From Oscillospiraceae bacterium (GTDB lineage: Bacteria > Bacillota > Clostridia > Oscillospirales > Ruminococcaceae), in the NCBI GenBank assembly GCA_017427265.1, contig JAFRTG010000032.1:117015-181014 (forward strand): a DNA stretch of 64,000 bases, written 5' to 3'. Shown one piece after another: positions 1 to 64,000 of this stretch. A model generated the notes under the pieces. That model saw only the letters and a program-made list of their open reading frames with translations, ran no database searches and was not told where the DNA came from. The translations under genes and the position numbers were made by a program. The first letter of the stretch is position 1, and each line of letters opens with the position of its first letter.

Positions 1-285
1 GGGAATTTCCAGTCTTGTGAGAGCGTCCATAGTTGCCTTGGTCGGGCGCAGGACGTCGATCAGGCGCTTGTGCGTGCGCATTTCAAACTGCTCACGGCTG
101 TCCTTGTACTTGTGAACTGCGCGGAGGATCGTTACGATCTCCTTGTCAGTCGGAAGCGGGATCGGTCCCGAAACCTTCTGTGCGCCGCCGCGCTTTGCGG
201 TGTCCACGATTTTGGCTGCTGCGGCATCAACCGTCGCATGCTCATAGCCCTTGATCCGAATTCTCAGTTTTTCGCTGCCTGCCAC
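1..285 (-). CDS. rpsJ: 30S ribosomal protein S10, 3' end outside window
   Basis: The first 95 codons of ribosomal protein S10 read on the minus strand; the last few residues lie off the left edge. The product is a small-subunit head protein that also serves as NusE in antitermination. Seen: the S10 core with [39 protein letters not shown] and DALTRLEIP. The start is GTG at 285-283, giving [10 protein letters not shown], with AGGAGG at 300-295 nine bases upstream. It should be the first gene of the S10-spc ribosomal operon, transcribed out of the window, and is preceded by a leader of about 400 nt with an attenuator. The identity is certain. Confidence 0.97.
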
Positions 286-703
286 TTGATTTAGCCTCCT
301 TCAGATTTTTTGTTTGCCTTGGGGGCATGAAGTGAGCGCCTATGTGTCATTGCCGGAATGTTCCCCGCCGCAGCTCTTACAACTGCGCCGCGTGTTTCCT
401 GAACCGAAGTCCATAAAAAACCCCGCTGCAAGTTCTCTTGCACCGGGCTTCCGGAATGAGATACGCAGAGAGTGTCTCTGCCGTTTGTACGCAAAAAGAC
501 TTCCGACCTGCACGCAACGGTTTTCCTGTACAGTCAGACCTGTAAGACGGCCAGACCGACGCCTTCAACCGAAGCATGCGGTTTCGCAGCTTTTCACACA
601 CACAGTGCATTATCTCAATTCGCCCGTCTAAGCGGACATGCTCCGCACGAATTCCCGGCCACAGCCGCAACCTCGTGTTTCTTAGCATATCTTGTGCATC
701 AGC
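286..703 (-). promoter_or_regulatory. Long untranslated leader of the S10 operon
   Basis: About 415 nt lie between the predicted transcription start near 703 and rpsJ. No convincing coding frame was found here on either strand. It contains the attenuator at 415-447 and several shorter inverted repeats. Long autoregulatory leaders of S10 operons bound by a ribosomal protein are known in bacteria; the ligand here is unknown. No T-box AGGGTGGTACC motif is present. Confidence 0.55.
415..447 (-). terminator. Attenuator hairpin inside the S10 operon leader
   Basis: On the minus strand CCCGGTGCAAG (447-437), a four-base loop and CTTGCAGCGGG (432-422) form an 11-bp stem with one mismatch, followed by a G and six T (420-415). 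This is a complete intrinsic terminator located inside the leader, about 130 nt before the rpsJ start and far downstream of the promoter at 738-710. No gene ends here, so premature termination as a control step is the natural reading (inference). Confidence 0.7.
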
Positions 704-709
704 CTTATC

Positions 710-738
710 ATTATAACACAAAGCAGCAGGAATTGCAA
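710..738 (-). promoter_or_regulatory. Promoter of the S10 operon
   Basis: Minus-strand TTGCAA (738-733), a 17-bp spacer and a perfect TATAAT (715-710). The -35 hexamer lies inside the terminator hairpin at 724-760, so the end of the upstream gene and the start of the S10 transcript are superimposed. Confidence 0.75.
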
Positions 739-760
739 GTGTGAATCGCAATTCCTGCTG
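724..760 (-). terminator. Terminator-like hairpin after the WG-repeat gene
   Basis: A perfect 13-bp inverted repeat, CAGCAGGAATTGC (724-736) and GCAATTCCTGCTG (748-760), with an 11-nt loop, followed on the minus strand by CTTTGTGTTAT. The T-tract is interrupted, so termination may be partial. It lies 52 nt beyond the stop of the gene ending at 812. Confidence 0.6.
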
Positions 761-811
761 TAGAACTTTGCTGAATATTACAAACGATATTTGGTCACTA
801 TTGCCATAGTA

Positions 812-2569
812 TTATCCGGCCTGATCGTTCCGCGGAACATTGAGCACCGTCGAGATATTTTCTTCGGTACAGGTATAGGTACCGGCGTCATAGATCACAT
901 CGTCCGTATAGAGCTCCTGCCACAGCCGGATATATTCATCCTTGCTGCAGGGATTGCCGTCCAGCACATAGGATGCCTCGCCGTTCACAACGGTCATGCC
1001 GAAGGAACGCACACCGACAAAGGTATTGCCTTCAAGTCTCCGGAACTCATACGCTACGGTCTCGCCGATCGCGCCGCCGAACAGCAGCAGATTGTGCTGC
1101 GGGAAATATTTGCATGTGCCGTAGCCGTCGCAGCACACATTGCCGAGGTTGAACGCCGCACCGTCAATATATGTGAACATCTCAACCTCATTGTTATCCG
1201 GCTCAAATCCGTAATCCTCAAACCAATGCAGCACCAGCTCCGGAACATTGTCCGCGTTGATGTCGCAGAGCGTGAAGCGCACATTCTCTCTGTTGTCATA
1301 CTGCCGCAGCACAGCCGCATAGGCATAGCTCCAGTCGTTGCCGTTCGCCTCAACAATCTGCGGCGTCTCGCCGACGATCTTCGGCGTGCCGTGGCTGCCG
1401 CCGAATGCGATGATGCCCCAGAGAAGGCTGTCCGGATCCTGTACCCATGCAAGCCCGCCCACAACCGGACGCGCATTCGCAAAGGTTCCGACCGGCACCA
1501 CAACACTGGATGCCTCCATATTATAGTATCCGCCCTGGCTGCCGGTGTTCAGCGCCAGATAGCCCTCGGTCGGCATATACGGCAGCGTCACATCCATAGA
1601 TGTGTCGGGGTCATCCTCTCTGCAGCGGGATTCGCCGTAATCATAAACCATATCGCCGTCATAGGCAAACGGCAGCACCATTCTGCCTGCTTCGTTGAGA
1701 TAGCCCCACCGGCCGTCCCGCAGGAACGCCGCAATGCCATCCTTGAAGTCCGTGCCGTTTTCATAGTTGAGTCCGGCTACAATCTGCATACCGCGGACGA
1801 CACCATAACCCTCGCCCATCTTGCCGACTGCATTTTTATCTGTCTCCGTATAATTCCGCGGAATCGACATGTTCCGCGCCGTAACCGTATCCGGCATATC
1901 TGACGGAAGCATCGTCAGACGGTGCAGCAGCTGCAGCTCCACACCGGCTTCCGTTTTTCGCACCAGCGACATTTCCATTCCGCCCGGCACGCTGTATTCC
2001 GGATCGCAGATGCAGTCCATACCCGCCGGCTCTTCCCGGATCGGTGAGCCGCAGACCGGGCAGTACAGACCGTTTGTCCGCACCGCAGTTTTTCCGGCCG
2101 TGCAGAAGCACAGACCCTCCGCTTCCTTCGAGGTGCTGTCGGTAAACAGGAAGTGTGCGCGCTCCCCCTCCGGCATCCAGTTATGCGTGCAGCAGAATTC
2201 CGGTTCGACAAGAATATTGCCGTTGCTGTCGATCAGACCGATTTTCCCGCCGCGTGTCATCACAGAATAGCCCTCTGTCAGGATATCGCCGTAGTTATAG
2301 GCACCCGGTGCAGCATTGAAGGGATTGATATCATCCGCCTCCAGGAACGGCTCACGGTACCATGTATAATTGCCGAGCGCAGCAATCTCTTCGGGACTCA
2401 GCTGCACCGGACGGGTCTCAACAGGATCCGCCTGAGGTTCCTCCGCAGCAGTTGTCTGTATGGCAGGAACAGGTTTCTCTGTCTGCCCGGAGTTCGCCGT
2501 TGAATCGCCGCAGCCGCAAAGCAGCAGGGAAAGTGCTGCAGCAGCCGAAAGATATCGCATCCTCTTCAT
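812..2569 (-). CDS. WG-repeat lipoprotein
   Basis: A predicted 585-residue secreted lipoprotein. The N-terminus is basic, then hydrophobic, and ends in LLLCGCG, giving a likely lipidated Cys. Two WG/KWG-type repeats are visible, GKIGLIDSNGNILVEPEF near residue 105 and GRWGYLNEAGRMVLPFAYDG near residue 287. Between them sits a Cys-rich insert (CPVCG ... CIC) that resembles a zinc ribbon. WG-repeat proteins are common surface proteins of unknown function. The start is ATG at 2569 with GAAGGTG upstream; a TTG five codons earlier would overlap that ribosome site. A TATAAT-like -10 (2600-2595) lies just upstream. The gene is monocistronic between the pnp terminator and the S10 promoter. The exact function is unknown. 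Confidence 0.8.
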   Translation of the reverse strand: MKRMRYLSAAAALSLLLCGCGDSTANSGQTEKPVPAIQTTAAEEPQADPVETRPVQLSPEEIAALGNYTWYREPFLEADDINPFNAAPGAYNYGDILTEGYSVMTRGGKIGLIDSNGNILVEPEFCCTHNWMPEGERAHFLFTDSTSKEAEGLCFCTAGKTAVRTNGLYCPVCGSPIREEPAGMDCICDPEYSVPGGMEMSLVRKTEAGVELQLLHRLTMLPSDMPDTVTARNMSIPRNYTETDKNAVGKMGEGYGVVRGMQIVAGLNYENGTDFKDGIAAFLRDGRWGYLNEAGRMVLPFAYDGDMVYDYGESRCREDDPDTSMDVTLPYMPTEGYLALNTGSQGGYYNMEASSVVVPVGTFANARPVVGGLAWVQDPDSLLWGIIAFGGSHGTPKIVGETPQIVEANGNDWSYAYAAVLRQYDNRENVRFTLCDINADNVPELVLHWFEDYGFEPDNNEVEMFTYIDGAAFNLGNVCCDGYGTCKYFPQHNLLLFGGAIGETVAYEFRRLEGNTFVGVRSFGMTVVNGEASYVLDGNPCSKDEYIRLWQELYTDDVIYDAGTYTCTEENISTVLNVPRNDQAG

Positions 2570-2681
2570 AAGATTCACCTTCAATTCTCTTATTATTATA
2601 TAGTATCGTGAAAATGCCGCAGATCCGTTTTGTGCCGATGCCGGAGCCGCTCCGGCCGGAAAGATTTGTCATGAGAGAAAC

Positions 2682-2724
2682 TGAAAAGTGCAAAAGCAGA
2701 CCGAAGCAAAAGCTCCGATCTGCT
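2682..2724 (-). terminator. Terminator after pnp
   Basis: Minus strand: a 13-bp stem with two G-U pairs, AGCAGATCGGAGC (2724-2712) and GCTTCGGTCTGCT (2707-2695), followed by TTTGCACTTTT. It lies directly after the pnp stop codon. Confidence 0.75.
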
Positions 2725-2734
2725 CTCATCCGTG

Positions 2735-4864
2735 TCAATCCTGAACGAGCTGTTTTCTGGCCTCCAGCTCAGCAAGTGCATCCTTTCTGGAAAGAGAGAT
2801 CTTGCCCTTGACATCGTCAATCTCCATGACCTTGACGACGATCTCATCACCGAGAGAAACGACGTCTTCGGTCTTCTCAACGCGCTGCTTGTCCAGCTTG
2901 GAGATATGTACAAGTCCCTCCTTGCCCGGAACGATCTCGACAAACGCGCCGAAGGTCTGGATACCGGTAACCTTGCCCTTGTAGATTGCGCCGATTTCCG
3001 GACCGTTTGCAATGGTATCGACGATCTGGATCGCCTTTCTTGCATTTGCAAGGTCGATGCCGGAAACAAAGACGCTGCCGTCTTCATTGATGTCGATCTT
3101 GACATCGCACTCAGCAGAGATCTTCTGAATGACCTTGCCGCCCGAACCGATGACCTCGCGGATCTTATCGACCGGAACGCGGGTCTGAAGCATCTTCGGT
3201 GCGTAATCGGAAACCGTATCACGCGGTGTCGGGATTGCCTTCAGCATGATCTCGTCGAGAATATAAAGTCTTGCCTTGCGGGTCTTTTCAAATGCTTCCT
3301 TGATGATTGCCGGGGTCAGGCCGTCAACCTTGATATCGACCTGAATTGCGGTGATACCCTTGTGCGTACCGCCGACCTTGAAGTCCATATCGCCGAAGAA
3401 GTCCTCAAGGCCCTGAATATCGACCATCGTCATGAACTCGTCGGAATCCGGCTTCGTAATCAGACCGCAGGAGATACCTGCAACCGGTGCCTTGATCGGC
3501 ACGCCGGCATCCATCAGTGCGAGCGTTGAGCCGCAGATGGAGCCCTGCGAGGTCGAACCGTTGGAGGAAAGCACCTCAGAAACAAGGCGCATTGCATACG
3601 GGAATTCGTCAACGGAAGGCAGAACCGGAACCAGAGCCTTTTCTGCCAGTGCACCGTGGCCGATCTCGCGGCGTCCCGGTCCTCTGGAGGGCTTGGTCTC
3701 GCCGACGGAGTAGGACGGGAAGTTGTACTGGTGCATGTAGCGCTTGGATTCCTCGTTCTCATCGAGGCCGTCGATGCGCTGTGCATCGGAGACCGGGCCG
3801 AGGGTTGCGATCGTCAGAACCTGTGTCTGGCCGCGGGTGAACAGGCCGGAGCCGTGAACACGCGGGAGAACGCCGACTTCCGCAGCCAGCGGGCGGATCT
3901 CGTCGATCTTTCTGCCGTCCACGCGCTTGCCCTGATAGAGCCAGTCGCGGACGATGGTTTTCTGGAGCTTGTAGATGCACTCGTCAATCATGCCGATGCG
4001 CTCTTCATTCTCCGGATCGAACTTTTCGTGAATTGCGTTCTTAATCGGAAGCAGTCTTGCCTCGCGGACGTTCTTGTCGTTTGTATCGAGTGCGAACTCA
4101 ACGTCCTTGCGTGCAAATGCCATAATGGCGTCGAACAGCTCGTGATCGACCTCCATCGACTCGAAGGTGAACTTCGGCTTGCCGATTTCCTTCTGGATAT
4201 CGGAGATGAAGGCAACGAGCTTTTTGATTTCCTCATGTGCCTTGAGGATGCATTCGAGCATCAGGTCATCCGGAACCTCGTTGGCGCCTGCCTCGATCAT
4301 GACAATCTTCTGTGCAGTTGCAGCAACGGTCAGCTTCAGATCGGAGACAGCTCTCTGCTCCTTGGTCGGCATCAGAATGATCTCACCGTCAACCAGTGCG
4401 ACCTCCACGCCGCCGATCGGGCCGTTCCACGGGATGTCGGAAATCGAAATTGCAACCGAGGTACCGATCATGCCGAGGATTTCCGGCATTGCGTCCTGAT
4501 CGACCGCCAGAACGGTCATCACGACTGCAACATCATTGCGCATGTCCTTCGGGAACAGCGGACGGATCGGTCTGTCCACACAGCGGGACGTGAGGATTGC
4601 GTGCTCGGTGGGCTTGCCCTCGCGCTTCATGAAGCTGCCGGGGATTCTGCCGACGGAATAGAGCCGCTCCTCGTAATCGACGGAAAGCGGGAAGAAGTCA
4701 ATGCCGTCACGCGGCTTTTCGCTGGCTGTGACATTCGCCATCACGACTGTATCGCCGTAGCGAACCCAGCAGGAGCCGTTGGAAAGCTCGCAGGTCTTGC
4801 CTGTTTCCACGGAAAGCTCACGGCCGCAGAAGGTCGTCTTGAAAATCTTATGATTCTCGAACAT
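2735..4864 (-). CDS. pnp: Polyribonucleotide nucleotidyltransferase (PNPase)
   Basis: A 709-residue PNPase, the phosphate-dependent 3'-5' exoribonuclease of mRNA decay. Two RNase PH-like core domains are seen (the first with GRELSVETGK and GIDFFPLSVDYEERLYSVG, the second with VLPRVHGSGLFTRGQTQ, GPGRREIGHG and EVLSSNGSTSQGSICG), then a KH domain (REVIGSGGKVIQKI) and an S1 domain (YKGKVTGIQTFGAFVEIVPG, KISLSRKD). Length fits the family. The start is ATG at 4864 behind AGGAGG; an in-frame ATG 20 codons upstream lacks a ribosome site. It follows rpsO, the classic rpsO-pnp order, with a large hairpin between the two genes. Confidence 0.98.
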   Translation of the reverse strand: MFENHKIFKTTFCGRELSVETGKTCELSNGSCWVRYGDTVVMANVTASEKPRDGIDFFPLSVDYEERLYSVGRIPGSFMKREGKPTEHAILTSRCVDRPIRPLFPKDMRNDVAVVMTVLAVDQDAMPEILGMIGTSVAISISDIPWNGPIGGVEVALVDGEIILMPTKEQRAVSDLKLTVAATAQKIVMIEAGANEVPDDLMLECILKAHEEIKKLVAFISDIQKEIGKPKFTFESMEVDHELFDAIMAFARKDVEFALDTNDKNVREARLLPIKNAIHEKFDPENEERIGMIDECIYKLQKTIVRDWLYQGKRVDGRKIDEIRPLAAEVGVLPRVHGSGLFTRGQTQVLTIATLGPVSDAQRIDGLDENEESKRYMHQYNFPSYSVGETKPSRGPGRREIGHGALAEKALVPVLPSVDEFPYAMRLVSEVLSSNGSTSQGSICGSTLALMDAGVPIKAPVAGISCGLITKPDSDEFMTMVDIQGLEDFFGDMDFKVGGTHKGITAIQVDIKVDGLTPAIIKEAFEKTRKARLYILDEIMLKAIPTPRDTVSDYAPKMLQTRVPVDKIREVIGSGGKVIQKISAECDVKIDINEDGSVFVSGIDLANARKAIQIVDTIANGPEIGAIYKGKVTGIQTFGAFVEIVPGKEGLVHISKLDKQRVEKTEDVVSLGDEIVVKVMEIDDVKGKISLSRKDALAELEARKQLVQD

Positions 4865-4928
4865 AGGAAAAAGCCTCCTTGAATATTTATTTTTCTGTGT
4901 GTATTTCTTTTGTTCATCCGTCATCTGT

Positions 4929-4980
4929 TAGCATAAAATCATAGTCTGCATAAAGGGCTGCAGCCCATGATTTCATGCTA
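4929..4980 (-). promoter_or_regulatory. Large hairpin between rpsO and pnp, possible RNase III site
   Basis: TAGCATAAAATCAT (4929-4942) pairs with ATGATTTCATGCTA (4967-4980) over 14 positions with one mismatch, and the interior holds a second palindrome, GGGCTGCAGCCC (4955-4966). No T-run follows, so it is not a terminator. In Escherichia coli the rpsO-pnp interval holds an RNase III-cleaved stem used for PNPase autocontrol; a similar role here is inferred from position and form only. Confidence 0.55.
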
Positions 4981-5071
4981 AACCGGCGGCAGAACAGCAG
5001 AAACCGCACAAAATGTCCGTAAACAGAGACAGAGGGAGAAGGTTGCCCCCCTCCCTCCGTTGCTTTGCGTC

Positions 5072-5338
5072 TTACTTACGCAGGCCAAGGCGCTCAATCG
5101 TCGCTCTGTAACGCTCGATATCCTTCTTCTTCAGGTATGCGAGCAGGTTGCGGCGGCGTCCGACCATCTTGAGCAGACCACGGTAGGAGTGGTGGTCGTG
5201 CTTGTGCTCTTTCAGATGCGCGTTCAGGTCGTTGATCCGACGGGTCAGAATTGCGATCTGCACCTCAGGAGAACCGGTATCGCCCTCATGGGTAGCATTT
5301 GCAAGGATGACCTCTGTCTTCTCTTCCTTACGAAGCAT
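5072..5338 (-). CDS. rpsO: 30S ribosomal protein S15
   Basis: An 88-residue S15, a primary 16S rRNA-binding protein of the small-subunit platform. Seen: the conserved [40 protein letters not shown] and [15 protein letters not shown]. The start is ATG at 5338 behind GAGGTG; the longer frame beginning nine codons upstream runs through that ribosome site and is not used. Its promoter is at 5475-5447 and leaves a leader of about 100 nt with an imperfect hairpin (GCAGGAGGT ... ACC ... CCTGC), which could be an S15 autoregulatory site. Cotranscription with pnp is likely. Confidence 0.98.
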
Positions 5339-5446
5339 GTGTTTCACCTCTTTCTGTATTATCAATCCGGTAAACGCAGGTGGGGGAAGGTGAAAACCTC
5401 CTGCAAACGGCAGGCATACTCCCGAATCCGCGTAAACGGTCTATTT

Positions 5447-5475
5447 ATTATAACATATTCTGCACGTTTTGTCTA
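5447..5475 (-). promoter_or_regulatory. Promoter of rpsO-pnp
   Basis: Minus-strand TAGACA (5475-5470), a 17-bp spacer and TATAAT (5452-5447), about 110 nt upstream of the rpsO start. Confidence 0.75.
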
Positions 5476-5577
5476 TGAATAAATTATGAACATTTCGTGA
5501 ACTGTAATATTCTGTCATAAAATGCAGGCAGGGTTTTACAGTCCGGATACAATCGAATGACAATCCGCCGCACCGCA

Positions 5578-5606
5578 TTGACTTCCCCTGCTGATTACAG
5601 TATAAT
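5578..5606 (+). promoter_or_regulatory. Promoter of the lipoprotein gene at 5662
   Basis: TTGACT (5578-5583), a 17-bp spacer and TATAAT (5601-5606), 55 bp upstream of the chosen ATG. Confidence 0.75.
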
Positions 5607-5661
5607 GCAAATAAAGGTTTTTGTCAATCCTTTCCTTACAAAACAACAACGAGGTATCACA

Positions 5662-6693
5662 ATGAAACAGAATGTATTTTTGATGACCTGTGCTGCTGCG
5701 CTGCTCCTGACAGCCTGCAGCATAACCGGAAATGAAGGGCTGTATGATACGGAACCGCAGATTGCAGAATCCGTTCCGGAGCAGGCGGATGCAGCAGAGC
5801 CCGCCGCAGCGGCAGTGCCGGAATCCGCTGAGATTATGCTGCCCGATCTTTCCGCATTCGGCATCGACACCGGCGCCTTCACGCGCTGCGATGAGCCGGA
5901 GATCCGGACATACGGCGAGCACTCTGAACGGGAGTTCAGCGGCGACCTGCCGTCCGAACAGTTTACCGTTTATAAAAATGAACGCGGCGACAGACTGTTC
6001 TTTGACGGGTACGGCCGTCTCCGCGGCTACAGCGACCGTGTACAAACTTCATGGAATTACGAACCCGAACATCCGGAAGAGCCGGAAGACTCAGGCACAT
6101 ATTATTCATCATTTCAGGGAACACTGCCGTCCGGATCCGATCTGGATTCATACCTTATCAAATACGAGGAAAGCGACGGGAACGGCGGATTTCTCAGATC
6201 GGTGCGGCTCGACGAGTCGCAGCTGCGCCCTGAACAGGAATACAGAGATACCGCATACAGCATTCTGAACGCTGTCGTGCCGGACTTCGAACTGTTCACA
6301 GACCGGGAAGAGAAAATCCTGTATCAGTACGAAGGCACCAGCATCTTTGTCCCGTGCTCGGTCTCGGCCAGCCGTTCCTATGCAGAGTATATTTCAGACA
6401 AAGCGTATGTTGATCTCAAGGCAGACGGAACGCTCGAATCGTTCAGCATTGAATACGCCGACATCGCAGACCCTTCTGCTTCGGATACGCTTCATAACAG
6501 TGCGGCAGAGCTGTGCGCAAGATGCCAGCGTGAACTTTCACCCGATTTCATCCGCATATCCGAAGAGGAATCTTACGGATACTGTGCGAATATCGGCGGA
6601 CAGCTCTACGGATTCTTTACCTTCACATGCGAATACGGCGATCCGGATCAGCCCGCATACGGCTGCTACGAGTATGCGGTGCGCGGCGACTGA
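5662..6693 (+). CDS. Lipoprotein of unknown function
   Basis: A 343-residue predicted lipoprotein. The signal sequence ends in LLLTAC, a good lipobox, followed by a Glu/Ala-rich spacer (about residues 20-55) and a globular part rich in acidic and aromatic residues. I do not recognise a family. The start is ATG at 5662 behind GAGGT; the frame is open 35 codons further upstream but that stretch holds the promoter. It is monocistronic, with its own promoter at 5578 and a strong terminator at 6753. The content suggests an extracellular, membrane-tethered protein; nothing in the neighbourhood points to its role. Confidence 0.75.
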   Translation: MKQNVFLMTCAAALLLTACSITGNEGLYDTEPQIAESVPEQADAAEPAAAAVPESAEIMLPDLSAFGIDTGAFTRCDEPEIRTYGEHSEREFSGDLPSEQFTVYKNERGDRLFFDGYGRLRGYSDRVQTSWNYEPEHPEEPEDSGTYYSSFQGTLPSGSDLDSYLIKYEESDGNGGFLRSVRLDESQLRPEQEYRDTAYSILNAVVPDFELFTDREEKILYQYEGTSIFVPCSVSASRSYAEYISDKAYVDLKADGTLESFSIEYADIADPSASDTLHNSAAELCARCQRELSPDFIRISEEESYGYCANIGGQLYGFFTFTCEYGDPDQPAYGCYEYAVRGD

Positions 6694-6752
6694 ACAGGAA
6701 CACCTTCTCTGCTGACGGATTATCCGCCGGCAATATCTGATATCCCCCGAAA

Positions 6753-6783
6753 CCCCTGCTGCTCCGGCGGCAGGGGCTTTTTG
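6753..6783 (+). terminator. Terminator after the lipoprotein gene
   Basis: CCCCTGCTGC (6753-6762), loop TCCG, GCGGCAGGGG (6767-6776), then CTTTTT. Confidence 0.85.
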
Positions 6784-6804
6784 CCGTATCCGCAGAATTT
6801 CTGC

Positions 6805-6833
6805 TTGACATTATCACTGTTTTGTTGTACAAT
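6805..6833 (+). promoter_or_regulatory. Promoter of the acn-icd-rex operon
   Basis: Perfect TTGACA (6805-6810), a 17-bp spacer and TACAAT (6828-6833), 38 bp before the acn start. Confidence 0.8.
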
Positions 6834-6871
6834 AGATATGTATAATTATATCCGAAAGGCAGGAATCTAAA

Positions 6872-8809
6872 ATGGGTCTTACCATGACAGAAAAAATCCT
6901 CTCTGCACATCTTGTGGAGGGCGAGCTTGTCCGCGGCACCGAGATCGGCATCCGCATTGACCAGACACTGACGCAGGATGCGACCGGCACCATGGCGTAT
7001 CTTGAATTTGAAGCAATGGGTGTGCCGCGCGTCCGCACCGAGCGTTCCGTCGCATACATCGACCACAATACGCTCCAGAACGGCTTTGAAAACGCCGACG
7101 ACCATCGCTTTATCGGCAGCTGCGCGAAGAAGCACGGCCTCTTTTTCTCCCGTCCGGGCAACGGCATCTGCCATCAGGTGCACCTGGAGCGCTTCGGCAT
7201 TCCCGGCAAGACCCTGATCGGTTCCGATTCCCATACTCCGACCGGCGGCGGCCTCGGTATGCTGGCCATCGGTGCAGGCGGCCTGGATGTTGCTGTCGCA
7301 ATGGGCGGCGGCGCATACTATATTACATGTCCGAAGGTTGTCAACGTGAAGCTCTCCGGCAAGCTCAGCCCGTGGGTCGCTGCAAAGGACGTCATCCTTG
7401 AGGTGCTGCGCAGAATGTCCGTCAAGGGCGGCGTCGGCAAGGTCATCGAATATACCGGCGAGGGCGTCAAGACACTGACCGTTCCGGAGCGTGCAACCAT
7501 CACCAACATGGGCGCAGAGCTCGGCGCAACGACCTCCGTATTCCCGTCTGACGAGATGACAAAGGCCTTCCTGAAGGCACAGCAGCGCGAGGAGGTATGG
7601 GTTCCGCTCGCAGCCGATCCCGATGCCGTTTACGACGAGGTCATCGAGATCGACCTCTCGAAGCTCGAACCGCTCGCAGCCTGCCCGCACTCCCCGGACA
7701 ATGTCAAGTCCATGAGCGAAATCGGCAAGCTGAAAATCGACCAGGTCTGCATCGGCTCCTGCACGAATTCCTCGCTGCTCGACATGATGAAGGTCGCCTA
7801 CATCCTCAAGGGCAAGACCGTCCATCCGGATGTTTCGCTCGCCATCGCACCGGGCTCCAAGCAGGTGCTCAATATGATCGCTGCAAACGGCGCGCTCGGC
7901 GACATGATCGACGCAGGCGCCCGTATTCTGGAATCCGCCTGCGGTCCGTGCATCGGCATGGGACAGTCGCCGAACTCCGCAGGTATCTCCCTGAGAACCT
8001 TCAACCGCAACTTTGAAGGCCGCTCCGGCACAAAGGACGGTCAGATCTATCTGGTTTCCCCGGAAACCGCTGCGGCTTCCGCACTGACCGGTTACCTGAC
8101 CGACCCGCGCACGCTCGGTGAAATGCCGGAATTCAAGCTGCCGGATGTCTTTACCGTCAACGACAACATGGTCACGCTCCCGGCTGAGGAGAAGGATATG
8201 GACAGCGTCGAGATCAAGCTCGGCCCGAACATCAAGCCGTATCCGGAAACCCATCCGCTGCTTGAGACCATCGACGCACCGGTCTCGCTCAAGGTCGGCG
8301 ACAACATCACCACAGACCACATCATGCCGGCAGGCGCAAAGATTCTGCCGCTGCGTTCCAATATTCCGAAGATCTCCGAGCACTGCTTTGCAGTCTGCGA
8401 CGAGGAATTCCCGAAGCGTGCCAAGGCACTCGGACAGAGCATCATCGTCGGCGGCGCAAACTACGGTCAGGGTTCTTCCCGTGAGCATGCTGCGCTCGCC
8501 CCGCTCTATCTCGGCGTCAAGGCCGTGCTGGTCAAGTCCTTTGCGCGTATTCACCGTGCAAACCTCATCAACGCAGGCATTCTGCCGCTGACCTTCGTCA
8601 ACGAGGCAGACTACGACAAGATCGCACAGGGCGATCAGCTGGAGCTCGCGGGCGTCCGCAAGGCCGTCGAGGAGGGCAGAACGGAACTGACTGTCATCGA
8701 CAAGACAAACGGCGCGGAGATTCCGGTGCTCTGTGAGCTGACCGGCCGTACCAAGGATATCATGCTCGCCGGCGGTCTGCTCGACTTCACCCGCGAAGCG
8801 CTGAAATAA
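6872..8809 (+). CDS. acn: Aconitate hydratase
   Basis: A 645-residue aconitase converting citrate to isocitrate through a [4Fe-4S] cluster. Seen: GSDSHTPTGGGLGMLAIGAGG, the three cluster Cys in GSCTNSS and ACGPCIGMG, and the mobile C-terminal domain with GGANYGQGSSREHAALAPLYLG and KSFARIHRANLIN. It is shorter than the AcnA type (about 890 residues) and fits the compact aconitase class common in Clostridia. The ribosome site is AGGAAT upstream of the ATG. It opens an operon with a small membrane protein, isocitrate dehydrogenase and Rex, so its job is the citrate-to-2-oxoglutarate branch that feeds glutamate synthesis in an anaerobe. Confidence 0.95.
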   Translation: MGLTMTEKILSAHLVEGELVRGTEIGIRIDQTLTQDATGTMAYLEFEAMGVPRVRTERSVAYIDHNTLQNGFENADDHRFIGSCAKKHGLFFSRPGNGICHQVHLERFGIPGKTLIGSDSHTPTGGGLGMLAIGAGGLDVAVAMGGGAYYITCPKVVNVKLSGKLSPWVAAKDVILEVLRRMSVKGGVGKVIEYTGEGVKTLTVPERATITNMGAELGATTSVFPSDEMTKAFLKAQQREEVWVPLAADPDAVYDEVIEIDLSKLEPLAACPHSPDNVKSMSEIGKLKIDQVCIGSCTNSSLLDMMKVAYILKGKTVHPDVSLAIAPGSKQVLNMIAANGALGDMIDAGARILESACGPCIGMGQSPNSAGISLRTFNRNFEGRSGTKDGQIYLVSPETAAASALTGYLTDPRTLGEMPEFKLPDVFTVNDNMVTLPAEEKDMDSVEIKLGPNIKPYPETHPLLETIDAPVSLKVGDNITTDHIMPAGAKILPLRSNIPKISEHCFAVCDEEFPKRAKALGQSIIVGGANYGQGSSREHAALAPLYLGVKAVLVKSFARIHRANLINAGILPLTFVNEADYDKIAQGDQLELAGVRKAVEEGRTELTVIDKTNGAEIPVLCELTGRTKDIMLAGGLLDFTREALK

Positions 8810-8824
8810 TCAAACACTCAGTAA

Positions 8825-9016
8825 ATGAGAGGCTTCAGAACTGTTTTAGAACATCCGGTTCATGCAATCATTGCTTTCGCAGCAGTCGGACTGGTTTACT
8901 GGCTCCTGCCGAAACTGAAGCCGGACTGGAGCCGGAAAACAATCCGGTTTGCAGCACTGATTATCGGCGTGCTGATGCTGATTCTGTTCAGTATCATCTT
9001 TCCGGATGTTGACTAA
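8825..9016 (+). CDS. Small two-helix membrane protein between acn and icd
   Basis: A 63-residue frame with two hydrophobic segments (about residues 13-28 and 41-58) separated by a short charged loop (KLKPDWSRK). It begins 15 bp after the acn stop and ends 23 bp before icd, so it is in the operon. The ribosome site is weak. I recognise no family. The hydrophobic pattern and the tight fit in the operon support a real gene, but a chance frame cannot be excluded. Confidence 0.55.
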
Positions 9017-9039
9017 CAAATAATAAGGAGGTCTTTCCG

Positions 9040-10251
9040 ATGGACAAGATCAAAATGACAACGCCGCTCGTCGAAATGGACGGCGACGAAATGACGCGCA
9101 TTCTCTGGCAGTGGATTAAGGAAATCCTCATTTGCCCGTATGTCGATCTCAAGACCGAATACTACGACCTCGGCCTGAAAAAGCGTGAGGAGACCAAGGA
9201 TCAGATCACGGTTGACAGCGCAGAGGCCACCAAGAAGTACGGCGTCGCCGTCAAGTGCGCGACCATCACCCCGAACGCTGCCCGCGTCGAGGAATACGGC
9301 CTTTCCGAAATGTGGAAATCGCCGAACGGCACGATCCGTGCAATTCTCGACGGCACCGTGTTCCGCACGCCGATTCTTGTCAAGGGCATCACACCCTATA
9401 TCCCGACATGGACAAAGCCGATCACCATTGCCCGTCACGCATACGGCGATGTTTACAAGAACACCGAGATGCAGGTCAAGGGCGGCGGCAAGGCCGAACT
9501 CGTCTGGACGGACAAGAACGGCAACGAGACCCGTCAGCTGATTCACGAATTCACTGACGACGGCATCATCCAGGGTCTCCACAACCGCGACAACTCGATT
9601 TCGGGCTTTGCAAGATCGTGCTTCAACTACGCGCTCGATCTGAAGCAGGATCTCTGGTTCGCAACCAAGGATACCATCTCCAAGCAGTACGACCACAGAT
9701 TTAAGGATATTTTCAGCGAAATATACGAAAATGAATACCGTGAGAAGTTTGAGGCCGCTGGCATTGAATACTTCTACACGCTGATCGACGACGCGGTTGC
9801 CCGTGTCATCCGCTCGAACGGCGGCTACATCTGGGCCTGCAAGAACTATGACGGCGACGTCATGTCTGACATGGTCTCCACGGCTTACGGCTCGCTCGCC
9901 ATGATGACCTCCGTGCTCGTCTCCCCTGCCGGCGTCTATGAGTACGAGGCTGCGCACGGCACCGTGCAGCGCCACTACTACAAGCACCTGAAGGGCGAGG
10001 AAACCTCCACAAACTCCGTTGCGACCATCTTCGCATGGAGCGGCGCGCTCCGCAAGCGCGGCGAGCTGGACAGCATTCCGGCTCTCTGCGATTTTGCAGA
10101 CAAGCTTGAGGCTGCAACCATCCAGACCATTGAGGACGGCATCATGACCGGTGATCTCTATCTGCTTTCTTCGCTGGAAAACAAGAAGAAGGTCAATTCC
10201 AAGACCTTCCTGGAAGAGATCGGCGCACGCCTTGCTGCCAAGCTGCAGTAA
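9040..10251 (+). CDS. icd: NADP-dependent isocitrate dehydrogenase, eukaryote-like subfamily
   Basis: A 403-residue isocitrate dehydrogenase producing 2-oxoglutarate, CO2 and NADPH. Seen: [18 protein letters not shown], the substrate loop [17 protein letters not shown], metal-ligand region [20 protein letters not shown], and the cofactor loop [20 protein letters not shown], whose R-H pair is typical of NADP specificity. Length and motifs match the homodimeric eukaryote-like class rather than the E. coli class. AAGGAGG precedes the ATG. It acts directly after aconitase and precedes rex in the same operon. Confidence 0.96.
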
Positions 10252-10269
10252 GAGGAGGCGGCATCAGAC

Positions 10270-10938
10270 ATGTCAAAGCAGGAGATCTCCCCGTCCGTCA
10301 TCCGGCGGCTGCCGCGCTATCACCGGTTTCTCGGTGAACTGGCCGAAAAAGGCACCGTCCGGATTTCCTCCAAGGAGCTTTCCCGTCAGATGGGAATGAC
10401 CGCCTCGCAGATCCGGCAGGATCTGAACTGCTTCGGCGGCTTCGGACAGCAGGGATACGGCTACAATGTCCGCGCACTGTATGATGAGATCGGGCAGATT
10501 CTCGGAGTCTCTGCACACAGGAGAACCATTCTGATTGGCCTCGGCAATCTCGGCCGTGCGATTGCTGCACATGTGATTTTTTCGCAGTGCGGCTGTGAGC
10601 TGATCGGGCTGTTCGATTCCAATCCGTTTGTCGCGGGCAGAGATCTTGACGGTATGCCGGTGCATCACACGGATACGCTCTCCGGCTTCTGCCATCAGGA
10701 GCACCCGGAGCTTGCGGTTCTGTGCGTGCCGGAAAACGCCGCGCCTGAGCTTGCAAAAAAGCTGGTTTCACTCGGTGTCCGCGCTTTCTGGAATTTCAGT
10801 CACGGTGATCTCCAATTTGACGACCCCGCGATTCTTGTTGAAAACGTACACCTTGCGGACAGTCTGCTGACTCTCACCTACGGACTCGGCCACGATATCC
10901 CGGATCCCCCCGCAGCAGATGCTGCGGAAGCACCATAA
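10270..10938 (+). CDS. rex: Redox-sensing transcriptional repressor Rex
   Basis: A 222-residue Rex protein. Seen: the N-terminal winged helix (SPSVIRRLPRYHRFLGEL, ISSKELSRQMGMTASQIRQD, FGGFGQQGYGYNV) and a Rossmann domain with GLGNLGRAIA for NAD(H), ending with the domain-swap helix region. Rex senses the NADH/NAD+ ratio and represses fermentation and redox genes. It begins 18 bp after icd, so it is very probably cotranscribed with acn and icd. No convincing Rex operator was found at the operon promoter. Confidence 0.95.
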   Translation: MSKQEISPSVIRRLPRYHRFLGELAEKGTVRISSKELSRQMGMTASQIRQDLNCFGGFGQQGYGYNVRALYDEIGQILGVSAHRRTILIGLGNLGRAIAAHVIFSQCGCELIGLFDSNPFVAGRDLDGMPVHHTDTLSGFCHQEHPELAVLCVPENAAPELAKKLVSLGVRAFWNFSHGDLQFDDPAILVENVHLADSLLTLTYGLGHDIPDPPAADAAEAP

Positions 10939-10985
10939 GCATCCCCCGTCGTCTGATACAAATCTGAATTGAAAGGAACAGTATT

Positions 10986-12623
10986 ATGCACATGAGAAAA
11001 ACACTTTCTGCAGTGCTGAGCCTCTGCCTGACGGCTTCTGCACTGTGCGGCACAGCGTCTTTTCCGTCGCTGGCAGCTGAAGCACCGCAGCTTGTTTTTG
11101 ACATTCGCTCGGAAGGCAAGAACGAGATCGTCCTCTCCGCCGATCAGCTCAAGGAGGGCGACGTCACCGTTCCGGTTGATATTTTCATCCCGTCCAATCC
11201 CGGCGTGGCAGGCATCAACCTGAAGCTGCAGGTCAATGACGGTGCCTCCGACAACTACGGTCTGAAGCTGACAGACGGCGAATTTGCAAAGCCGTACTGC
11301 TTTGACAGCGCCTCGAACGGCGATCCGAACAAATGCTTCTATCCGCATTTTAATACGGATAAGATGAACCTCATCTGGACCTATTCACAGAATGCAGACA
11401 CCAATGCCGATGCTGCTGCAGAAGCAAAAACCTATGCATGGGATTCCACCGTGGACTGGGCTTATCAGAATGCATTTGCAAAGGCAAATCTCGTCATTCC
11501 GAAGGGCACCCCGGCAGGTGACTACACGCTCGATATCCTGAAGGATGCATACATCAACGGGCTGAGCGACGGCAAGGCCAAGAGCGCTTCCAAGTGCACC
11601 GCGATCGCGGATGACGAAGAGAAGAGCGTCCAGGATGTCAGCTTCCGCTCTGTTCCGCTCAATGTCAAGGTCAATGCCACCGCGGAAGAGGACTGGAAGG
11701 ATTCCTACGACATCGAAGGCGAAGGCCATTACCTCATCATCGGTGATGTCTGCGGCAAGCCCGGCGAAAACGTCGATGTGCCGATTTACGTCTACAATGA
11801 CAAGGGCACGGCAGGTATGCAGCTGTTCTTCAAGCTCAGCGACGGCCTCAAGCTCACAGACTGGGACGAGGATCTGAACAATTCTGCGTACATCATCACA
11901 AACACGCAGTTCAATCCCGATGCTGATCCGGCAATCTTCGTTTTTGCTTCCGATAAGGGAACGGTTGCAAAGAACGGCAGCGTTGTGATTTATCTGTCGG
12001 TTCAGATTCCGGAGGATGCAGAGGCCGGAAAGACCTATGACATCGACTTCTGCCTGAAGGGCGCAGATAATTCCGTCATCAAGGTTGTTGACTATGATAC
12101 GGATCCGCTTGATGTTGAATTCTACGGCGGCTCTGTGACCGTCCTCTCCGACAAGGAACCGGCACTCAACCGCAATGCAGTCTCCTTCTCCGCAATCGGC
12201 CAGACCTCCAATCTGACGCTGTTCAACACGACCGGCGCCGTCGAGTGGACGAGCTCTGATCCGAGCGTCGCAACCGTTGACAAGAACGGCTTTGTCAAGG
12301 CTACCGGCCTCGGCTCCGCGACCATCACCGCAACCAACAACGGCAAGCCCTATACCTGCGCTGTCAATGTCGGTCTGCGCGGCGATATCAACCGCAACGG
12401 CAAAATTGACATCAGCGATACCCGCCTTGTTCTGAAGGAATATACCTATCAGATGGTCGGTGCAGAAAGTGTTCTGGACGAAGCACAGCGGAAGATTGCC
12501 GACATCAACGAAAACGGCAAGATTGATCTGAGAGACACTCGTCTGCTCCTGAAATACTACACCTACACGGTCGTTTCCCATATCGACTGCACATGGGATG
12601 ATGTCATCAACGGAAAGCTCTGA
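10986..12623 (+). CDS. Scaffoldin with two cohesin-like modules, Ig-like module and dockerin
   Basis: A 545-residue secreted scaffoldin. Signal peptide about 1-31; first cohesin-like module about 33-232 (DVTVPVDIFIPSNPGVAGIN); second about 250-390 (ENVDVPIYVYNDKGTAGMQ ... SVVIYLSVQIPEDAEAGKTY); BIG2-type Ig-like module about 397-462 (WTSSDPSVATVDKNGFVKAT); dockerin about 464-530 with two clear calcium loops, DINRNGKIDISD and DINENGKIDLRD. Cohesins hold enzyme dockerins; the dockerin would dock it on another scaffoldin, so it is an adaptor. The dockerin helices read DTRLVLKEY and DTRLLLKYY, unlike the DAVLL type of the enzymes in this window. It lies 47 bp after rex with no terminator seen between. 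Confidence 0.85.
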   Translation: MHMRKTLSAVLSLCLTASALCGTASFPSLAAEAPQLVFDIRSEGKNEIVLSADQLKEGDVTVPVDIFIPSNPGVAGINLKLQVNDGASDNYGLKLTDGEFAKPYCFDSASNGDPNKCFYPHFNTDKMNLIWTYSQNADTNADAAAEAKTYAWDSTVDWAYQNAFAKANLVIPKGTPAGDYTLDILKDAYINGLSDGKAKSASKCTAIADDEEKSVQDVSFRSVPLNVKVNATAEEDWKDSYDIEGEGHYLIIGDVCGKPGENVDVPIYVYNDKGTAGMQLFFKLSDGLKLTDWDEDLNNSAYIITNTQFNPDADPAIFVFASDKGTVAKNGSVVIYLSVQIPEDAEAGKTYDIDFCLKGADNSVIKVVDYDTDPLDVEFYGGSVTVLSDKEPALNRNAVSFSAIGQTSNLTLFNTTGAVEWTSSDPSVATVDKNGFVKATGLGSATITATNNGKPYTCAVNVGLRGDINRNGKIDISDTRLVLKEYTYQMVGAESVLDEAQRKIADINENGKIDLRDTRLLLKYYTYTVVSHIDCTWDDVINGKL

Positions 12624-12655
12624 TGCACCGGACACCCGCAACTGAATCCGTTTCA

Positions 12656-12690
12656 AGCCGCTGCGAAGCAATTCGCGGCGGCTTTGCTTT
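12656..12690 (+). terminator. Terminator after the scaffoldin gene
   Basis: AGCCGCTGCGAA (12656-12667), short loop, TTCGCGGCGGCT (12672-12683), then TTGCTTTG. It may end the whole acn-to-scaffoldin transcript. Confidence 0.8.
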
Positions 12691-12761
12691 GATATTTATC
12701 TAAATGATGCGCCTCTCTCAACAGGGTTCTTGGTTATTTCTGAGAAGCTGCCGCCTGCCTC

Positions 12762-12789
12762 TTGACAAATCCGGGAAAAAGAGTATAAT
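12762..12789 (+). promoter_or_regulatory. Promoter of the zinc-type ABC transporter operon
   Basis: TTGACA (12762-12767), a 16-bp spacer and TATAAT (12784-12789). Confidence 0.8.
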
Positions 12790-12793
12790 AAAT

Positions 12794-12812
12794 GAGAATG
12801 ATTATCATTTTC
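12794..12812 (+). promoter_or_regulatory. Fur/Zur-type operator
   Basis: GAGAATGATTATCATTTTC is a 9-1-9 inverted repeat with one mismatched pair and follows the Fur-family box pattern. It starts 5 bp after the -10 hexamer, so a bound repressor would cover the transcription start. Zur is favoured because the operon resembles zinc importers, but Fur and PerR boxes are similar. Confidence 0.8.
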
Positions 12813-12840
12813 AGATTACAGATTTTTCCGGAGGGCTGAT

Positions 12841-13821
12841 ATGAAACCAATCACAGGCTTTTTGCTTGCTTCGCTTATGACTGCTTCCCTGCTGACCGGC
12901 TGCAGCACGGAATCCAAGCCCGTTCTTTCCGAAGGGCAGGCTGACAAACTGAAAATCGTCTGCGCGGATTTTCCGCAGTATGACTGGATGCGGGAAATTC
13001 TCGGCAGTCATGCAGATGCGGCTGAGCTGGTGCTTCTGCAGAAAAACGGAACCGATCCGCATAATTTCCAGCCTTCGGCTACGGATATCGCACAGATCTC
13101 CGACTGTGATCTGTTCCTGTTCATCGGCGGGGAATCGGACAGCTGGGCAAGAGACGCCGTTGCCGATGCGATCAACCCGGAGATGAAGTATCTGAGCCTG
13201 CTGGACACCCTCGGCAGCACCGTCAAGACCGAGGAGCACAAGGATGGCATGGAAGCAGAGGAAGCGGAATCCGACGAAGCGCCGGAATACGACGAACATG
13301 CATGGCTTTCTCTGCCGAGAGCACATGCCTTCTGTCTTGCAGCGGCATCGCAGCTGGGGCTTCTGGATCCGGCCAATGCGGAGGATTATCAGGCCAATGC
13401 CGAAGCCTATAACCAAAAGCTCGATGCGCTCGACAATTCATTTGCGGAGCTCGCAGGCAGTGCAAAGCAGAAAACCCTGCTGTTCGGCGACCGCTTCCCG
13501 TTCCGGTATTTCGTGGATGATTACGGCTTTGACTACTATGCAGCATTTCCGGGCTGCTCCGCAGAAACGGAAGCCGGCTTCGAGACCGTTGTATTCCTTG
13601 CAGAAAAGGTTGACGAGCTCGGACTCGATACCGTCTATACCATAGACCAATCTGACGGCAGAATCGCGCAGACGATCATTGACAACACCAAAGAGAAAAA
13701 TCAGCAGATCGCTGTTCTGAATTCCATGCAGTCCGTGACAGAGGCGCAGATTCAGAACGGAACAACATATCTTTCGCTGATGCAGGAAAACTATGATGTT
13801 CTGAAAGCGCATCTGAAATAA
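12841..13821 (+). CDS. znuA: Metal (probably zinc) ABC transporter, substrate-binding lipoprotein
   Basis: A 326-residue lipoprotein (lipobox LLTGC) of the cluster A-I metal-binding protein family. Metal-ligand regions seen: DPHNFQPSATD, DEHAWLSLPRA and FGDRFPFRYFVDDYGFDYYAAF; the third site has Asp where the E. coli protein has His. Between the first two lies an acidic loop (EEHKDGMEAEEAESDEAPEYD), replacing the His-rich loop common in ZnuA. It is first of three genes behind a Fur/Zur-type operator. Zinc is the likely substrate; manganese or iron cannot be excluded from sequence alone. Confidence 0.88.
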   Translation: MKPITGFLLASLMTASLLTGCSTESKPVLSEGQADKLKIVCADFPQYDWMREILGSHADAAELVLLQKNGTDPHNFQPSATDIAQISDCDLFLFIGGESDSWARDAVADAINPEMKYLSLLDTLGSTVKTEEHKDGMEAEEAESDEAPEYDEHAWLSLPRAHAFCLAAASQLGLLDPANAEDYQANAEAYNQKLDALDNSFAELAGSAKQKTLLFGDRFPFRYFVDDYGFDYYAAFPGCSAETEAGFETVVFLAEKVDELGLDTVYTIDQSDGRIAQTIIDNTKEKNQQIAVLNSMQSVTEAQIQNGTTYLSLMQENYDVLKAHLK

Positions 13822-13847
13822 ACAAATATCAGAGGAGGCCGCGGATC

Positions 13848-14555
13848 ATGTCAGTCCAGATCACCTGCAAAAACGCCGCACTCGGCTATGAAAACCGGAT
13901 TGTGGCGGAAAAACTGAATTTTACAGTCAGTGCCGGCGACTATCTCTGCATTCTGGGCGAGAACGGCTCCGGCAAAAGTACGCTCATCAAAGCGCTGCTC
14001 GGCCTCAAGCCACAGATCAGCGGCGAGATTCTCTGTGACCATCAGGGCATCGGCTATCTGCCGCAGCAGACCGTGATTCAACGGGATTTCCCCGCTTCAG
14101 TGCGGGAGATTGTCCGCTCCGGCTGTCTCGGCAAAACCGGTCTGCGCCCGTTTTATACCAAAGAAGAAAAGACGCTTGCCGACAAAATGATGCAGCAGCT
14201 CGGCATCAAGGAGCTGGAAAAGCGCTGCTACCGTGATCTTTCCGGCGGCCAGCAGCAGCGCGTTCTGCTGGCAAGGGCACTCTGCGCTGCGAAAAACATG
14301 CTGCTGCTGGATGAGCCCGTTACCGGTCTTGATCCGCGTGCTCAGCAGGAGCTGTATGAGCAGATCGCAGCGCTCAACCGCGCCGGCACAACGGTCATCA
14401 TGGTCTCGCACGATGTGACCGCTGCTGTCAGATATGCTTCGCACATTCTGCAGATCGGCAAAAAGAAGCAGCTGTTCTTCGGCACGACCGCAGATTACAG
14501 GAACAGCAAAATCGGACAGACATTTCTTGAGGCAGGAGGTGCGGATCTTGAATAA
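13848..14555 (+). CDS. znuC: Metal ABC transporter ATP-binding protein
   Basis: A 235-residue ABC ATPase that powers uptake with the adjacent permease and binding protein. Seen: Walker A GENGSGKST, Q-loop region GYLPQQTV, signature LSGGQQQRVLLARAL, Walker B MLLLDEPVTGLD and switch His in MVSHDV. AGGAGG precedes the ATG. It overlaps the permease start by 8 bp, implying translational coupling. Confidence 0.93.
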   Translation: MSVQITCKNAALGYENRIVAEKLNFTVSAGDYLCILGENGSGKSTLIKALLGLKPQISGEILCDHQGIGYLPQQTVIQRDFPASVREIVRSGCLGKTGLRPFYTKEEKTLADKMMQQLGIKELEKRCYRDLSGGQQQRVLLARALCAAKNMLLLDEPVTGLDPRAQQELYEQIAALNRAGTTVIMVSHDVTAAVRYASHILQIGKKKQLFFGTTADYRNSKIGQTFLEAGGADLE

Positions 14556-15399
14556 GCTGCAGGTTCTGGCAGACTATTTTATAAAATATCCGTTTGTGCG
14601 GTATGCGTTCATCGTCGGTCTGCTGATCGCACTGTGTGCCTCGCTGCTCGGTGTCACACTGGTGCTCAAACGGTTCTCGTTCATCGGAGACGGCCTGTCG
14701 CATGTTGCATTCGGCGCAATGGCGGTCGCTGCAATCACCGGTCTGACCAACCGCATGGCAATCATTCTGCCGGTTACAATGCTCGCTGCGGTACTGCTGC
14801 TCCGGACAGGACAAAATACAAAAATCAAAGGCGATGCCGCCATTGCCATGATATCCGTCGGTGCACTGGCAATCGGCTATATGCTGATGAATCTGTTCCC
14901 GTCCTCCTCCAACATCTCCGGCGATGTCTGCAGCACACTGTTCGGCTCCGTGTCCATCCTGACGCTGAAATCCTCAGACGTTGCACTCTGCGTCGTCATG
15001 GCGATCATTGTCCTTCTGACCTTCCTTTTGTTTTATCACAAGATCTTCGCCGTCACATTTGACGAGAGCTTTGCGCAGGCCACCGGTATCCGCGCAAACA
15101 CCTACAATCTTCTGATTGCAGTCATCACTGCAATGATTATCGTGCTGGCGATGAATCTGGTCGGCTCGCTGCTGATCTCCGCGCTGATTATCTTCCCGGC
15201 GCTTTCGGCGATGCGGCTGTTCCGCAGCTTCCGCAGTGTTATCATCTGCTCTGCGGTCATTTCGGTGATCTGCGCCGCATCCGGCATTATTCTCTCGATT
15301 CTGTTTTCCACGCCGGTCGGCGCCACAATCGTCGCCGCAGATATGGCGGCCTTTTTCCTGTTCTCACTGATTGCCCGCTGCAAGGGTACGCACGCCTGA
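14548..15399 (+). CDS. znuB: Metal ABC transporter permease
   Basis: A 283-residue membrane protein with several hydrophobic helices, of the ABC-3 permease family (FIGDGLSHVAFGAMAVAAITG, ATGIRANTYNLLIAVITAMI, LLISALIIFPALSAMRLF, STPVGATIVAADM). The start chosen is TTG at 14548, which lies 8 nt after AGGAGG and overlaps the end of the ATPase gene; the open frame upstream is inside that gene. It completes the three-gene importer and is followed by a terminator. Confidence 0.92.
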   Translation: MNKLQVLADYFIKYPFVRYAFIVGLLIALCASLLGVTLVLKRFSFIGDGLSHVAFGAMAVAAITGLTNRMAIILPVTMLAAVLLLRTGQNTKIKGDAAIAMISVGALAIGYMLMNLFPSSSNISGDVCSTLFGSVSILTLKSSDVALCVVMAIIVLLTFLLFYHKIFAVTFDESFAQATGIRANTYNLLIAVITAMIIVLAMNLVGSLLISALIIFPALSAMRLFRSFRSVIICSAVISVICAASGIILSILFSTPVGATIVAADMAAFFLFSLIARCKGTHA

Positions 15400-15413
15400 T
15401 CTGAACCTGATTT

Positions 15414-15447
15414 CCGGAAGGGAGCGTTCTGCTTCCTTCCGGTTTTT
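15414..15447 (+). terminator. Terminator after the metal ABC operon
   Basis: CCGGAAGGGAGC (15414-15425), loop, GCTTCCTTCCGG (15431-15442), then TTTTTC. Confidence 0.85.
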
Positions 15448-15686
15448 CGGTTTTCTGTACAGCCTGCAGGAGAATTTTCCGGCATTTATCCGTACAATTT
15501 TTAATTGAATCCCGTTTTTCGGCTCAAACTTGTATGTGATTAAATTTGATTTTTACACTTCTGCACAATTGCAGTGTCAAATCTATGTGAATATCTCCAA
15601 AAACAATTCTTTGCGCTTCCATTTTCTGCATAAATATGCTATAATATAATAGAATATATCTAAATACCATTCTGTGAGGGGATTGT

Positions 15687-17588
15687 ATGGACATCAGGAA
15701 TATTGCCGTGGTCGTATCCGGCCTGGATGAGGAGTATCAGTATAACGTCATCCGCGGCATTAACCAGTATGCAAAAGAACGAAAAATCAATGTTTCGTAC
15801 TTTGCTGCATTCGGCGGACTTGTCGAAAGCCGCCGCTTTGATATCGGCGAATACAGCATATATAACCTGACGGATTTCTCCAAATTCGACGGGGCGCTTG
15901 TCATGACCAGTACCTTCGGTGACGCAAAAATCCGCGGCAGAATCATAGACCGTGTCCGCGAGGCGGGAATCCCCGGCGTTGTGTTTGAGACGAAGGATTA
16001 TCCTGATTTTCATGATATCAGTATCGACAACTTCTCCGTGATGAAGGAGCTTGTCAATCATGTCATACACAAGCACGGAGCGAAGGTTCTGAACTTCGTA
16101 TCCGGTCCGCTTGCCAACCCGGAGGGCCGTGCGCGGTACAACGCATTTCTCAGCGCCATGCGCGAAAACAATCTGCCCATTGAGGAAGCGCGCATTTACC
16201 CCGGCAGCTTCCGCAGCTATGACGGCATCCGCGCAGTCGAGGATTTTGTTTCCTCCGGCCTGCCGATGCCTGATGCCATCATCTGCTCCAATGACAGCAT
16301 GGCACTCACCGTGGTTTCGTCGCTGGAAAAGCTCGGCTACCGCGTCCCGGAGGACGTCATTGTCACCGGCTTTGACAATACCTTCAACGCACGCAACTCC
16401 TTCCCTGCCCTGACCACCGTCAGCAGACCGCTGTTCGATGCGGGATACAAGGCAGTCGAACTGCTCATCGGCATCATGGACGGCCGTGACATTCCGACCA
16501 GTACCGTGCTGGAAGCGAAGCCGGTCTTTTCCGAAAGCTGCGGCTGCACCGCAAATCATTCCGATGACCTCAACGAATACAAAAAGCGCACATACCGCCG
16601 CATGGAGCTTACCAACACCAACATCCATATGCTGAACCGGCTGACCGCAGGCCTCGCGGAAGCGGAAACGGCAGACGAATGCTTCGACGTCATTGAGCAT
16701 GTCATCAAGGATCTCGGCTGCGAACGGTTCTCGCTCTGTCTGACAAAGGACTGGACGGACGCTTTTGCCACAGGCACGCCGCTTCCGGATCCGTCCTACT
16801 ATTCCGAACTCATGACGGCGCCGATCGTCTGGAACAACGGTGTGCGCAGAAGCGTCGCAATCTTTCCGAGCAGCAACATGTTCCCGGAGCCGATCGAATC
16901 GGGCGGCAATATCAGCTACTTCCTGCCGCTGCACTTCGGCGAGCGCTGCCTCGGCTACTATATCATCACAAACGGTGATTTCCCGATCTACAGCCTGCTC
17001 TGCCATACCCTGACAATGAATCTCAGCAACTCCATTGAAAACATCCGCAAGCTGTTCCACATCAACAAGGCCATGGACGAGCTGAACCGGCTGTATATCA
17101 TCGACCCGCTCTGCAATATCTATAACCGGAACGGCTTCTTCAATATTGCGGACGACATGTTCCGCGACTGCATCGACAGGCGCAGCAGAGTCATGCTCAG
17201 CTTCATTGATATGGACGGCCTGAAGTATATCAACGACAATTACGGCCACCACGAGGGCGATTTTGCGATTCAGCGGCTTTCCGGCGTCGTGCAGAACTGC
17301 TGCGGAAAGAACAGCATCTGCGCCCGCTTCGGCGGTGACGAATTCCTGATTCTGAGCGCAAATGTCGAATGCAATGAGGACGAGGTGCTCGCCAGACGGT
17401 TTGCAGATGCGCTGCAGGGCGTCAACGATCTCATACGCAAGCCGTATACGGTTTCGGCAAGTCTCGGCAGCGTCATTCTGATTGCAGAGGAAGGCGATAC
17501 GCTTTACAGCATCATCAAGCAGGCTGACGAGCGGATGTACGAAATCAAGAAGCAGAAAAAACGCGCAAGAATTTCCGAAAAAAAATGA
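15687..17588 (+). CDS. LacI-type periplasmic-binding domain fused to diguanylate cyclase (GGDEF)
   Basis: A 633-residue protein. Residues about 4-290 match the sugar-binding domain of LacI/PBP1 regulators (IAVVVSGLDEEYQYNVIRGI, SNDSMALTVVSSLEKLGYRVP, VIVTGFDNT), but no helix-turn-helix precedes it. A middle region of about 170 residues may be GAF-like. Residues about 465-625 form a GGDEF domain with NRNGFF, FIDMDGLKYINDNYGHHEGD and an intact RFGGDEF. The RxxD inhibitory site expected just upstream is not seen. No signal peptide or helices, so it is probably cytosolic. It would make c-di-GMP in response to a small ligand, perhaps a sugar (inference). Monocistronic, with a terminator behind. 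Confidence 0.88.
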   Translation: MDIRNIAVVVSGLDEEYQYNVIRGINQYAKERKINVSYFAAFGGLVESRRFDIGEYSIYNLTDFSKFDGALVMTSTFGDAKIRGRIIDRVREAGIPGVVFETKDYPDFHDISIDNFSVMKELVNHVIHKHGAKVLNFVSGPLANPEGRARYNAFLSAMRENNLPIEEARIYPGSFRSYDGIRAVEDFVSSGLPMPDAIICSNDSMALTVVSSLEKLGYRVPEDVIVTGFDNTFNARNSFPALTTVSRPLFDAGYKAVELLIGIMDGRDIPTSTVLEAKPVFSESCGCTANHSDDLNEYKKRTYRRMELTNTNIHMLNRLTAGLAEAETADECFDVIEHVIKDLGCERFSLCLTKDWTDAFATGTPLPDPSYYSELMTAPIVWNNGVRRSVAIFPSSNMFPEPIESGGNISYFLPLHFGERCLGYYIITNGDFPIYSLLCHTLTMNLSNSIENIRKLFHINKAMDELNRLYIIDPLCNIYNRNGFFNIADDMFRDCIDRRSRVMLSFIDMDGLKYINDNYGHHEGDFAIQRLSGVVQNCCGKNSICARFGGDEFLILSANVECNEDEVLARRFADALQGVNDLIRKPYTVSASLGSVILIAEEGDTLYSIIKQADERMYEIKKQKKRARISEKK

Positions 17589-17601
17589 CATTCCCAACAC
17601 G

Positions 17602-17646
17602 ATCCGGGGAAAGCAGACCGTACAGAATGCTTTCCCCGGATTTTTC
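17602..17646 (+). terminator. Terminator after the PBP-GGDEF gene
   Basis: ATCCGGGGAAAGCA (17602-17615) and TGCTTTCCCCGGAT (17628-17641) are perfectly complementary and are followed by TTTTC. Confidence 0.9.
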
Positions 17647-17716
17647 TGCTTCTGCCGGCAGGACACAGAGTCCGCCCGCGCCGGTCTGATGCCGGATAAA
17701 AGTTACTTCTCTCAAC

Positions 17717-17745
17717 TTGCTTTTTCATGTATTATATGGTATAAT
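17717..17745 (+). promoter_or_regulatory. Promoter of the ACT-UPF0210 pair
   Basis: TTGCTT (17717-17722), a 17-bp spacer and TATAAT (17740-17745). Confidence 0.7.
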
Positions 17746-17796
17746 AGAGTGTAATCCCAATCAAAAGCAAATCGAATTATGAAGGAGGCATTTGCC

Positions 17797-18066
17797 ATGA
17801 AAGCAGTCATTACCGTCATCGGTCACGATACCGTCGGCATTCTGCATAAGGTCAGCGGAATCTGCGCTGAAAAAAACGCAAACGTCATCGAGGTGACGCA
17901 AAGCGTCCTGCAGGATCTGTTCGCCATGTTTATGCTCGTTGATATCTGCAGGCTGAGCTGCGATTTCTCCGAGCTTTCCGAATCGCTCACTGCACTGGGC
18001 AAGGAGCTCGGTCTTTCCATTCATGTGATGCATGAAGATATTTTCAACTCCATGCACCGCATTTGA
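17797..18066 (+). CDS. ACT domain protein, UPF0237 family
   Basis: An 89-residue single ACT domain ([40 protein letters not shown]). ACT domains bind amino acids or similar small ligands. The start is ATG at 17797 behind AAGGAGG; an earlier in-frame ATG is part of that ribosome site. The gene ends 14 bp before its partner, and this ACT/UPF0210 pairing is conserved in many bacteria, which suggests a shared, still undefined function. Confidence 0.9.
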
Positions 18067-18080
18067 GACAGGAGGACGCT

Positions 18081-19439
18081 ATGCTCAATACCTCTGATAT
18101 TCTGGAAACAATCCGAATGATTCAGGACGAATGCCTCGATATTCGTACCATTACGATGGGCATTTCGCTGCTGGACTGCTGTGCGGAAGATATGAACACG
18201 GTCTGCGACCGCGTCTATGACAAGATTACGAAAAAGGCTGAGAAGCTCGTTGCAACCGGCGAGCAGATCGAAACCGAATACGGCATCCCGATCATCAACA
18301 AGCGGATTTCCATTACGCCGGCCGCGATGCTCGTTTCCGCAACCCGCGGCGGCGATCCGGTCAAGCTCGCACACACGCTGCAGCGCGCTGCCGAAGCTAC
18401 CGGCGTCAACTTCATCGGCGGATTCTCCGCGCTCGTGCACAAGGGCTTCTCTGCGGGCGATGAGGCGCTGATCCGTGCAATCCCGCAGGCGCTTGCTGAG
18501 ACCACGAATCTCTGCGCATCTGTCAATGTCGGCTCCACCAAGGCCGGCATCAATATGGACGCTGTCCGGCTGATGGGCGAGATCGTCCGCGAGGCTGCCG
18601 TTCTGACTGCCGATAACCAGTGCTTCGGCCCTGCAAAGCTGGTCGTGCTCTGCAATGCGCCGGAGGACAACCCCTTTATGGCAGGCGCCTTCCACGGCGT
18701 CGGAGAGCCGGACTGTGAGGTGCATGTCGGCGTATCCGGCCCCGGCGTTGTCCGTTCCGCCATCGAGAAATATCCGGACGCATCCATCGACGAGCTTGCA
18801 AACATCATCAAGCGCACCGCCTTCAAAATTACCCGTATGGGTCAGCTGGTCGGCACACGCGCTTCCGGTATGCTCGGCGTTCCGTTCGGCATTGTTGATC
18901 TTTCGCTTGCGCCGACGCCCGCTGTCGGTGACTCTGTCGCGCATATTCTGGAGGGCATGGGTCTTTCCGTCTGCGGAATGCACGGCACAACGGCTGCGCT
19001 GGCGCTCCTCAACGACGCAGTCAAGAAGGGCGGCGTCATGGCATCCTCCAGTGTCGGCGGCCTTTCCGGCGCATTTATCCCGGTCTCTGAGGATGCCGGC
19101 ATGATCGACGCAGCCGTCTCCGGCGTGCTCTCGATCGAAAAGCTCGAAGCTATGACCGCCGTCTGCTCGGTCGGTCTGGACATGATCGTGATTCCGGGCG
19201 ACACCCCCGCCTCGACAATCTCCGCCATCATCGCGGACGAAGCCGCAATCGGCATGGTCAACAGCAAGACAACGGCTGTCCGTGTCATCCCGGCCATCGG
19301 CAAGCAGGAGGGCGAAATGCTCGATTTCGGCGGCCTGTTCGGCGTCGGCCCTGTCATGCCGGTCAGAGGCGAAAGTGCAGAGAAATTCATCGCCCGCGGC
19401 GGACGCATTCCGGCTCCGATGCAGAGCCTCAAAAACTGA
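18081..19439 (+). CDS. UPF0210 (DUF711) family protein
   Basis: A 452-residue member of UPF0210. Seen: [22 protein letters not shown], a long Gly/Ala-rich central part ([30 protein letters not shown]) and a conserved C-terminal part ([38 protein letters not shown]). The fold is said to resemble pyruvate formate-lyase barrels, but no catalytic role is established. The start is ATG at 18081 behind AGGAGG. It is cotranscribed with the upstream ACT protein, a likely regulatory partner. Confidence 0.9.
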
Positions 19440-19504
19440 TTGACGCAGCGGCTTCTGCGCAGAGATTGCTTTCACAGTCTGCGTGCAATGCCGAATAAAA
19501 TGGT

Positions 19505-20722
19505 ATGGATATGAAAAAGTGCAAACTGAAACAGGTTTTTCAATATGCGGCCGCGATTCTTCCGGCCCTGACAGCGCTGCTTCTGTGCAGCTGTGCGCTG
19601 ACTGTCCCGATTGAGCGGGAGGAGGACTCCAGAGAAATCGAGTATCCGAACGGTCTGCTCACCACGGCGGTATCCACAACCGTCACCACAACAAATGTCT
19701 ATACGCCGCCTGATGATCCTGCACTCGTCTCAATGCTGAATACCATGACGGTCGAGGAAAAGGCCGCGCAGATGATGCTGGTTGGCTGCAACAATGAGAT
19801 GGTCGGAAAAGCTGCCGCCAGTCAGGGCGCAGGCGGACTGTGCATGTTCGCACAGCCGTTTGAAGGAAAGAATACAGAGCAGGTGCAGAGTATGACTGCC
19901 GAACTGCAGTCGGTCGCACCGGTTCCGCTTCTGCTTGCGGTGGACGAGGAGGGCGGAACGGTCAACCGGATCAGCCTGAACCCGCAGCTGCGCCCGAACA
20001 TCTTCTTCAGCCCGCGCTATTTGTTTGAGCAGGGCGGCATGGATCTGATCCGCGAGGATACCGCAGAAAAAGCAGAATTCCTGCTGGATCTGGGCATCAA
20101 TGTCAATCTGGCGCCTGTCAGTGACGTCCCGCTGACCGAAAATGACTTCATCTATCCGCGCTGCTTCAGCACCGATGCGGAGGAAACTGCGCAATATGTT
20201 GCAACGGTTGTCAGCATCATGACAAAGAAAGGCATCGGCTGTACGCTCAAGCATTTTCCGGGTTACGGCGGCAGTGCCGATACACACCTGAACATGGCTT
20301 ACGATGAACGCGAATTCAGCGCGTTTGAGGAAAACGATTTTCTGCCGTTCGCTGCCGGCATTGAGACCGGCGCAGATTCGGTCATGGTCAGCCACAACAT
20401 TGTGCAGTGCATGGATGACCAGCTGCCCGCCTCACTCTCGCCGGAGGTGCACCGGATTCTCCGCGAGACACTCGGATTCCGCGGTGTCATCATCTCGGAT
20501 GACCTCGCCATGAATGCGATCACGCAGTTCACGGGCGGTCAGAATCCTGCCGTAGCTGCCGTCAAGGCCGGCAACGACATGCTCTGCTATGCGGATCTGG
20601 GACCTTCTGTCTCAGCCATTGTGGAAGCCGTTGAGAACGGTGAAATTGACATCGAGCAGATCAATGCTTCCGTTTTACGAATCCTCGCATGGAAGCAGCG
20701 GCTCGGATTGCTGCAGCAATAA
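19505..20722 (+). CDS. GH3 NagZ-like beta-N-acetylhexosaminidase lipoprotein
   Basis: A 405-residue lipoprotein (hydrophobic run ending LLLCSC) with a Thr-rich tether (about residues 50-68) and a GH3 domain. Seen: KHFPGYGGSADTH, in which the D-x-H dyad typical of NagZ-type GH3 enzymes is kept though the usual GHG reads GYG, and GVIISDDLAMNAI with the nucleophile Asp. NagZ enzymes remove N-acetylglucosamine from cell-wall fragments. The lipid anchor suggests action outside the membrane in wall turnover or glycan scavenging. The start could also be the ATG two codons later; the ribosome site is weak. Confidence 0.85.
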   Translation: MDMKKCKLKQVFQYAAAILPALTALLLCSCALTVPIEREEDSREIEYPNGLLTTAVSTTVTTTNVYTPPDDPALVSMLNTMTVEEKAAQMMLVGCNNEMVGKAAASQGAGGLCMFAQPFEGKNTEQVQSMTAELQSVAPVPLLLAVDEEGGTVNRISLNPQLRPNIFFSPRYLFEQGGMDLIREDTAEKAEFLLDLGINVNLAPVSDVPLTENDFIYPRCFSTDAEETAQYVATVVSIMTKKGIGCTLKHFPGYGGSADTHLNMAYDEREFSAFEENDFLPFAAGIETGADSVMVSHNIVQCMDDQLPASLSPEVHRILRETLGFRGVIISDDLAMNAITQFTGGQNPAVAAVKAGNDMLCYADLGPSVSAIVEAVENGEIDIEQINASVLRILAWKQRLGLLQQ

Positions 20723-20745
20723 GAAAAACAAACAACAAAAAAGGA

Positions 20746-20782
20746 CAGGGACCTGCCTTGCGCAGCGTCCCTGCATTTTTTT
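20746..20782 (+). terminator. Terminator after the GH3 gene
   Basis: CAGGGAC (20746-20752) and GTCCCTG (20767-20773) flank a 14-nt loop and are followed by CATTTTTTT. Confidence 0.75.
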
Positions 20783-20786
20783 GAGA

Positions 20787-20825
20787 CAAAAAACGGAGCA
20801 CCGTTTATACGGTACTCCGTTTTCA
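20787..20825. terminator. Bidirectional terminator between GH3 gene and rpsU
   Basis: AAAACGGAGCACCG and CGGTACTCCGTTTT form a near-perfect stem with A-run on one side and T-run on the other. It can serve as a second terminator for the plus-strand gene and as the end of the rpsU transcript on the minus strand. Confidence 0.75.
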
Positions 20826-20908
20826 TTTCAATTCGTCATTTCGTTTCTGCCTGATGCAGCAAATCATGACTGTGTGCGCAGCGGCATTGCGAACGACTCC
20901 GGACGAGA

Positions 20909-21082
20909 TCAGAACTTGCGCTTACGAGCTGCTTCCGACTTCTTCTTACGCTTTACGGAAGGCTTCTCATAATGCTCGCGCTTGCGAACTTCTGCGATGA
21001 CGCCGTCTTTTGCGCAAGAACGCTTGAAACGCTTGAGAGCAGTATCCAAGGACTCGTTCTTTCCAACGCGTACTTCTGCCAC
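20909..21082 (-). CDS. rpsU: 30S ribosomal protein S21
   Basis: A 57-residue S21 with a GTG start (21082-21080) and GGGAGG upstream. Seen: [38 protein letters not shown] and a Lys/Arg-rich tail ending RKRKF. S21 binds near the 3' end of 16S rRNA and helps translation initiation. It has its own promoter at 21205-21177. The minus strand carries only this gene before the bidirectional terminator. Confidence 0.95.
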
Positions 21083-21176
21083 GAATTTTTCCCTCCCTTT
21101 GTCCTACGACAGAGGCTATCTATAAAGAGGTATCCGTTCACGATACTCCTTATAAGCTAAATTTGAATACACGTAT

Positions 21177-21205
21177 ATTGTATCATAGTTTATACCGTTT
21201 GTCAA
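21177..21205 (-). promoter_or_regulatory. Promoter of rpsU
   Basis: Minus-strand TTGACA (21205-21200), a 17-bp spacer and TACAAT (21182-21177). Confidence 0.85.
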
Positions 21206-21244
21206 GCAAATTTTGCATGAGATTCCGGTTCCGGATATAATTCG

Positions 21245-23650
21245 TTAATTTGCTACAAAATTTACCAGCTTATTTTGTACATAAATCTGCTTTCGGATGG
21301 TTTTTCCGGCAAGGTCTTCCTGAACCTTTTCGTCTGCCAATGCCATCTCGACTGCAGTCGCCTCATCGGCGCCGGTCGGAATCATCAGCTTGGACTTGAT
21401 TTTTCCGCAGATCTGCACGACAATCTCAACCTGCTCATCCACGCAGAGCGCCGGGTCAAACTCCGGCCAGGACTGCTCGTTCAGCACGCCGAAGCCGAAG
21501 ATCTCAAACAGCTCCTCGGTCATGTGCGGTGCAAACGGATTCAGCAGCAGCAGCAGCGTGCTGTATTCACCGCGGGTCAGGCTGCCGTTCGCATAGATCT
21601 GGTTGACGAGCTTCATCATCGCTGCAATCGCCGTATTGAAGCCGAGCGACTCGATATCCTCGCTGACCTTGCGGATGGTCTTGTGCATGGCAGAGCGCAG
21701 TGCATCGCTGTAGCCGTCACCGTCCGTGACGATATCCTGCATCGCCCAGATGCGGTCGAGGAAGCGCTTGCAGCCCTTGACGCTGTCATCGCTCCACGGT
21801 GCAGCAAGCTCGTATGCGCCCATGAACAGCACGTAGACACGCAGGACATCTGCGCCGTACTGATCGACGACATCATTCGGATCAATGACGTTGCCGCGGG
21901 ATTTGGACATCTTCACACCGTCAGAGCCGAGAATCAGACCCTGCGCAGTACGCTTGGCATAGGGCTCCTCCGTCGGAACAACGCCGATATCGTAAAGGAA
22001 CTTGTGCCAGAAGCGGGAATAGATCATATGGCGGGTGACATGCTCCATGCCGCCGTTGTACCAGTCAACCGGCAGCCAGTATTTGAGCGCGTCCATATCT
22101 GCGAGGCACTTGTCGTTGTGCGGATCGCAGTAGCGCAGGAAGTACCACGAAGAGCCTGCCCACTGCGGCATGGTATCGGTCTCGCGCTTGGCAGCGCCGC
22201 CGCACTTCGGGCACTTGCAGTTGACGAAGGAATCGAGCTTGGCAAGCGGCGATTCGCCGTCCGTGCCGGGCTCAAAGTTTTCGAGCGGCGGCAGTCTGAG
22301 CGGCAGCTCCTCGTAGGGAACGGCCACAATGCCGCACTGCGGGCAGTGTACGAGCGGAATCGGCTCACCCCAGTATCTCTGGCGGTTGAACGCCCAGTCC
22401 TTCATTTTGTACTGCACGCCGGCCTCGCCGCAGCCCTTTGCAGCCAGAACGGTCAGCACCTTTGCAATGGCATCCTTCTTGTTCGTGATGCCGTTGAGCT
22501 CGCCGGAATTGACCATCTCGCCGTCGCCGGTATAGGCTTCCTTGGAGATATCGCCGCCCTTGATGACCTCAATGATATCAATGCCGAACTTCTTTGCAAA
22601 TTCATAGTCACGGGTATCGTGTGCCGGAACGGCCATAATCGCGCCGGTGCCGTAGCCCATCATGACATAGTCGGAAATATAGATCGGAATCGCCTTGCCG
22701 GTCAGCGGGTTGACAGCGGTCAGGCCGTCGATCTTCACGCCGGTCTTGTCCTTGACGAGTTGCGTCCGCTCGAATTCGGTTTTCTTGGCGCACTCGGCCT
22801 TATAGGCATCGAGCTCCGCAATATTGGCGATCTGGTCGCGGTATTTCTCAATCAGCGGGTGCTCCGGCGCCATGACCATGAACGTCACGCCGTAGAGCGT
22901 ATCCGGACGGGTCGTATAAATCCGCAGCTGCTCGTCCTGCTCCTGAATCCGGAAGTTGACGAACGCACCGGTGGATTTGCCGATCCAGTTCTCCTGCTGC
23001 AGCTTGATATTCGGCAGATAATCGACTGTTTCGAGACCCTGCAGCAGCTTGTCTGCATACTCGGTGATGCGGAGATACCAGACCTCCTTGGTCTTCTGCA
23101 CGATTTCGCTGTGGCAGATATCGCACTTGCCGCCCTGGGAATCCTCATTGGAGAGTACAACCTTGCAGGACGGGCAGTAATTGACGAGTGTCTTGTCGCG
23201 GAATACGAGACCGTTTTCAAACATCTTGAGGAAGATCCACTGCGTCCATTTGTAGTAGCCTTCCTCTGTGGTATCGACCACACGCGACCAGTCAAACGAG
23301 AAGCCGACACGCTTGAGCTGTCCGGTGAACTTCTTGATATTCTGGTCGGTGACGACACGCGGATGCACGCCGGTCTTGACCGCAGTGTTTTCAGTCGGCA
23401 GACCGTAAGCGTCAAAGCCGATCGGGAACAGGACATTATAGCCCTGAAGCCGGCGCTTTCTGCTGACGACCTCCAGTCCGGAATAGGCCTTGATGTGGCC
23501 GACATGCATACCGTGACCGGAAGGATACGGGAACTCGACCAGTGCATAGAACTTCGGCTTGGTGCTGCCGTTCTCTGCACGGAAGGTCTGGTGTGCATCC
23601 CAGTAATCCTGCCATTTCTTCTCTACTGCGGAAAAATTGTATTCCTGCAT
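21245..23650 (-). CDS. leuS: Leucyl-tRNA synthetase
   Basis: An 801-residue class I synthetase that charges tRNA-Leu. Seen: the HIGH-type motif YPSGHGMHVGHIKAY, a zinc-binding insert (CPSCKVVLSNED ... CDIC), the CP1 editing domain (TTRPDTLYGVTFMVMAPEHPL, MAVPAHDTRD), and GVKMSKSRGNVI. Length fits the bacterial family. No T-box leader is present; the gene follows rsfS at 68 bp and is probably the last gene of the long operon. No clear terminator was seen before the rpsU promoter. Confidence 0.98.
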   Translation of the reverse strand: MQEYNFSAVEKKWQDYWDAHQTFRAENGSTKPKFYALVEFPYPSGHGMHVGHIKAYSGLEVVSRKRRLQGYNVLFPIGFDAYGLPTENTAVKTGVHPRVVTDQNIKKFTGQLKRVGFSFDWSRVVDTTEEGYYKWTQWIFLKMFENGLVFRDKTLVNYCPSCKVVLSNEDSQGGKCDICHSEIVQKTKEVWYLRITEYADKLLQGLETVDYLPNIKLQQENWIGKSTGAFVNFRIQEQDEQLRIYTTRPDTLYGVTFMVMAPEHPLIEKYRDQIANIAELDAYKAECAKKTEFERTQLVKDKTGVKIDGLTAVNPLTGKAIPIYISDYVMMGYGTGAIMAVPAHDTRDYEFAKKFGIDIIEVIKGGDISKEAYTGDGEMVNSGELNGITNKKDAIAKVLTVLAAKGCGEAGVQYKMKDWAFNRQRYWGEPIPLVHCPQCGIVAVPYEELPLRLPPLENFEPGTDGESPLAKLDSFVNCKCPKCGGAAKRETDTMPQWAGSSWYFLRYCDPHNDKCLADMDALKYWLPVDWYNGGMEHVTRHMIYSRFWHKFLYDIGVVPTEEPYAKRTAQGLILGSDGVKMSKSRGNVIDPNDVVDQYGADVLRVYVLFMGAYELAAPWSDDSVKGCKRFLDRIWAMQDIVTDGDGYSDALRSAMHKTIRKVSEDIESLGFNTAIAAMMKLVNQIYANGSLTRGEYSTLLLLLNPFAPHMTEELFEIFGFGVLNEQSWPEFDPALCVDEQVEIVVQICGKIKSKLMIPTGADEATAVEMALADEKVQEDLAGKTIRKQIYVQNKLVNFVAN

Positions 23651-23718
23651 TTTAAGGAACCCTCGCTTTCAGATTTGAATATATGATACAAACATCAGAT
23701 TTCGGGCTGCCGTCCGGC

Positions 23719-24093
23719 TTATTTTTCGGCGCCGGGGGCATCAATCAGCAGACCGGAAATATCGACCTGTTCACCGTCTGCCCAGAGGCGCTCCAGCTGA
23801 TACTCCGCTCTGGTATCGCGGTAGAACACATGCACGACAATATCATCATAATCCAGTACGATCCAGTTTGCAGCGCGCACGCCCTCAATGCCGCGTGCCT
23901 CCACGCCGAGCTGTCCGAGCTGGAAGTCCACTTCGTCCGCCAGCGACTTGACCTGCGTGGTGCTGGTACCGGTTGCAATGACAAAGTAATCTGCGATAAT
24001 TGTCAGATTCGTAATGCCGATGACCTGGATATTCTCAGCCTTTTTGCTGTCCAGAATCTTTACGATTTTTTCGAGCTTTTCCTGTGTCGTCAT
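23719..24093 (-). CDS. rsfS: Ribosomal silencing factor RsfS
   Basis: A 124-residue RsfS (Iojap/YbeB) that binds ribosomal protein L14 and blocks subunit joining when nutrients are poor. Seen: KKAENIQVIGI, TIIADYFVIATGTSTTQVKS, VDFQLGQLGVEARGIEG, NWIVLDYDDIVVHVF and the DTRAEYQLERLW end. AGGAGG precedes the ATG. The order nadD-yqeK-lcp-rsfS-leuS is common in Clostridia. Confidence 0.95.
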   Translation of the reverse strand: MTTQEKLEKIVKILDSKKAENIQVIGITNLTIIADYFVIATGTSTTQVKSLADEVDFQLGQLGVEARGIEGVRAANWIVLDYDDIVVHVFYRDTRAEYQLERLWADGEQVDISGLLIDAPGAEK

Positions 24094-24123
24094 GACATCC
24101 TCCTTTTTTCTGTGAATCAGACG

Positions 24124-25419
24124 CTATTTTCCTTCAAACGTATCTCCGTCCTGAATGGCCTGGAAATCCGCCATATCTTCATCATAGGTTGTGCTGCGGT
24201 ATTCGTCCGGTCTGAGCAGCTCCACGATCGGGAGATCCTTTTCGTCCTCAAAGAACGGCCGGAAGAAATCGTTAAGCATCCGGATCGTCGGTTCCTTGTG
24301 CATCATCCAGATCGAATAGGACGTAATCTCCGTCTGCGGGTTGGGCGGCTCATAGTTATAGCCTTCGCCCGGCAGCATGTGCATGGTGATCTTGTCCATG
24401 CCGATCGAGGTCGCAAAGTCGGAGAGCTTGCTCATCTCATCCACGGTCAGGTTGGAGCCGACCAGCTTTTTGTCCACGATCTTGTTGATATAGCCGAGCA
24501 TTTCGATGCTGCCGATATCGGCTGCACGCGCCATGGCAGCAGCCATAAAGATACGCTGCGCCTTCATGCGGCCGATGTCGCCCTCGGAATAATCGTGCCG
24601 GAAGCGAACCATCCATTCGGCCTTCTGACCGTTCAGAACCTGCTCGCCCTTTTCGATGATCTTGTCCGCTTCATAGGTGATCTTATAGGGCATATTGATC
24701 GGCACGCCGCCGACAATATCGACGATCTGACCGATATCCGAGCAGCTTGTCGTGATATAGCGGTCGATCGGCACCTTGAATACGGTTTCGAGGCAGTCAA
24801 CCACGCGCTGCACCGGCGCCTTGTTCGGGTTGCCGAGTGTATAGACGCTGTTCAGCTTGCCCGCCTCAAAGGACGTATAGCCGGGGACAAAGGTATCGCG
24901 CGGAATCTGCAGAATGTGAATCTGGTTGTCGCGGATATCAAACATGACCAGCATGATGACGTCCGTATTGGAACGGGATTCGTCCGTGCCGAGGAACAGC
25001 ACACAGAACTGACCCTCCTGAATCTGGTCAAGATCCAGACCGTCATCGACCATGCCGCCGTGCGGAACGCCCTCGGCATCCTTTTTCGGCTCCATCGAAT
25101 ATTCCTTGGATTCCAGCTCGCCCTCAATCTCGACAAAGGGCTGCCAGCCGCGGAATTTCTCCATCAGGGAAATACGCATCGGGCTGCCGTTCTGGTCGAG
25201 CGTCTCCGTCGGGAATATCTTCATATTCACAAACATCATCAGACATAGAAACACGGCTGCGGCAACTGCAAACACAATGCCGACCCGTTCCTTGCCGTTC
25301 ATCTTCCGGCGCTTTTTCTTATGCTTTCCCGTATGGCGCACCGCTTCCTGCTCATGCGTTCCTGCGTGGCCGTGCGCAGAGGCATAGTGCACCGATTTTT
25401 CTGTTTCATGCATGCTCAT
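24124..25419 (-). CDS. LytR-CpsA-Psr family protein
   Basis: A 431-residue LCP protein. An N-terminal cytosolic part rich in His and Lys (about 1-45) precedes one membrane helix (about 46-66) and the extracellular LCP domain (VLFLGTDESRSNTDVIMLVMFD, ILQIPRDTFVPGY, DIVGGVPINMPYKI, VRFRHDYSEGDIGRMKAQR). LCP enzymes attach lipid-linked anionic polymers to peptidoglycan. The conserved Arg and Asp residues of the family are present. It lies between yqeK and rsfS as in many Clostridia. The ribosome site AAGGAG is somewhat far from the chosen ATG. Confidence 0.92.
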   Translation of the reverse strand: MSMHETEKSVHYASAHGHAGTHEQEAVRHTGKHKKKRRKMNGKERVGIVFAVAAAVFLCLMMFVNMKIFPTETLDQNGSPMRISLMEKFRGWQPFVEIEGELESKEYSMEPKKDAEGVPHGGMVDDGLDLDQIQEGQFCVLFLGTDESRSNTDVIMLVMFDIRDNQIHILQIPRDTFVPGYTSFEAGKLNSVYTLGNPNKAPVQRVVDCLETVFKVPIDRYITTSCSDIGQIVDIVGGVPINMPYKITYEADKIIEKGEQVLNGQKAEWMVRFRHDYSEGDIGRMKAQRIFMAAAMARAADIGSIEMLGYINKIVDKKLVGSNLTVDEMSKLSDFATSIGMDKITMHMLPGEGYNYEPPNPQTEITSYSIWMMHKEPTIRMLNDFFRPFFEDEKDLPIVELLRPDEYRSTTYDEDMADFQAIQDGDTFEGK

Positions 25420-25438
25420 TCAGCATATAACTCCTTCG

Positions 25439-26083
25439 TCAAGTCATCTTTCTTCGTTCTGCGGATTTGGATTTTTCATCCGTGCGCGCATTCATCCGCG
25501 CAAGGTAGTAATTATACGCTTCCACTGTGGAAACCGGCAGCGGCGCCTGTTTTTTCATGACGCTGTCGATTGCGTATTCAAACGCGCAGAGCATCGCTTT
25601 ATCCAGATCATTCTGCGCCATTTTCCGGAACCTGTCCACATCGCGGTAGGTACGCTCCGCCGAGATCAGATCGGCCATATAGACGATCTCCTCCAGCCTA
25701 GTCATATTCGCCTTGCCGACGGTATGCCAGCGCGCCGCGCTGAGAATCTCTGCATCCTCGATGCCGAGCTCCGTATGCATATAGGATGCGGCCGCAATGC
25801 CGTGCCAGACAGGCTTGCACTGCCATTCGGTATCCGATACCACAAACGGCCCCTGCCGCATCAGTTCCTGCTGTTCTTCAAAAGGCAGTTCCTTGCAGCA
25901 GTCATGCAGCAGGCCTGCCAGATAGGCACGCTGCGGATCGGCGCCCCAGCGCTCTGCAAGGGCAAACGCCGCCCGTGCGACATTCACAGAATGTGTAAAC
26001 CGTTTTTTGGAAAGACGCGCCTTCAGCAGCGCAGTCAGAGTACGCACCTGCTCATTCTGACTTTCCTTGCTCAAATCCCTCAC
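25439..26083 (-). CDS. yqeK: HD-domain phosphohydrolase YqeK
   Basis: A 214-residue HD protein of the YqeK family, which hydrolyses diadenosine tetraphosphate symmetrically. Seen: RFTHSVNVARAA, the HD signature LLHDCCKELPFEEQ, HGIAAASYM and YMADLISAERTY. The GTG start overlaps nadD by 32 bp; a TTG three codons later is an alternative. The C-terminus is Lys/Arg-rich (EKSKSAERRK). It is part of the nadD-yqeK-lcp-rsfS string. Confidence 0.92.
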   Translation of the reverse strand: MRDLSKESQNEQVRTLTALLKARLSKKRFTHSVNVARAAFALAERWGADPQRAYLAGLLHDCCKELPFEEQQELMRQGPFVVSDTEWQCKPVWHGIAAASYMHTELGIEDAEILSAARWHTVGKANMTRLEEIVYMADLISAERTYRDVDRFRKMAQNDLDKAMLCAFEYAIDSVMKKQAPLPVSTVEAYNYYLARMNARTDEKSKSAERRKMT

Positions 26084-26711
26084 CCCATGTTTGATTTTCG
26101 CAATTCCCGTAAAGATGTTTTTTACTTATATATTGTACTACATTTTCCGGCAAAAGGCAAGAGCAATCTGCATTCTTTTGCAGATTCAAACGGATTTCCG
26201 TTGACGATAACGGAACAGCCTGTACGGACAGCACAAGAATTTCCGCATCCGGACATTCCTGCATCAGCCGATCGGCCTTCCGGTTCAGCTCGGGCAGATC
26301 GCCGGGCTGTCTGGAAACGGCGCAGAGACTTGCCCGCTGCAGAATCTCCTGCCAGCAGTACCACGTATCGAACGAGAGCAGCATGTCGCTGCCGATCATC
26401 AGCGTCCATTCGGTATCGGGCATGTCCGCAGCAAGCGCACGCAGCGTTTCCACGGTATAGCTTTTCCCTGTTTTGCGTGTTTCATAATCCGAAACCTGCA
26501 GCCACGGATATTTTTTTGCAGCAAGGCGGCACATTTCGAGCCTGTCCGCGGCCGGTGCATATTCAGCGGAGCTTTTGTGCGGCGCCTCGCCGGCCGGCAT
26601 CAGCAGCACACCGTCGAGCTTCAGTGCCTTCTTCACGGCCTTTACCAGATGAAGATGACCGTTGTGAATGGGATTGAAGCTGCCGCCGAACAGTCCCATC
26701 CGGCGCTTCAT
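26052..26711 (-). CDS. nadD: Nicotinate-nucleotide adenylyltransferase
   Basis: A 219-residue NadD that adenylates nicotinate mononucleotide in NAD synthesis. Seen: MGLFGGSFNPIHNGHLHLVK (nucleotidyltransferase GxFxPxHxGH motif), AGEAPHK, LMIGSDMLLSFDTWYCW and the ISSTEIR-like VPLSSTEIRLNL. The tail after about residue 195 is longer than usual and overlaps the start of yqeK. The ATG overlaps the yhbY stop by 4 bp. Confidence 0.95.
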   Translation of the reverse strand: MKRRMGLFGGSFNPIHNGHLHLVKAVKKALKLDGVLLMPAGEAPHKSSAEYAPAADRLEMCRLAAKKYPWLQVSDYETRKTGKSYTVETLRALAADMPDTEWTLMIGSDMLLSFDTWYCWQEILQRASLCAVSRQPGDLPELNRKADRLMQECPDAEILVLSVQAVPLSSTEIRLNLQKNADCSCLLPENVVQYISKKHLYGNCENQTWGEGFEQGKSE

Positions 26712-27016
26712 TTCTTTTTCCTGCTGTCAACGAGCTGAATGACCGGCTTTTTCGGGTGTGCTTTATAAAGCACAAAGCGGTTGCCGATCGAGCAGACGAC
26801 CTCTGCCCCGGTTTCTCCGGCGAGCAGCTCTGCGGCTTCTCGCGCAGAATATTCGCAGGTTTCGAGCACATTGCCCTTGATGAGCTCGCGCTTGAGCAGC
26901 GCATCGGCTGCCTGCTTGACGAGCTGCTCACTCATGCCGCCCTTTCCGACGGTGAGGATGCTCTCCAGTGTCGAGGCCATGCCGCGCAGCTGTGCGCGCT
27001 GTTTGCTTGTCAGCAT
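26708..27016 (-). CDS. yhbY: CRM-domain RNA-binding protein YhbY
   Basis: A 102-residue CRM protein involved in 50S ribosome assembly. Seen: LTSKQRAQLRGMAS, TVGKGGMSEQLVKQAADALL and ELIKGNVLE; a GxxG-like loop (GKGG) typical of the domain is present. The start is ATG at 27016 with AAAGGA upstream. It overlaps nadD by 4 bp (ATGA), so the two are coupled. Confidence 0.93.
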   Translation of the reverse strand: MLTSKQRAQLRGMASTLESILTVGKGGMSEQLVKQAADALLKRELIKGNVLETCEYSAREAAELLAGETGAEVVCSIGNRFVLYKAHPKKPVIQLVDSRKKK

Positions 27017-27035
27017 ATCAACACTTCCTTTCGTG

Positions 27036-27260
27036 TCAGCGATGCCATTTTTTGGACTTCCCGAGCTTGTCCAGCTCTTCCCTGCGGATCCATTCCTCGG
27101 TAAAGCCGCAGGCAACACAGATATAGCGGTCAACCTTGACCGCAGAAAAGATCGTGCCGCCGGTCATAATATTGTTGCCGGAGCCGTAAGGGCCGGCAGA
27201 ACCGTCCACGATCACAATATCGTTGCAGCCGCATTTCGGGCAGATTCTTCTGTACATCAT
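27036..27260 (-). CDS. Small zinc-ribbon protein
   Basis: A 74-residue protein with two Cys pairs, CPKCG near residue 7 and CVACG near residue 48, arranged as a zinc ribbon, plus an acidic/basic C-terminus. The family is not named; similar short zinc ribbons occur in Clostridia. GGGAGG lies upstream of the ATG. It sits in the operon between rdgB and yhbY, suggesting a housekeeping or RNA-related role, which is only inference. Confidence 0.8.
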   Translation of the reverse strand: MMYRRICPKCGCNDIVIVDGSAGPYGSGNNIMTGGTIFSAVKVDRYICVACGFTEEWIRREELDKLGKSKKWHR

Positions 27261-27278
27261 GATTTTTTTCCTCCCGGA

Positions 27279-27887
27279 TCAGTCAAGCACATGCTTCCGG
27301 AACCAATCTTCGACCTGCGCCAGTGCATTGTGCCGGTGCGAGACCGTATTTTTCCGCGCAGCAGGAATCTCCGCAAAGCTGCACCCCTCATACGCAAAAA
27401 CCGGGTCATAGCCGAAGCCGTTTTCGCCGCGGGGCTCGCGCATGATTGTGCCCTCCACCGTACCGGTAAAGAGCAGCTGCTCTCCGTCCGGCGTGATGAG
27501 ACACATCACACAGGCAAAATGCGCACCGCGCTGTCCGTCCGGAACATCACGCATTTCGGTCAGCAGCTTTTCGATGCGGTCTGCATCGGTCGCGTCCTCG
27601 CCTGCCCAGCGTGCAGAATAAACACCCGGCGCACCGTCCAGCGCATCCACCGAAAGACCGCTGTCATCCGCAAGGATATAGCAGCTTTCGCCGCGTTCCT
27701 GCATGACTGTGCGGATCGCCTGCGCCTTGATGGCAGCGTTCTCCGCAAAGGTCGTGCCGGTTTCCTCTGCATCCAGATCAATGCCCGCTTCACGCTGCGA
27801 TATCACATGAATTTCCGTACCTGCAAGCATTTCGCGGATCTCGCGCAGCTTGTTTTTATTATTCGTAGCAAGTATCAGTTTTGTCAT
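27279..27887 (-). CDS. rdgB: XTP/dITP pyrophosphatase (RdgB/HAM1)
   Basis: A 202-residue Ham1-family enzyme removing non-canonical purine nucleotides such as dITP and XTP. Seen: LILATNNKNKLREI, TTFAENAAIKA, LADDSGLSVDALDGAPGVYS, and GFGYDPVF plus SHRHNAL. The start is ATG at 27887 behind GGAGG; an ATG three codons upstream overlaps the ribosome site. It lies 15 bp after ftsY. Confidence 0.96.
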   Translation of the reverse strand: MTKLILATNNKNKLREIREMLAGTEIHVISQREAGIDLDAEETGTTFAENAAIKAQAIRTVMQERGESCYILADDSGLSVDALDGAPGVYSARWAGEDATDADRIEKLLTEMRDVPDGQRGAHFACVMCLITPDGEQLLFTGTVEGTIMREPRGENGFGYDPVFAYEGCSFAEIPAARKNTVSHRHNALAQVEDWFRKHVLD

Positions 27888-27902
27888 GCGGCACACCTCC
27901 GC

Positions 27903-29246
27903 TTACTTTTTCCGCCGGAAGAAGCTGAAGAATCCTTTCTTCTTCGGCGCTTCCCCGACAGTCTCCTCAGCAGCCGCTTCGGCAGTCTCCGCGGTCTGCT
28001 GCACAGCATCCTCCGCGGTATCCGCAATCTGCCGGAATGTTTCCTCTGTTGTCCCAGCAGCCTGCTGCACAGTCTCCTCTGCGATGACAGCAGCAGTCTC
28101 AGGCAGCGCTTCTGCCTGCTCTGTAACGGTCTGAACCGGCTCCGCGATTGCTTCTGCAAACTCCTGTACCGGCTCTGCAAATGCTGCTTCCGGTTCCGTG
28201 AAGGACGCTGCAGTCTCCGGAAGCGGTTCCGGCATGACAGCTTCCTCCGTCACCGGTTCTGTCTCCTCCGGCTCAGCCGCAGCATCTGCAGCCGTATCCG
28301 CTTCGGAAGATTTCTCCGCATCGGAATCCTCATCCGGCTCACGGTCAAACAGCGCATCAATAAAGCTCTTGGAATCGAACGGCTGCAGATCGTCAATGCC
28401 CTCGCCCACGCCGATCAGCTTGACCGGAATGCCGAGCTCATGCTTGATCGAAATGACAATGCCGCCCTTGGCTGTGCCGTCGAGCTTCGTCAGTACAATG
28501 CCGGTGATCGGCGCAACCTCCTGAAACAGTCTTGCCTGACTGACCGCATTCTGACCGGTCGTTGCATCGAGCACGAGCAGGCATTCCTTTGCGCAGCCCT
28601 CGGCCTCGCGGTCAATGATGCGGTTGATTTTGGCGAGCTCCTGCATCAGATTTTTCTTGTTATGCAGTCTGCCTGCGGTGTCGCAGATGACGACATCACA
28701 GCCGCGCGCCTTCGCCGCCGTAATCGCATCGAACACAACTGCCGCCGGATCACTGCCCTCGGCATGGCGAACCAGCTCCACGCCGGAGCGCTCCGTCCAG
28801 ACAGCCAGCTGGTCGATCGCAGCTGCACGGAAGGTATCCGCAGCCGCAACAAGCACGCGCTTGCCGCCGTTTTTGAACTGATGGCACAGCTTGCCGATCG
28901 TCGTTGTCTTGCCGGCGCCGTTGACGCCGATCACGAGAATGACAGAGGGCGTTGTGGAAAGATCAAGCCCTTCGTCCTCGCCCATCATCTCCGCGGTGAT
29001 TTCCTGAATCAGCCCCATGATATCATTCGGGTCTGTGATGCCGCGTTCCTTGACACGGCTGCGCAGCTGGTCGCAGATCTGCACGGCAGTCTCCGCGCCC
29101 ATATCACCCATAATCATGGTCTCTTCGAGCTGCTCGAACAGCTCCTCGTCAATTTTCGTAAACGAACCGAGCGCCTTGCGCAGTCCCTTGATGACACTGT
29201 CGCGGGTCTTTTTAAGCCCGTCCCGAATCTTTGAAAAAATACCCAT
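27903..29246 (-). CDS. ftsY: Signal recognition particle receptor FtsY with C-terminal acidic tail
   Basis: A 447-residue FtsY, the SRP receptor GTPase. The N-terminus is a basic amphipathic stretch (MGIFSKIRDGLKKTRDS). N and G domains follow: G1 GVNGAGKTTTIGKL, ADTFRAAAIDQL, CDTAGRLHNKKNLM, LTKLDGTAKGG, GVGEGIDDLQPF. They end near residue 302. The remaining 145 residues are low-complexity and rich in Ala, Glu, Thr and Pro, and end in KKKGFFSFFRRKK. In most FtsY proteins the acidic A region is at the N-terminus; here it is at the C-terminus. The start is ATG at 29246 behind AAGGAG. The smc-ftsY neighbourhood is typical of Firmicutes. Confidence 0.95.
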   Translation of the reverse strand: MGIFSKIRDGLKKTRDSVIKGLRKALGSFTKIDEELFEQLEETMIMGDMGAETAVQICDQLRSRVKERGITDPNDIMGLIQEITAEMMGEDEGLDLSTTPSVILVIGVNGAGKTTTIGKLCHQFKNGGKRVLVAAADTFRAAAIDQLAVWTERSGVELVRHAEGSDPAAVVFDAITAAKARGCDVVICDTAGRLHNKKNLMQELAKINRIIDREAEGCAKECLLVLDATTGQNAVSQARLFQEVAPITGIVLTKLDGTAKGGIVISIKHELGIPVKLIGVGEGIDDLQPFDSKSFIDALFDREPDEDSDAEKSSEADTAADAAAEPEETEPVTEEAVMPEPLPETAASFTEPEAAFAEPVQEFAEAIAEPVQTVTEQAEALPETAAVIAEETVQQAAGTTEETFRQIADTAEDAVQQTAETAEAAAEETVGEAPKKKGFFSFFRRKK

Positions 29247-29318
29247 TGCCTGTCTCCTTCCGAAATCACCCGGCATAGATCAGCCGCGGCGGCAGTAAAG
29301 CCCGGTGTGCCGAATCAC

Positions 29319-30005
29319 TCACCAGGGACGTTTTTTTCCGATCCAGCCCTTCTCATGCCAGTAGGTCTTGTCAGCCGGATTCCAGCCGTTTTTCTGCAGC
29401 ATCCGCATGACACCGAAAAACAGCTTTGTTTTCAGTCCCGGTCTGACATGCCCGCAGCGTTTGCTGATTTTTCCGGCGATCGCAGCGGTTTTCCGTTCGA
29501 TCTGCCGCTTTTTCTGATCGCTGACGCCGTCCCACGAAGTCGCCGCGACGGCCATGCCCAGACGGTAAATATGCGCGCAGCCCCAGTAAAAAGCACTGTC
29601 CGTCATGTCGCGCAGCGTTGTTTTCATGCCGGCGCCCGCAGCCGTTGTCACGCAGACTGCCTGCTTGCGGAACATTCTCTCGTCCGGACGGTGCGCCATC
29701 CAGCGGTAGCCGTAATGATCGAGCAGCGCCTTCATGGAGCCGGTCACATGGTACACATAGACGGGGCTTGCCAGCACGATCACATCGGCTTCGTCCATCG
29801 CGTCGGTGATCGGCTTGAGCTTCTGATAATGCGGACAGTTTGTCTCGCTTTTCACGATACAGGCCGTACATCCGCAGCAGAATTCGTCAAAATCCCGCGG
29901 GACAAAGAATTCCGTTGTTTCGCCGTGCAGCTGCTCCGCAAGCATCCTTGCGATCTTGCATGTACTGCCGGTGTGGCTTTGCCCGTGAATGATAACAATT
30001 TTCAT
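29319..30005 (-). CDS. NADPH-dependent FMN reductase / flavodoxin-fold protein
   Basis: A 228-residue flavodoxin-fold protein. Seen: IVIIHGQSHTGSTCKIARML (phosphate loop for FMN), a Cys-rich segment CCGCTACIVKSETNCPHYQ like that of iron-sulfur flavoproteins, and ASPVYVYHVTGSMKALLDHYGYRW. The C-terminal third is Lys/Arg/Trp-rich. It probably reduces quinones or other acceptors with NAD(P)H. It lies 14 bp before the smc end, inside the smc-ftsY interval, where it is not a usual resident. Confidence 0.85.
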   Translation of the reverse strand: MKIVIIHGQSHTGSTCKIARMLAEQLHGETTEFFVPRDFDEFCCGCTACIVKSETNCPHYQKLKPITDAMDEADVIVLASPVYVYHVTGSMKALLDHYGYRWMAHRPDERMFRKQAVCVTTAAGAGMKTTLRDMTDSAFYWGCAHIYRLGMAVAATSWDGVSDQKKRQIERKTAAIAGKISKRCGHVRPGLKTKLFFGVMRMLQKNGWNPADKTYWHEKGWIGKKRPW

Positions 30006-30019
30006 ATGCTATCCCTGCT

Positions 30020-33000
30020 TTAGTCCGTAATTGCCTCACCGCTCTGGTCAAGCCGCAAAAGTCTGGAAACACCGTCCTCCTGCATCGTAACGCCGTAAAG
30101 GACGTTTGCTTCGTCCATCGCCGAGCGTCTGTGCGTGACGACGACAAACTGTACCTGCCCGAAGAAATGCTTGAGATACTGTGCATATTTGCGGACATTG
30201 ACCTCGTCAAGCGCCGCGTCGATCTCGTCCAGAATACAGAACGGGGCCGGCCGCAGCTTCAGAATCGCAAAATAAATACAAATCGCAACAAAAGACTGCT
30301 CGCCGCCGGAGAGGGCAATCAGGTTCTTGATAACCTTACCGGGCGGTGCGACCTTGATCTCAATGCCGGATTCGAGAATGTGATCCGGGTCAGTCAGTTC
30401 CAGCGAGGCACTGCCGCCGCCGAACAGCTCAACAAAAATCTCACTGAAATATTTGTTGATCTTGTTGAAGCTCTCCCGGAAGATCACGCACATATCCGCA
30501 GTCAGCTTTTCGATCAGATCTTCCAGCTCCTGCTTGGATGTATTGATATCATTGATCTGGCCGGTCATGAAGCTGTAGCGCTCCGAGACCTCCTTGTATT
30601 CGTCCACCGCGGCCACATTGACGGAGCCCAGTGCGCGGATGCGGTTTTTCAGCGAGCTCAGATGCGTTTCCGCTTCCTTGACATTTTCGATTGGCTCTGC
30701 CTGTTCCTCAGCCTCCGAGCGCGTCAGCTCGTAGGAATCCTGCAAACGGAACACAAGGTCGTCGATCTCGCGCTCGACATTGGCCTTCCGCTCCTCGGCT
30801 CTGGTTCGCTCCGCCGACTGCTTCTCGCGTGCGTCGCGCAAAGCGCCCATGCCGTCCTGAATCTCGCGGGTATGGCGTTCCTTTTCCTCATGGATTCTGC
30901 GCAGCTTCCCGATTTCCGTCTGCATCTCAGAGATGGATGCACGGCGGGCATCCTGCCCTTCCTTCAGCTGCGTGATTTCCTTTTGCTTTGCCGTAATATT
31001 GGCTTTTTCCGCCCGGACGGATGCTTCCAGTCCGGCGATCCGTTCAGCGGCCTGCTCCATGGACTGCGCCATGCTGATACGGCGGTGCCGTTCGTTTTCG
31101 AGATCCTTTGCAAGCTCTGCCTGCGTAATCTTCCGCCCGGCGATCTGCTGTGTCAGCATTTCCTGCTCACTGTGCAGCTTGATCTGCGCTTCGGAATCCA
31201 GCCGCAGCTGTGCCTCCGCCGTGCTGATTTCTGCATCCAGCGCATCCAGATCTGTTTTTGCGGCGGCTTCGGCATCCCGCAGCTGCGCGATTTTTTCCGT
31301 CAGGCGCACACGCTGCTCTGCCTCATTCTGCTGCCATGCGCGGTCTGAGGCTGCGCGCACCTGCAATGCAGAAAGCTGCTGCTGCACATCGCTCTGCTGC
31401 GTCTGCAATTCAGCAATCTGCGCCTGTGCGCCCTCGATATCGGTCAGGAGCTTTGCCCATTCCGCCTTGCGCTTTGCGGTTTCTGCCTGTAGACGTTCCT
31501 GCTCTGTTTTCAGCTCGCGGAGCTTCTCTGCGGTTTCCTCCAGTTCATGCGTCCGGGTGATGACACCCGCAGAACGCGCCGCCGAACCGCCCGAATAGGA
31601 GCCGCCCGAATGAATCACCTGACCGTCCAGCGTGACGATCCGGAAACGGTACTGGAACTGCCTTGCAATCCGCGATGCTGCGTCAATATCCTCTGCAACG
31701 GCAATGCGGCCGAGCAGATTTTCCATGACATTGCGGTACACGGAATCAAATCCGACCAGATCGCAGGCCAGCGCGACAAAGCCGTCAATGCCGTCGAGCT
31801 GCTCCCGCAGTCTGCCGCCCTTGATTGTTGTCAGCGGCAGAAATGTCGCTCTGCCGCCGCGAATCTCTTTCAGATAGCGGATACAGCGCTTGGCCGTCTC
31901 CTCGTTCTCGACAATGAGGTTTTGCAGGGCGCCGCCGAGCGCGGTCTCGATCGCAGTACCGTACTGCGGTGCGACCGTAATGCGCTGCGCAACGGTTCCG
32001 TGCACACCGCCGAGCCGTCCGCTGCCCGCAACCTTCAGGATCTGCCGGACACTGCCGGCATAGCCTTCCATATTCTGTTCCAGATCGCGCAGAATGCGCT
32101 GCTTCTGCTGTACCTGCGTCAATTCCGAAGTGCAGCCGTTCAGTTCGCTGAGCGCCTGCTGATATTTCTGCTCCCGGATGCCTGCAAGCTGCCGGTATCC
32201 GGCGAGGCGGTTCTGCTGCTCCTGCTGCTTCTGCGTGATCGAATCCGCCTGTTTTTTCAGTTTCTGCTCAGTTTTTTCATATTCCGAAAGCCGCTCGGTC
32301 ACAGATGCGCCGTCCGCCTCTGCCCGGCGGATGATTTCCTCTGTCTCCTCACGCTCATGCACGATGCCCTGCATCCGGACACGCTGCTCGCTCTGCTTGA
32401 GATAGAGCGCACGCACGGCGGCATCCTGCCCGGAGACCGTTTCATTCTGCGCGGCACCGCGGCGGCTGAGTGCTTCCAGCTCCTGCGTCTGCGCCGTGAT
32501 CTCCTCCTCCAGCACATGCTGGCGGTCAGCGAGCGTTTTCAGATAGGCATCCTGATCGGCGAGCTTCTGCTCCCATGTTTCGCCGGAAGCGGTCAGTTCG
32601 GCGAGCTGCTTTGTATAGTTGTCAATTTTCTCGTTGCTGTGGTCAATCTCATTGCTGCAGACCGCAATGCCCGCAGTCACATTTGCATTTTCCTGCTCCG
32701 ACGCAACGATCTTGTTCTGCAGCGTTTCGATATCCACCGTCGCCTGCTGCATATCCTGAAATGCCAGCTGCAGCTTTTCTTCCTCGCGCTGAATATCGTT
32801 CTGCAGATTTTCGTATTCCGCAGTCAGCTTCAGATAGGTATCCGAGAGCGTCTGCAGCTGCTCGGTCTGTCTGCCGAGCCGGTAGACCCAGAAAGAGACC
32901 TCCAGCGTTTTCCGCTCCGCAGCCAGCACGAGATATTTTTCCGCCTTTTCGGCCTGCGTTTTCAGCGGCCCCAGGCGGCTTTCCAGTTCATTGGTGATAT

Positions 33001-33577
33001 CGGTCAGGCGCAGCAGATTTTCCTGTGCTGCGGCCAGCTTGCGCTCCGCCTCCTGCTTGCGGTAGCGGAACTTGGAGACACCCGCGGCCTCCTCAAAAAT
33101 ATCGCGCCGCTCATTGGATTTTGCACCGACAATCTCCGCGATGCGGCCCTGCCCGATGATGGCATAGCCGTCTCTGCCGAGACCGGTATCCATGAACAGC
33201 TCATTGACGTCCTTCAGGCGGACATTTTTTCCGTTGATCAGATATTCGCTGTCGCCGGAGCGGTAAAGCCTTCGCGTGATGGCAACCTCCGGCTCCGGAT
33301 CGGAAAGTGCGCGGTCGCTGTTGTCGATGGTCAGCGTAACGGCCGCAAAGCCCATCGGCTTGCGTGTTTTCGTGCCGGAGAAAATGACGTCCTCCATGCT
33401 CTTGCCGCGCAGTTCCTTTGTGGACTGCTCGCCGAGCACCCAGCGCACCGCGTCGCCGATGTTGCTCTTGCCGCTGCCGTTCGGCCCGACAACCGCAGTC
33501 AGGCCTTCGTCAAAGGTCAGCGTGATCTTATCCGGAAATGATTTGAAGCCCTGCAGCTCCAGTGATTTCAAATACAT
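30020..33577 (-). CDS. smc: Chromosome segregation protein SMC
   Basis: A 1185-residue SMC ATPase. Seen: Walker A GPNGSGKSN, RKPMGFAAVTLTIDNSD, two long coiled coils (about 170-500 and 670-1010), a hinge (about 515-640, GVHGTVAQRITVAPQYGTA, GGRATFLPL, GGSYSGGSAARSAG), the signature ALSGGEQSFVAICIYF and Walker B FCILDEIDAALDE. It organises and segregates chromosomes with ScpA and ScpB. AGGAGG precedes the ATG. It starts directly after the acetyltransferase gene. Confidence 0.98.
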   Translation of the reverse strand: MYLKSLELQGFKSFPDKITLTFDEGLTAVVGPNGSGKSNIGDAVRWVLGEQSTKELRGKSMEDVIFSGTKTRKPMGFAAVTLTIDNSDRALSDPEPEVAITRRLYRSGDSEYLINGKNVRLKDVNELFMDTGLGRDGYAIIGQGRIAEIVGAKSNERRDIFEEAAGVSKFRYRKQEAERKLAAAQENLLRLTDITNELESRLGPLKTQAEKAEKYLVLAAERKTLEVSFWVYRLGRQTEQLQTLSDTYLKLTAEYENLQNDIQREEEKLQLAFQDMQQATVDIETLQNKIVASEQENANVTAGIAVCSNEIDHSNEKIDNYTKQLAELTASGETWEQKLADQDAYLKTLADRQHVLEEEITAQTQELEALSRRGAAQNETVSGQDAAVRALYLKQSEQRVRMQGIVHEREETEEIIRRAEADGASVTERLSEYEKTEQKLKKQADSITQKQQEQQNRLAGYRQLAGIREQKYQQALSELNGCTSELTQVQQKQRILRDLEQNMEGYAGSVRQILKVAGSGRLGGVHGTVAQRITVAPQYGTAIETALGGALQNLIVENEETAKRCIRYLKEIRGGRATFLPLTTIKGGRLREQLDGIDGFVALACDLVGFDSVYRNVMENLLGRIAVAEDIDAASRIARQFQYRFRIVTLDGQVIHSGGSYSGGSAARSAGVITRTHELEETAEKLRELKTEQERLQAETAKRKAEWAKLLTDIEGAQAQIAELQTQQSDVQQQLSALQVRAASDRAWQQNEAEQRVRLTEKIAQLRDAEAAAKTDLDALDAEISTAEAQLRLDSEAQIKLHSEQEMLTQQIAGRKITQAELAKDLENERHRRISMAQSMEQAAERIAGLEASVRAEKANITAKQKEITQLKEGQDARRASISEMQTEIGKLRRIHEEKERHTREIQDGMGALRDAREKQSAERTRAEERKANVEREIDDLVFRLQDSYELTRSEAEEQAEPIENVKEAETHLSSLKNRIRALGSVNVAAVDEYKEVSERYSFMTGQINDINTSKQELEDLIEKLTADMCVIFRESFNKINKYFSEIFVELFGGGSASLELTDPDHILESGIEIKVAPPGKVIKNLIALSGGEQSFVAICIYFAILKLRPAPFCILDEIDAALDEVNVRKYAQYLKHFFGQVQFVVVTHRRSAMDEANVLYGVTMQEDGVSRLLRLDQSGEAITD

Positions 33578-34057
33578 TTATGGTTGATCCTCCTGCGGAA
33601 CACTGCCCGCCGCTGCATACTGCATTTTCACGAGCGGCACGCATTCATCCTCGGTCATTTTCTCACCGGTCAGCCGAAAGCCGTTCCGCTGATAAAACGC
33701 AATGCCGCGCTTGTTGTATTCCAGTGCCCAGAGATGATCCGCGCCGTGCTTCCGTGCAAACCGAAGCAGCCCGGCGCCGATGCCCCTGCTCTGCAAAGCG
33801 GGCTCCACGAACAGCTTTTCGATCTCCGTGCCGCGGATGCGGACAAAGCCCTTGATGACGCCGTCATCGTATACAAAGGTCTGCGCAAGCGCCTCTGAGC
33901 CTTCTGCATATTCCGCAGCGGCGTCCGGAACATTCAGCTCGCCGAAATAATATGCATCATTGAGAAAAAAAGGATAGAAATTGATGCGGTAATTCATCAC
34001 ATAGATTTCCGCTATGCGGAAAGCGTCACGTGCTTCTGCCGGTCTGATTTCTTCCAT
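33578..34057 (-). CDS. GNAT family N-acetyltransferase
   Basis: A 159-residue GNAT protein. Seen: IRPAEARDAFRIAEIY, the core GFVRIRGTEIEKLFVEPALQ, the acetyl-CoA loop SRGIGAGLLRFA and EYNKRGIAFYQRNGFRLTGE. The substrate is unknown. Its stop codon abuts the smc start, so the two are probably cotranscribed. It is an extra gene within the usual rnc-smc order. Confidence 0.88.
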   Translation of the reverse strand: MEEIRPAEARDAFRIAEIYVMNYRINFYPFFLNDAYYFGELNVPDAAAEYAEGSEALAQTFVYDDGVIKGFVRIRGTEIEKLFVEPALQSRGIGAGLLRFARKHGADHLWALEYNKRGIAFYQRNGFRLTGEKMTEDECVPLVKMQYAAAGSVPQEDQP

Positions 34058-34096
34058 ATCCGCTCCTGTTCCGTTCTGTCGCCCCGGCTTCTGCTG

Positions 34097-34825
34097 TTAC
34101 GCTGCAAGCGTCACGGAGCTGATAATCTGCCTGACCGTCTGATCGTCCAGACCGCGGAAGATCAGATGATAATTTTTGCCCTCCTCCGGGAAGATCAGCA
34201 GTGACCACGGTGCCGTTTTCTGCATCATCGGCGAAATTCCCTGGCAGACATAGGCCTTGCCGCCTTCAAGCGGCAGCTCCCATGTATTCTCTGTCTCCCA
34301 CATCTGCTGCTTATCGAATGCGAATTCCAGAAAGATTTTCTTGTCGCGTCCGCGCATACCAAGCACCGTCTCCGGCATCAGAGAGCCCTTGCAGTACCAC
34401 AGCAGATCATCAGAGGTTTCCGGGCACGGCACACCGGCCGTCCGGAAAAAGTGCTCATAGTCCGCTCTGTCATAGCTGTGATCCTCCCACATGTCGGGCA
34501 GATACTGCGCGAGCGCCTTCGGATCTGAGACCAGCATGAACACCGGCGTTTCCTTGCCGTCTGCGCTCTGGAAGCCGTGGCCGTTCTCCTTCATCCGCAG
34601 GTCGGCGGGGACAGCGATATAAAGACCGTCTGCATCATGCCAGACATAATTGTCCGGCACCTCGTCGCTCATGCCGAATACCGGAATCGTGCGGTCCATA
34701 TTCGGATAAAGCACCGAAACCGCACGGCATGCGACAATTCCCGGAAAGAATACCGCGATCACGCCGGCCGTAAGCAGCAGCGCGCCGAGCAATATCCCCA
34801 GCCCGATCAAAAGACGTTTTTTCAT
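34097..34825 (-). CDS. Membrane-anchored protein of unknown function
   Basis: A 242-residue protein with a short basic N-terminus and one hydrophobic segment (about residues 6-30), then an extracellular domain with many acidic and aromatic residues. No family is recognised. The ATG at 34825 is preferred over a GTG three codons earlier, but the ribosome site is weak for either. It lies 22 bp after rnc in the same operon. A signal anchor rather than a cleaved signal is suggested by the absence of a clear cleavage site. Confidence 0.7.
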   Translation of the reverse strand: MKKRLLIGLGILLGALLLTAGVIAVFFPGIVACRAVSVLYPNMDRTIPVFGMSDEVPDNYVWHDADGLYIAVPADLRMKENGHGFQSADGKETPVFMLVSDPKALAQYLPDMWEDHSYDRADYEHFFRTAGVPCPETSDDLLWYCKGSLMPETVLGMRGRDKKIFLEFAFDKQQMWETENTWELPLEGGKAYVCQGISPMMQKTAPWSLLIFPEEGKNYHLIFRGLDDQTVRQIISSVTLAA

Positions 34826-34847
34826 CCGCGTCACCGTTCAGACATGC

Positions 34848-35543
34848 TTACTGCGTAATCTCGCCCATCAGGATGAGTGCCTCTCTGGCAGCCATCTGCT
34901 CAGCGATCTTCTTGGATTTTCCGGTACCTCTTCCGATCACATTGGAATTGAGGCGCACCTCCATCCGGAACTGCTTTGCATGATCCGGGCCTTCCTCTCC
35001 GACGAGCACATATTCCACACGCTCCTCCGGATTCTGCTGAATGACCTCCTGCAGGACGGTTTTATAATCCCGGAACACCTCTGACGGACGGTCAAACTGC
35101 TCCGGCAGAAACTGCAGGATATAGGGCGTCACGACCTCCATGCCGCCGTCAAGAAACATGGCCGCGATCACAGCCTCAAATGCGTCCGAAAGAATGGACG
35201 GACGCTCTCTGCCGCCGGACTGCTCCTCGCCGTGACCGAGCAGCAGATAGTCACCGAGCCCGATGATCTTTGCCCACTCGAACAGCGATTTTTCGCAGAC
35301 GAGCGACGCACGGATCTTGGTCAGTTCGCCCTCCGGCAGATGGGTACAGTTCCGGAACAGATGGTTTGATACAACAATGGAAAGCACGCTGTCGCCGAGG
35401 AACTCCAGCCGTTCGTTGCAGCGGAGCGCACCGCGCTTTTCATTCGCATAGGACGAATGACAGAGTGCTTCCGTGAGCAGCGCAGAATCCCGGAACTGAT
35501 ATCCGATCCGCGCTTCAAATTCTGATTGCGGTTTTGTTTTCAT
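34848..35543 (-). CDS. rnc: Ribonuclease III
   Basis: A 231-residue RNase III that cleaves double-stranded RNA in rRNA maturation and mRNA decay. Seen: the catalytic signature NERLEFLGDSVLS, the second acidic site LSDAFEAVIAAMFLDGG, and the dsRNA-binding domain (KTVLQEVIQQNP, GRGTGKSKKIAEQMAAREAL). It follows plsX by 23 bp. The more usual acpP between the two is absent. Confidence 0.97.
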   Translation of the reverse strand: MKTKPQSEFEARIGYQFRDSALLTEALCHSSYANEKRGALRCNERLEFLGDSVLSIVVSNHLFRNCTHLPEGELTKIRASLVCEKSLFEWAKIIGLGDYLLLGHGEEQSGGRERPSILSDAFEAVIAAMFLDGGMEVVTPYILQFLPEQFDRPSEVFRDYKTVLQEVIQQNPEERVEYVLVGEEGPDHAKQFRMEVRLNSNVIGRGTGKSKKIAEQMAAREALILMGEITQ

Positions 35544-35566
35544 TTCCTGATTCTCCCAAGCTGCAG

Positions 35567-36574
35567 TTATTCGGCATCCTTTGCCTGTGCCTTCCGGGCA
35601 GCCATCGCTTCAGCGATTGTCTCACAGACTCTGCCCTCCACGCAGTTTTTCGCCTGGCGGATCGCGTGGAAGAATGCCTCGCCGTCCGAGCTGCCGTGCG
35701 CCTTAATCACAGGCTTCGAGATTCCGAGCAGCACAGCGCCGCCGACCTTCTTATAGTCGAACGAATCCTTGAGGCCGCTCAGCTTATCCATCATAAACAG
35801 TGCACCGATCTTGCCGGCACCAGTGAACATTTCCTTGATCTTGCCTGCAAAGAATTTGCCGAGGCCTTCATAGAGCTTCAGCACAATATTGCCGGTGAAG
35901 CCGTCCGTGACCAGCACATCCGCATTGCCGGAAGGTACATCGCGGCCTTCAATATTGCCGACAAAATTGATATCGGCGGCCTTCATCAGCTGATAGGCCT
36001 CCACATCCAGTTCACGGCCCTTGCATTCCTCGGCGCCGTTGTTGATGAGCGCGACCTTCGGCGACGGAATGCCCATGACCTTTTCCATATACACCGCACC
36101 CATGATGCCGAACTGCTCCAGCATCTCAGGACGGCACTCGGTATTGGCACCGCCGTCCATCAGAATGGCGTGACCCTTTGCGGTCGGGAGCACAGGCGCC
36201 ATGGCAGCACGCTTGATGCCCTTGATCCGCCGCGGAATCATCGTTGCACCGACAAGCAGCGCACCGGAATTGCCTGCCGAGACAAATGCGTCGCCTTCGC
36301 CGTCTGCCAGCGCCTGCATACCGATCGCCATCGAGCAGTTTTTCTTGGATTTGACAACCTCCGTCGGCTGATCCTCCATTGTTATGACCTCTTCGGTATG
36401 AAGCAGACGGATGCCGCTGAGCAGAATGCTGTGCTCCTCCGCCAGCGCTTTGATCTTGTTCTCGTCACCGCTGAGCGTCACCTCGACGCCCAGTTCCTTT
36501 ACGGCTCTTGCCGCGCCCTCAAGCGGTGCGAGCGGTGCATTGTCGCCGCCCATCGCATCCAAAATAATACGCAT
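35567..36574 (-). CDS. plsX: Phosphate acyltransferase PlsX
   Basis: A 335-residue PlsX that makes acyl-phosphate from acyl-ACP for phospholipid synthesis. Seen: RIILDAMGGDNAPLAPLEGA, SAGNSGALLVGATMIPRRIKG, LMDGGANTECRPEML, NFVGNIEGRDVPSGNADVLVTDGFTGNI and KAHGSSDG. A ribosome site AGAGG precedes the ATG. It is the first gene of the plsX-rnc-smc-ftsY run after a small membrane protein. Confidence 0.97.
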   Translation of the reverse strand: MRIILDAMGGDNAPLAPLEGAARAVKELGVEVTLSGDENKIKALAEEHSILLSGIRLLHTEEVITMEDQPTEVVKSKKNCSMAIGMQALADGEGDAFVSAGNSGALLVGATMIPRRIKGIKRAAMAPVLPTAKGHAILMDGGANTECRPEMLEQFGIMGAVYMEKVMGIPSPKVALINNGAEECKGRELDVEAYQLMKAADINFVGNIEGRDVPSGNADVLVTDGFTGNIVLKLYEGLGKFFAGKIKEMFTGAGKIGALFMMDKLSGLKDSFDYKKVGGAVLLGISKPVIKAHGSSDGEAFFHAIRQAKNCVEGRVCETIAEAMAARKAQAKDAE

Positions 36575-36634
36575 AATTGTCAGCCTCTTTTCATCGGTAT
36601 CCGGATTCCGGACATTTCTTCGCCGGCAGCAGAC

Positions 36635-36841
36635 TCAGCGGTCGTTTTTCATATTCTGCCGGAGCTTTCTGGTAATCAGCATTCTGTAGACGCTGCCGAA
36701 AAACAGCGAAAAGATCATCGGTACGACTGCAAACCCTGCACTGACGGCGCCGCCCTTGCGAACGACATACAGCGCGCCCGCAACTGTCAGAACAGTAAAC
36801 AAAATCCAGAATACAAAAACCAGCTTTCTCATCTTATTCAT
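36635..36841 (-). CDS. Small two-helix membrane protein upstream of plsX
   Basis: A 68-residue frame with two hydrophobic helices (about residues 7-27 and 35-52) and a basic C-terminus (MLITRKLRQNMKNDR). GGGAAAG lies upstream of the ATG. I recognise no family. The gene lies 60 bp before plsX and may lead that operon. In many Firmicutes rpmF or fapR sits at this place; this protein resembles neither. Confidence 0.6.
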   Translation of the reverse strand: MNKMRKLVFVFWILFTVLTVAGALYVVRKGGAVSAGFAVVPMIFSLFFGSVYRMLITRKLRQNMKNDR

Positions 36842-36962
36842 TTTCTTTCCCTACCTGTCCAAACATCGTATTAAAAAATTTTTTCATCCTTGTTGCGAAT
36901 GCAGTACGGTTCCCCGTTCCGTACCGCAGAAAAAGTATCCATCCCTCAAATGTTCTGCGCTG

Positions 36963-38273
36963 TTACTGCGCAAGTGCAGCATCCAGTGCGGCAAGTGCCC
37001 TGTCGGCATATGCCTGATATTTCCGCTGCTTGCCGTCCTTCCCGCGGAATTTTCCGTCAGGCGGCGGCAGAATGCCCATATTGGCACCCATCGGCTGCAG
37101 ATTCTCCTGATACGGATCCGTGATATACGCGGTCAGCGCACCGAGCATCGTCTCCCGCGGCAGAATGAGCGGAGGCTCCCCACTGAGCGCCCGCACCGTA
37201 TTCAGTCCTGCGAGAATGCCGCTGCCTGCGGATTCCATATAGCCCTCGACGCCGGTCATCTGTCCGGCAAAGCGGATCCGCGGCTCCTTTCGGAGCGCAT
37301 AGGTCGGATCGAGCAGCTTCGGCGAATCCAGAAAGCTGTTGCGGTGCATGACGCCGTAGCGCACAAACTCCGCGTGCTCCAGCCCCGGAATCATCGAAAA
37401 GACACGCTTTTGCTCTCCCCACCTGAGATTTGTCTGGAATCCCACCAGATTCCATAGCGTGCCTTCCCGGTTTTCCTTCCGCAGCTGCACCACGGCATAG
37501 GGCCGCGTGTTCGTGTGCGGATCGGTCAGTCCGACGGGCTTCATCATGCCGTAGCGGATCGCGTCCTCGCCGCGCTTGGCGAGCACTTCGACCGGCATAC
37601 AGCCCTCGTAAACGCGGAGCGCCTCCTGCTCAAAATCGTGCAGCGGCGCAGATTCCGCGTGAATCAAGGCATCATAAAAGGCAAGGTATTCATCCTTCGT
37701 CATCGGGCAGTTGAGATAATCTGCCGTCCCCTTGCCGTAACGCGAGGCGTAAAACGCCCGCTCCATCGAAATGCTCTCACCGGTGACGATCGGCGCGGCT
37801 GCATCGTAAAAATACAGCGATTTGCCGGTCAGCGCCGCGATCGGTTCATGCAGCGCGTCGGAGGTCAGCGGCCCCGTAGCGATGATGACATCGCCCTCCG
37901 GAATCTCCGCAATCTCCTCATGATACACCGTGATCTGCGGGTGCGAGCAGATTTTTTCCGTCACCGTCGCGGAAAACTGATCTCTGTCCACCGCAAGCGC
38001 GCCGCCCGCTTCCACCGCACAGGCTTCCGCACACGGCACCAGCAGCGAACCAAGCCGCCGCATCTCCTCCTTCAGCAGTCCGGCCGCGGAATCAATCCGC
38101 GAAGCCTTCAGCGAATTGGAGCAGACCAGCTCGGCAAAGTTCTCCGAACGGTGTGCCGGCGAAAACCGCACCGGCTTCATTTCATAGAGCGAAACAGGAA
38201 TGCCTGCCTGCGCGACCGCCCATGCAACCTCGCAGCCTGCCATGCCCGCGCCGACGACCGTGACCGGCCTCAC
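36963..38273 (-). CDS. trmFO: tRNA m5U54 methyltransferase TrmFO
   Basis: A 436-residue FAD- and methylenetetrahydrofolate-dependent enzyme that makes ribothymidine 54 in tRNA. Seen: the FAD motif VVGAGMAGCEVAWAVA, LVCSNSLKA, EMKPVRFSPAH, IATGPLTSDALHEPIAAL, GQMTGVEGYMESAGSGILAG and the C-terminal MGANMGILPP. The start is GTG at 38273, which overlaps the topA stop (GTGA); a TTG seven codons upstream is an alternative. dprA-topA-trmFO is a standard Firmicutes order. Confidence 0.97.
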   Translation of the reverse strand: MRPVTVVGAGMAGCEVAWAVAQAGIPVSLYEMKPVRFSPAHRSENFAELVCSNSLKASRIDSAAGLLKEEMRRLGSLLVPCAEACAVEAGGALAVDRDQFSATVTEKICSHPQITVYHEEIAEIPEGDVIIATGPLTSDALHEPIAALTGKSLYFYDAAAPIVTGESISMERAFYASRYGKGTADYLNCPMTKDEYLAFYDALIHAESAPLHDFEQEALRVYEGCMPVEVLAKRGEDAIRYGMMKPVGLTDPHTNTRPYAVVQLRKENREGTLWNLVGFQTNLRWGEQKRVFSMIPGLEHAEFVRYGVMHRNSFLDSPKLLDPTYALRKEPRIRFAGQMTGVEGYMESAGSGILAGLNTVRALSGEPPLILPRETMLGALTAYITDPYQENLQPMGANMGILPPPDGKFRGKDGKQRKYQAYADRALAALDAALAQ

Positions 38274-40351
38274 AGCGGTCTCTCGTAGCCGCAATCCGGT
38301 TTTTCACAGACCAGCTTGCCGGCTCTGCCGCCCTTTTTGAACAGCGTGTTCTGGCACTTCGGGCAGCGGTCCTCGACCGGCGTGCTCCATGTCATGAAGT
38401 TGCACTCCGGATAGCCCTCGCAGCCGTAGAAGCTGCGGCCCTTCTTGGATTTCTTCAGAATGATCTTCTTGCCGCAGAGCGGGCAGAAGCCCTTTGTCGG
38501 CGTCACGATCTTCTTGGTATTGCGGCAGTCCGGGAAGCCGGAGCACGCAAGGAATTTGCCGAACCGGCCGATCTTGATGACCATCGGCTTGCCGCAGACC
38601 TCGCAGACCTCGTCGGTTTCCTCGTCCGGCACACGCAGACGCTTGCCGTCCATGGCCTTTTCGGCACTTTCGAGTGTTTTCTCAAAATTATCGTAGAATC
38701 TGCGCAGCGACTCAACCCAGTCGGTCTTGCCCTGCTCCACGCCGTCGAGATCGCTCTCCATATCGGCAGTGAACTTGACATCGACAATCTGCTTGAACTG
38801 ATCCTTCATCAGCTCGGTCGTAACCTCACCGAGCGAGGTCGGCTTCAGCTGCTTGCCGTCGCGCTCAACATACATTCTGGAAAGAATCGTGCTGACGGTT
38901 GCCGCATAGGTGCTCGGACGGCCGATGCCGTTTTCCTCCAGCGCCTTGATGAGCGTTGCTTCGGTATAGCGGGAGGGCGGCTGTGTGAAGTGCTGGTTGC
39001 CGTCCAGCGCCTTGACCTTGAGCGGATCGCCCTCTGTCAGCGGCGGCAGCTCTTTGTTATCTTCATCATTCTGCGCGCCGTCCTTGGCCTCGACATAGAG
39101 CTTCGTGAAGCCGTCAAACTTGACGCTGTAGCCGGACGCCCGGAACAGGCAGTCGTTTGCGGTGATCTCCGCAGAAACGGTATCGAGCTGGCAGTTCGCC
39201 ATCTGGCTTGCGATGAAGCGCTCCCAGATCAGCTTATACAGCTTGTACTGATCGGTCGTCAGGCTGTCCTTGACCTGATCCGGCGTCACATTCGGCATGG
39301 ACGGACGGATCGCCTCGTGCGCATCCTGCGCGCCTTTTTTCGTCTTGAAATTACGCGGCGAAGCCGGCAGATACTGCTTGCCGTATGCCCCGCGGATATA
39401 ATCCGCCGCAGCAGCCTTTGCCTCATCGGAGATGCGCAGGCTGTCGGTACGCATATAGGTAATCAGACCGACGGCGCCGAGCTCCGGAATCTCCACGCCT
39501 TCATAGAGCTCCTGCGCGGCCTTCATGGTACGGCGCGCCTGGAAGCCCATGCGGCGGGATGCCTCCTGCTGCAGCGTCGAGGTAATGAACGGCGGTGCAG
39601 GCTGACGGCTGGTCACGCGCTTCTTCACGGATTTCACGGTGAATTCTGCGTTTTCCAGCGATTTGAGGATTGCATCCGCCTCTGCACCGGTCGCAAGCTC
39701 GGCCTTCTTGCCGCCCACCTCCGCAAGATGCGCCGCAAACACCTTCCGGGAGGATTTGGCCGTCAGCTTTGCGTCGATCGACCAGTATTCCCGCGGACGA
39801 AACGCCCGGATCTCGTTTTCTCTGTCCACGACGAGCCGCACTGCAACGGACTGCACTCTGCCGGCCGACAGTCCGCGGCGGATCTTCCGCCACAGAAACG
39901 GGCTGAGCTGATAGCCGACGATGCGGTCGAGGATCCGGCGTGCCTGCTGCGCATTGACCAGATCCAGATCAATCTTGTGCGGATGCGACATGCCTGCCTG
40001 AACGCCGGTTTTTGTGATCTCATTGAATTCCACGCGGTTGTTCTGCTCCGTATCGAGTCCGAGCAGCTGTGCCAGATGCCAGGAAATGGCTTCTCCCTCG
40101 CGGTCCGGGTCCGTTGCGAGCCAGACGCGGTCACTTTTCTTTGCACGCGATTTGAGATCCTTGATGACATCCTCTTTGCCCTTCATTTCGATATAGGTCG
40201 GGGTAAAATCATGGTCGATGTCCACACTGAGCTTGGACTTCGGCAGATCGCGCACATGACCCATCGAAGCAACGACTTCAAAGCCTGCGCCGAGATATTT
40301 CTGAATGGTTTTCGCCTTGGCCGGCGACTCAACGATCACAAGTTCTGACAT
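38270..40351 (-). CDS. topA: DNA topoisomerase I
   Basis: A 693-residue type IA topoisomerase that relaxes negative supercoils. Seen: the Toprim start LVIVESPAKAKTIQKYLG, ATDPDREGEAISWHL, and the active-site region GLITYMRTDSLRIS with the catalytic Tyr. The C-terminus holds three zinc ribbons (CEVCGKPM, CPLCGKKI, CPKCQNTL). Length is usual. It overlaps trmFO by 4 bp. Between it and dprA is a small hairpin (GCGGGC-loop-GCCCGC at 40375-40390) without a T-run. Confidence 0.98.
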   Translation of the reverse strand: MSELVIVESPAKAKTIQKYLGAGFEVVASMGHVRDLPKSKLSVDIDHDFTPTYIEMKGKEDVIKDLKSRAKKSDRVWLATDPDREGEAISWHLAQLLGLDTEQNNRVEFNEITKTGVQAGMSHPHKIDLDLVNAQQARRILDRIVGYQLSPFLWRKIRRGLSAGRVQSVAVRLVVDRENEIRAFRPREYWSIDAKLTAKSSRKVFAAHLAEVGGKKAELATGAEADAILKSLENAEFTVKSVKKRVTSRQPAPPFITSTLQQEASRRMGFQARRTMKAAQELYEGVEIPELGAVGLITYMRTDSLRISDEAKAAAADYIRGAYGKQYLPASPRNFKTKKGAQDAHEAIRPSMPNVTPDQVKDSLTTDQYKLYKLIWERFIASQMANCQLDTVSAEITANDCLFRASGYSVKFDGFTKLYVEAKDGAQNDEDNKELPPLTEGDPLKVKALDGNQHFTQPPSRYTEATLIKALEENGIGRPSTYAATVSTILSRMYVERDGKQLKPTSLGEVTTELMKDQFKQIVDVKFTADMESDLDGVEQGKTDWVESLRRFYDNFEKTLESAEKAMDGKRLRVPDEETDEVCEVCGKPMVIKIGRFGKFLACSGFPDCRNTKKIVTPTKGFCPLCGKKIILKKSKKGRSFYGCEGYPECNFMTWSTPVEDRCPKCQNTLFKKGGRAGKLVCEKPDCGYERPL

Positions 40352-40413
40352 GTTTCTATCCTTCTATCCTTCCTGCGGGCACCTGCCCGCACGGTCCCAA
40401 AAAAGTTCATCGC

Positions 40414-41712
40414 TCAAACTGCCCGGTAATGCTTGCCGAACAGCGATTCCACATAGCCGTCCAGTTCCAGAACGGTCAGCGCACTGAGCAGTGCGGAAAG
40501 ATCCAGATCCAGCGCCGCGGCAATATCGTCCGCATAGGTATTGCCGTTTTCACGCAGGAACTGCACAATCGCACGACCCTCTGCATCATCGGGCAGCGGG
40601 CCTTCCGCAGCAGGCGGTTCTGCTTTCTGCTGCGCATTCTTTTCAGCCAGATATGACTGTGCGGCCGCCTGCACCTCCTCGCTGAAGGAGCCGGTCGGCT
40701 GTATCAGGGCCTGCGTAACCGGAACTGCGCCGGAAACGCCCTTCGGCTCGCTGTCGTCAGAAAAGACCAGCCTTGCAGAGGGCTTCACGCCGTTTTCCTG
40801 CATCACAAGATACTGCGGATAATGGCTGTAATATGACATCAGAATATCCTCGTGGCTCATCAGCGGAATCGCGCCGTCCCGCAGCAGCGGAATGACGCCC
40901 GCATAGCGCGGATCAAACAGATCCGCAGGCGGCACACAGTAAAGATATCTGCCCTGATCGACGGCACACTGTGCCGTCACAAGCGAACCGCTGCGCGCTG
41001 CCGCCTCCATGACGGCCGTCGCATAGCCGAGGCCGCTGAGAATGCGGTTCCGCTTGGGAAAATTGGCCGGAAACGGCTGTGTTCCGGGCATAAACTCAGA
41101 GATCAGCAGTCCCTTTCCGCCGGTGAGCATCCGCTCGCGGAACACCTGATTCTCCCGCGGGTAATTGACATTGATGCCGCAGCCGAGCACGCCGATCGTC
41201 GCGCCGCCGGAATCCAGCGCCGTTTTATGCGCAAGCGCATCGACGCCCCGCGCAAAGCCGCTGACGATCACAAAGCCGCTTTTGCTCAGCTCCGTCAGCA
41301 TGGCCGCCGTCACCTTTTCCGTATACGGAGAAGGATGCCGCGTACCGACAACCGAAAGGCTCAGCGGATTGTGCAGCAGCTCTTTATTGCCCTGTGCGGT
41401 CAGCAGTACGGGCGGCGAACCGATATTCCGCAGCAGCGGCGGATAATCCTCGCTGTCAATCGGCAGCAGCATGATGCCGTGTGTATTGCAGAAATAGACA
41501 ATGCTGTCTGCTTCTCCGAGCTTATGCGCGGTCATCGCCTTCTGCACCTGCGGCGGAAGGTCAGGCAGCAGACCCTTCTGCATCGCCTCATAAACATCCT
41601 CCGGTGAACCGAGCCGCTGCAGATAACTCAGCAGCTTCAGGCTCCCCGCGCCGAATACCAGTGAAAGCCACACCCAGTAACGCAGCATGTCGTCCTGCGT
41701 CCGTTCTGCCAT
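40414..41712 (-). CDS. dprA: DNA-processing protein DprA (Smf)
   Basis: A 432-residue DprA that loads RecA on incoming single-stranded DNA during transformation. Seen: an N-terminal helical part, the Rossmann core with SVVGTRHPSPYTEK, SGFVIVSGFARGVDALAHK, GVLGCGINVNYPRENQ and FPKRNRILSGLG, then a linker (about 320-370) and a C-terminal winged helix (AEGRAIVQFLRENGNTYADDIAAAL). The ATG at 41712 is preferred behind GGGGGTG. It heads dprA-topA-trmFO. Confidence 0.96.
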   Translation of the reverse strand: MAERTQDDMLRYWVWLSLVFGAGSLKLLSYLQRLGSPEDVYEAMQKGLLPDLPPQVQKAMTAHKLGEADSIVYFCNTHGIMLLPIDSEDYPPLLRNIGSPPVLLTAQGNKELLHNPLSLSVVGTRHPSPYTEKVTAAMLTELSKSGFVIVSGFARGVDALAHKTALDSGGATIGVLGCGINVNYPRENQVFRERMLTGGKGLLISEFMPGTQPFPANFPKRNRILSGLGYATAVMEAAARSGSLVTAQCAVDQGRYLYCVPPADLFDPRYAGVIPLLRDGAIPLMSHEDILMSYYSHYPQYLVMQENGVKPSARLVFSDDSEPKGVSGAVPVTQALIQPTGSFSEEVQAAAQSYLAEKNAQQKAEPPAAEGPLPDDAEGRAIVQFLRENGNTYADDIAAALDLDLSALLSALTVLELDGYVESLFGKHYRAV

Positions 41713-41742
41713 ATCGAGCACCCCCGTTCGCCGTATCTGCGT

Positions 41743-42534
41743 TTATTTTGCCATTTCCCAGAGAAAAAGCCCTGCGGCCATCGCCGCATTGAGCGAATTG
41801 GAAGCCGGTGCCATCGGGATGGTCAGCTTCCGGGTACACTGTTCGCTGACCTCGCACGGAAGGCCGTTGCCCTCGTTGCCGATCAGCACGACGGCGCCGC
41901 CGGAAAAGCTGCAGCTGCCGAGCAGCTCCGCATCCCTGTCCACCACGGCGGCACAGGTCGGAATCCCGTTTGTCCGGCAGTGTGCAAAGAAAGCATCCAT
42001 ATCGCGGAGCCTGTGTACCGGCGCACGGAACAGCGCGCCCATGCTGCCGCGGATCACCTTCGGATTGTACAGATCGCAGCACTGAAAGAGATACAGGCCG
42101 TCCGTGCCGAGCGCCTCTGCCGTCCGCAGGATCGCGCCGAGATTATTGGGATCCTGCACGCAGTACAGCAGCATAGATTTGCTTCCGGTCTGCGGCATGG
42201 CATCCGTTTCCGGCAGCATCTCCGCGATTGCAAAAACGCCCTGTGCCGTTTCGGTATCGGCGATCTCACCGGCAAGCTGTGCAGAGAGCAGCAGCACATG
42301 TGCCGAACCCGCTTCCTGCCGCAGCTGCGCGCCGTACTGCGCATCGGCCTTTTCGGTCAGCAGCAGTGCACGGAGCTTCACGCCGGAGCGGAGCGCATCG
42401 GAGACAAGACGGTAGCCTTCCATTGCGAATGCGCTGTTTTTCTCACGGAATGTCCGGCTGCGGTTGAGGTTTGCGAACAGCTTCACGGTCTTGTTATTCG
42501 TGCCGGGCTGCAGGATCATATCCGTCTGCGGCAT
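41743..42534 (-). CDS. SPOUT (TrmH/SpoU) RNA 2'-O-methyltransferase
   Basis: A 263-residue RNA methyltransferase. An N-terminal substrate-binding part (KTVKLFANLNRSRTFREKNSA, FAMEGYRLVSDAL) is followed by the SPOUT domain with its three motifs: VQDPNNLGAILRTAEALG, VLIGNEGNGLP and IPMAPASNSLNAAMAAG. It probably methylates 23S rRNA. The start is ATG at 42534 behind GGGAG; longer frames reach back into the rplT terminator. It lies directly downstream of rplT. Confidence 0.92.
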   Translation of the reverse strand: MPQTDMILQPGTNNKTVKLFANLNRSRTFREKNSAFAMEGYRLVSDALRSGVKLRALLLTEKADAQYGAQLRQEAGSAHVLLLSAQLAGEIADTETAQGVFAIAEMLPETDAMPQTGSKSMLLYCVQDPNNLGAILRTAEALGTDGLYLFQCCDLYNPKVIRGSMGALFRAPVHRLRDMDAFFAHCRTNGIPTCAAVVDRDAELLGSCSFSGGAVVLIGNEGNGLPCEVSEQCTRKLTIPMAPASNSLNAAMAAGLFLWEMAK

Positions 42535-42561
42535 TCGGATCCGCTCCCTTCCTATACTCAT

Positions 42562-42605
42562 AACAAACACAAACACGCTCTGACGTTTTCCGAGAGAGCG
42601 TGTTT
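42562..42605 (-). terminator. Terminator after rplT
   Basis: Minus strand: AAACACGCTCT (42605-42595), a 13-nt loop, AGAGCGTGTTT (42581-42571), then GTGTTTGTT. It lies between rplT and the SPOUT methyltransferase. Confidence 0.75.
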
Positions 42606-42616
42606 GATATCATGCA

Positions 42617-42970
42617 TTACAGAGCTGCCTTTGCCTTTTCGACAATCGCGGTAAAGCCGGCAGGGTCGTGAATCGCAATCTCGGAGAGCATCTTGCGGTT
42701 CAGGGTGATACCTGCCTTCGTGCAGCCGTTCATAAATGTGGAATAGTTCATGCCGTTGAGCTTGCATGCAGCAGAAATACGGGTGATCCACAGTCTGCGG
42801 AAGAAGCGCTTATTCTGCTTTCTGCCGATGTAGGCATACTGGCCGGACTTCATGACGGCCTGCTTTGCCATCTTGAAGTGCTTGGATTTGCTGCCCCAGT
42901 AGCCCTTTGCGAGCTTCAGGACCTTATTTCTTCTTTTGCGCGTCATCATTGCGCCCTTAATACGAGCCAT
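42617..42970 (-). CDS. rplT: 50S ribosomal protein L20
   Basis: A 117-residue L20, an early-assembly large-subunit protein and the usual repressor of its own infC operon. Seen: [52 protein letters not shown] and [22 protein letters not shown] precedes the ATG. Confidence 0.98.
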
Positions 42971-43050
42971 GTTCTTTCTCCTCCGTAATCAATCAGTCCG
43001 CCGCAACGCTGTGCGGCAAATCGGTTCAGTTCGTGTTCAGCAGTTCCGGA

Positions 43051-43269
43051 TTATTTGTACGGAACCATCTCGCGGATTGTCGGTGCATTTGCAGTGCTTG
43101 CAACACCGGCATTTCTCGCAATACGCTTAACCTTCTTGTCCTTGGAAACAAGGCGATGACGCTTATAAGCGTGCTGGAACTTCACCTTTCCGCTGCCGGT
43201 AACCTGAAAACGCTTCTTTGCACCGGAGTGGGTCTTAACCTTAATCTTCTTAACCTTAACGGCTGCCAT
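43051..43269 (-). CDS. rpmI: 50S ribosomal protein L35
   Basis: A 72-residue L35. Seen: KIKVKTHSGAKKRFQVTGSG, KHRLVSKDKKVKRIAR-like core with RHRLVSKDKK. AAGGAGG precedes the ATG. It lies between infC and rplT as usual; an extra short N-terminal segment (MAAVKVKK) precedes the family core. Confidence 0.96.
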   Translation of the reverse strand: MAAVKVKKIKVKTHSGAKKRFQVTGSGKVKFQHAYKRHRLVSKDKKVKRIARNAGVASTANAPTIREMVPYK

Positions 43270-43360
43270 GGATTCGTCCTCCTTGAAAATTCGTTGTATA
43301 TGATCGCGTCAAACGGCGCTGCGGCCGATGCGTTCTGCATGACGCTGCATATCCTGTTCC

Positions 43361-43978
43361 TTATGCTTCAGCCGGTTCCTCTTCCGGGGTCTCCGCTGCG
43401 GGAGCCTCCTGCGGTTGGGTCTGCGGCTTCTGCTTCTTGGCGCCCTTGTCGCCCTTTTCCGGCTTGTTCTGCTTCGGAGACATAAACATCACGATGGCTC
43501 TGCCCTCCATTTTCGGCGGCTTATCGACGACAGCCACATCGCCGATCTCATCGCGGTAACGCTCCAGCAGTTCCTCACCCAGATGCGGATGTGCAATGGC
43601 ACGCTTGCGGAACCGTACTGAAACCTTGACCTTGTCGCCGCCCTGCAGAAATTTCTTGCCCTGTGCGACCTTGGTCTCAAAATCGTGTGTGTCAATCGCC
43701 GAGAACATTCTGATCTCCTTGATTTCCACAACGCGCTGATTCTTCCGTGCTTCCTTTTCGCGCTTCTGCTGCTCAAAGCAGTATTTGCCGTAATCCATCA
43801 CACGGCAGACAGGCGGTGTTGCCTGCGGCGCAATCTTCACCAGATCGAGATTCTGGTCATACGCGAGCTTCTGTGCGTCCCTGGCGGACATAACGCCTTT
43901 TTTCTCGCCGTCCGCGTCAATCACGAGCACCTCACGGTCACGGATCTCCTCATTGATCTGCAGTTCCTGCTTGCTAAT
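43361..43978 (-). CDS. infC: Translation initiation factor IF-3, probable AUU start
   Basis: A 205-residue IF-3, which controls start-codon fidelity and subunit separation. Seen: ELQINEEIRDREVLVIDADG, GVMSARDAQKLAYDQNLDLV, PPVCRVMDYGKYCFEQQKRE, and the C-domain (IRMFSAIDTHDFETKV, GDKVKVSVRFRKRAIAHPHLG). The start chosen is ATT at 43978-43976: GGAGG (43992-43988) is nine bases away and the protein then begins (M)SKQELQIN, as expected. A TTG two codons earlier lies only three bases after GGAGG. AUU is the known autoregulatory start of infC in E. coli. The last 35 residues are a charged, Pro/Glu-rich extension. Confidence 0.95.
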   Translation of the reverse strand: MSKQELQINEEIRDREVLVIDADGEKKGVMSARDAQKLAYDQNLDLVKIAPQATPPVCRVMDYGKYCFEQQKREKEARKNQRVVEIKEIRMFSAIDTHDFETKVAQGKKFLQGGDKVKVSVRFRKRAIAHPHLGEELLERYRDEIGDVAVVDKPPKMEGRAIVMFMSPKQNKPEKGDKGAKKQKPQTQPQEAPAAETPEEEPAEA

Positions 43979-44002
43979 TGCCAAGCACCTCCATTCATTG
44001 AT

Positions 44003-44050
44003 CGTAAAAACAAATAGCAGAGAGTGCAGCGTTCAGCCGTACTCTCTGCT
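44003..44050 (-). terminator. Attenuator in the infC-rpmI-rplT leader
   Basis: Minus strand: AGCAGAGAGT (44050-44041), a 15-nt loop and ACTCTCTGCT (44025-44016), followed by ATTTGTTTTTAC. It lies between the promoter (44185-44157) and infC. Firmicutes infC operons are known to be attenuated by L20 binding the leader, and this position and form fit that model. Confidence 0.75.
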
Positions 44051-44156
44051 CATGGACATATTCACCGTATATCATACGGGTTCGGTGCATGAATCAGATT
44101 ACCGTTTCGCTTTCGCTGGCGGTGAGAACAGCATGTTCCGCTTGCAATCCTGTATT

Positions 44157-44185
44157 ATTTTACACGATTCGCACAGGAAAGTCAA
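44157..44185 (-). promoter_or_regulatory. Promoter of infC-rpmI-rplT
   Basis: Minus-strand TTGACT (44185-44180), a 17-bp spacer and TAAAAT (44162-44157), giving a leader of about 170 nt that contains the attenuator. Confidence 0.75.
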
Positions 44186-44219
44186 GCGTCATGCCGCCTT
44201 TTCGTGATTCTGCACAGCG

Positions 44220-46097
44220 TCACGCAGGAAATTCACGGATGAGTTTTGCAATATACCGTAAAATGACGGTTACATCCTCCTCCGTGACGCCCTGTTTGCC
44301 GTCACAGTCCGCGTTGCGCAGACCGGCATCGGTGATTTTCGCACTGGAATCGCCGCTGAGAAACTTCAGGATCAGCACCGCGTCCGAAACGTCAACCGTG
44401 CTGCTGCAGTCCGCATCGCCGCTAACCTTTTCCGGCAGAACCGGCGTTGTCGCCGTTGTGACGGTTGTGGTCGTTGTCGTTGTCGCGGTGGTAGTAGTTG
44501 TTGTCGTGACAGTTGTCGTCGTTGTGGTCACCGGCGGCTCGGTTTCCGATTCCCGCGGCATAACCGCAACAAAATAGTTGACGGCATTCTGCCCGGTCAT
44601 GTTGCTGCCGAGCGTGACAGTCTCGCCGGCATTCAGCTCCTTTGCATACGGGATATAGGAAACGGTATTGGAGCTGTTGACCATTCTGTCGAGCTGTGTC
44701 CAGCCCTTGAGCCACGGCGGGTTGATGCCCTGCTCGATCGGCAGGCGCATATCCAGCAGAACGTAAACCGTGATATCCTGCGCGGCAGTCAGCTCCGCAA
44801 GATCGCCGCTGTAGGTTTTGGAATCGCAGGCCGGCTGCACATATTCCGCGTTGAGAATCTCCGCGGTCGTTGTCACGACTGTAAAATCGCGGTCGCCGTA
44901 AATCTTGCTGCCGACATTGAGCTTGCGCTGAATGCTCCACTTGTCCCCGTGACTGATATCGTGCACGACCAGCTTCGAGATCAGCGTGCCGGAATATTCC
45001 GGCTCCGTGACCGTCCCGGGGTCGGTGCCGGGCTCCAGCAGCGCAAGGCCGGTAACATTCTTGCCCCAGTTGCCATACCACGCATAGCCGGTGCGGCGCT
45101 CCTTGCTGATCTCCGAGACATCGTAGTGCACGGAGCTGTCACGGTCGGAAAAGAGCGGGCGCTCTGTTCCGAGTTCATAGAACCGCGCCCAGAGCGGCGA
45201 GGCATTCGCATCCTGCACGACGACCTTGTCATCGCCCTGTTTGACAAACGCAATGCCGTTCAGCTGCACCTTTTTGAACCATGTAATCGCCGCATTGACG
45301 CTCTCAATCAGGTCGTTCCGGCCGGTTTCCTTTGCCATCTGATAGAGGAACTGCACCACACCGGCACTCTCGCTCGAACAGGTCGAGGGCAGCTCGTAAG
45401 CACGCGCCGGCGCCGGTGCAAGCGTATTCTCATCATGCTGCTGACACCATGCGGTCTTTACACCGTTGTTGACAATCTGCATATTCAGCAGACACTGAAC
45501 GCCCTTTTCCAGCGCGGCAGAAGCCTTCTGCGCATAGGCATCGCTGACCGCCGTGAAGTCGCCGGATTTCCGGCTCATTTCCTTCAGAATGCTCATGACA
45601 TGCAGATAGGCGCCGTCATTCAGCGTGATGTGCGCATGATACGTGCCGGGCGTATTGAGGCATTGCATGAAGCCGCCGTTGCTGTACTGCATTTTGAACA
45701 GGCAGTCCACGCCGCGCATCGCGCAGTCCAGATATTTCTGCTGCTTTGTCTGCGCATAGGTGCGCATCAGAAAGCGAATCTGCGAAGTGGTCGCATCGTT
45801 GTCGATTGTCGAATGTGCCCAGTCGCCGGTATGCGCAGTGGCCATGCCCTTCTGCCAGCCGCCCTCATTCGCAACCTGATACTGAATGCAGGCGTCTGCA
45901 ACGGTAATCGCTTCCTGCGAGCCAAACCAGTCTGCCGATTTTTTCAGATAATCCGACCAAGGGTAATCCTCCTCAGCCGCGGAGGCCGTCAGATACGGCT
46001 GCACGCTGCCGGAAAACTGCGGCGGAAGCGCCTGGCTGCTTCCGGCCAGCAGCACGGCACTCATCAGCACCGCAGTCAGTTTTTTCGCGTATTTCAT
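44220..46097 (-). CDS. Dockerin-bearing pectate lyase, PL10-like
   Basis: A 625-residue secreted enzyme. Signal peptide about 1-40; pectate lyase domain about 48-370 with STIDNDATTSQIRFLMRTYA, FKMQYSNGGFMQCL, YHAHITLNDGAYLHVMSIL and RAYELPSTCSSESAGVVQFL, matching the PL10 family that cleaves polygalacturonate by beta-elimination; then an unrecognised beta-rich module (about 375-525), a Thr-rich linker and a C-terminal dockerin (about 558-625: DADCSSTVDVSDAVLILKFL, DCDGKQGVTEEDVTVILRYI). The second calcium loop is degenerate. The dockerin would attach it to a cohesin of the cellulosome. The linker codons form a long GTT/GTC/GTG-rich tract on the plus strand. Confidence 0.88.
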   Translation of the reverse strand: MKYAKKLTAVLMSAVLLAGSSQALPPQFSGSVQPYLTASAAEEDYPWSDYLKKSADWFGSQEAITVADACIQYQVANEGGWQKGMATAHTGDWAHSTIDNDATTSQIRFLMRTYAQTKQQKYLDCAMRGVDCLFKMQYSNGGFMQCLNTPGTYHAHITLNDGAYLHVMSILKEMSRKSGDFTAVSDAYAQKASAALEKGVQCLLNMQIVNNGVKTAWCQQHDENTLAPAPARAYELPSTCSSESAGVVQFLYQMAKETGRNDLIESVNAAITWFKKVQLNGIAFVKQGDDKVVVQDANASPLWARFYELGTERPLFSDRDSSVHYDVSEISKERRTGYAWYGNWGKNVTGLALLEPGTDPGTVTEPEYSGTLISKLVVHDISHGDKWSIQRKLNVGSKIYGDRDFTVVTTTAEILNAEYVQPACDSKTYSGDLAELTAAQDITVYVLLDMRLPIEQGINPPWLKGWTQLDRMVNSSNTVSYIPYAKELNAGETVTLGSNMTGQNAVNYFVAVMPRESETEPPVTTTTTTVTTTTTTTATTTTTTTVTTATTPVLPEKVSGDADCSSTVDVSDAVLILKFLSGDSSAKITDAGLRNADCDGKQGVTEEDVTVILRYIAKLIREFPA

Positions 46098-46151
46098 TGT
46101 GATTTCCCCCTTTTTCTTTCACGCGGCATCCGCACATGATACCGCAGTTTC

Positions 46152-46180
46152 ATTATACTCCATCCGGCTCAAAAAAACAA
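46152..46180 (-). promoter_or_regulatory. Promoter of the pectate lyase gene
   Basis: Minus-strand TTGTTT (46180-46175), a 17-bp spacer and TATAAT (46157-46152), 55 bp before the start codon. Confidence 0.6.
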
Positions 46181-46315
46181 TCAGCAATTCCGCTCAGTCT
46201 ATGTTGCATTGTCACCTGCCGCAGCATTCGCAATTCCGGCGGCATCCCCGCGGTCATCCTGCAATAGTTCATAAAAAATTCATAGAAATTGCGCGGGAAA
46301 TTCCGTGTTGTTTCG

Positions 46316-46344
46316 TTGACTTTTCCGCATTTTTATGGTATGAT
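46316..46344 (+). promoter_or_regulatory. Promoter of the 7TM-PAS-GGDEF gene
   Basis: TTGACT (46316-46321), a 17-bp spacer and TATGAT (46339-46344). It is divergent from the pectate lyase promoter; about 130 bp between the two hold no further clear element. Confidence 0.7.
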
Positions 46345-46400
46345 ATAAATGAAATGATATATGTTTCCACAATCACTTTTCAGGAAAGGAGGAGCGGCTT

Positions 46401-47870
46401 TTGACAACCGCGATCATGTCGGGAATCCTGATAGCGGGGCTGATTACGACCAGTGCGTCGGTGATTTTGATTCTGATGGATCAGCACGAGTCCTCTCTGC
46501 GGGAATTTGCCGTGCTCGGTTTGTTCTGTTCCATGCTGATGCTGCTCTCCTACTACGTCGAACTCAATACGCCGGGATTTGCCGCCAAAATTGAAGCGCT
46601 CAAATTCGGCTACATCGGCAAAGTTTTTGTCAACCCCGTTCTTCTGATGCTTGCTCTGCGCTATTACAGTGCCAAGGTCGGAAAGCTGTGGCAGGGGCTG
46701 CTGTTCGTCATACCTGTCCTCACACTTTATTTTGTATTCACCTGCGGAAGAAACACACTCTATTATAAAGAAATTGCGCTCACGCCGAACGGCTTGCTGA
46801 GAATCATCCCCGGCCCGTTCTATGTCATCTATATGGCATATAACACGGCACTTGCAATGCTGTTCCTCAGCTTCTGTCTCTATCAGCGGGCCAGCACGCA
46901 CGGCCGTGCCAGAATCAACAATACCATTCTGATTCTGGCCTGCCTGATTCCGTTCTTTTCGCTGCTGCTTTATCTTTCCGGCCAGACCAGAGCCTATGAC
47001 GTCACATCGGTCGGCGTCATGATCGGTGCACTGCTGATTACAATCTCCGTGCTGCGGTACGGCTTGCTGAACAAAGAGGAAATGCTCCAGAATATGGCCA
47101 CCGGCCTGATCTTTCTGGACGGCGATTACAGGCTGATCTACGCAAACCGAAAGGCTGCACAGATCCTTCCGGAGCTCATAACACCGGTTGTCCGCTCCCA
47201 GAAAGCAGATCTCGCCTACCTCTGCGCGGCGGAGTTTGCCTCCATTCAGATCGGCACTGCAAGCTATCAGCGGAAAATTACAGAATGGACAAACAGCGAA
47301 GGACAGCACGGCAAGCTGCTGACGTTCGACGATATCACGGAGATCCGCGCACGCCTGAACCGCGATGCCATGACAGGCCTGCTCAATCATGCAACCTTCT
47401 ATCCGATGCTGGACGATGCCATGGCGGAATCCAACCAGAAGCACACGCCGCTGAGCGTCTCCATCGCGGATATCGACAGCTTCAAACAGATCAACGACAA
47501 CTACGGCCACGCAAACGGCGATATTATCCTGATTGCCCTTGCAGAGCTGCTGCAGTCCGTCTGCAGCGCTGACGGCGATGTGTTCCGCTACGGCGGCGAG
47601 GAGTTTGCAGTGATCTTCCACTGCGGAATGCGCCGCTCCGAGGAGATCATGCAGGAGGCACTGACGGCGTTTTCCGCAATGCGCTTTGAATTTATGAATT
47701 CGCCGATCACCTTCAGTTTCGGCAGTGCGGAATTCAACGGGCTGGAAAACTCCGTCGCCCTGTTCGACCGTGCCGATCAGGTCATGTATGCCCGGAAAAA
47801 GGCATTTCATGAACGGGAACGGCTTGCCGCCCAGCAGCAAACCGAAGCCGGCAGCACTGCCGCAAAATAA
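46401..47870 (+). CDS. Membrane diguanylate cyclase with 7TM, PAS-like and GGDEF domains
   Basis: A 489-residue protein. About seven hydrophobic helices fill residues 1-220, of the type found at the N-terminus of some histidine kinases. A PAS-like segment follows (NMATGLIFLDGDYRLIYANRK, about 228-315) and then a GGDEF domain (MTGLLNHATFYPMLD, SIADIDSFKQINDNYGHANGD, FRYGGEEFAVIF). The GGEEF form is active in the family. It would make c-di-GMP in response to a membrane signal. The start is TTG at 46401 behind AAAGGAGG. The next gene begins 26 bp later. Confidence 0.88.
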   Translation: MTTAIMSGILIAGLITTSASVILILMDQHESSLREFAVLGLFCSMLMLLSYYVELNTPGFAAKIEALKFGYIGKVFVNPVLLMLALRYYSAKVGKLWQGLLFVIPVLTLYFVFTCGRNTLYYKEIALTPNGLLRIIPGPFYVIYMAYNTALAMLFLSFCLYQRASTHGRARINNTILILACLIPFFSLLLYLSGQTRAYDVTSVGVMIGALLITISVLRYGLLNKEEMLQNMATGLIFLDGDYRLIYANRKAAQILPELITPVVRSQKADLAYLCAAEFASIQIGTASYQRKITEWTNSEGQHGKLLTFDDITEIRARLNRDAMTGLLNHATFYPMLDDAMAESNQKHTPLSVSIADIDSFKQINDNYGHANGDIILIALAELLQSVCSADGDVFRYGGEEFAVIFHCGMRRSEEIMQEALTAFSAMRFEFMNSPITFSFGSAEFNGLENSVALFDRADQVMYARKKAFHERERLAAQQQTEAGSTAAK

Positions 47871-47896
47871 TCCAAGAAAGAAAAGGTATCACCCCT

Positions 47897-48430
47897 ATGC
47901 TCGGATCCGACTACCGGGAGCTGATTGTTCCCAAAACCGACAATGCCGCGAAACGTACAGCGATGCTGGCCGGCGGGATTGCCCTGACTGTTCTCATTCT
48001 GATTCTGTCATTCACCACAGGCTATCGTCTGCTGCTGATTGCAGCGGCGGCCTGCGGATTTCTCACATGGTATCTCTTTTTCACCAACCGCATCGAATAC
48101 GAATATATCATTTCCGGCGATGAGCTCACCGTCACGAAAATTCTTTCGGAAAGCAAGCGCAAGCCCATGCTGACGGTTCCGCTCGACAAAGTGACTGCAT
48201 TCTGCAAGCTGCAGGATGCCGAACCGCTTTCTTCCGGACAGACGCTGGTGCTGGCCTGCACCGCGCAGGACGATACCGCCTACAGCGCGGACTTTGACCA
48301 TCCGCAGTACGGCCGGACACGGCTGCTCTGGACACCGAATGATGATATTCTGCTCTATCTTGTAAAAGTTCTGCCGCGCAGCCTCAGATTTCACTATGAG
48401 GCTCCCGCTGAAGCAGATTCCGCTGAATAA
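47897..48430 (+). CDS. Membrane protein of unknown function
   Basis: A 177-residue protein with two hydrophobic segments (about residues 22-42 and 46-62), then a soluble domain (YEYIISGDELTVTKILSESK) like those of small bacterial PH-like or DUF membrane proteins. A specific family is not assigned. AAAGG lies upstream of the ATG. It follows the diguanylate cyclase closely and may be cotranscribed with it and with nnr. Confidence 0.7.
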   Translation: MLGSDYRELIVPKTDNAAKRTAMLAGGIALTVLILILSFTTGYRLLLIAAAACGFLTWYLFFTNRIEYEYIISGDELTVTKILSESKRKPMLTVPLDKVTAFCKLQDAEPLSSGQTLVLACTAQDDTAYSADFDHPQYGRTRLLWTPNDDILLYLVKVLPRSLRFHYEAPAEADSAE

Positions 48431-48490
48431 AGCCGGGCGCCGACAGCGCATTTCCGGACTGTCGCACCAAAAATCGGAGGTTTCATCTTT

Positions 48491-50011
48491 ATGCGTTTAG
48501 TTACACCACTTGAAATGATGAAGCTGGAGGATCTGACCAACAAATCCGGCGTAAGCTACGATCAGATGATGGAGCTGGCAGGCGAAGGGCTTGCCGGACA
48601 CATTGCGCGTATTCTTGTCGAACAGGATCAGCAGTCTGTGCTGTTCCTGTGCGGAAACGGCAACAATGCCGGAGACTGCTTTGTCGCGGCCGACCGGCTT
48701 GCAAAGCAATTTTCCGTCACGGTCTGTCTGCTCGCCGGAATACCCAAAACCCGCACAGCTTTCACCAAATACAAAATGCTGAAGGATATCAGCATCCTGA
48801 CCGCACAGGACGATATCCGGAAAGCCGTTCAGGATGCGCCGATCGTTGTGGACGGCGTGTTCGGCATCGGCTTCCGGGGTGAGCTGCCTGTATTTGTCCG
48901 CGAACTGTTCGGCATGATCGGCAAATCGCGTGAGAAAATCTGCATTGCCGTCGATATTCCGAGCGGCGGCAGCGGCCTGAACGGCAGCGTCGCAGAGGGC
49001 ACTCCGCACTGTAATATGACCATTACGTTCGGAGCGGCCAAGATCGGCCAGTTTATCCCGCCGCTTGCCGAATACTGCGGCGCGGTCTTTCTCGTCGGAA
49101 TCGACATTCCGGACGACGCCTTTGCTGAGCTCTCCTATCCGATTCACCATGTCAACGGCGAAACCGTCCATGAGCTGCTGCCTTCCCGTCCGCTGAGTGC
49201 ACATAAGGGCATGTTCGGAAAGCTGCTCTGCGTGGCAGGCTCCCGCCAGATGCCCGGTGCAGCGATGCTCGCAGCACAGGCGGCACTGCGCAGCGGCGTC
49301 GGCCTTTGCTGTCTCGCTTCCGAGGAGGGCGCCTGCAGAATGCTCGTCAGCCAGACGCCGGAAGCAACCATGTTCCCCCTGCCGACCGATCAGAACGGCA
49401 GAATCACCGCACAGGCTGTTCCGCTGATCCTCGAACAGGCCAAAACTGCAACCGCTGTCATGCTCGGCTGCGGACTCGGACAGTCCGATTCGCTCCGGCA
49501 GGCGGTCAATTCCCTGCTGACGCAGCTTGAATGCCCGATCATTCTGGATGCAGACGGTCTAAATCTGATTGCCTCCGGCATAGATATATTACGAAAGGCC
49601 AAGGCTACGGTCGTGCTGACGCCGCATCCCGGCGAAATGGCAAAACTGCTGCGCTGCTCTGTCGCAGATGTCCAGAAGGACCGCATCGGCGCCGCCAAGC
49701 GGCTGGCCTCGCGTTATCCGAATATTGTCGTCGTCCTGAAGGGTGCCGGCACTGTGATTGCAGCGGCGGATCACGCTTCGATCAGCACCACCGGAAACTC
49801 CGGCATGAGCAAGGGCGGAAGCGGTGATATTCTGGCCGGCATCATCGGCGGACTGACCGCACAGAATATTCCGCCTGAGGATGCTGCAAAAATCGGCGTC
49901 TTTGTGCACGGACTTGCCGGTGACTGCGCCGCGGCCGAATATTCGAGCAGAGCCATGCTTCCGAGCGATATGCTCCGGCAGCTGCCGCTCGTCTTTGGAG
50001 AATACGAATAA
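48491..50011 (+). CDS. nnr: Bifunctional NAD(P)H-hydrate epimerase / dehydratase
   Basis: A 506-residue YjeF-type repair enzyme for hydrated NADH and NADPH. The epimerase domain (about 1-215) has MMELAGEGLAGHIA, LCGNGNNAGDCFVAADRLA and VVDGVFGIGFRG; the dehydratase domain (about 225-500) has HKGMFGKLLCVAGSRQMPGA, LDADGLNLI, LTPHPGEMAKLL and NSGMSKGGSGDILAGIIGGL. The AxP-type end of the first domain reads DIPSGGSGLNG, with an insert. CGGAGG lies upstream of the ATG. A lipoprotein gene follows. Confidence 0.95.
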   Translation: MRLVTPLEMMKLEDLTNKSGVSYDQMMELAGEGLAGHIARILVEQDQQSVLFLCGNGNNAGDCFVAADRLAKQFSVTVCLLAGIPKTRTAFTKYKMLKDISILTAQDDIRKAVQDAPIVVDGVFGIGFRGELPVFVRELFGMIGKSREKICIAVDIPSGGSGLNGSVAEGTPHCNMTITFGAAKIGQFIPPLAEYCGAVFLVGIDIPDDAFAELSYPIHHVNGETVHELLPSRPLSAHKGMFGKLLCVAGSRQMPGAAMLAAQAALRSGVGLCCLASEEGACRMLVSQTPEATMFPLPTDQNGRITAQAVPLILEQAKTATAVMLGCGLGQSDSLRQAVNSLLTQLECPIILDADGLNLIASGIDILRKAKATVVLTPHPGEMAKLLRCSVADVQKDRIGAAKRLASRYPNIVVVLKGAGTVIAAADHASISTTGNSGMSKGGSGDILAGIIGGLTAQNIPPEDAAKIGVFVHGLAGDCAAAEYSSRAMLPSDMLRQLPLVFGEYE

Positions 50012-50078
50012 ACAGACACAGGGCGTTTCCCTGAAAATCAACGGTCGTCAAAAGCAAATCTTTTTAGGAGGCTTCTGA

Positions 50079-50681
50079 ATGAGACCGATGACTTTTCTGA
50101 GAAACGCCCTGTTTGTATGCGTACCTGCGTGCTTCTTACTGAGCGGATGCAGCAGGCCGCAGTCAGCGGCAGAATTCTCGCCGAAACTGGACGGAACATA
50201 TTCCGTTGAGGCGGATATGGAATACGGCAGCGGACAATCCGCGGTGCTGACTGTCACGCGCTATGACAAAGGCGTATGGGAAGCAGCCTTCTCTGAGCCG
50301 GAATCGCTTGCCGGCGTCGTGCTCGCCTTTGACGGCAGCACGGTGAGTGCAAGCTATAAGGGGCTGGCGTTTTCGGTCCCGAAATCCGCACTCCCGGCCA
50401 AAAACATGCTCGTGCAGGCGACGGACGCACTGGATACAGCCGCAGCTGCCCCGCCGCTTTCGTATACACAGCAGGATGACGGCAGCTTTTCCTGCTCCGT
50501 GGAGACGGAATCAGGCGCCTGCACACTGACCTTCTCGGAAGCCGGTGAACCGGCTGCTGTTGAGATTCCGAGCCAGCCGCTGAAGATTCGTTTCTCGGCA
50601 TATACCCCGCTCACTGCACCGGAAGTATCCGCTGCTGAAACCGCAGCGCCGGCCGAAGCAGCGCAGGAAACCGGCAGCTGA
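50079..50681 (+). CDS. Lipoprotein of unknown function
   Basis: A 200-residue predicted lipoprotein with lipobox LLSGC. The mature part looks beta-rich (TYSVEADMEYGSGQSAVLTV, SFSCSVETESGACTLTFSE) and ends in an Ala/Glu-rich tail. No family is recognised, though small lipoproteins of this kind are frequent in Clostridia. AGGAGG precedes the ATG. It follows nnr by 67 bp and ends at a strong terminator. Confidence 0.8.
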   Translation: MRPMTFLRNALFVCVPACFLLSGCSRPQSAAEFSPKLDGTYSVEADMEYGSGQSAVLTVTRYDKGVWEAAFSEPESLAGVVLAFDGSTVSASYKGLAFSVPKSALPAKNMLVQATDALDTAAAAPPLSYTQQDDGSFSCSVETESGACTLTFSEAGEPAAVEIPSQPLKIRFSAYTPLTAPEVSAAETAAPAEAAQETGS

Positions 50682-50704
50682 ACCCGCTGACAGCCTTTTC
50701 GCCG

Positions 50705-50746
50705 ACAGAGCCGACCTCCGCATACCGGAGATCGGCTCTGTTTTCT
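50705..50746 (+). terminator. Terminator after the lipoprotein gene
   Basis: ACAGAGCCGA (50705-50714) and TCGGCTCTGT (50732-50741) with an inner CTCCG/CGGAG stem, followed by TTTCT. Confidence 0.85.
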
Positions 50747-50771
50747 GATAAACAAGCATTGTTTCGGTGTT

Positions 50772-51109
50772 TTATTCACCGTCAGCCAAAACCAGCGTGC
50801 CTTCCGAAAGGTCAACCGGCTGATCGAACAGCGCATACATGCAGGATACCGCCTCTCTGTCCTCATCGGGAATAAACGAAGCGCAATATACATCGTGCGA
50901 AAAGCCCAGCGATTTGACGGTCTCACCTGCCGCATTCTTTTGCAGATAAGACGCAGCAGTACATCATTCATGCATTCCTCTGCGTCCTCGCGGCTGCCGA
51001 GCATATTATACGCGATCGTCATGCCCAGCGCCACGTATTTTTCTTTGGTTTCCAGCAAAGCCAGTTCGCTCCGCTGACGGTACAGACCAAGAATTTCCGC
51101 GTCGTCCAC
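50772..51109 (-). pseudogene. Remnant of an ECF-type sigma factor gene fused to another gene end
   Basis: From a GTG at 51109 behind GGGAGG, the minus strand encodes an ECF sigma region 2 start (VDDAEILGLYRQRSELALLE, YNMLGSREDAEECMNDVLLR). The rest of the sigma factor is missing. Near 50945 a second frame takes over and reads AAGETVKSLGFSHDVYCASF ... FDQPVDLSEGTLVLADGE to a TAA at 50774. The simplest reading is a deletion joining the start of a sigma gene to the end of a neighbour, perhaps its anti-sigma partner (inference). The longer open frame across the region is not like any protein I know. Confidence 0.6.
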
Positions 51110-51209
51110 GCCGCCTCCCCTCCTCTCTGTCAATAATGACAGCTTCTCAGGAATCATTATAACACAAAAATGCATTTTTCCAAAAAATTTTTCTGTTTTT
51201 GTCCGTCAA

Positions 51210-51240
51210 AATCAAAACCACCCGCTGAACGGGTGGTTTT
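51210..51240 (-). terminator. Terminator after the first GH9 gene
   Basis: AAAACCACCCG (minus 51240-51230), loop TTCAG, CGGGTGGTTTT (51224-51214). A and T runs on both sides make it bidirectional in form. Confidence 0.8.
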
Positions 51241-51272
51241 GAAATATCAGATTCTATCTTTTCTCTTTCCAA

Positions 51273-54200
51273 TCATGACGGAAGTTTGTCGAGTGGGAAC
51301 TGATCAAACGAAATCTTCTTCACAATAAACATCAGAATTGCAGTCAGATCGTTCTCATCGAGTTCGCCCTTGATGACATTCGCGTTCTCCTTGCCCGAAT
51401 CCGTGATCTTCGCGCTGGAATCGCCGCTGAGGAACCGTGCAAGCAGAACAGCATCGGAAACATCAATACGTGCCTCCGGCGTGCTGCCGTCAGAACCGTC
51501 CACATTGCCCCAATCAGTTGGCGGCCGCATCCCGGTCGTCGTCACCAGTGTTGTTGTCGTCTGCGTTCCCGTTGTCAGTACGGTCGTCTGTGTTGTGGTC
51601 GTCTGCGTTTCAGCCGTTGTTGTGGTGGTCACAGGAGGCGGAACAGGCGTACCGGGATCCTGCATGAAGTCCGCCAGCCATGCAAGCGATGCATTCCAGT
51701 CAAGCGAGACCGCGTTGGTAGACCATGCCTCGACATCATCAACATAGAATCTCTGCGACGGATTGTCTTTTACCTGCGGATCAAAGCCGAGTGAAAGCAT
51801 TGTCGGATCACCCAGACAATACACACTCGGACCGCCGGCGATTACGCCGTCCGGTGCCATCGGGAAATAGCTGTCCATTTCGTATGCCCAATATTTGTGA
51901 TTCGGATTCCGGAGCTTATAGGAACCGTAGCCGCTGATAAAGGAGAAGGAAAGCGGATTGCAGCCGAGCAGGTAGTTCATACCGCTCTGCACGCCGTTCA
52001 GATACTTGGCTTCGCCTGTCAGGCCATAGGCATAGGCCATCACGATCATATTATTCATCGCGCTGCCGTTGGAGCCGTATTCATAGCCGTGAATGTAGAG
52101 GAATCCGTCCATCGGATCATTGTAGCCTTTGTCGTCATTGCGGTACGGAACACCGTATCCCTGCTTTTGCGCCGTTTCTGCATACGAATCAGCAGTCTGA
52201 ATGACAGAATCATTCAGCTTTTTCCGCTGCTCGGCGGTCAGACGCTCCGCATGCAGCATCAGATCAAGCGAACCCGCAGCAGCCGTGTTGCCCCAGTTGA
52301 ATGCAGTATAGGAACCCTCGCCGTCTAAATTCTCGCCGCCGTTGATCTTATCCGGAACCGTAAATGCTTTGTCGTAATCCGAAAGATCCTTCAGATATTT
52401 CGCAGCATCGGCATCCTCCAGTTCTGCTGCGGAGAGATAAAGCTCACAGGCTGCCCAGTAGGCATCATCCGTGACATCAAAATCGCCGTAGGGGTCACTG
52501 GTCTTTGCCTGCCACATCGGCGCGTACAGAGACACTTCGTTGATCTCCTCTGCCGGACAGCTAACATCTAAATACGGATGCCTTATTATTTTGAGATCCG
52601 CCTCATAGTAATATTTCTTGAATGCAGCATAAGCCTTCTTTGCTGCGTCGAGATAACCGGCAGCCTTTTTGGCGTCATAATCCTTCCAGAGTCTTGCAGC
52701 CTGTGCCGCACATGCCGCGTAGTTCAGCGTTGCAGCAAATGTCGGCGGCTTGACAATCCGGACCGTATCCCATTGTTCCACATAGTCCCATGCACGGACA
52801 GCAAGACCGGTCCGCTTCTGATCCTGCACCTTGCTGTAAACAAGACCTGCGTACTGACCCCATGTCGGCTCATCCTCCTGCACGACCATCTTTTCCATGA
52901 AGGCAAGCTCATATGCGCATTCATCGAGGACATCCGGCACCTTGTTTCCGGATTCCGGAACGACGACAGTACCGGACTTGTCTGCAAATTTCTGTTTGCC
53001 GGTCGCCTTTGTGGCTGCACGCTCATACATATTCTGCAGTGTCCAGAGCGCCATGCCGCCGCTGACAACACTCTTGCTGTGGTCAGCAGCCTCGTACCAG
53101 CCGCCGTTTGCCTTGATCTTCGAGGAAGCGTAGGTGCTGCTTGCCTCAGACGGGGTCTGATACTCATCCTTCCAGATCTTCTGAACAATGGCCGTGGTAT
53201 CTGCATCGCTGCCCGCATGTGCAAGTCCGCTCTTATCGCCGGAGGTAATGCAGTCCTCCAGAATATCCTGACCGGAACGGTTCTGATAGAAATAGTTGAC
53301 CGCATTGGTCAGCAGATCGTGACCACTGTCAGAATAAATATCATTGCCGATGTCAAATGCAAAGGAGCGCCACTCCTCACCCTTAATGCGCAGATAGTAT
53401 CTGCCGGGGGTCTTGAAGGCGGTGAAATCAATCTTGCAGACCGCATCGCCGGAATCCGGGTCACTCATCTTTTTGCCGGTCTTTCCGGTATAAGCGACCT
53501 TACCCGTGGATTCCTCCACCAGCTCATATTCATAGATATCCTTTGTCAGTTCGAGCTTGCCGCCGTAAGGATTATGAATGCCTGCATTATCGCCGAGCAC
53601 AGCAATCTTTTCGTAAGCGGCCGGATAGCCGATCTGGTTGACTGAAATGTAATTACCGTAAAGGCCACTTGCTGCACGTTCCGTCAGGTAGAACGGCGGG
53701 CTGGTATAACCGCAATCGTTCGTGCCGAGTTCCTCGCAGGTCAGACAGTTGATGTGCATGTCATCAAACCAGATCTCGTCGCCGTCCTGGGCGTTGCCCT
53801 TTTCACCGGCAGCATACTGGAAGGTCCATTCTTTGCCGTGCAAATCCTCCGTGCATTCAAAGGAACCCTCAAACGTCTGCCATTCAGTTGTCAGCTCGAC
53901 CGGTTCTCCCCACTTGCCGTTATCCATATGCGGACCGTTCACGAAGCCGTCGTTCGTCAGGGTACAGTACTCATGATAAGGCTGACCGATATCGCCGATA
54001 TGGGAGTTCATCTTCAGGCCGTTTCTGCTGGCCTTTGCACGGAAGCTGACCTTATAGGTGTGGTCTTTTTTGAAATTCAGCTTTCCGTGGCGGAACTGAA
54101 GATCCCAATAGTCGTCGGTACCCCTTGCAGTCAGAATCTGAATGTGGAATTCGCCGTCCTCGATCCTGAAGTTCTGCTTTGCGGGGCTGGTCGCACAGGC

Positions 54201-54362
54201 CTGCCACGGTGCGGATTTGTACGTGAATTCTGACTCCCCGCACAGTTCAACGGTTGTTTTTGCCGGTGCCGGGTCCGTCAGCGTCGCAGCGTTGATCGTA
54301 AGCGGCACGGTCATTGCAGCTGCGAGCAGCGCTGCAGTGACTCTGGTGATGTGCTTGTTCAT
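51273..54362 (-). CDS. Dockerin-bearing GH9-family protein, active site apparently lost
   Basis: A 1029-residue secreted protein: signal peptide about 1-25; CBM4-like module about 38-205; Ig-like N-terminal GH9 module about 238-335 (NQIGYPAAYEKIAVLGDNAG); GH9 domain about 345-895; Thr-rich linker; dockerin about 945-1029 ending QFPLDKLPS. The GH9 active site is altered. DAGD, which carries the catalytic base, reads EAAD at 424-427; the H-x-R motif reads N-H-K in NPNHKYW; the general-acid Glu is Ala884 in STNAVSLDW. The tandem paralogue keeps all of these. The reading frame is intact and the ribosome site (GGGAGGG) is strong, so the protein is probably made. It may bind glycan without cutting it. 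Confidence 0.9.
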   Translation of the reverse strand: MNKHITRVTAALLAAAMTVPLTINAATLTDPAPAKTTVELCGESEFTYKSAPWQACATSPAKQNFRIEDGEFHIQILTARGTDDYWDLQFRHGKLNFKKDHTYKVSFRAKASRNGLKMNSHIGDIGQPYHEYCTLTNDGFVNGPHMDNGKWGEPVELTTEWQTFEGSFECTEDLHGKEWTFQYAAGEKGNAQDGDEIWFDDMHINCLTCEELGTNDCGYTSPPFYLTERAASGLYGNYISVNQIGYPAAYEKIAVLGDNAGIHNPYGGKLELTKDIYEYELVEESTGKVAYTGKTGKKMSDPDSGDAVCKIDFTAFKTPGRYYLRIKGEEWRSFAFDIGNDIYSDSGHDLLTNAVNYFYQNRSGQDILEDCITSGDKSGLAHAGSDADTTAIVQKIWKDEYQTPSEASSTYASSKIKANGGWYEAADHSKSVVSGGMALWTLQNMYERAATKATGKQKFADKSGTVVVPESGNKVPDVLDECAYELAFMEKMVVQEDEPTWGQYAGLVYSKVQDQKRTGLAVRAWDYVEQWDTVRIVKPPTFAATLNYAACAAQAARLWKDYDAKKAAGYLDAAKKAYAAFKKYYYEADLKIIRHPYLDVSCPAEEINEVSLYAPMWQAKTSDPYGDFDVTDDAYWAACELYLSAAELEDADAAKYLKDLSDYDKAFTVPDKINGGENLDGEGSYTAFNWGNTAAAGSLDLMLHAERLTAEQRKKLNDSVIQTADSYAETAQKQGYGVPYRNDDKGYNDPMDGFLYIHGYEYGSNGSAMNNMIVMAYAYGLTGEAKYLNGVQSGMNYLLGCNPLSFSFISGYGSYKLRNPNHKYWAYEMDSYFPMAPDGVIAGGPSVYCLGDPTMLSLGFDPQVKDNPSQRFYVDDVEAWSTNAVSLDWNASLAWLADFMQDPGTPVPPPVTTTTTAETQTTTTQTTVLTTGTQTTTTLVTTTGMRPPTDWGNVDGSDGSTPEARIDVSDAVLLARFLSGDSSAKITDSGKENANVIKGELDENDLTAILMFIVKKISFDQFPLDKLPS

Positions 54363-54524
54363 ATTTGATACCCTCCCGTAAAAAATATATTTCAAGGATC
54401 GGTACAGATCCCTGATAACCCAAATGAAATGCCGGAATCGTGCAGATGATTGCATTTTGAATATACGAATCGTATATTACAGAAAGGATATTCCGCAGAG
54501 AAAAGCATAGAATATATCAATCAT

Positions 54525-54553
54525 ATTATACTACAAGTTAACTGGAATGTAAA
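54525..54553 (-). promoter_or_regulatory. Promoter of the GH9-like gene at 51273
   Basis: Minus-strand TTTACA (54553-54548), a 17-bp spacer and TATAAT (54530-54525). The flanks TCAAAAATCTCTTTACA and AACTTGTAGTATAAT match the promoter of the upstream GH9 gene closely. The leader is about 155 nt. Confidence 0.75.
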
Positions 54554-54600
54554 GAGATTTTTGATATATTGCGAAAAATTAAGATTTTGTCCATAATTGC

Positions 54601-54636
54601 TATGCAAAAAGCCGACCCCCTTTCGGGGATCGGCTT
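54601..54636 (-). terminator. Terminator after the second GH9 gene
   Basis: Minus strand: AGCCGATCCCC, loop GAAA, GGGGGTCGGCT, then TTTTGCAT. It separates the two GH9 genes into two transcription units. Confidence 0.85.
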
Positions 54637-54666
54637 GCAGTTATTTGCCTGAATCAAGCTGTGCGA

Positions 54667-57600
54667 TTAGCTCGGCAGCTTGTCGAGCGGGAACTGATCG
54701 TACTTGATCAGCTTTGCGATGAACTTCAGGATCGCAGTGAGGTCGTTGTCGTCGAGGTCGCCCTTGATGACGTTACCGTTCTTCTTACCCTGGTCAGTAA
54801 TCTTCGCCGAAGAATCGCTGCCGAGGAACTTAGCAAGCAGAACAGCATCGGAAACATCCACACGAGCTTCGGGGGTAGAGCCCTCGGAGCAGTTGACGTT
54901 ACCCCAGTCGGCATCACCAGGAAGAGTGGTGGTGGTAACTGTGGTGGTGGTTGTGGTGGTGGGCTTGGGCTCAGTCGTCGTGGTCACAGGCTTCGTGCTT
55001 GCTGCCTCATCCTGCAGGAAGGAAACGATCCAAGCAAGCGGAGCATTCCAGTTAATGGTAACCTCGTTGGTAGACCATGCTTCGATGGAGTCAACGTAGC
55101 ATCTCTGAGACGGGTTATCGTCTTCACCCGGAACGAAGCCCAGTGCACGGACATACGGATCCTGGAGGCCTGCGTTCGGACCGCCGGACAGAACGCCGTC
55201 CGGTGCCATCGGCAGGGTGTCATCCAGTTCATAGGACCAATATCTGTGGTGCGGATTCTTTTCGTGGTAAGTACCATAACCGGTGATGTAGGAGAATGCC
55301 AGCGGGTTGCGGCCGAGCAGGTAGTCCATACCGGTCAGAACGCCGTCCATGTACTTGCCATCGCCGGTCAGATCGTATGCATAAGCCATAACAATCAGGT
55401 TGTTGATGACCATGGAGTTGGAGCCCCACTCATAGCCCTTGATGATGATGCTCGGATCAAGGTTGTTCGGATCATTGTAGCCCGGTCCGTCATAGGTGTA
55501 CGGGATACCGTAGCCCTGCTTTGCCTCTTCATCGATGTAGTCCTGAGCAGCAGCCTTAATGGAATCTTCCAGGGTCTTCTTCTGTGCATCGGTCAGCAGA
55601 TCTCTGTGGAGATACAGTGCCAGGGAACCTGCAGAAGCAGTGTTGCCCCAGTTGAACGAAGTGAAGGAACCTTCACCGGAAGCGTTCTCACCGCCGGTGA
55701 TTCTGGTGGTAACCTTGAATGCCTCGTGGCCGTCAGAAACCTTGTAATCGGAGAGATCGCTCAGGTAGGTGGCAGCATCAGAATCGCCGAGCTCGCTTGC
55801 GGAGATGAACAGCTCGCAGGCTGCCCAGTAGAAGTCATCTCTGACCTCGTTGTCGCCGTACGGGCCGCCGCCCTTTGCATGCCACATCGGTGCATACAGA
55901 GACTTCTCATTGAGCTCCTCAGCCGGGCAAGTGGTATCAAGTGTATCGTGCTTAACTTCCTTCATGTCAGCCGGATAGTAGTTATCCTGTGCTGCCTTAT
56001 AGGACTTCTTTGCCTCTTCGAGGTACTTGGCGGACTTGGTTGCATCATAGTCCTTCCAGAGTCTTGCTGCCTGTGCTGCGCAAGCTGCATAGTTCAGCGT
56101 TGCTGCGAATGTAGGCGGCTTGACAATACGGGTGGTCTTCCATTCCTTCTCGTAGTCCCACGGTCTGGTTGCAAGGCCGGTCCACTTGTGGTCATGCAGC
56201 TTGTGGTAAACCATGCCTGCATACTTGCCCCATGTCGGCTCGCTCTTGTCAACGACCATCTGGCTCATGAAGTCAATTTCGTATGCGCACTCATCGAGGA
56301 CGTCCGGCGTGCCGTTGCCTGCTTCCGGAATCACAACTGTACCGGACTTATCAGCAAACTTCTTCTTGCCGGCTTCGGTCTGGATTGCACGCTCATACAT
56401 GTTCTGCAGCGTCCAGACAGAGATACCGCCGTTAACAACGTACTTACCGTGGTCACCGGCATCGTACCAGCCGCCGTCTGCCTCGATCGTTGAGGAAGCA
56501 TAGGTGCCGGTTGCCTCAGACTCGTCCTTGTACTCATTCTTCCAGATCTTCTGGACAGCAGCCTGATCCTTCGTATGGCCGCCCTTATGTGCCAGCGTGG
56601 ACTTGTCGCCGGACGTGATGTACGCTTCTTCAATATTCAGACCGGAACGGTTCTGATAGAAGTAGTTCATCGCGTTGGTCAGCATATCGTGCGTATCATC
56701 GGAATAGATGTTATCGCCGATATAGAACGGGAAGGATCTCCATTCCTTGCCCTTGATGCGCAGATAATACTCACCGGGCGTATTGAACTCGGTGAAGTCG
56801 ATGGTGCAGCAGTTATCCTTGGAATCCGGGTCCATCTTCGGAGCCGAGGTCGTGCCGGTGTACTTGACATCGCCGGACTTGTTAACCAGCTCAAAGGTGT
56901 AGGTGCCGCTCAGGCTGAGCTTCTCCGGCTCTTCGTCACCGTGATAAATGATATCACCGGCGTTGTCACCGAGCGTTGCGATCTTCTCGCGGTTGGTATA
57001 GTAACCAATCTGGTTTGCGGAAATGTAAATGTTATCGTACTCAGTCTCATAACCTGCGTAGAAACGGTTGACTGCACCATAGCCTTCCAGCGGATCCGGA
57101 TCGTGGTCATCACTCGTCTCGTCGATGATGCTCATGTCATCAAACCAGATCTCGTCGCCGTCCTCTGCGTTGCCCTTTTCACCGGCAGCATAGTGGAATG
57201 CCCACTCTTTTGCCTTCAGATCCTCAGAGCACTTAAAGGTACCTTTGAACTCCTTCCACTCGGTGCTCAGCTCAACAGCCTCGCCCCACTTGCCGTTATC
57301 CATGTGCGGACCATTCACGAAGCCGTCCTTCGTCAGGTCACAGTACTCATGATAAGGCTCGCCGGTGTCACCGATCTTGGAGTTGATCTTCAGGCCGTTT
57401 CTGCTTGCCTTTGCTCTGAAGCTGACCGTGTAGGTATGACCGGAATAGAAGTCGAGCTTTCTGTGACGGAACTGCAGATCCCACTGGTTATCAACACCAG
57501 CTGCGGTAATGATCTTAATGTGGAATGTGCCGTCCTCGATCTTGAAGTCCTGCTTTGCGGGGCTGGACTCACAAGTATGCCACGGCAGTGCCTTATGCGT

Positions 57601-57723
57601 GAACTTGGATTCACCGCAAATCTGACCAGCGGATGCAACCATGGGTGCCATGGAGACAGCCATCGGTGCGACCATTGCAGCAGCCATCAGCGCTGTAACG
57701 ATCTTCGTTGTTTTCTTGTGCAT
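54667..57723 (-). CDS. Cellulosomal endoglucanase, CBM4-Ig-GH9-dockerin
   Basis: A 1018-residue secreted cellulase: signal peptide about 1-32; CBM4-like module about 36-205; Ig-like module about 235-330 (SANQIGYYTNREKIATLGDNA); GH9 catalytic domain about 340-900; Thr/Pro linker; dockerin about 935-1018. All expected GH9 residues are seen: DAGD at 421-424 in GWYDAGDHGKYV, H and R in NPHHRYWS, and the general acid Glu887 in STNEVTINW. The first dockerin calcium loop carries an insertion (NVNCSEGSTPEARVDVSD). The start has GGGAGGG upstream. It acts on beta-1,4-glucan outside the cell, attached through its dockerin. Confidence 0.95.
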   Translation of the reverse strand: MHKKTTKIVTALMAAAMVAPMAVSMAPMVASAGQICGESKFTHKALPWHTCESSPAKQDFKIEDGTFHIKIITAAGVDNQWDLQFRHRKLDFYSGHTYTVSFRAKASRNGLKINSKIGDTGEPYHEYCDLTKDGFVNGPHMDNGKWGEAVELSTEWKEFKGTFKCSEDLKAKEWAFHYAAGEKGNAEDGDEIWFDDMSIIDETSDDHDPDPLEGYGAVNRFYAGYETEYDNIYISANQIGYYTNREKIATLGDNAGDIIYHGDEEPEKLSLSGTYTFELVNKSGDVKYTGTTSAPKMDPDSKDNCCTIDFTEFNTPGEYYLRIKGKEWRSFPFYIGDNIYSDDTHDMLTNAMNYFYQNRSGLNIEEAYITSGDKSTLAHKGGHTKDQAAVQKIWKNEYKDESEATGTYASSTIEADGGWYDAGDHGKYVVNGGISVWTLQNMYERAIQTEAGKKKFADKSGTVVIPEAGNGTPDVLDECAYEIDFMSQMVVDKSEPTWGKYAGMVYHKLHDHKWTGLATRPWDYEKEWKTTRIVKPPTFAATLNYAACAAQAARLWKDYDATKSAKYLEEAKKSYKAAQDNYYPADMKEVKHDTLDTTCPAEELNEKSLYAPMWHAKGGGPYGDNEVRDDFYWAACELFISASELGDSDAATYLSDLSDYKVSDGHEAFKVTTRITGGENASGEGSFTSFNWGNTASAGSLALYLHRDLLTDAQKKTLEDSIKAAAQDYIDEEAKQGYGIPYTYDGPGYNDPNNLDPSIIIKGYEWGSNSMVINNLIVMAYAYDLTGDGKYMDGVLTGMDYLLGRNPLAFSYITGYGTYHEKNPHHRYWSYELDDTLPMAPDGVLSGGPNAGLQDPYVRALGFVPGEDDNPSQRCYVDSIEAWSTNEVTINWNAPLAWIVSFLQDEAASTKPVTTTTEPKPTTTTTTTVTTTTLPGDADWGNVNCSEGSTPEARVDVSDAVLLAKFLGSDSSAKITDQGKKNGNVIKGDLDDNDLTAILKFIAKLIKYDQFPLDKLPS

Positions 57724-57962
57724 TAAATACCCTCCCGTTTAATGATGGTGCATTACCGGCTGCGGTACTGCATCCGGCAATACGTTCGGATTACAGATGT
57801 ACCCCCGCAAACCGCACTGCTCTCAGCCGTCCGCGTTTCCTGCTGCCCGTGCAACTGCGAAGCCCGTTCCGGCGGAATCCGGTGCGTCCTGCTCTCGTTA
57901 TACACTCTGTAAATTCATTCTGAGAAATTCCGCCTCGCATAGCGCAATTTCTCACTGATTAC

Positions 57963-57991
57963 ATTATAATACAAGTTTGGTTTCTTGTAAA
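57963..57991 (-). promoter_or_regulatory. Promoter of the GH9 endoglucanase gene
   Basis: Minus-strand TTTACA (57991-57986), a 17-bp spacer and TATAAT (57968-57963). The transcript would have a leader of about 230 nt before the start codon in which no known riboswitch was recognised. Confidence 0.75.
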
Positions 57992-58230
57992 GAGGTTTTT
58001 GAAACTTTGGCGGAAATGTAGAAAACGCCTGCATCTTTTTGTGCATTGCGCTCAATTTTTGACTTCTTAAATCTTGCGGTCGAAATCGTTAGAAAACCTG
58101 TCAGAATGCACTTCTGTTTCGTATATTCCCATTTGCGTTATACAGATAGTTTTGATTATCTGTATAAAATGCGCAAAATGAGCCGAATTTTATAATATTT
58201 TTGTATTTCATACCGAATCTCGCAGAATGC
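57992..58230. other. Intergenic AT-rich region between GH9 and symporter promoters
   Basis: About 240 bp between divergent promoters, AT-rich and without a plausible coding frame. The part next to the GH9 promoter (TCAAAAACCTCTTTACA and bases upstream of it) resembles the same part of the other GH9 promoter. An inverted repeat, ACAGATA ... TATCTGT, lies around 58142-58164 (minor). Nothing else is evident. Confidence 0.4.
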
Positions 58231-58259
58231 TTGACAACAATGCCGAAATATGCTATAAT
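58231..58259 (+). promoter_or_regulatory. Promoter of the sodium/solute symporter gene
   Basis: Perfect TTGACA (58231-58236), a 17-bp spacer and TATAAT (58254-58259). A leader of about 105 nt follows. Confidence 0.85.
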
Positions 58260-58371
58260 TACTTTGCTGCGTTAAAGCTGTACAGTCTAAAAGCTGTAAA
58301 GCGTAAAAGTGCAACCGCTGCCGGACGCAAAACCCGTCAGCGTATACTATTATATAATTCAGGAGGCTTTT

Positions 58372-59958
58372 ATGTCGGCATCACAGATTATCACGCTGAT
58401 CGTCGTCATCGTATACGCTGCGGTGATGATCACGATCGGCGTCATCACCTCAAGGAAAACCAAAAGCGTCAATGACTTCGTGTTCGGCGGCAACAAAATC
58501 GGCCCGTGGATGACTGCATTTGCATTCGGCACGGCTTATTTTTCTGCGGTCGTGTTCATCGGCTATGCCGGCCAGTTCGGCTGGGGATACGGCGTTTCCG
58601 CAGCATGGATCGGCGTGGGCAATGCGCTGATCGGTGCAACACTCGCATGGGCGGTGCTCGGAAAGCGCACCCGTCTGATGACCAAGCACCTCGACGCAAA
58701 AACCATGCCCGATTTCTTCATGAAACGCTACGGCAGCACCTCGCTCAAAACCGCTGCCGCAATTATTGTTTTCCTGTTCATGATTCCGTACACGGCTTCT
58801 GTTTATAACGGACTGTCCCGCCTGTTTGCAATGGCGTTCAATCTGCAGTCTGCAAATGCGTATCAGTACGTCATGATCGCAATGGCTGTGCTCAGCGCGA
58901 TCTACGTTGTTCTCGGCGGTTATTCTGCAACGGCCGTCAACGACTTTATTCAGGGTATGATCATGCTCGTCGGCATCTCCGCTGTTGTAGTCAGCATTCT
59001 CAAGTATAACGGCGGTCTCGGTTCCTCTGTTGACATGCTGCGGACGATCGAGGCTGTGCCGGACGGCAAGCTCGCAGCGCTCTTCGGCCCGGATCCGATC
59101 AACCTGTTCGGCGTCGTCGTGCTGACGTCGCTCGGCACATGGGGTCTGCCGCAGATGACCCACAAGTTCTACGCAATCCGCGATGAAAAGGATATCAAGC
59201 GCGGCCTGATTATTTCGACTGTATTCTGTCTGATCGTTTCCGGCGGATGTTATCTGCTCGGCGGCTTCACCAGACTGTTCAACAACACCGAAGCCGGCGA
59301 AGGTCTCGGCACCAACATGATTCAGAAGCTCTCCAACGGCAAGCTGGAATTTGACGCAATGGTTCCGAACATGCTCCAGACCGCACTCCCGCCGATCCTG
59401 ATCGGTCTGGTCGTGGTGCTCGTCCTGAGTGCATCGCTCTCGACGCTCTCCGCACTGGTGCTGACCTCCTCGACCACCCTCACGCACGACCTCATCCGCC
59501 CGGCCTCCAGGGGCAAGATGGACGACAAGAAGGAATTCGTCACCATGCGTGTGCTGATTCTGTTCTTCCTGCTGCTCTCCGTTATCATCGCAATGAACAA
59601 GAATGCTGCGATTACCACGCTGATGAGCTACTCCTGGGGCGCGCTTTCCGGCTCCTTCCTCGGTCCGTTCCTGTGGGGACTGTTCAGCAAGAAGACCACC
59701 AAAACCGCTGTCTGGATCAGCTTTGCATTCGGCGTCATCTCCACGGTTGCGCATATGTGCATCTTCACGTTCTTCAAGGACAGCTTCGGCGATCTCATCA
59801 AGGCTGCCGCAAGCCTGCCGCTGAACCTCGCATCCCCGATCAATGCGGGTGCCCTGCTGATGATCCTCTCGATCGTTCTGGTGCCGGTCATCTCCGCGTT
59901 CACCAAGCCCTGCGAGAAGGAAACCGTCGAGAACGCATTCGCTGCATATCAGAAATAA
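58372..59958 (+). CDS. Sodium:solute symporter family protein
   Basis: A 528-residue membrane protein with about 13 hydrophobic helices of the SSS family. Seen: SVNDFVFGGNKIGPWMTAFAFGTAYFSAV, abbreviated here as the start of the family core, IVYAAVMITIGVITSRK, YVVLGGYSATAVNDFIQGMI, LPQMTHKFYAIRDEKDIKRG and SASLSTLSALVLTSSTTLTHD. The substrate is unknown (the family covers sugars, proline, pantothenate and others). The start is ATG at 58372 behind AGGAGG; the frame is open further upstream but overlaps the leader. It stands alone between its promoter and a terminator. Confidence 0.92.
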   Translation: MSASQIITLIVVIVYAAVMITIGVITSRKTKSVNDFVFGGNKIGPWMTAFAFGTAYFSAVVFIGYAGQFGWGYGVSAAWIGVGNALIGATLAWAVLGKRTRLMTKHLDAKTMPDFFMKRYGSTSLKTAAAIIVFLFMIPYTASVYNGLSRLFAMAFNLQSANAYQYVMIAMAVLSAIYVVLGGYSATAVNDFIQGMIMLVGISAVVVSILKYNGGLGSSVDMLRTIEAVPDGKLAALFGPDPINLFGVVVLTSLGTWGLPQMTHKFYAIRDEKDIKRGLIISTVFCLIVSGGCYLLGGFTRLFNNTEAGEGLGTNMIQKLSNGKLEFDAMVPNMLQTALPPILIGLVVVLVLSASLSTLSALVLTSSTTLTHDLIRPASRGKMDDKKEFVTMRVLILFFLLLSVIIAMNKNAAITTLMSYSWGALSGSFLGPFLWGLFSKKTTKTAVWISFAFGVISTVAHMCIFTFFKDSFGDLIKAAASLPLNLASPINAGALLMILSIVLVPVISAFTKPCEKETVENAFAAYQK

Positions 59959-59973
59959 TCCCTGCAACGCAGA

Positions 59974-60012
59974 ATGCCCCCGATACCGCAATGGTATCGG
60001 GGGCATCTTTCA
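59974..60012 (+). terminator. Terminator after the symporter gene
   Basis: ATGCCCCCGATACC and GGTATCGGGGGCAT (59974-60006) form a perfect 14-bp stem with a five-base loop, followed by CTTTC. The T-tract is short. Confidence 0.7.
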
Positions 60013-60046
60013 TCTGCAACATAGCACTTGAAACGCGCTTCATTTA

Positions 60047-61759
60047 TTAGTAGTCGCAAACTGTCAGAAGTTGTCCGCCCCAACCGTCTAATACCTCTCC
60101 ATCCCGATTGGTAACAAAGCATTTGAACCACTTTCCGTTTAATTCAAGGCCGGCTCTGAACTGCAAAGCTGCGGTTTTGCTGCCCGGAAGGTTTACATTT
60201 TCATATTGTCCTGATGAGGAGTTACAGCACTTCCACTGATAGGTCAGACCTTCACCGAAAACATCACATTTGAATTTTGCAACTCCGCCGCGGTATACCG
60301 ATACAGGGCCTAAGGTAATGGGAAAATAAGCATTGCGAACATACTCATAAGGGCTCTTATGAATTTCATGGAGATGACTGAGAATTTCCGGCAGCTTTTG
60401 ATTCATCTGTTCCTTGGTATATGCCTTTCCGTATGAAAAACGCAGCATAGAAACGACCATTTCCTGTTCTGTCGGATTGTCATACTGATCCTTGAAAACG
60501 CAATCCTGATAAATGCCGTCCAGATCAAAGTCGTATTCCTGGATGCCGTCCTTATTTTTGTCCCGATACGATTTCATGCAGCGGGCAGCCAGAGCAGCGA
60601 TTTCGTCGTTGGAAGCGCTGTATTTGCTGAGCAGCGGATGCTCATATAAACCAATAAGTGCTGCTTGCGGTGTAACGTCATAGTACTGTAATACACTTTC
60701 ATCCGTTTTATGCTCTTCCTGCATTTTCTCATCGCTCAGAAGGAAGTACCGGTACAGAGTGGAATACGGATTTTGATTGAAATCGTTTTGATACTTAAGC
60801 GATTCCCATGACAGATCAGCCTGATAATATATCCCGTCGATCTTGACAAGATTCCATTGATGCCCCGGACAATAAAGCACATGCGCCTCAATACCCGCCT
60901 CTGCAAGCAGCATTTTATATGCAAGTGAGTACCCCTGACAAACCGACTCTCCGACGCCTTCTCCCCGGACATTCACTGCATAGCTGAGAAAAACCGAGGA
61001 GCCGGCATGATTTTCTGAATCTTTGAGGGATTCTCCGTTCTCGCAGTCCTCATACTTACAGTGGCGCAGGATCCAGTCATGCAGCTGCCGTGCTTTCAGC
61101 GCGTCATTCATCCACGGATCTGTCTCGGTCGCAACAATATACTCACAGATTTTCTGACAGTATTCATCCACAAATCCGACAGCTCTGCTTCTGCAGAAAT
61201 GATTGAGAACCGCAGTTCTGATGGCAGGATTGATGACCGGATATGTTCGGCCGTTGCTGTCTTTTTGATACAGCACAGCTTGTTCACCGTTGACTGTTTT
61301 GAGCGAAGGACAGTTCATAAAGCAGTAATTCCATCTGTCAGCTGATTCAGAACCTGCGGAAAGGTTCACCCTTTCCAACGAAGTACATCCATAAAATGCC
61401 ATCTTGCGCAATTTTGTATTTCCCTGAATCGTCAGATCCGTCATAGAAGTGCAGCGATCGAACGCATACATCTCAATTTCCTTCACGCATGAAGGAACAA
61501 CCAGTTTTGTCAGCGATTCGCCGGCAAATGCACGTTGACCGATTGTCGTAACCCGATGCCCGCCGAGCGACGTAGGAATCTGCAAATTCGTCGCAGAGCC
61601 TTTATACTCTTTAATCGTCGCTTCATTCGTCTGGGGATCCACGGTGTACTCGAATCCGTTTTCGATTGCGGCCTCCGCCGTCATCCCCGGCGAAAACGCT
61701 GCTGCAGCCAGACCGAGCAGTCCGACAGACAGCCATGTGATGAGCTTGCTGTGTTTCAT
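60047..61759 (-). CDS. Secreted leucine-rich-repeat / transglutaminase-like protein
   Basis: A 570-residue secreted protein. Signal peptide about 1-30; BspA-type leucine-rich repeats about 60-150 (VTTIGQRAFAGESLTKLVVP, CVKEIEMYAFDRCTSMTDL, LRKMAFYGCTSLERVNL); a transglutaminase-like domain about 215-330 with the triad pattern GESVCQGYSLAYKML (Cys), PGHQWNLVKIDG (His) and QADLSWE (Asp); then an uncharacterised part and a C-terminal Ig-like module (TYQWKCCNSSSGQY, FKCFVTNRDG). Such proteins may cleave or crosslink peptides at the cell surface. AGGAGG precedes the ATG. The promoter (61893-61864) is preceded by three 21-bp-spaced repeats, suggesting activator control. Confidence 0.85.
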   Translation of the reverse strand: MKHSKLITWLSVGLLGLAAAAFSPGMTAEAAIENGFEYTVDPQTNEATIKEYKGSATNLQIPTSLGGHRVTTIGQRAFAGESLTKLVVPSCVKEIEMYAFDRCTSMTDLTIQGNTKLRKMAFYGCTSLERVNLSAGSESADRWNYCFMNCPSLKTVNGEQAVLYQKDSNGRTYPVINPAIRTAVLNHFCRSRAVGFVDEYCQKICEYIVATETDPWMNDALKARQLHDWILRHCKYEDCENGESLKDSENHAGSSVFLSYAVNVRGEGVGESVCQGYSLAYKMLLAEAGIEAHVLYCPGHQWNLVKIDGIYYQADLSWESLKYQNDFNQNPYSTLYRYFLLSDEKMQEEHKTDESVLQYYDVTPQAALIGLYEHPLLSKYSASNDEIAALAARCMKSYRDKNKDGIQEYDFDLDGIYQDCVFKDQYDNPTEQEMVVSMLRFSYGKAYTKEQMNQKLPEILSHLHEIHKSPYEYVRNAYFPITLGPVSVYRGGVAKFKCDVFGEGLTYQWKCCNSSSGQYENVNLPGSKTAALQFRAGLELNGKWFKCFVTNRDGEVLDGWGGQLLTVCDY

Positions 61760-61863
61760 GCAATTATCCTCCTGAGAATGTTTTTGAATTTCCGGCGCAT
61801 CCTTTGCAGGCGAACAGCGCGCTTCCGGAAAGAAATGATGTAAGGGGAACTGTTCTGTCCGTT

Positions 61864-61893
61864 ATTATACAATCATCTTGCACAGGAAGTCAA
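61864..61893 (-). promoter_or_regulatory. Promoter of the LRR/transglutaminase-like gene
   Basis: Minus-strand TTGACT (61893-61888), an 18-bp spacer and TATAAT (61869-61864). The leader is about 95 nt. Confidence 0.7.
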
Positions 61894-61903
61894 CAGAATT
61901 TCA

Positions 61904-61955
61904 GTAAGCTGCAAAATAGGGCGGGTAAGCTGTATTTTTTCGCGGGTAAGTTGCA
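61904..61955 (-). promoter_or_regulatory. Three direct repeats at 21-bp spacing, probable activator site
   Basis: On the minus strand GCAACTTAC, ACAGCTTAC and GCAGCTTAC occur at exact 21-bp intervals (GTAAGYTG on the plus strand beginning at 61904, 61925 and 61946). Two of the units continue identically as CTTACCCGC. The last unit ends 10 bp before the -35 hexamer. Nine-base direct repeats phased at two helical turns are the known pattern of LytTR-type response regulators; the regulator is not in the window. Confidence 0.6.
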
Positions 61956-61963
61956 TCTCTGCA

Positions 61964-61996
61964 TAAAAAACAAGGCGCTGACTTTAGAGGAGCGCC
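61964..61996 (-). terminator. Terminator after the serine recombinase gene
   Basis: Minus strand: GGCGCT (61996-61991), an 11-nt loop, AGCGCC (61979-61974), then TTGTTTTTTATG. Confidence 0.7.
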
Positions 61997-62026
61997 GATA
62001 AAGAAGTATTTAAGATTTTAAGATGA

Positions 62027-63713
<1,687 letters not shown>

Positions 63714-63718
63714 TTATC

Positions 63719-63747
63719 ATTATAGCGCGCACCGAAAATAAATACAA
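63719..63747 (-). promoter_or_regulatory. Promoter of the recombinase gene
   Basis: Minus-strand TTGTAT (63747-63742), a 17-bp spacer and TATAAT (63724-63719), inside the gap between the TnpW-like gene and the recombinase. Confidence 0.6.
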
Positions 63748-63765
63748 TGCGCCGATATTCCAAAG

Positions 63766-63975
63766 TTACACAGCCTGCTTCTCGGGTTCTTGTCCGGATT
63801 CACCGAGGAAATCCTCACACTCACGGATTATGAGCCGTTTCAGAATATCTGAAAGGCTTTCCATTGAAGCAGGGGTGAATACGGTCTTGACCGTATACAG
63901 CGTATGTCCGATCTTGTACTCGGACACAGTTTCTGTTGCCGTATTTTCTACGGCAATATTATCTTTATTATTCAT
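63766..63975 (-). CDS. tnpW: TnpW-like transposon-encoded protein
   Basis: A 69-residue protein with the TnpW pattern: an acidic start (MNNKDNIAVENTATETVSEY), a short beta core KIGHTLYTVKTVFTPAS and a helix with SLSDILKRLIIRECEDFL. TnpW proteins accompany TnpX-type recombinases on Tn4451-like elements; their role is not known. AGGAGA lies upstream of the ATG. It is immediately before the recombinase gene, and the element continues past the right edge of the window. Confidence 0.8.
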   Translation of the reverse strand: MNNKDNIAVENTATETVSEYKIGHTLYTVKTVFTPASMESLSDILKRLIIRECEDFLGESGQEPEKQAV

Positions 63976-64000
63976 AGCGAACTTTCTCCTTTGCTTGTCT

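Follow-up and report, generated by a model that had tools for sequence, protein, structure and literature searches.

P0001, a gene on contig C30 of the 3.8-Mb genome G000, encodes a GH9 protein in which the general acid and other active-site residues are replaced. On balance it is probable that P0001 arose by duplication of a CelK/CbhA-type cellobiohydrolase, no longer works as a glycosidase and is retained in the cellulosome as a subunit without catalytic activity. Named homologue records are mostly from Ruminococcus and Oscillospiraceae. Features are given in Table 1 as positions in the window, the whole 64,000-nucleotide stretch of DNA that was analysed.

Table 1. Positions in the window of P0001, its tandem paralogue P0002 and associated features.
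Feature	Coordinates	Strand	Remark
Terminator-like hairpin past P0001	51218..51232	-	8 such sites in the window, 7.2 expected by chance
P0001, pseudo-GH9 gene	51273..54362	-	Open frame, 1029 aa
C-terminal dockerin, residues 948-1029	51276..51521	-	Profile A5 against PDB
GH9 domain, residues 349-896	51675..53318	-	Pfam Glyco_hydro_9
Ala884 instead of general-acid Glu	51711..51713	-	Comparison with CbhA
N-H-K instead of H-H-R, residues 821-823	51894..51902	-	H-H-R in paralogue P0002
Y762	52077..52079	-	Trp in 58/58 intact homologues, 0/38 broken
SKVQDQKR (510-517) instead of HKLHDHKW	52812..52841	-	Coordinates cover residues 508-517
EAAD instead of DAGD, residues 424-427	53082..53093	-	Base D427 retained
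Ig-like CelD_N module, residues 237-329	53376..53654	-	PF02927, E 1.4e-18
CBM4 module, residues 50-181	53820..54215	-	PF02018 (CBM_4_9), E 1.3e-8
Ribosome-binding site GGGAGGG of P0001	54371..54377	-	By eye; ends 8 nt before ATG
P0001 promoter TTTACA-17-TATAAT	54525..54553	-	11 of 12; half of spacer (AACTTGTA) common to P0002
P0002, intact tandem paralogue upstream of P0001	54667..57723	-	Five diagnostic residues kept
P0002 promoter TTTACA-17-TATAAT	57963..57991	-	Promoter scan

Organization and active site of P0001

The modules of P0001 are ordered as signal peptide (assigned by eye), CBM4, Ig, GH9, linker and dockerin. No stop codon or frameshift of the kind that would mark a pseudogene interrupts the 1029 codons, and the reading frame and replaced residues reported in the initial annotation all agree with the sequence. 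The CBM4 and Ig modules that it described as kept are both matched by Pfam (CBM_4_9 and CelD_N), the CBM4 at 35.7 bits against a cut-off of 25.9, with the CBM4 modules of CelK and CbhA (3p6b/3k4z) as its solved matches. The GH9 domain matches PF00759 above the cut-off, and a confident structure model (mean pLDDT 86.8) shows a GH9 fold that is predicted to be intact. CbhA provides the nearest solved structures (1ut9 and 1rq5; 585 residues aligned at 35% identity with an rmsd of 1.9 A), and P0001 is like CbhA and CelK, the GH9 cellobiohydrolases of C. thermocellum, both in fold and in the order CBM4-Ig-GH9, which we take to be that of CbhA (CBM4 and GH9 were matched separately here). The best NCBIfam match is likewise CelK (NF049990), although the scores of P0001 (412 bits) and P0002 (533 bits) are well short of the equivalog cut-off of 1700.

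The dockerin was also said to be kept, and this is supported through profile A5, built from 14 such tails, which matches R. flavefaciens dockerins of solved structure at about 1e-12 (5m2s_B, 1.2e-12; 5m2o_B, 2.3e-12; also 5n5p), though a Pfam scan of the whole of P0001 gave no dockerin match and its tail alone reached an E of only 0.015. Twelve of the 14 members match Dockerin_1 (E up to 0.1), and the P0001 dockerin resembles the R. flavefaciens group I dockerins.

P0002 lies directly upstream on the same strand, has the same architecture and retains all five catalytic letters of CbhA; the two GH9 domains are 64% identical. P0001 departs from CbhA and CelK in that the acid, the His/Arg pair and the supporting Asp are replaced. 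E424 stands for the supporting Asp and A426 for the Gly of DAGD, H-x-R has lost its His to N821 and its Arg to K823, and the general-acid Glu is replaced by A884, at a position that we take to be equivalent to E795 of CbhA (Gln in 1rq5); H-x-R is presumably part of the second GH9 signature. The second Asp of DAGD, here D427, is the GH9 catalytic base, and the roles of both Asp residues are set out in PMC6032398. All three motif changes had been reported earlier and were verified at their codons. The broader claim that the residues defining GH9 catalysis are gone stands, in the comparison with the solved CbhA structures, for the supporting Asp, the His/Arg pair and the general acid but not for the base, D427, which is retained.

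The replacement also goes further than had been listed, with six additional changes (Y431S, H510S, H513Q, H515Q, W517R and W762Y) at positions where the residue that was replaced is invariant in all 58 intact homologues. The loss goes beyond chance. Of the GH9 sites conserved in these 58 sequences, 52 lie no more than 10 residues from a catalytic residue and P0001 departs at 18 of them, compared to 34 of the 189 remaining sites (Fisher p 0.013), and the motifs are kept in the other nine GH9 genes of the genome (L005 judged by eye). We note that W762, W517 and H513 presumably have a sugar-binding role in the GH9 cleft and, since these and others are lost, the cleft of P0001 may not itself bind sugar.

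The promoter and ribosome-binding site described earlier as good were both recovered. The core promoter common to P0001 and P0002, TTTACA-N8-AACTTGTA-N-TATAAT, occurs exactly in the genome only before these two genes, with four other places at three mismatches, and it is thus unsupported as a sign of a wider regulon. TTTACA and TATAAT with a spacer ending in TTGTAT are seen before many intact copies as well as the broken copies L041 and L051. Of 39 broken copies, 25 have a promoter matching at 11 or 12 of 12 positions no more than 450 nt away (0 expected from shuffles), and such promoters lie in 41 of 83 regions upstream of intact copies (0.9 expected). By eye, a hairpin resembling a terminator can be picked out in the interval from P0002 to P0001, but it is absent from the output of the hairpin scan.

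Broken GH9 copies in related genomes

Homologues were classified at five diagnostic positions (424, 427, 821, 823 and 884), at which the intact string is DDHRE. Among 30 genomes in the genus, at least 17, G000 being one of them, have a broken copy, and 15 of those 17 carry an intact-reading copy beside the broken one; G025 and G026 are counted from partial genes, and in G012 the broken copy is only distantly homologous. Among the best 80 of 254 relatives, broken copies reading KDSEQ are found in R. flavefaciens YL228, MA2007 and ATCC 19208, all of which also have intact copies, and many metagenome assemblies carry broken copies too. The occurrence of KDSEQ in three isolate genomes together with broken copies in many assemblies excludes sequencing or assembly error, and the spread across genomes of the genus and family excludes a single lineage-specific accident. 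Judged by these sequences, broken GH9 copies are a widespread class.

The arrangement of an intact copy followed by an eroded one recurs in L081 and L096, which are closely related genomes, and in L107. The last is treated as one contig with C42 of G127, a genome of another genus of the family, because the active-site strings match. This contig has one intact copy followed by copies reading EDHRE, EDLSD and EGNWG, and an ESNRE copy lies elsewhere in G127; an eroded copy in a further genus of the family (L194) reads ADHKE. In the wider-family survey 32 of 38 readable sequences are intact, some being duplicates of one gene, and the six broken ones come from L194 and from four genes of G127, one of which is counted twice.

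Erosion is typically extensive, with departures at three or more of the five diagnostic positions in 35 of 41 broken sequences. Only three (L122, L136 and L107) depart at a single position, and these may be active, although W762 is lost in all 38 broken sequences examined, these three included. Loss at conserved GH9 sites is concentrated near the catalytic residues (23 of 52 versus 36 of 189 sites, p 4e-4), and mean retention at conserved sites is 0.96 in the Ig module, 0.82 in CBM4, and 0.59 near and 0.76 far from the catalytic residues in GH9. L050 is split by an in-gene stop, and one stop each is reported in L046 and L049.

These comparisons bear on whether P0001 could still act as a glycosidase whose mechanism or substrate has shifted. 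In that case D427, together with E424 and another residue standing in as the acid (D888, for example), would act on another beta-glucan. D427 is retained in P0001 and in 22 of the 38 broken sequences, E884 is kept in seven, the predicted fold is intact, selection is still below neutrality (see below), and Asp888, four residues from the lost acid, replaces an Asn found in 58 of 58 intact homologues. However, the acid position holds nine residues other than Glu across the 38 broken sequences and position 888 is S, E, Q, D, T, G or C, such that the class has no fixed new acid; P0001 also lacks the His/Arg pair together with W762, W517 and H513. We consider a shifted glycosidase unlikely. The initial proposal that the protein does not hydrolyse is thus a strong inference from the lost residues, which holds less firmly against weak or altered activity, as D427 is retained and Asp888 lies near the lost acid.

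Broken copies also differ from intact ones in carrying additional modules, with an extra module in 15 of 41 broken but none of 67 intact sequences. The N-terminal part is doubled in four, and a second CBM4 is present in both of those scanned with Pfam (L122 and L135). Ten have a long tail past the dockerin, which in the seven examined (L048, L127, L129, L132, L133, L142 and L145) consists of an SH3-like and an unknown domain, the SH3_3 score being below the cut-off in L129; the extra tail of L131 is of another kind. The SH3-type tail also occurs behind other dockerins, among them that of L201, which carries a GH8 domain, and is therefore excluded as a mark of dead enzymes. Related sequences are not independent; all 15 could stem from only three gains, the minimum that is implied.

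History of loss and selection

In a tree of 50 sequences built with the motif columns masked, 18 broken sequences form one clade (89/96) and the pair L034/L059 belongs to another deep clade (98/99). A second loss in that pair is likely but not certain, because the branches are long and the program gave a warning on the join. In a tree of 72 sequences P0001 falls within a clade of 25 broken sequences (94/78), and three further broken groups lie elsewhere, one of which, L096, branches together with the intact copy next to it (100/96). The tree requires four changes. AU tests, with groupings picked once the tree was known, did not reject a single clade of all 34 broken sequences (p 0.167) or P0001 and P0002 as sisters (p 0.134). 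The tree favours several losses.

Selection was estimated on the GH9 domains by Nei-Gojobori codon comparison with 500 bootstraps, and for the P0001 branch by arithmetic on three sequences, done with each of two outgroups. Omega on this branch is 0.33 (0.24-0.43) with one outgroup and 0.31 (0.23-0.41) with the other, and so not near 1 as in a pseudogene, at a synonymous divergence of about 0.7. The broken pair of YL228 and ATCC 19208 has an omega of 0.30 (0.18-0.45) compared to 0.17 (0.12-0.24) for the intact genes of these two strains, two pairs of broken orthologues in G002 and G015 have 0.30 and 0.38 compared to 0.24 for the intact pair, and four further broken pairs have 0.29, 0.20, 0.19 and 0.27. 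The seven broken pairs thus span 0.19-0.38 with upper 95% limits no higher than 0.48; the dN/dS comparison of orthologues called for in the initial annotation gives values well below 1. A separate run is in agreement (YL228 and MA2007, 0.20 broken versus 0.02 intact). In that run the L081/L096 pairs, which are very similar, give unstable ratios, with CBM4 above 1 in intact and broken pairs alike. By these omega values, the broken copies are under weaker selection than the intact ones yet far from neutrality.

It is accordingly very unlikely that P0001 is a functionless, decaying duplicate that survives through recency or through gene conversion with its neighbour. Its long branch (0.58), the raised omega and the stop-split L050 would fit such decay, as would the CBM4 and dockerin of P0001, which are closest to those of P0002 (identity 0.72 for each; six other intact copies average 0.59 and 0.49), making local duplication or gene conversion possible. 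A synonymous divergence of about 0.7 with confidence limits on omega reaching only 0.43 argues against it, as do the 1029 open codons, the kept promoter, and the persistence of orthologous broken copies in genome pairs and three isolates. The description of P0001 as a maintained pseudo-cellulase is well supported by its relatives, by omega well below 1, by the kept promoter and by the predicted intact fold.

Proposed role and known counterparts

The favoured scenario is that a CelK/CbhA-type cellobiohydrolase gene was duplicated and one copy, P0001, lost catalysis; the product would be exported from the cell and attached through its dockerin to a cohesin of a scaffoldin, where its CBM4, possibly with the help of a remodelled GH9 cleft, would hold beta-glucan chains uncut. 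G000 has 22 cohesin matches, 18 of them above the cut-off, and 129 dockerin matches, so that P0001 has a cellulosome to join. Because the CBM4 and dockerin modules are kept, the earlier suggestion of cellulose binding or scaffold-site occupancy is plausible from the sequence. P0001 could target or tether the complex where known R. flavefaciens scaffoldins lack CBMs; PMC2930009 describes such CBM-free scaffoldins and the cellulose-binding CttA encoded in the same gene cluster, and this precedent leaves room for glucan-holding subunits. CttA is like P0001 in its proposed role as a cellulose-binding, dockerin-borne non-enzyme (PMC2930009), but has two CBMs of its own (PMC2721979), and its dockerin is similar to group 4a and binds ScaE (PMC2930009), whereas that of P0001 is group-I-like.

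P0001 might alternatively work by occupancy, either filling cohesin sites and so setting spacing or enzyme ratio, or drawing cellulase inhibitors away from the intact copy as a decoy. The tandem pairing, the common promoter, a dockerin of the same kind as that of P0002 (72% identical) and the loss of the active site while the scaffold is kept are consistent with this, but the largely kept CBM4 sites (0.82) and the four sequences with doubled N-terminal parts point to binding, and we regard occupancy as distinctly unlikely. We know of no proteinaceous inhibitor of GH9 enzymes, which counts against a decoy.

If P0001 is a glucan-holding subunit it may not be alone. It is quite possible, though somewhat less likely than not, that ruminococcal cellulosomes repeatedly convert copies of CelK/CbhA-type exoglucanases into dockerin-borne, non-catalytic glucan binders, a distinct class of subunit that would supply a holding function missing from the scaffoldins, through stepwise erosion of the active site and later gain of modules.

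Pseudo-enzymes with glycoside-hydrolase folds are already known in other families, and some beetle GH45 proteins lack catalytic residues. The beetle proteins belong to a cellulase family that has diversified functionally (PMC6509783) but are animal proteins and dockerin-free. Chitinase-like lectins have the GH18 fold without chitinase activity, and some bind sugar (PMC3662789), but they are of another family and have no cellulosome. CtCE2 of the C. thermocellum enzyme CtCel5C-CE2 uses an enzyme active site to bind cellulose non-catalytically as well (PMC2661963), although it, unlike the proposed state of P0001, retains its esterase activity.

We found no description of broken ruminococcal GH9 copies in the main texts of the open-access papers searched. 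GH9 modules in ruminococci are classed as enzymes in passages of PMC2721979, PMC4081043 and PMC2930009, the first of which credits R. flavefaciens FD-1 with five CBM4-GH9 enzymes, and gene counts in fibre-degrading ruminococci take them as cellulases. Should a good share of this branch be under selection yet catalytically dead, gut metagenomes would yield overestimates both of enzyme numbers and of predicted activity. In that case a non-catalytic role of the cellulase fold would also become directly testable on naturally occurring copies that range from intact through half-eroded to fully eroded, some of them neighbours in a single genome. Dead GH9 subunits could also serve as parts for designer cellulosomes.

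Dockerins and a candidate scaffoldin

Several of the broken copies, in which CelK/CbhA-type GH9 genes depart at diagnostic catalytic positions (L045, L027, L031, L052, L053 and others), carry a shorter, canonical dockerin at the C-terminus, whereas the intact rows, among the matches listed, have a longer kind. Because of this difference these broken copies may dock elsewhere. The tail of the pectic acid lyase (Pec_lyase) shares 55% sequence identity with the pseudo-GH9 dockerin region. A 545-aa protein some 39 kb away from the pseudo-GH9 and its intact tandem paralogue is possibly a small adaptor scaffoldin, with a dockerin, a Big_2 domain and a cohesin match of 22.2 bits that lies below the cut-off.

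Several dockerin proteins, including one with GH8, have an SH3-like domain followed by a conserved domain of ~190 aa (KPVIYLYP...VVEWGG), C-terminal to the dockerins. Pfam searches of this region gave no family except weak SH3_3 and SspH matches, and NCBIfam searches of the domain gave none.

Features discussed, with window positions unless prefixed
Feature	Position	Strand	Remarks
545-aa protein	10986-12623	+	weak cohesin match, Big_2 domain, dockerin
Pec_lyase	44220-46097	-	tail resembles pseudo-GH9 dockerin
Hairpin	54392-54415	-	terminator-like, then T-rich run; pseudo-GH9 5' leader
BspA-like protein	60047-61759	-	leucine-rich repeats
Serine recombinase	62046-63707	-	large
~190-aa domain	L129:6860-7669 (R. 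flavefaciens isolate)	+	unnamed; homologues in L197-L204
GH9 tandem array (L191)	G127:C42:20500-40000		CelK-type; 1 intact, 3 eroded genes

Pseudo-GH9 leader and window end

The hairpin between the promoter and start codon of the pseudo-GH9 gene could be an attenuator, with terminator-like sites in the window, this one included, about as numerous as expected by chance. G+C falls to 0.465 at the window end around the recombinase and BspA-like genes, a region (60047-63707) that is a possible mobile element.

A tandem array in another genus

The L191 array, from another genus of the same family, offers a natural series for assays.
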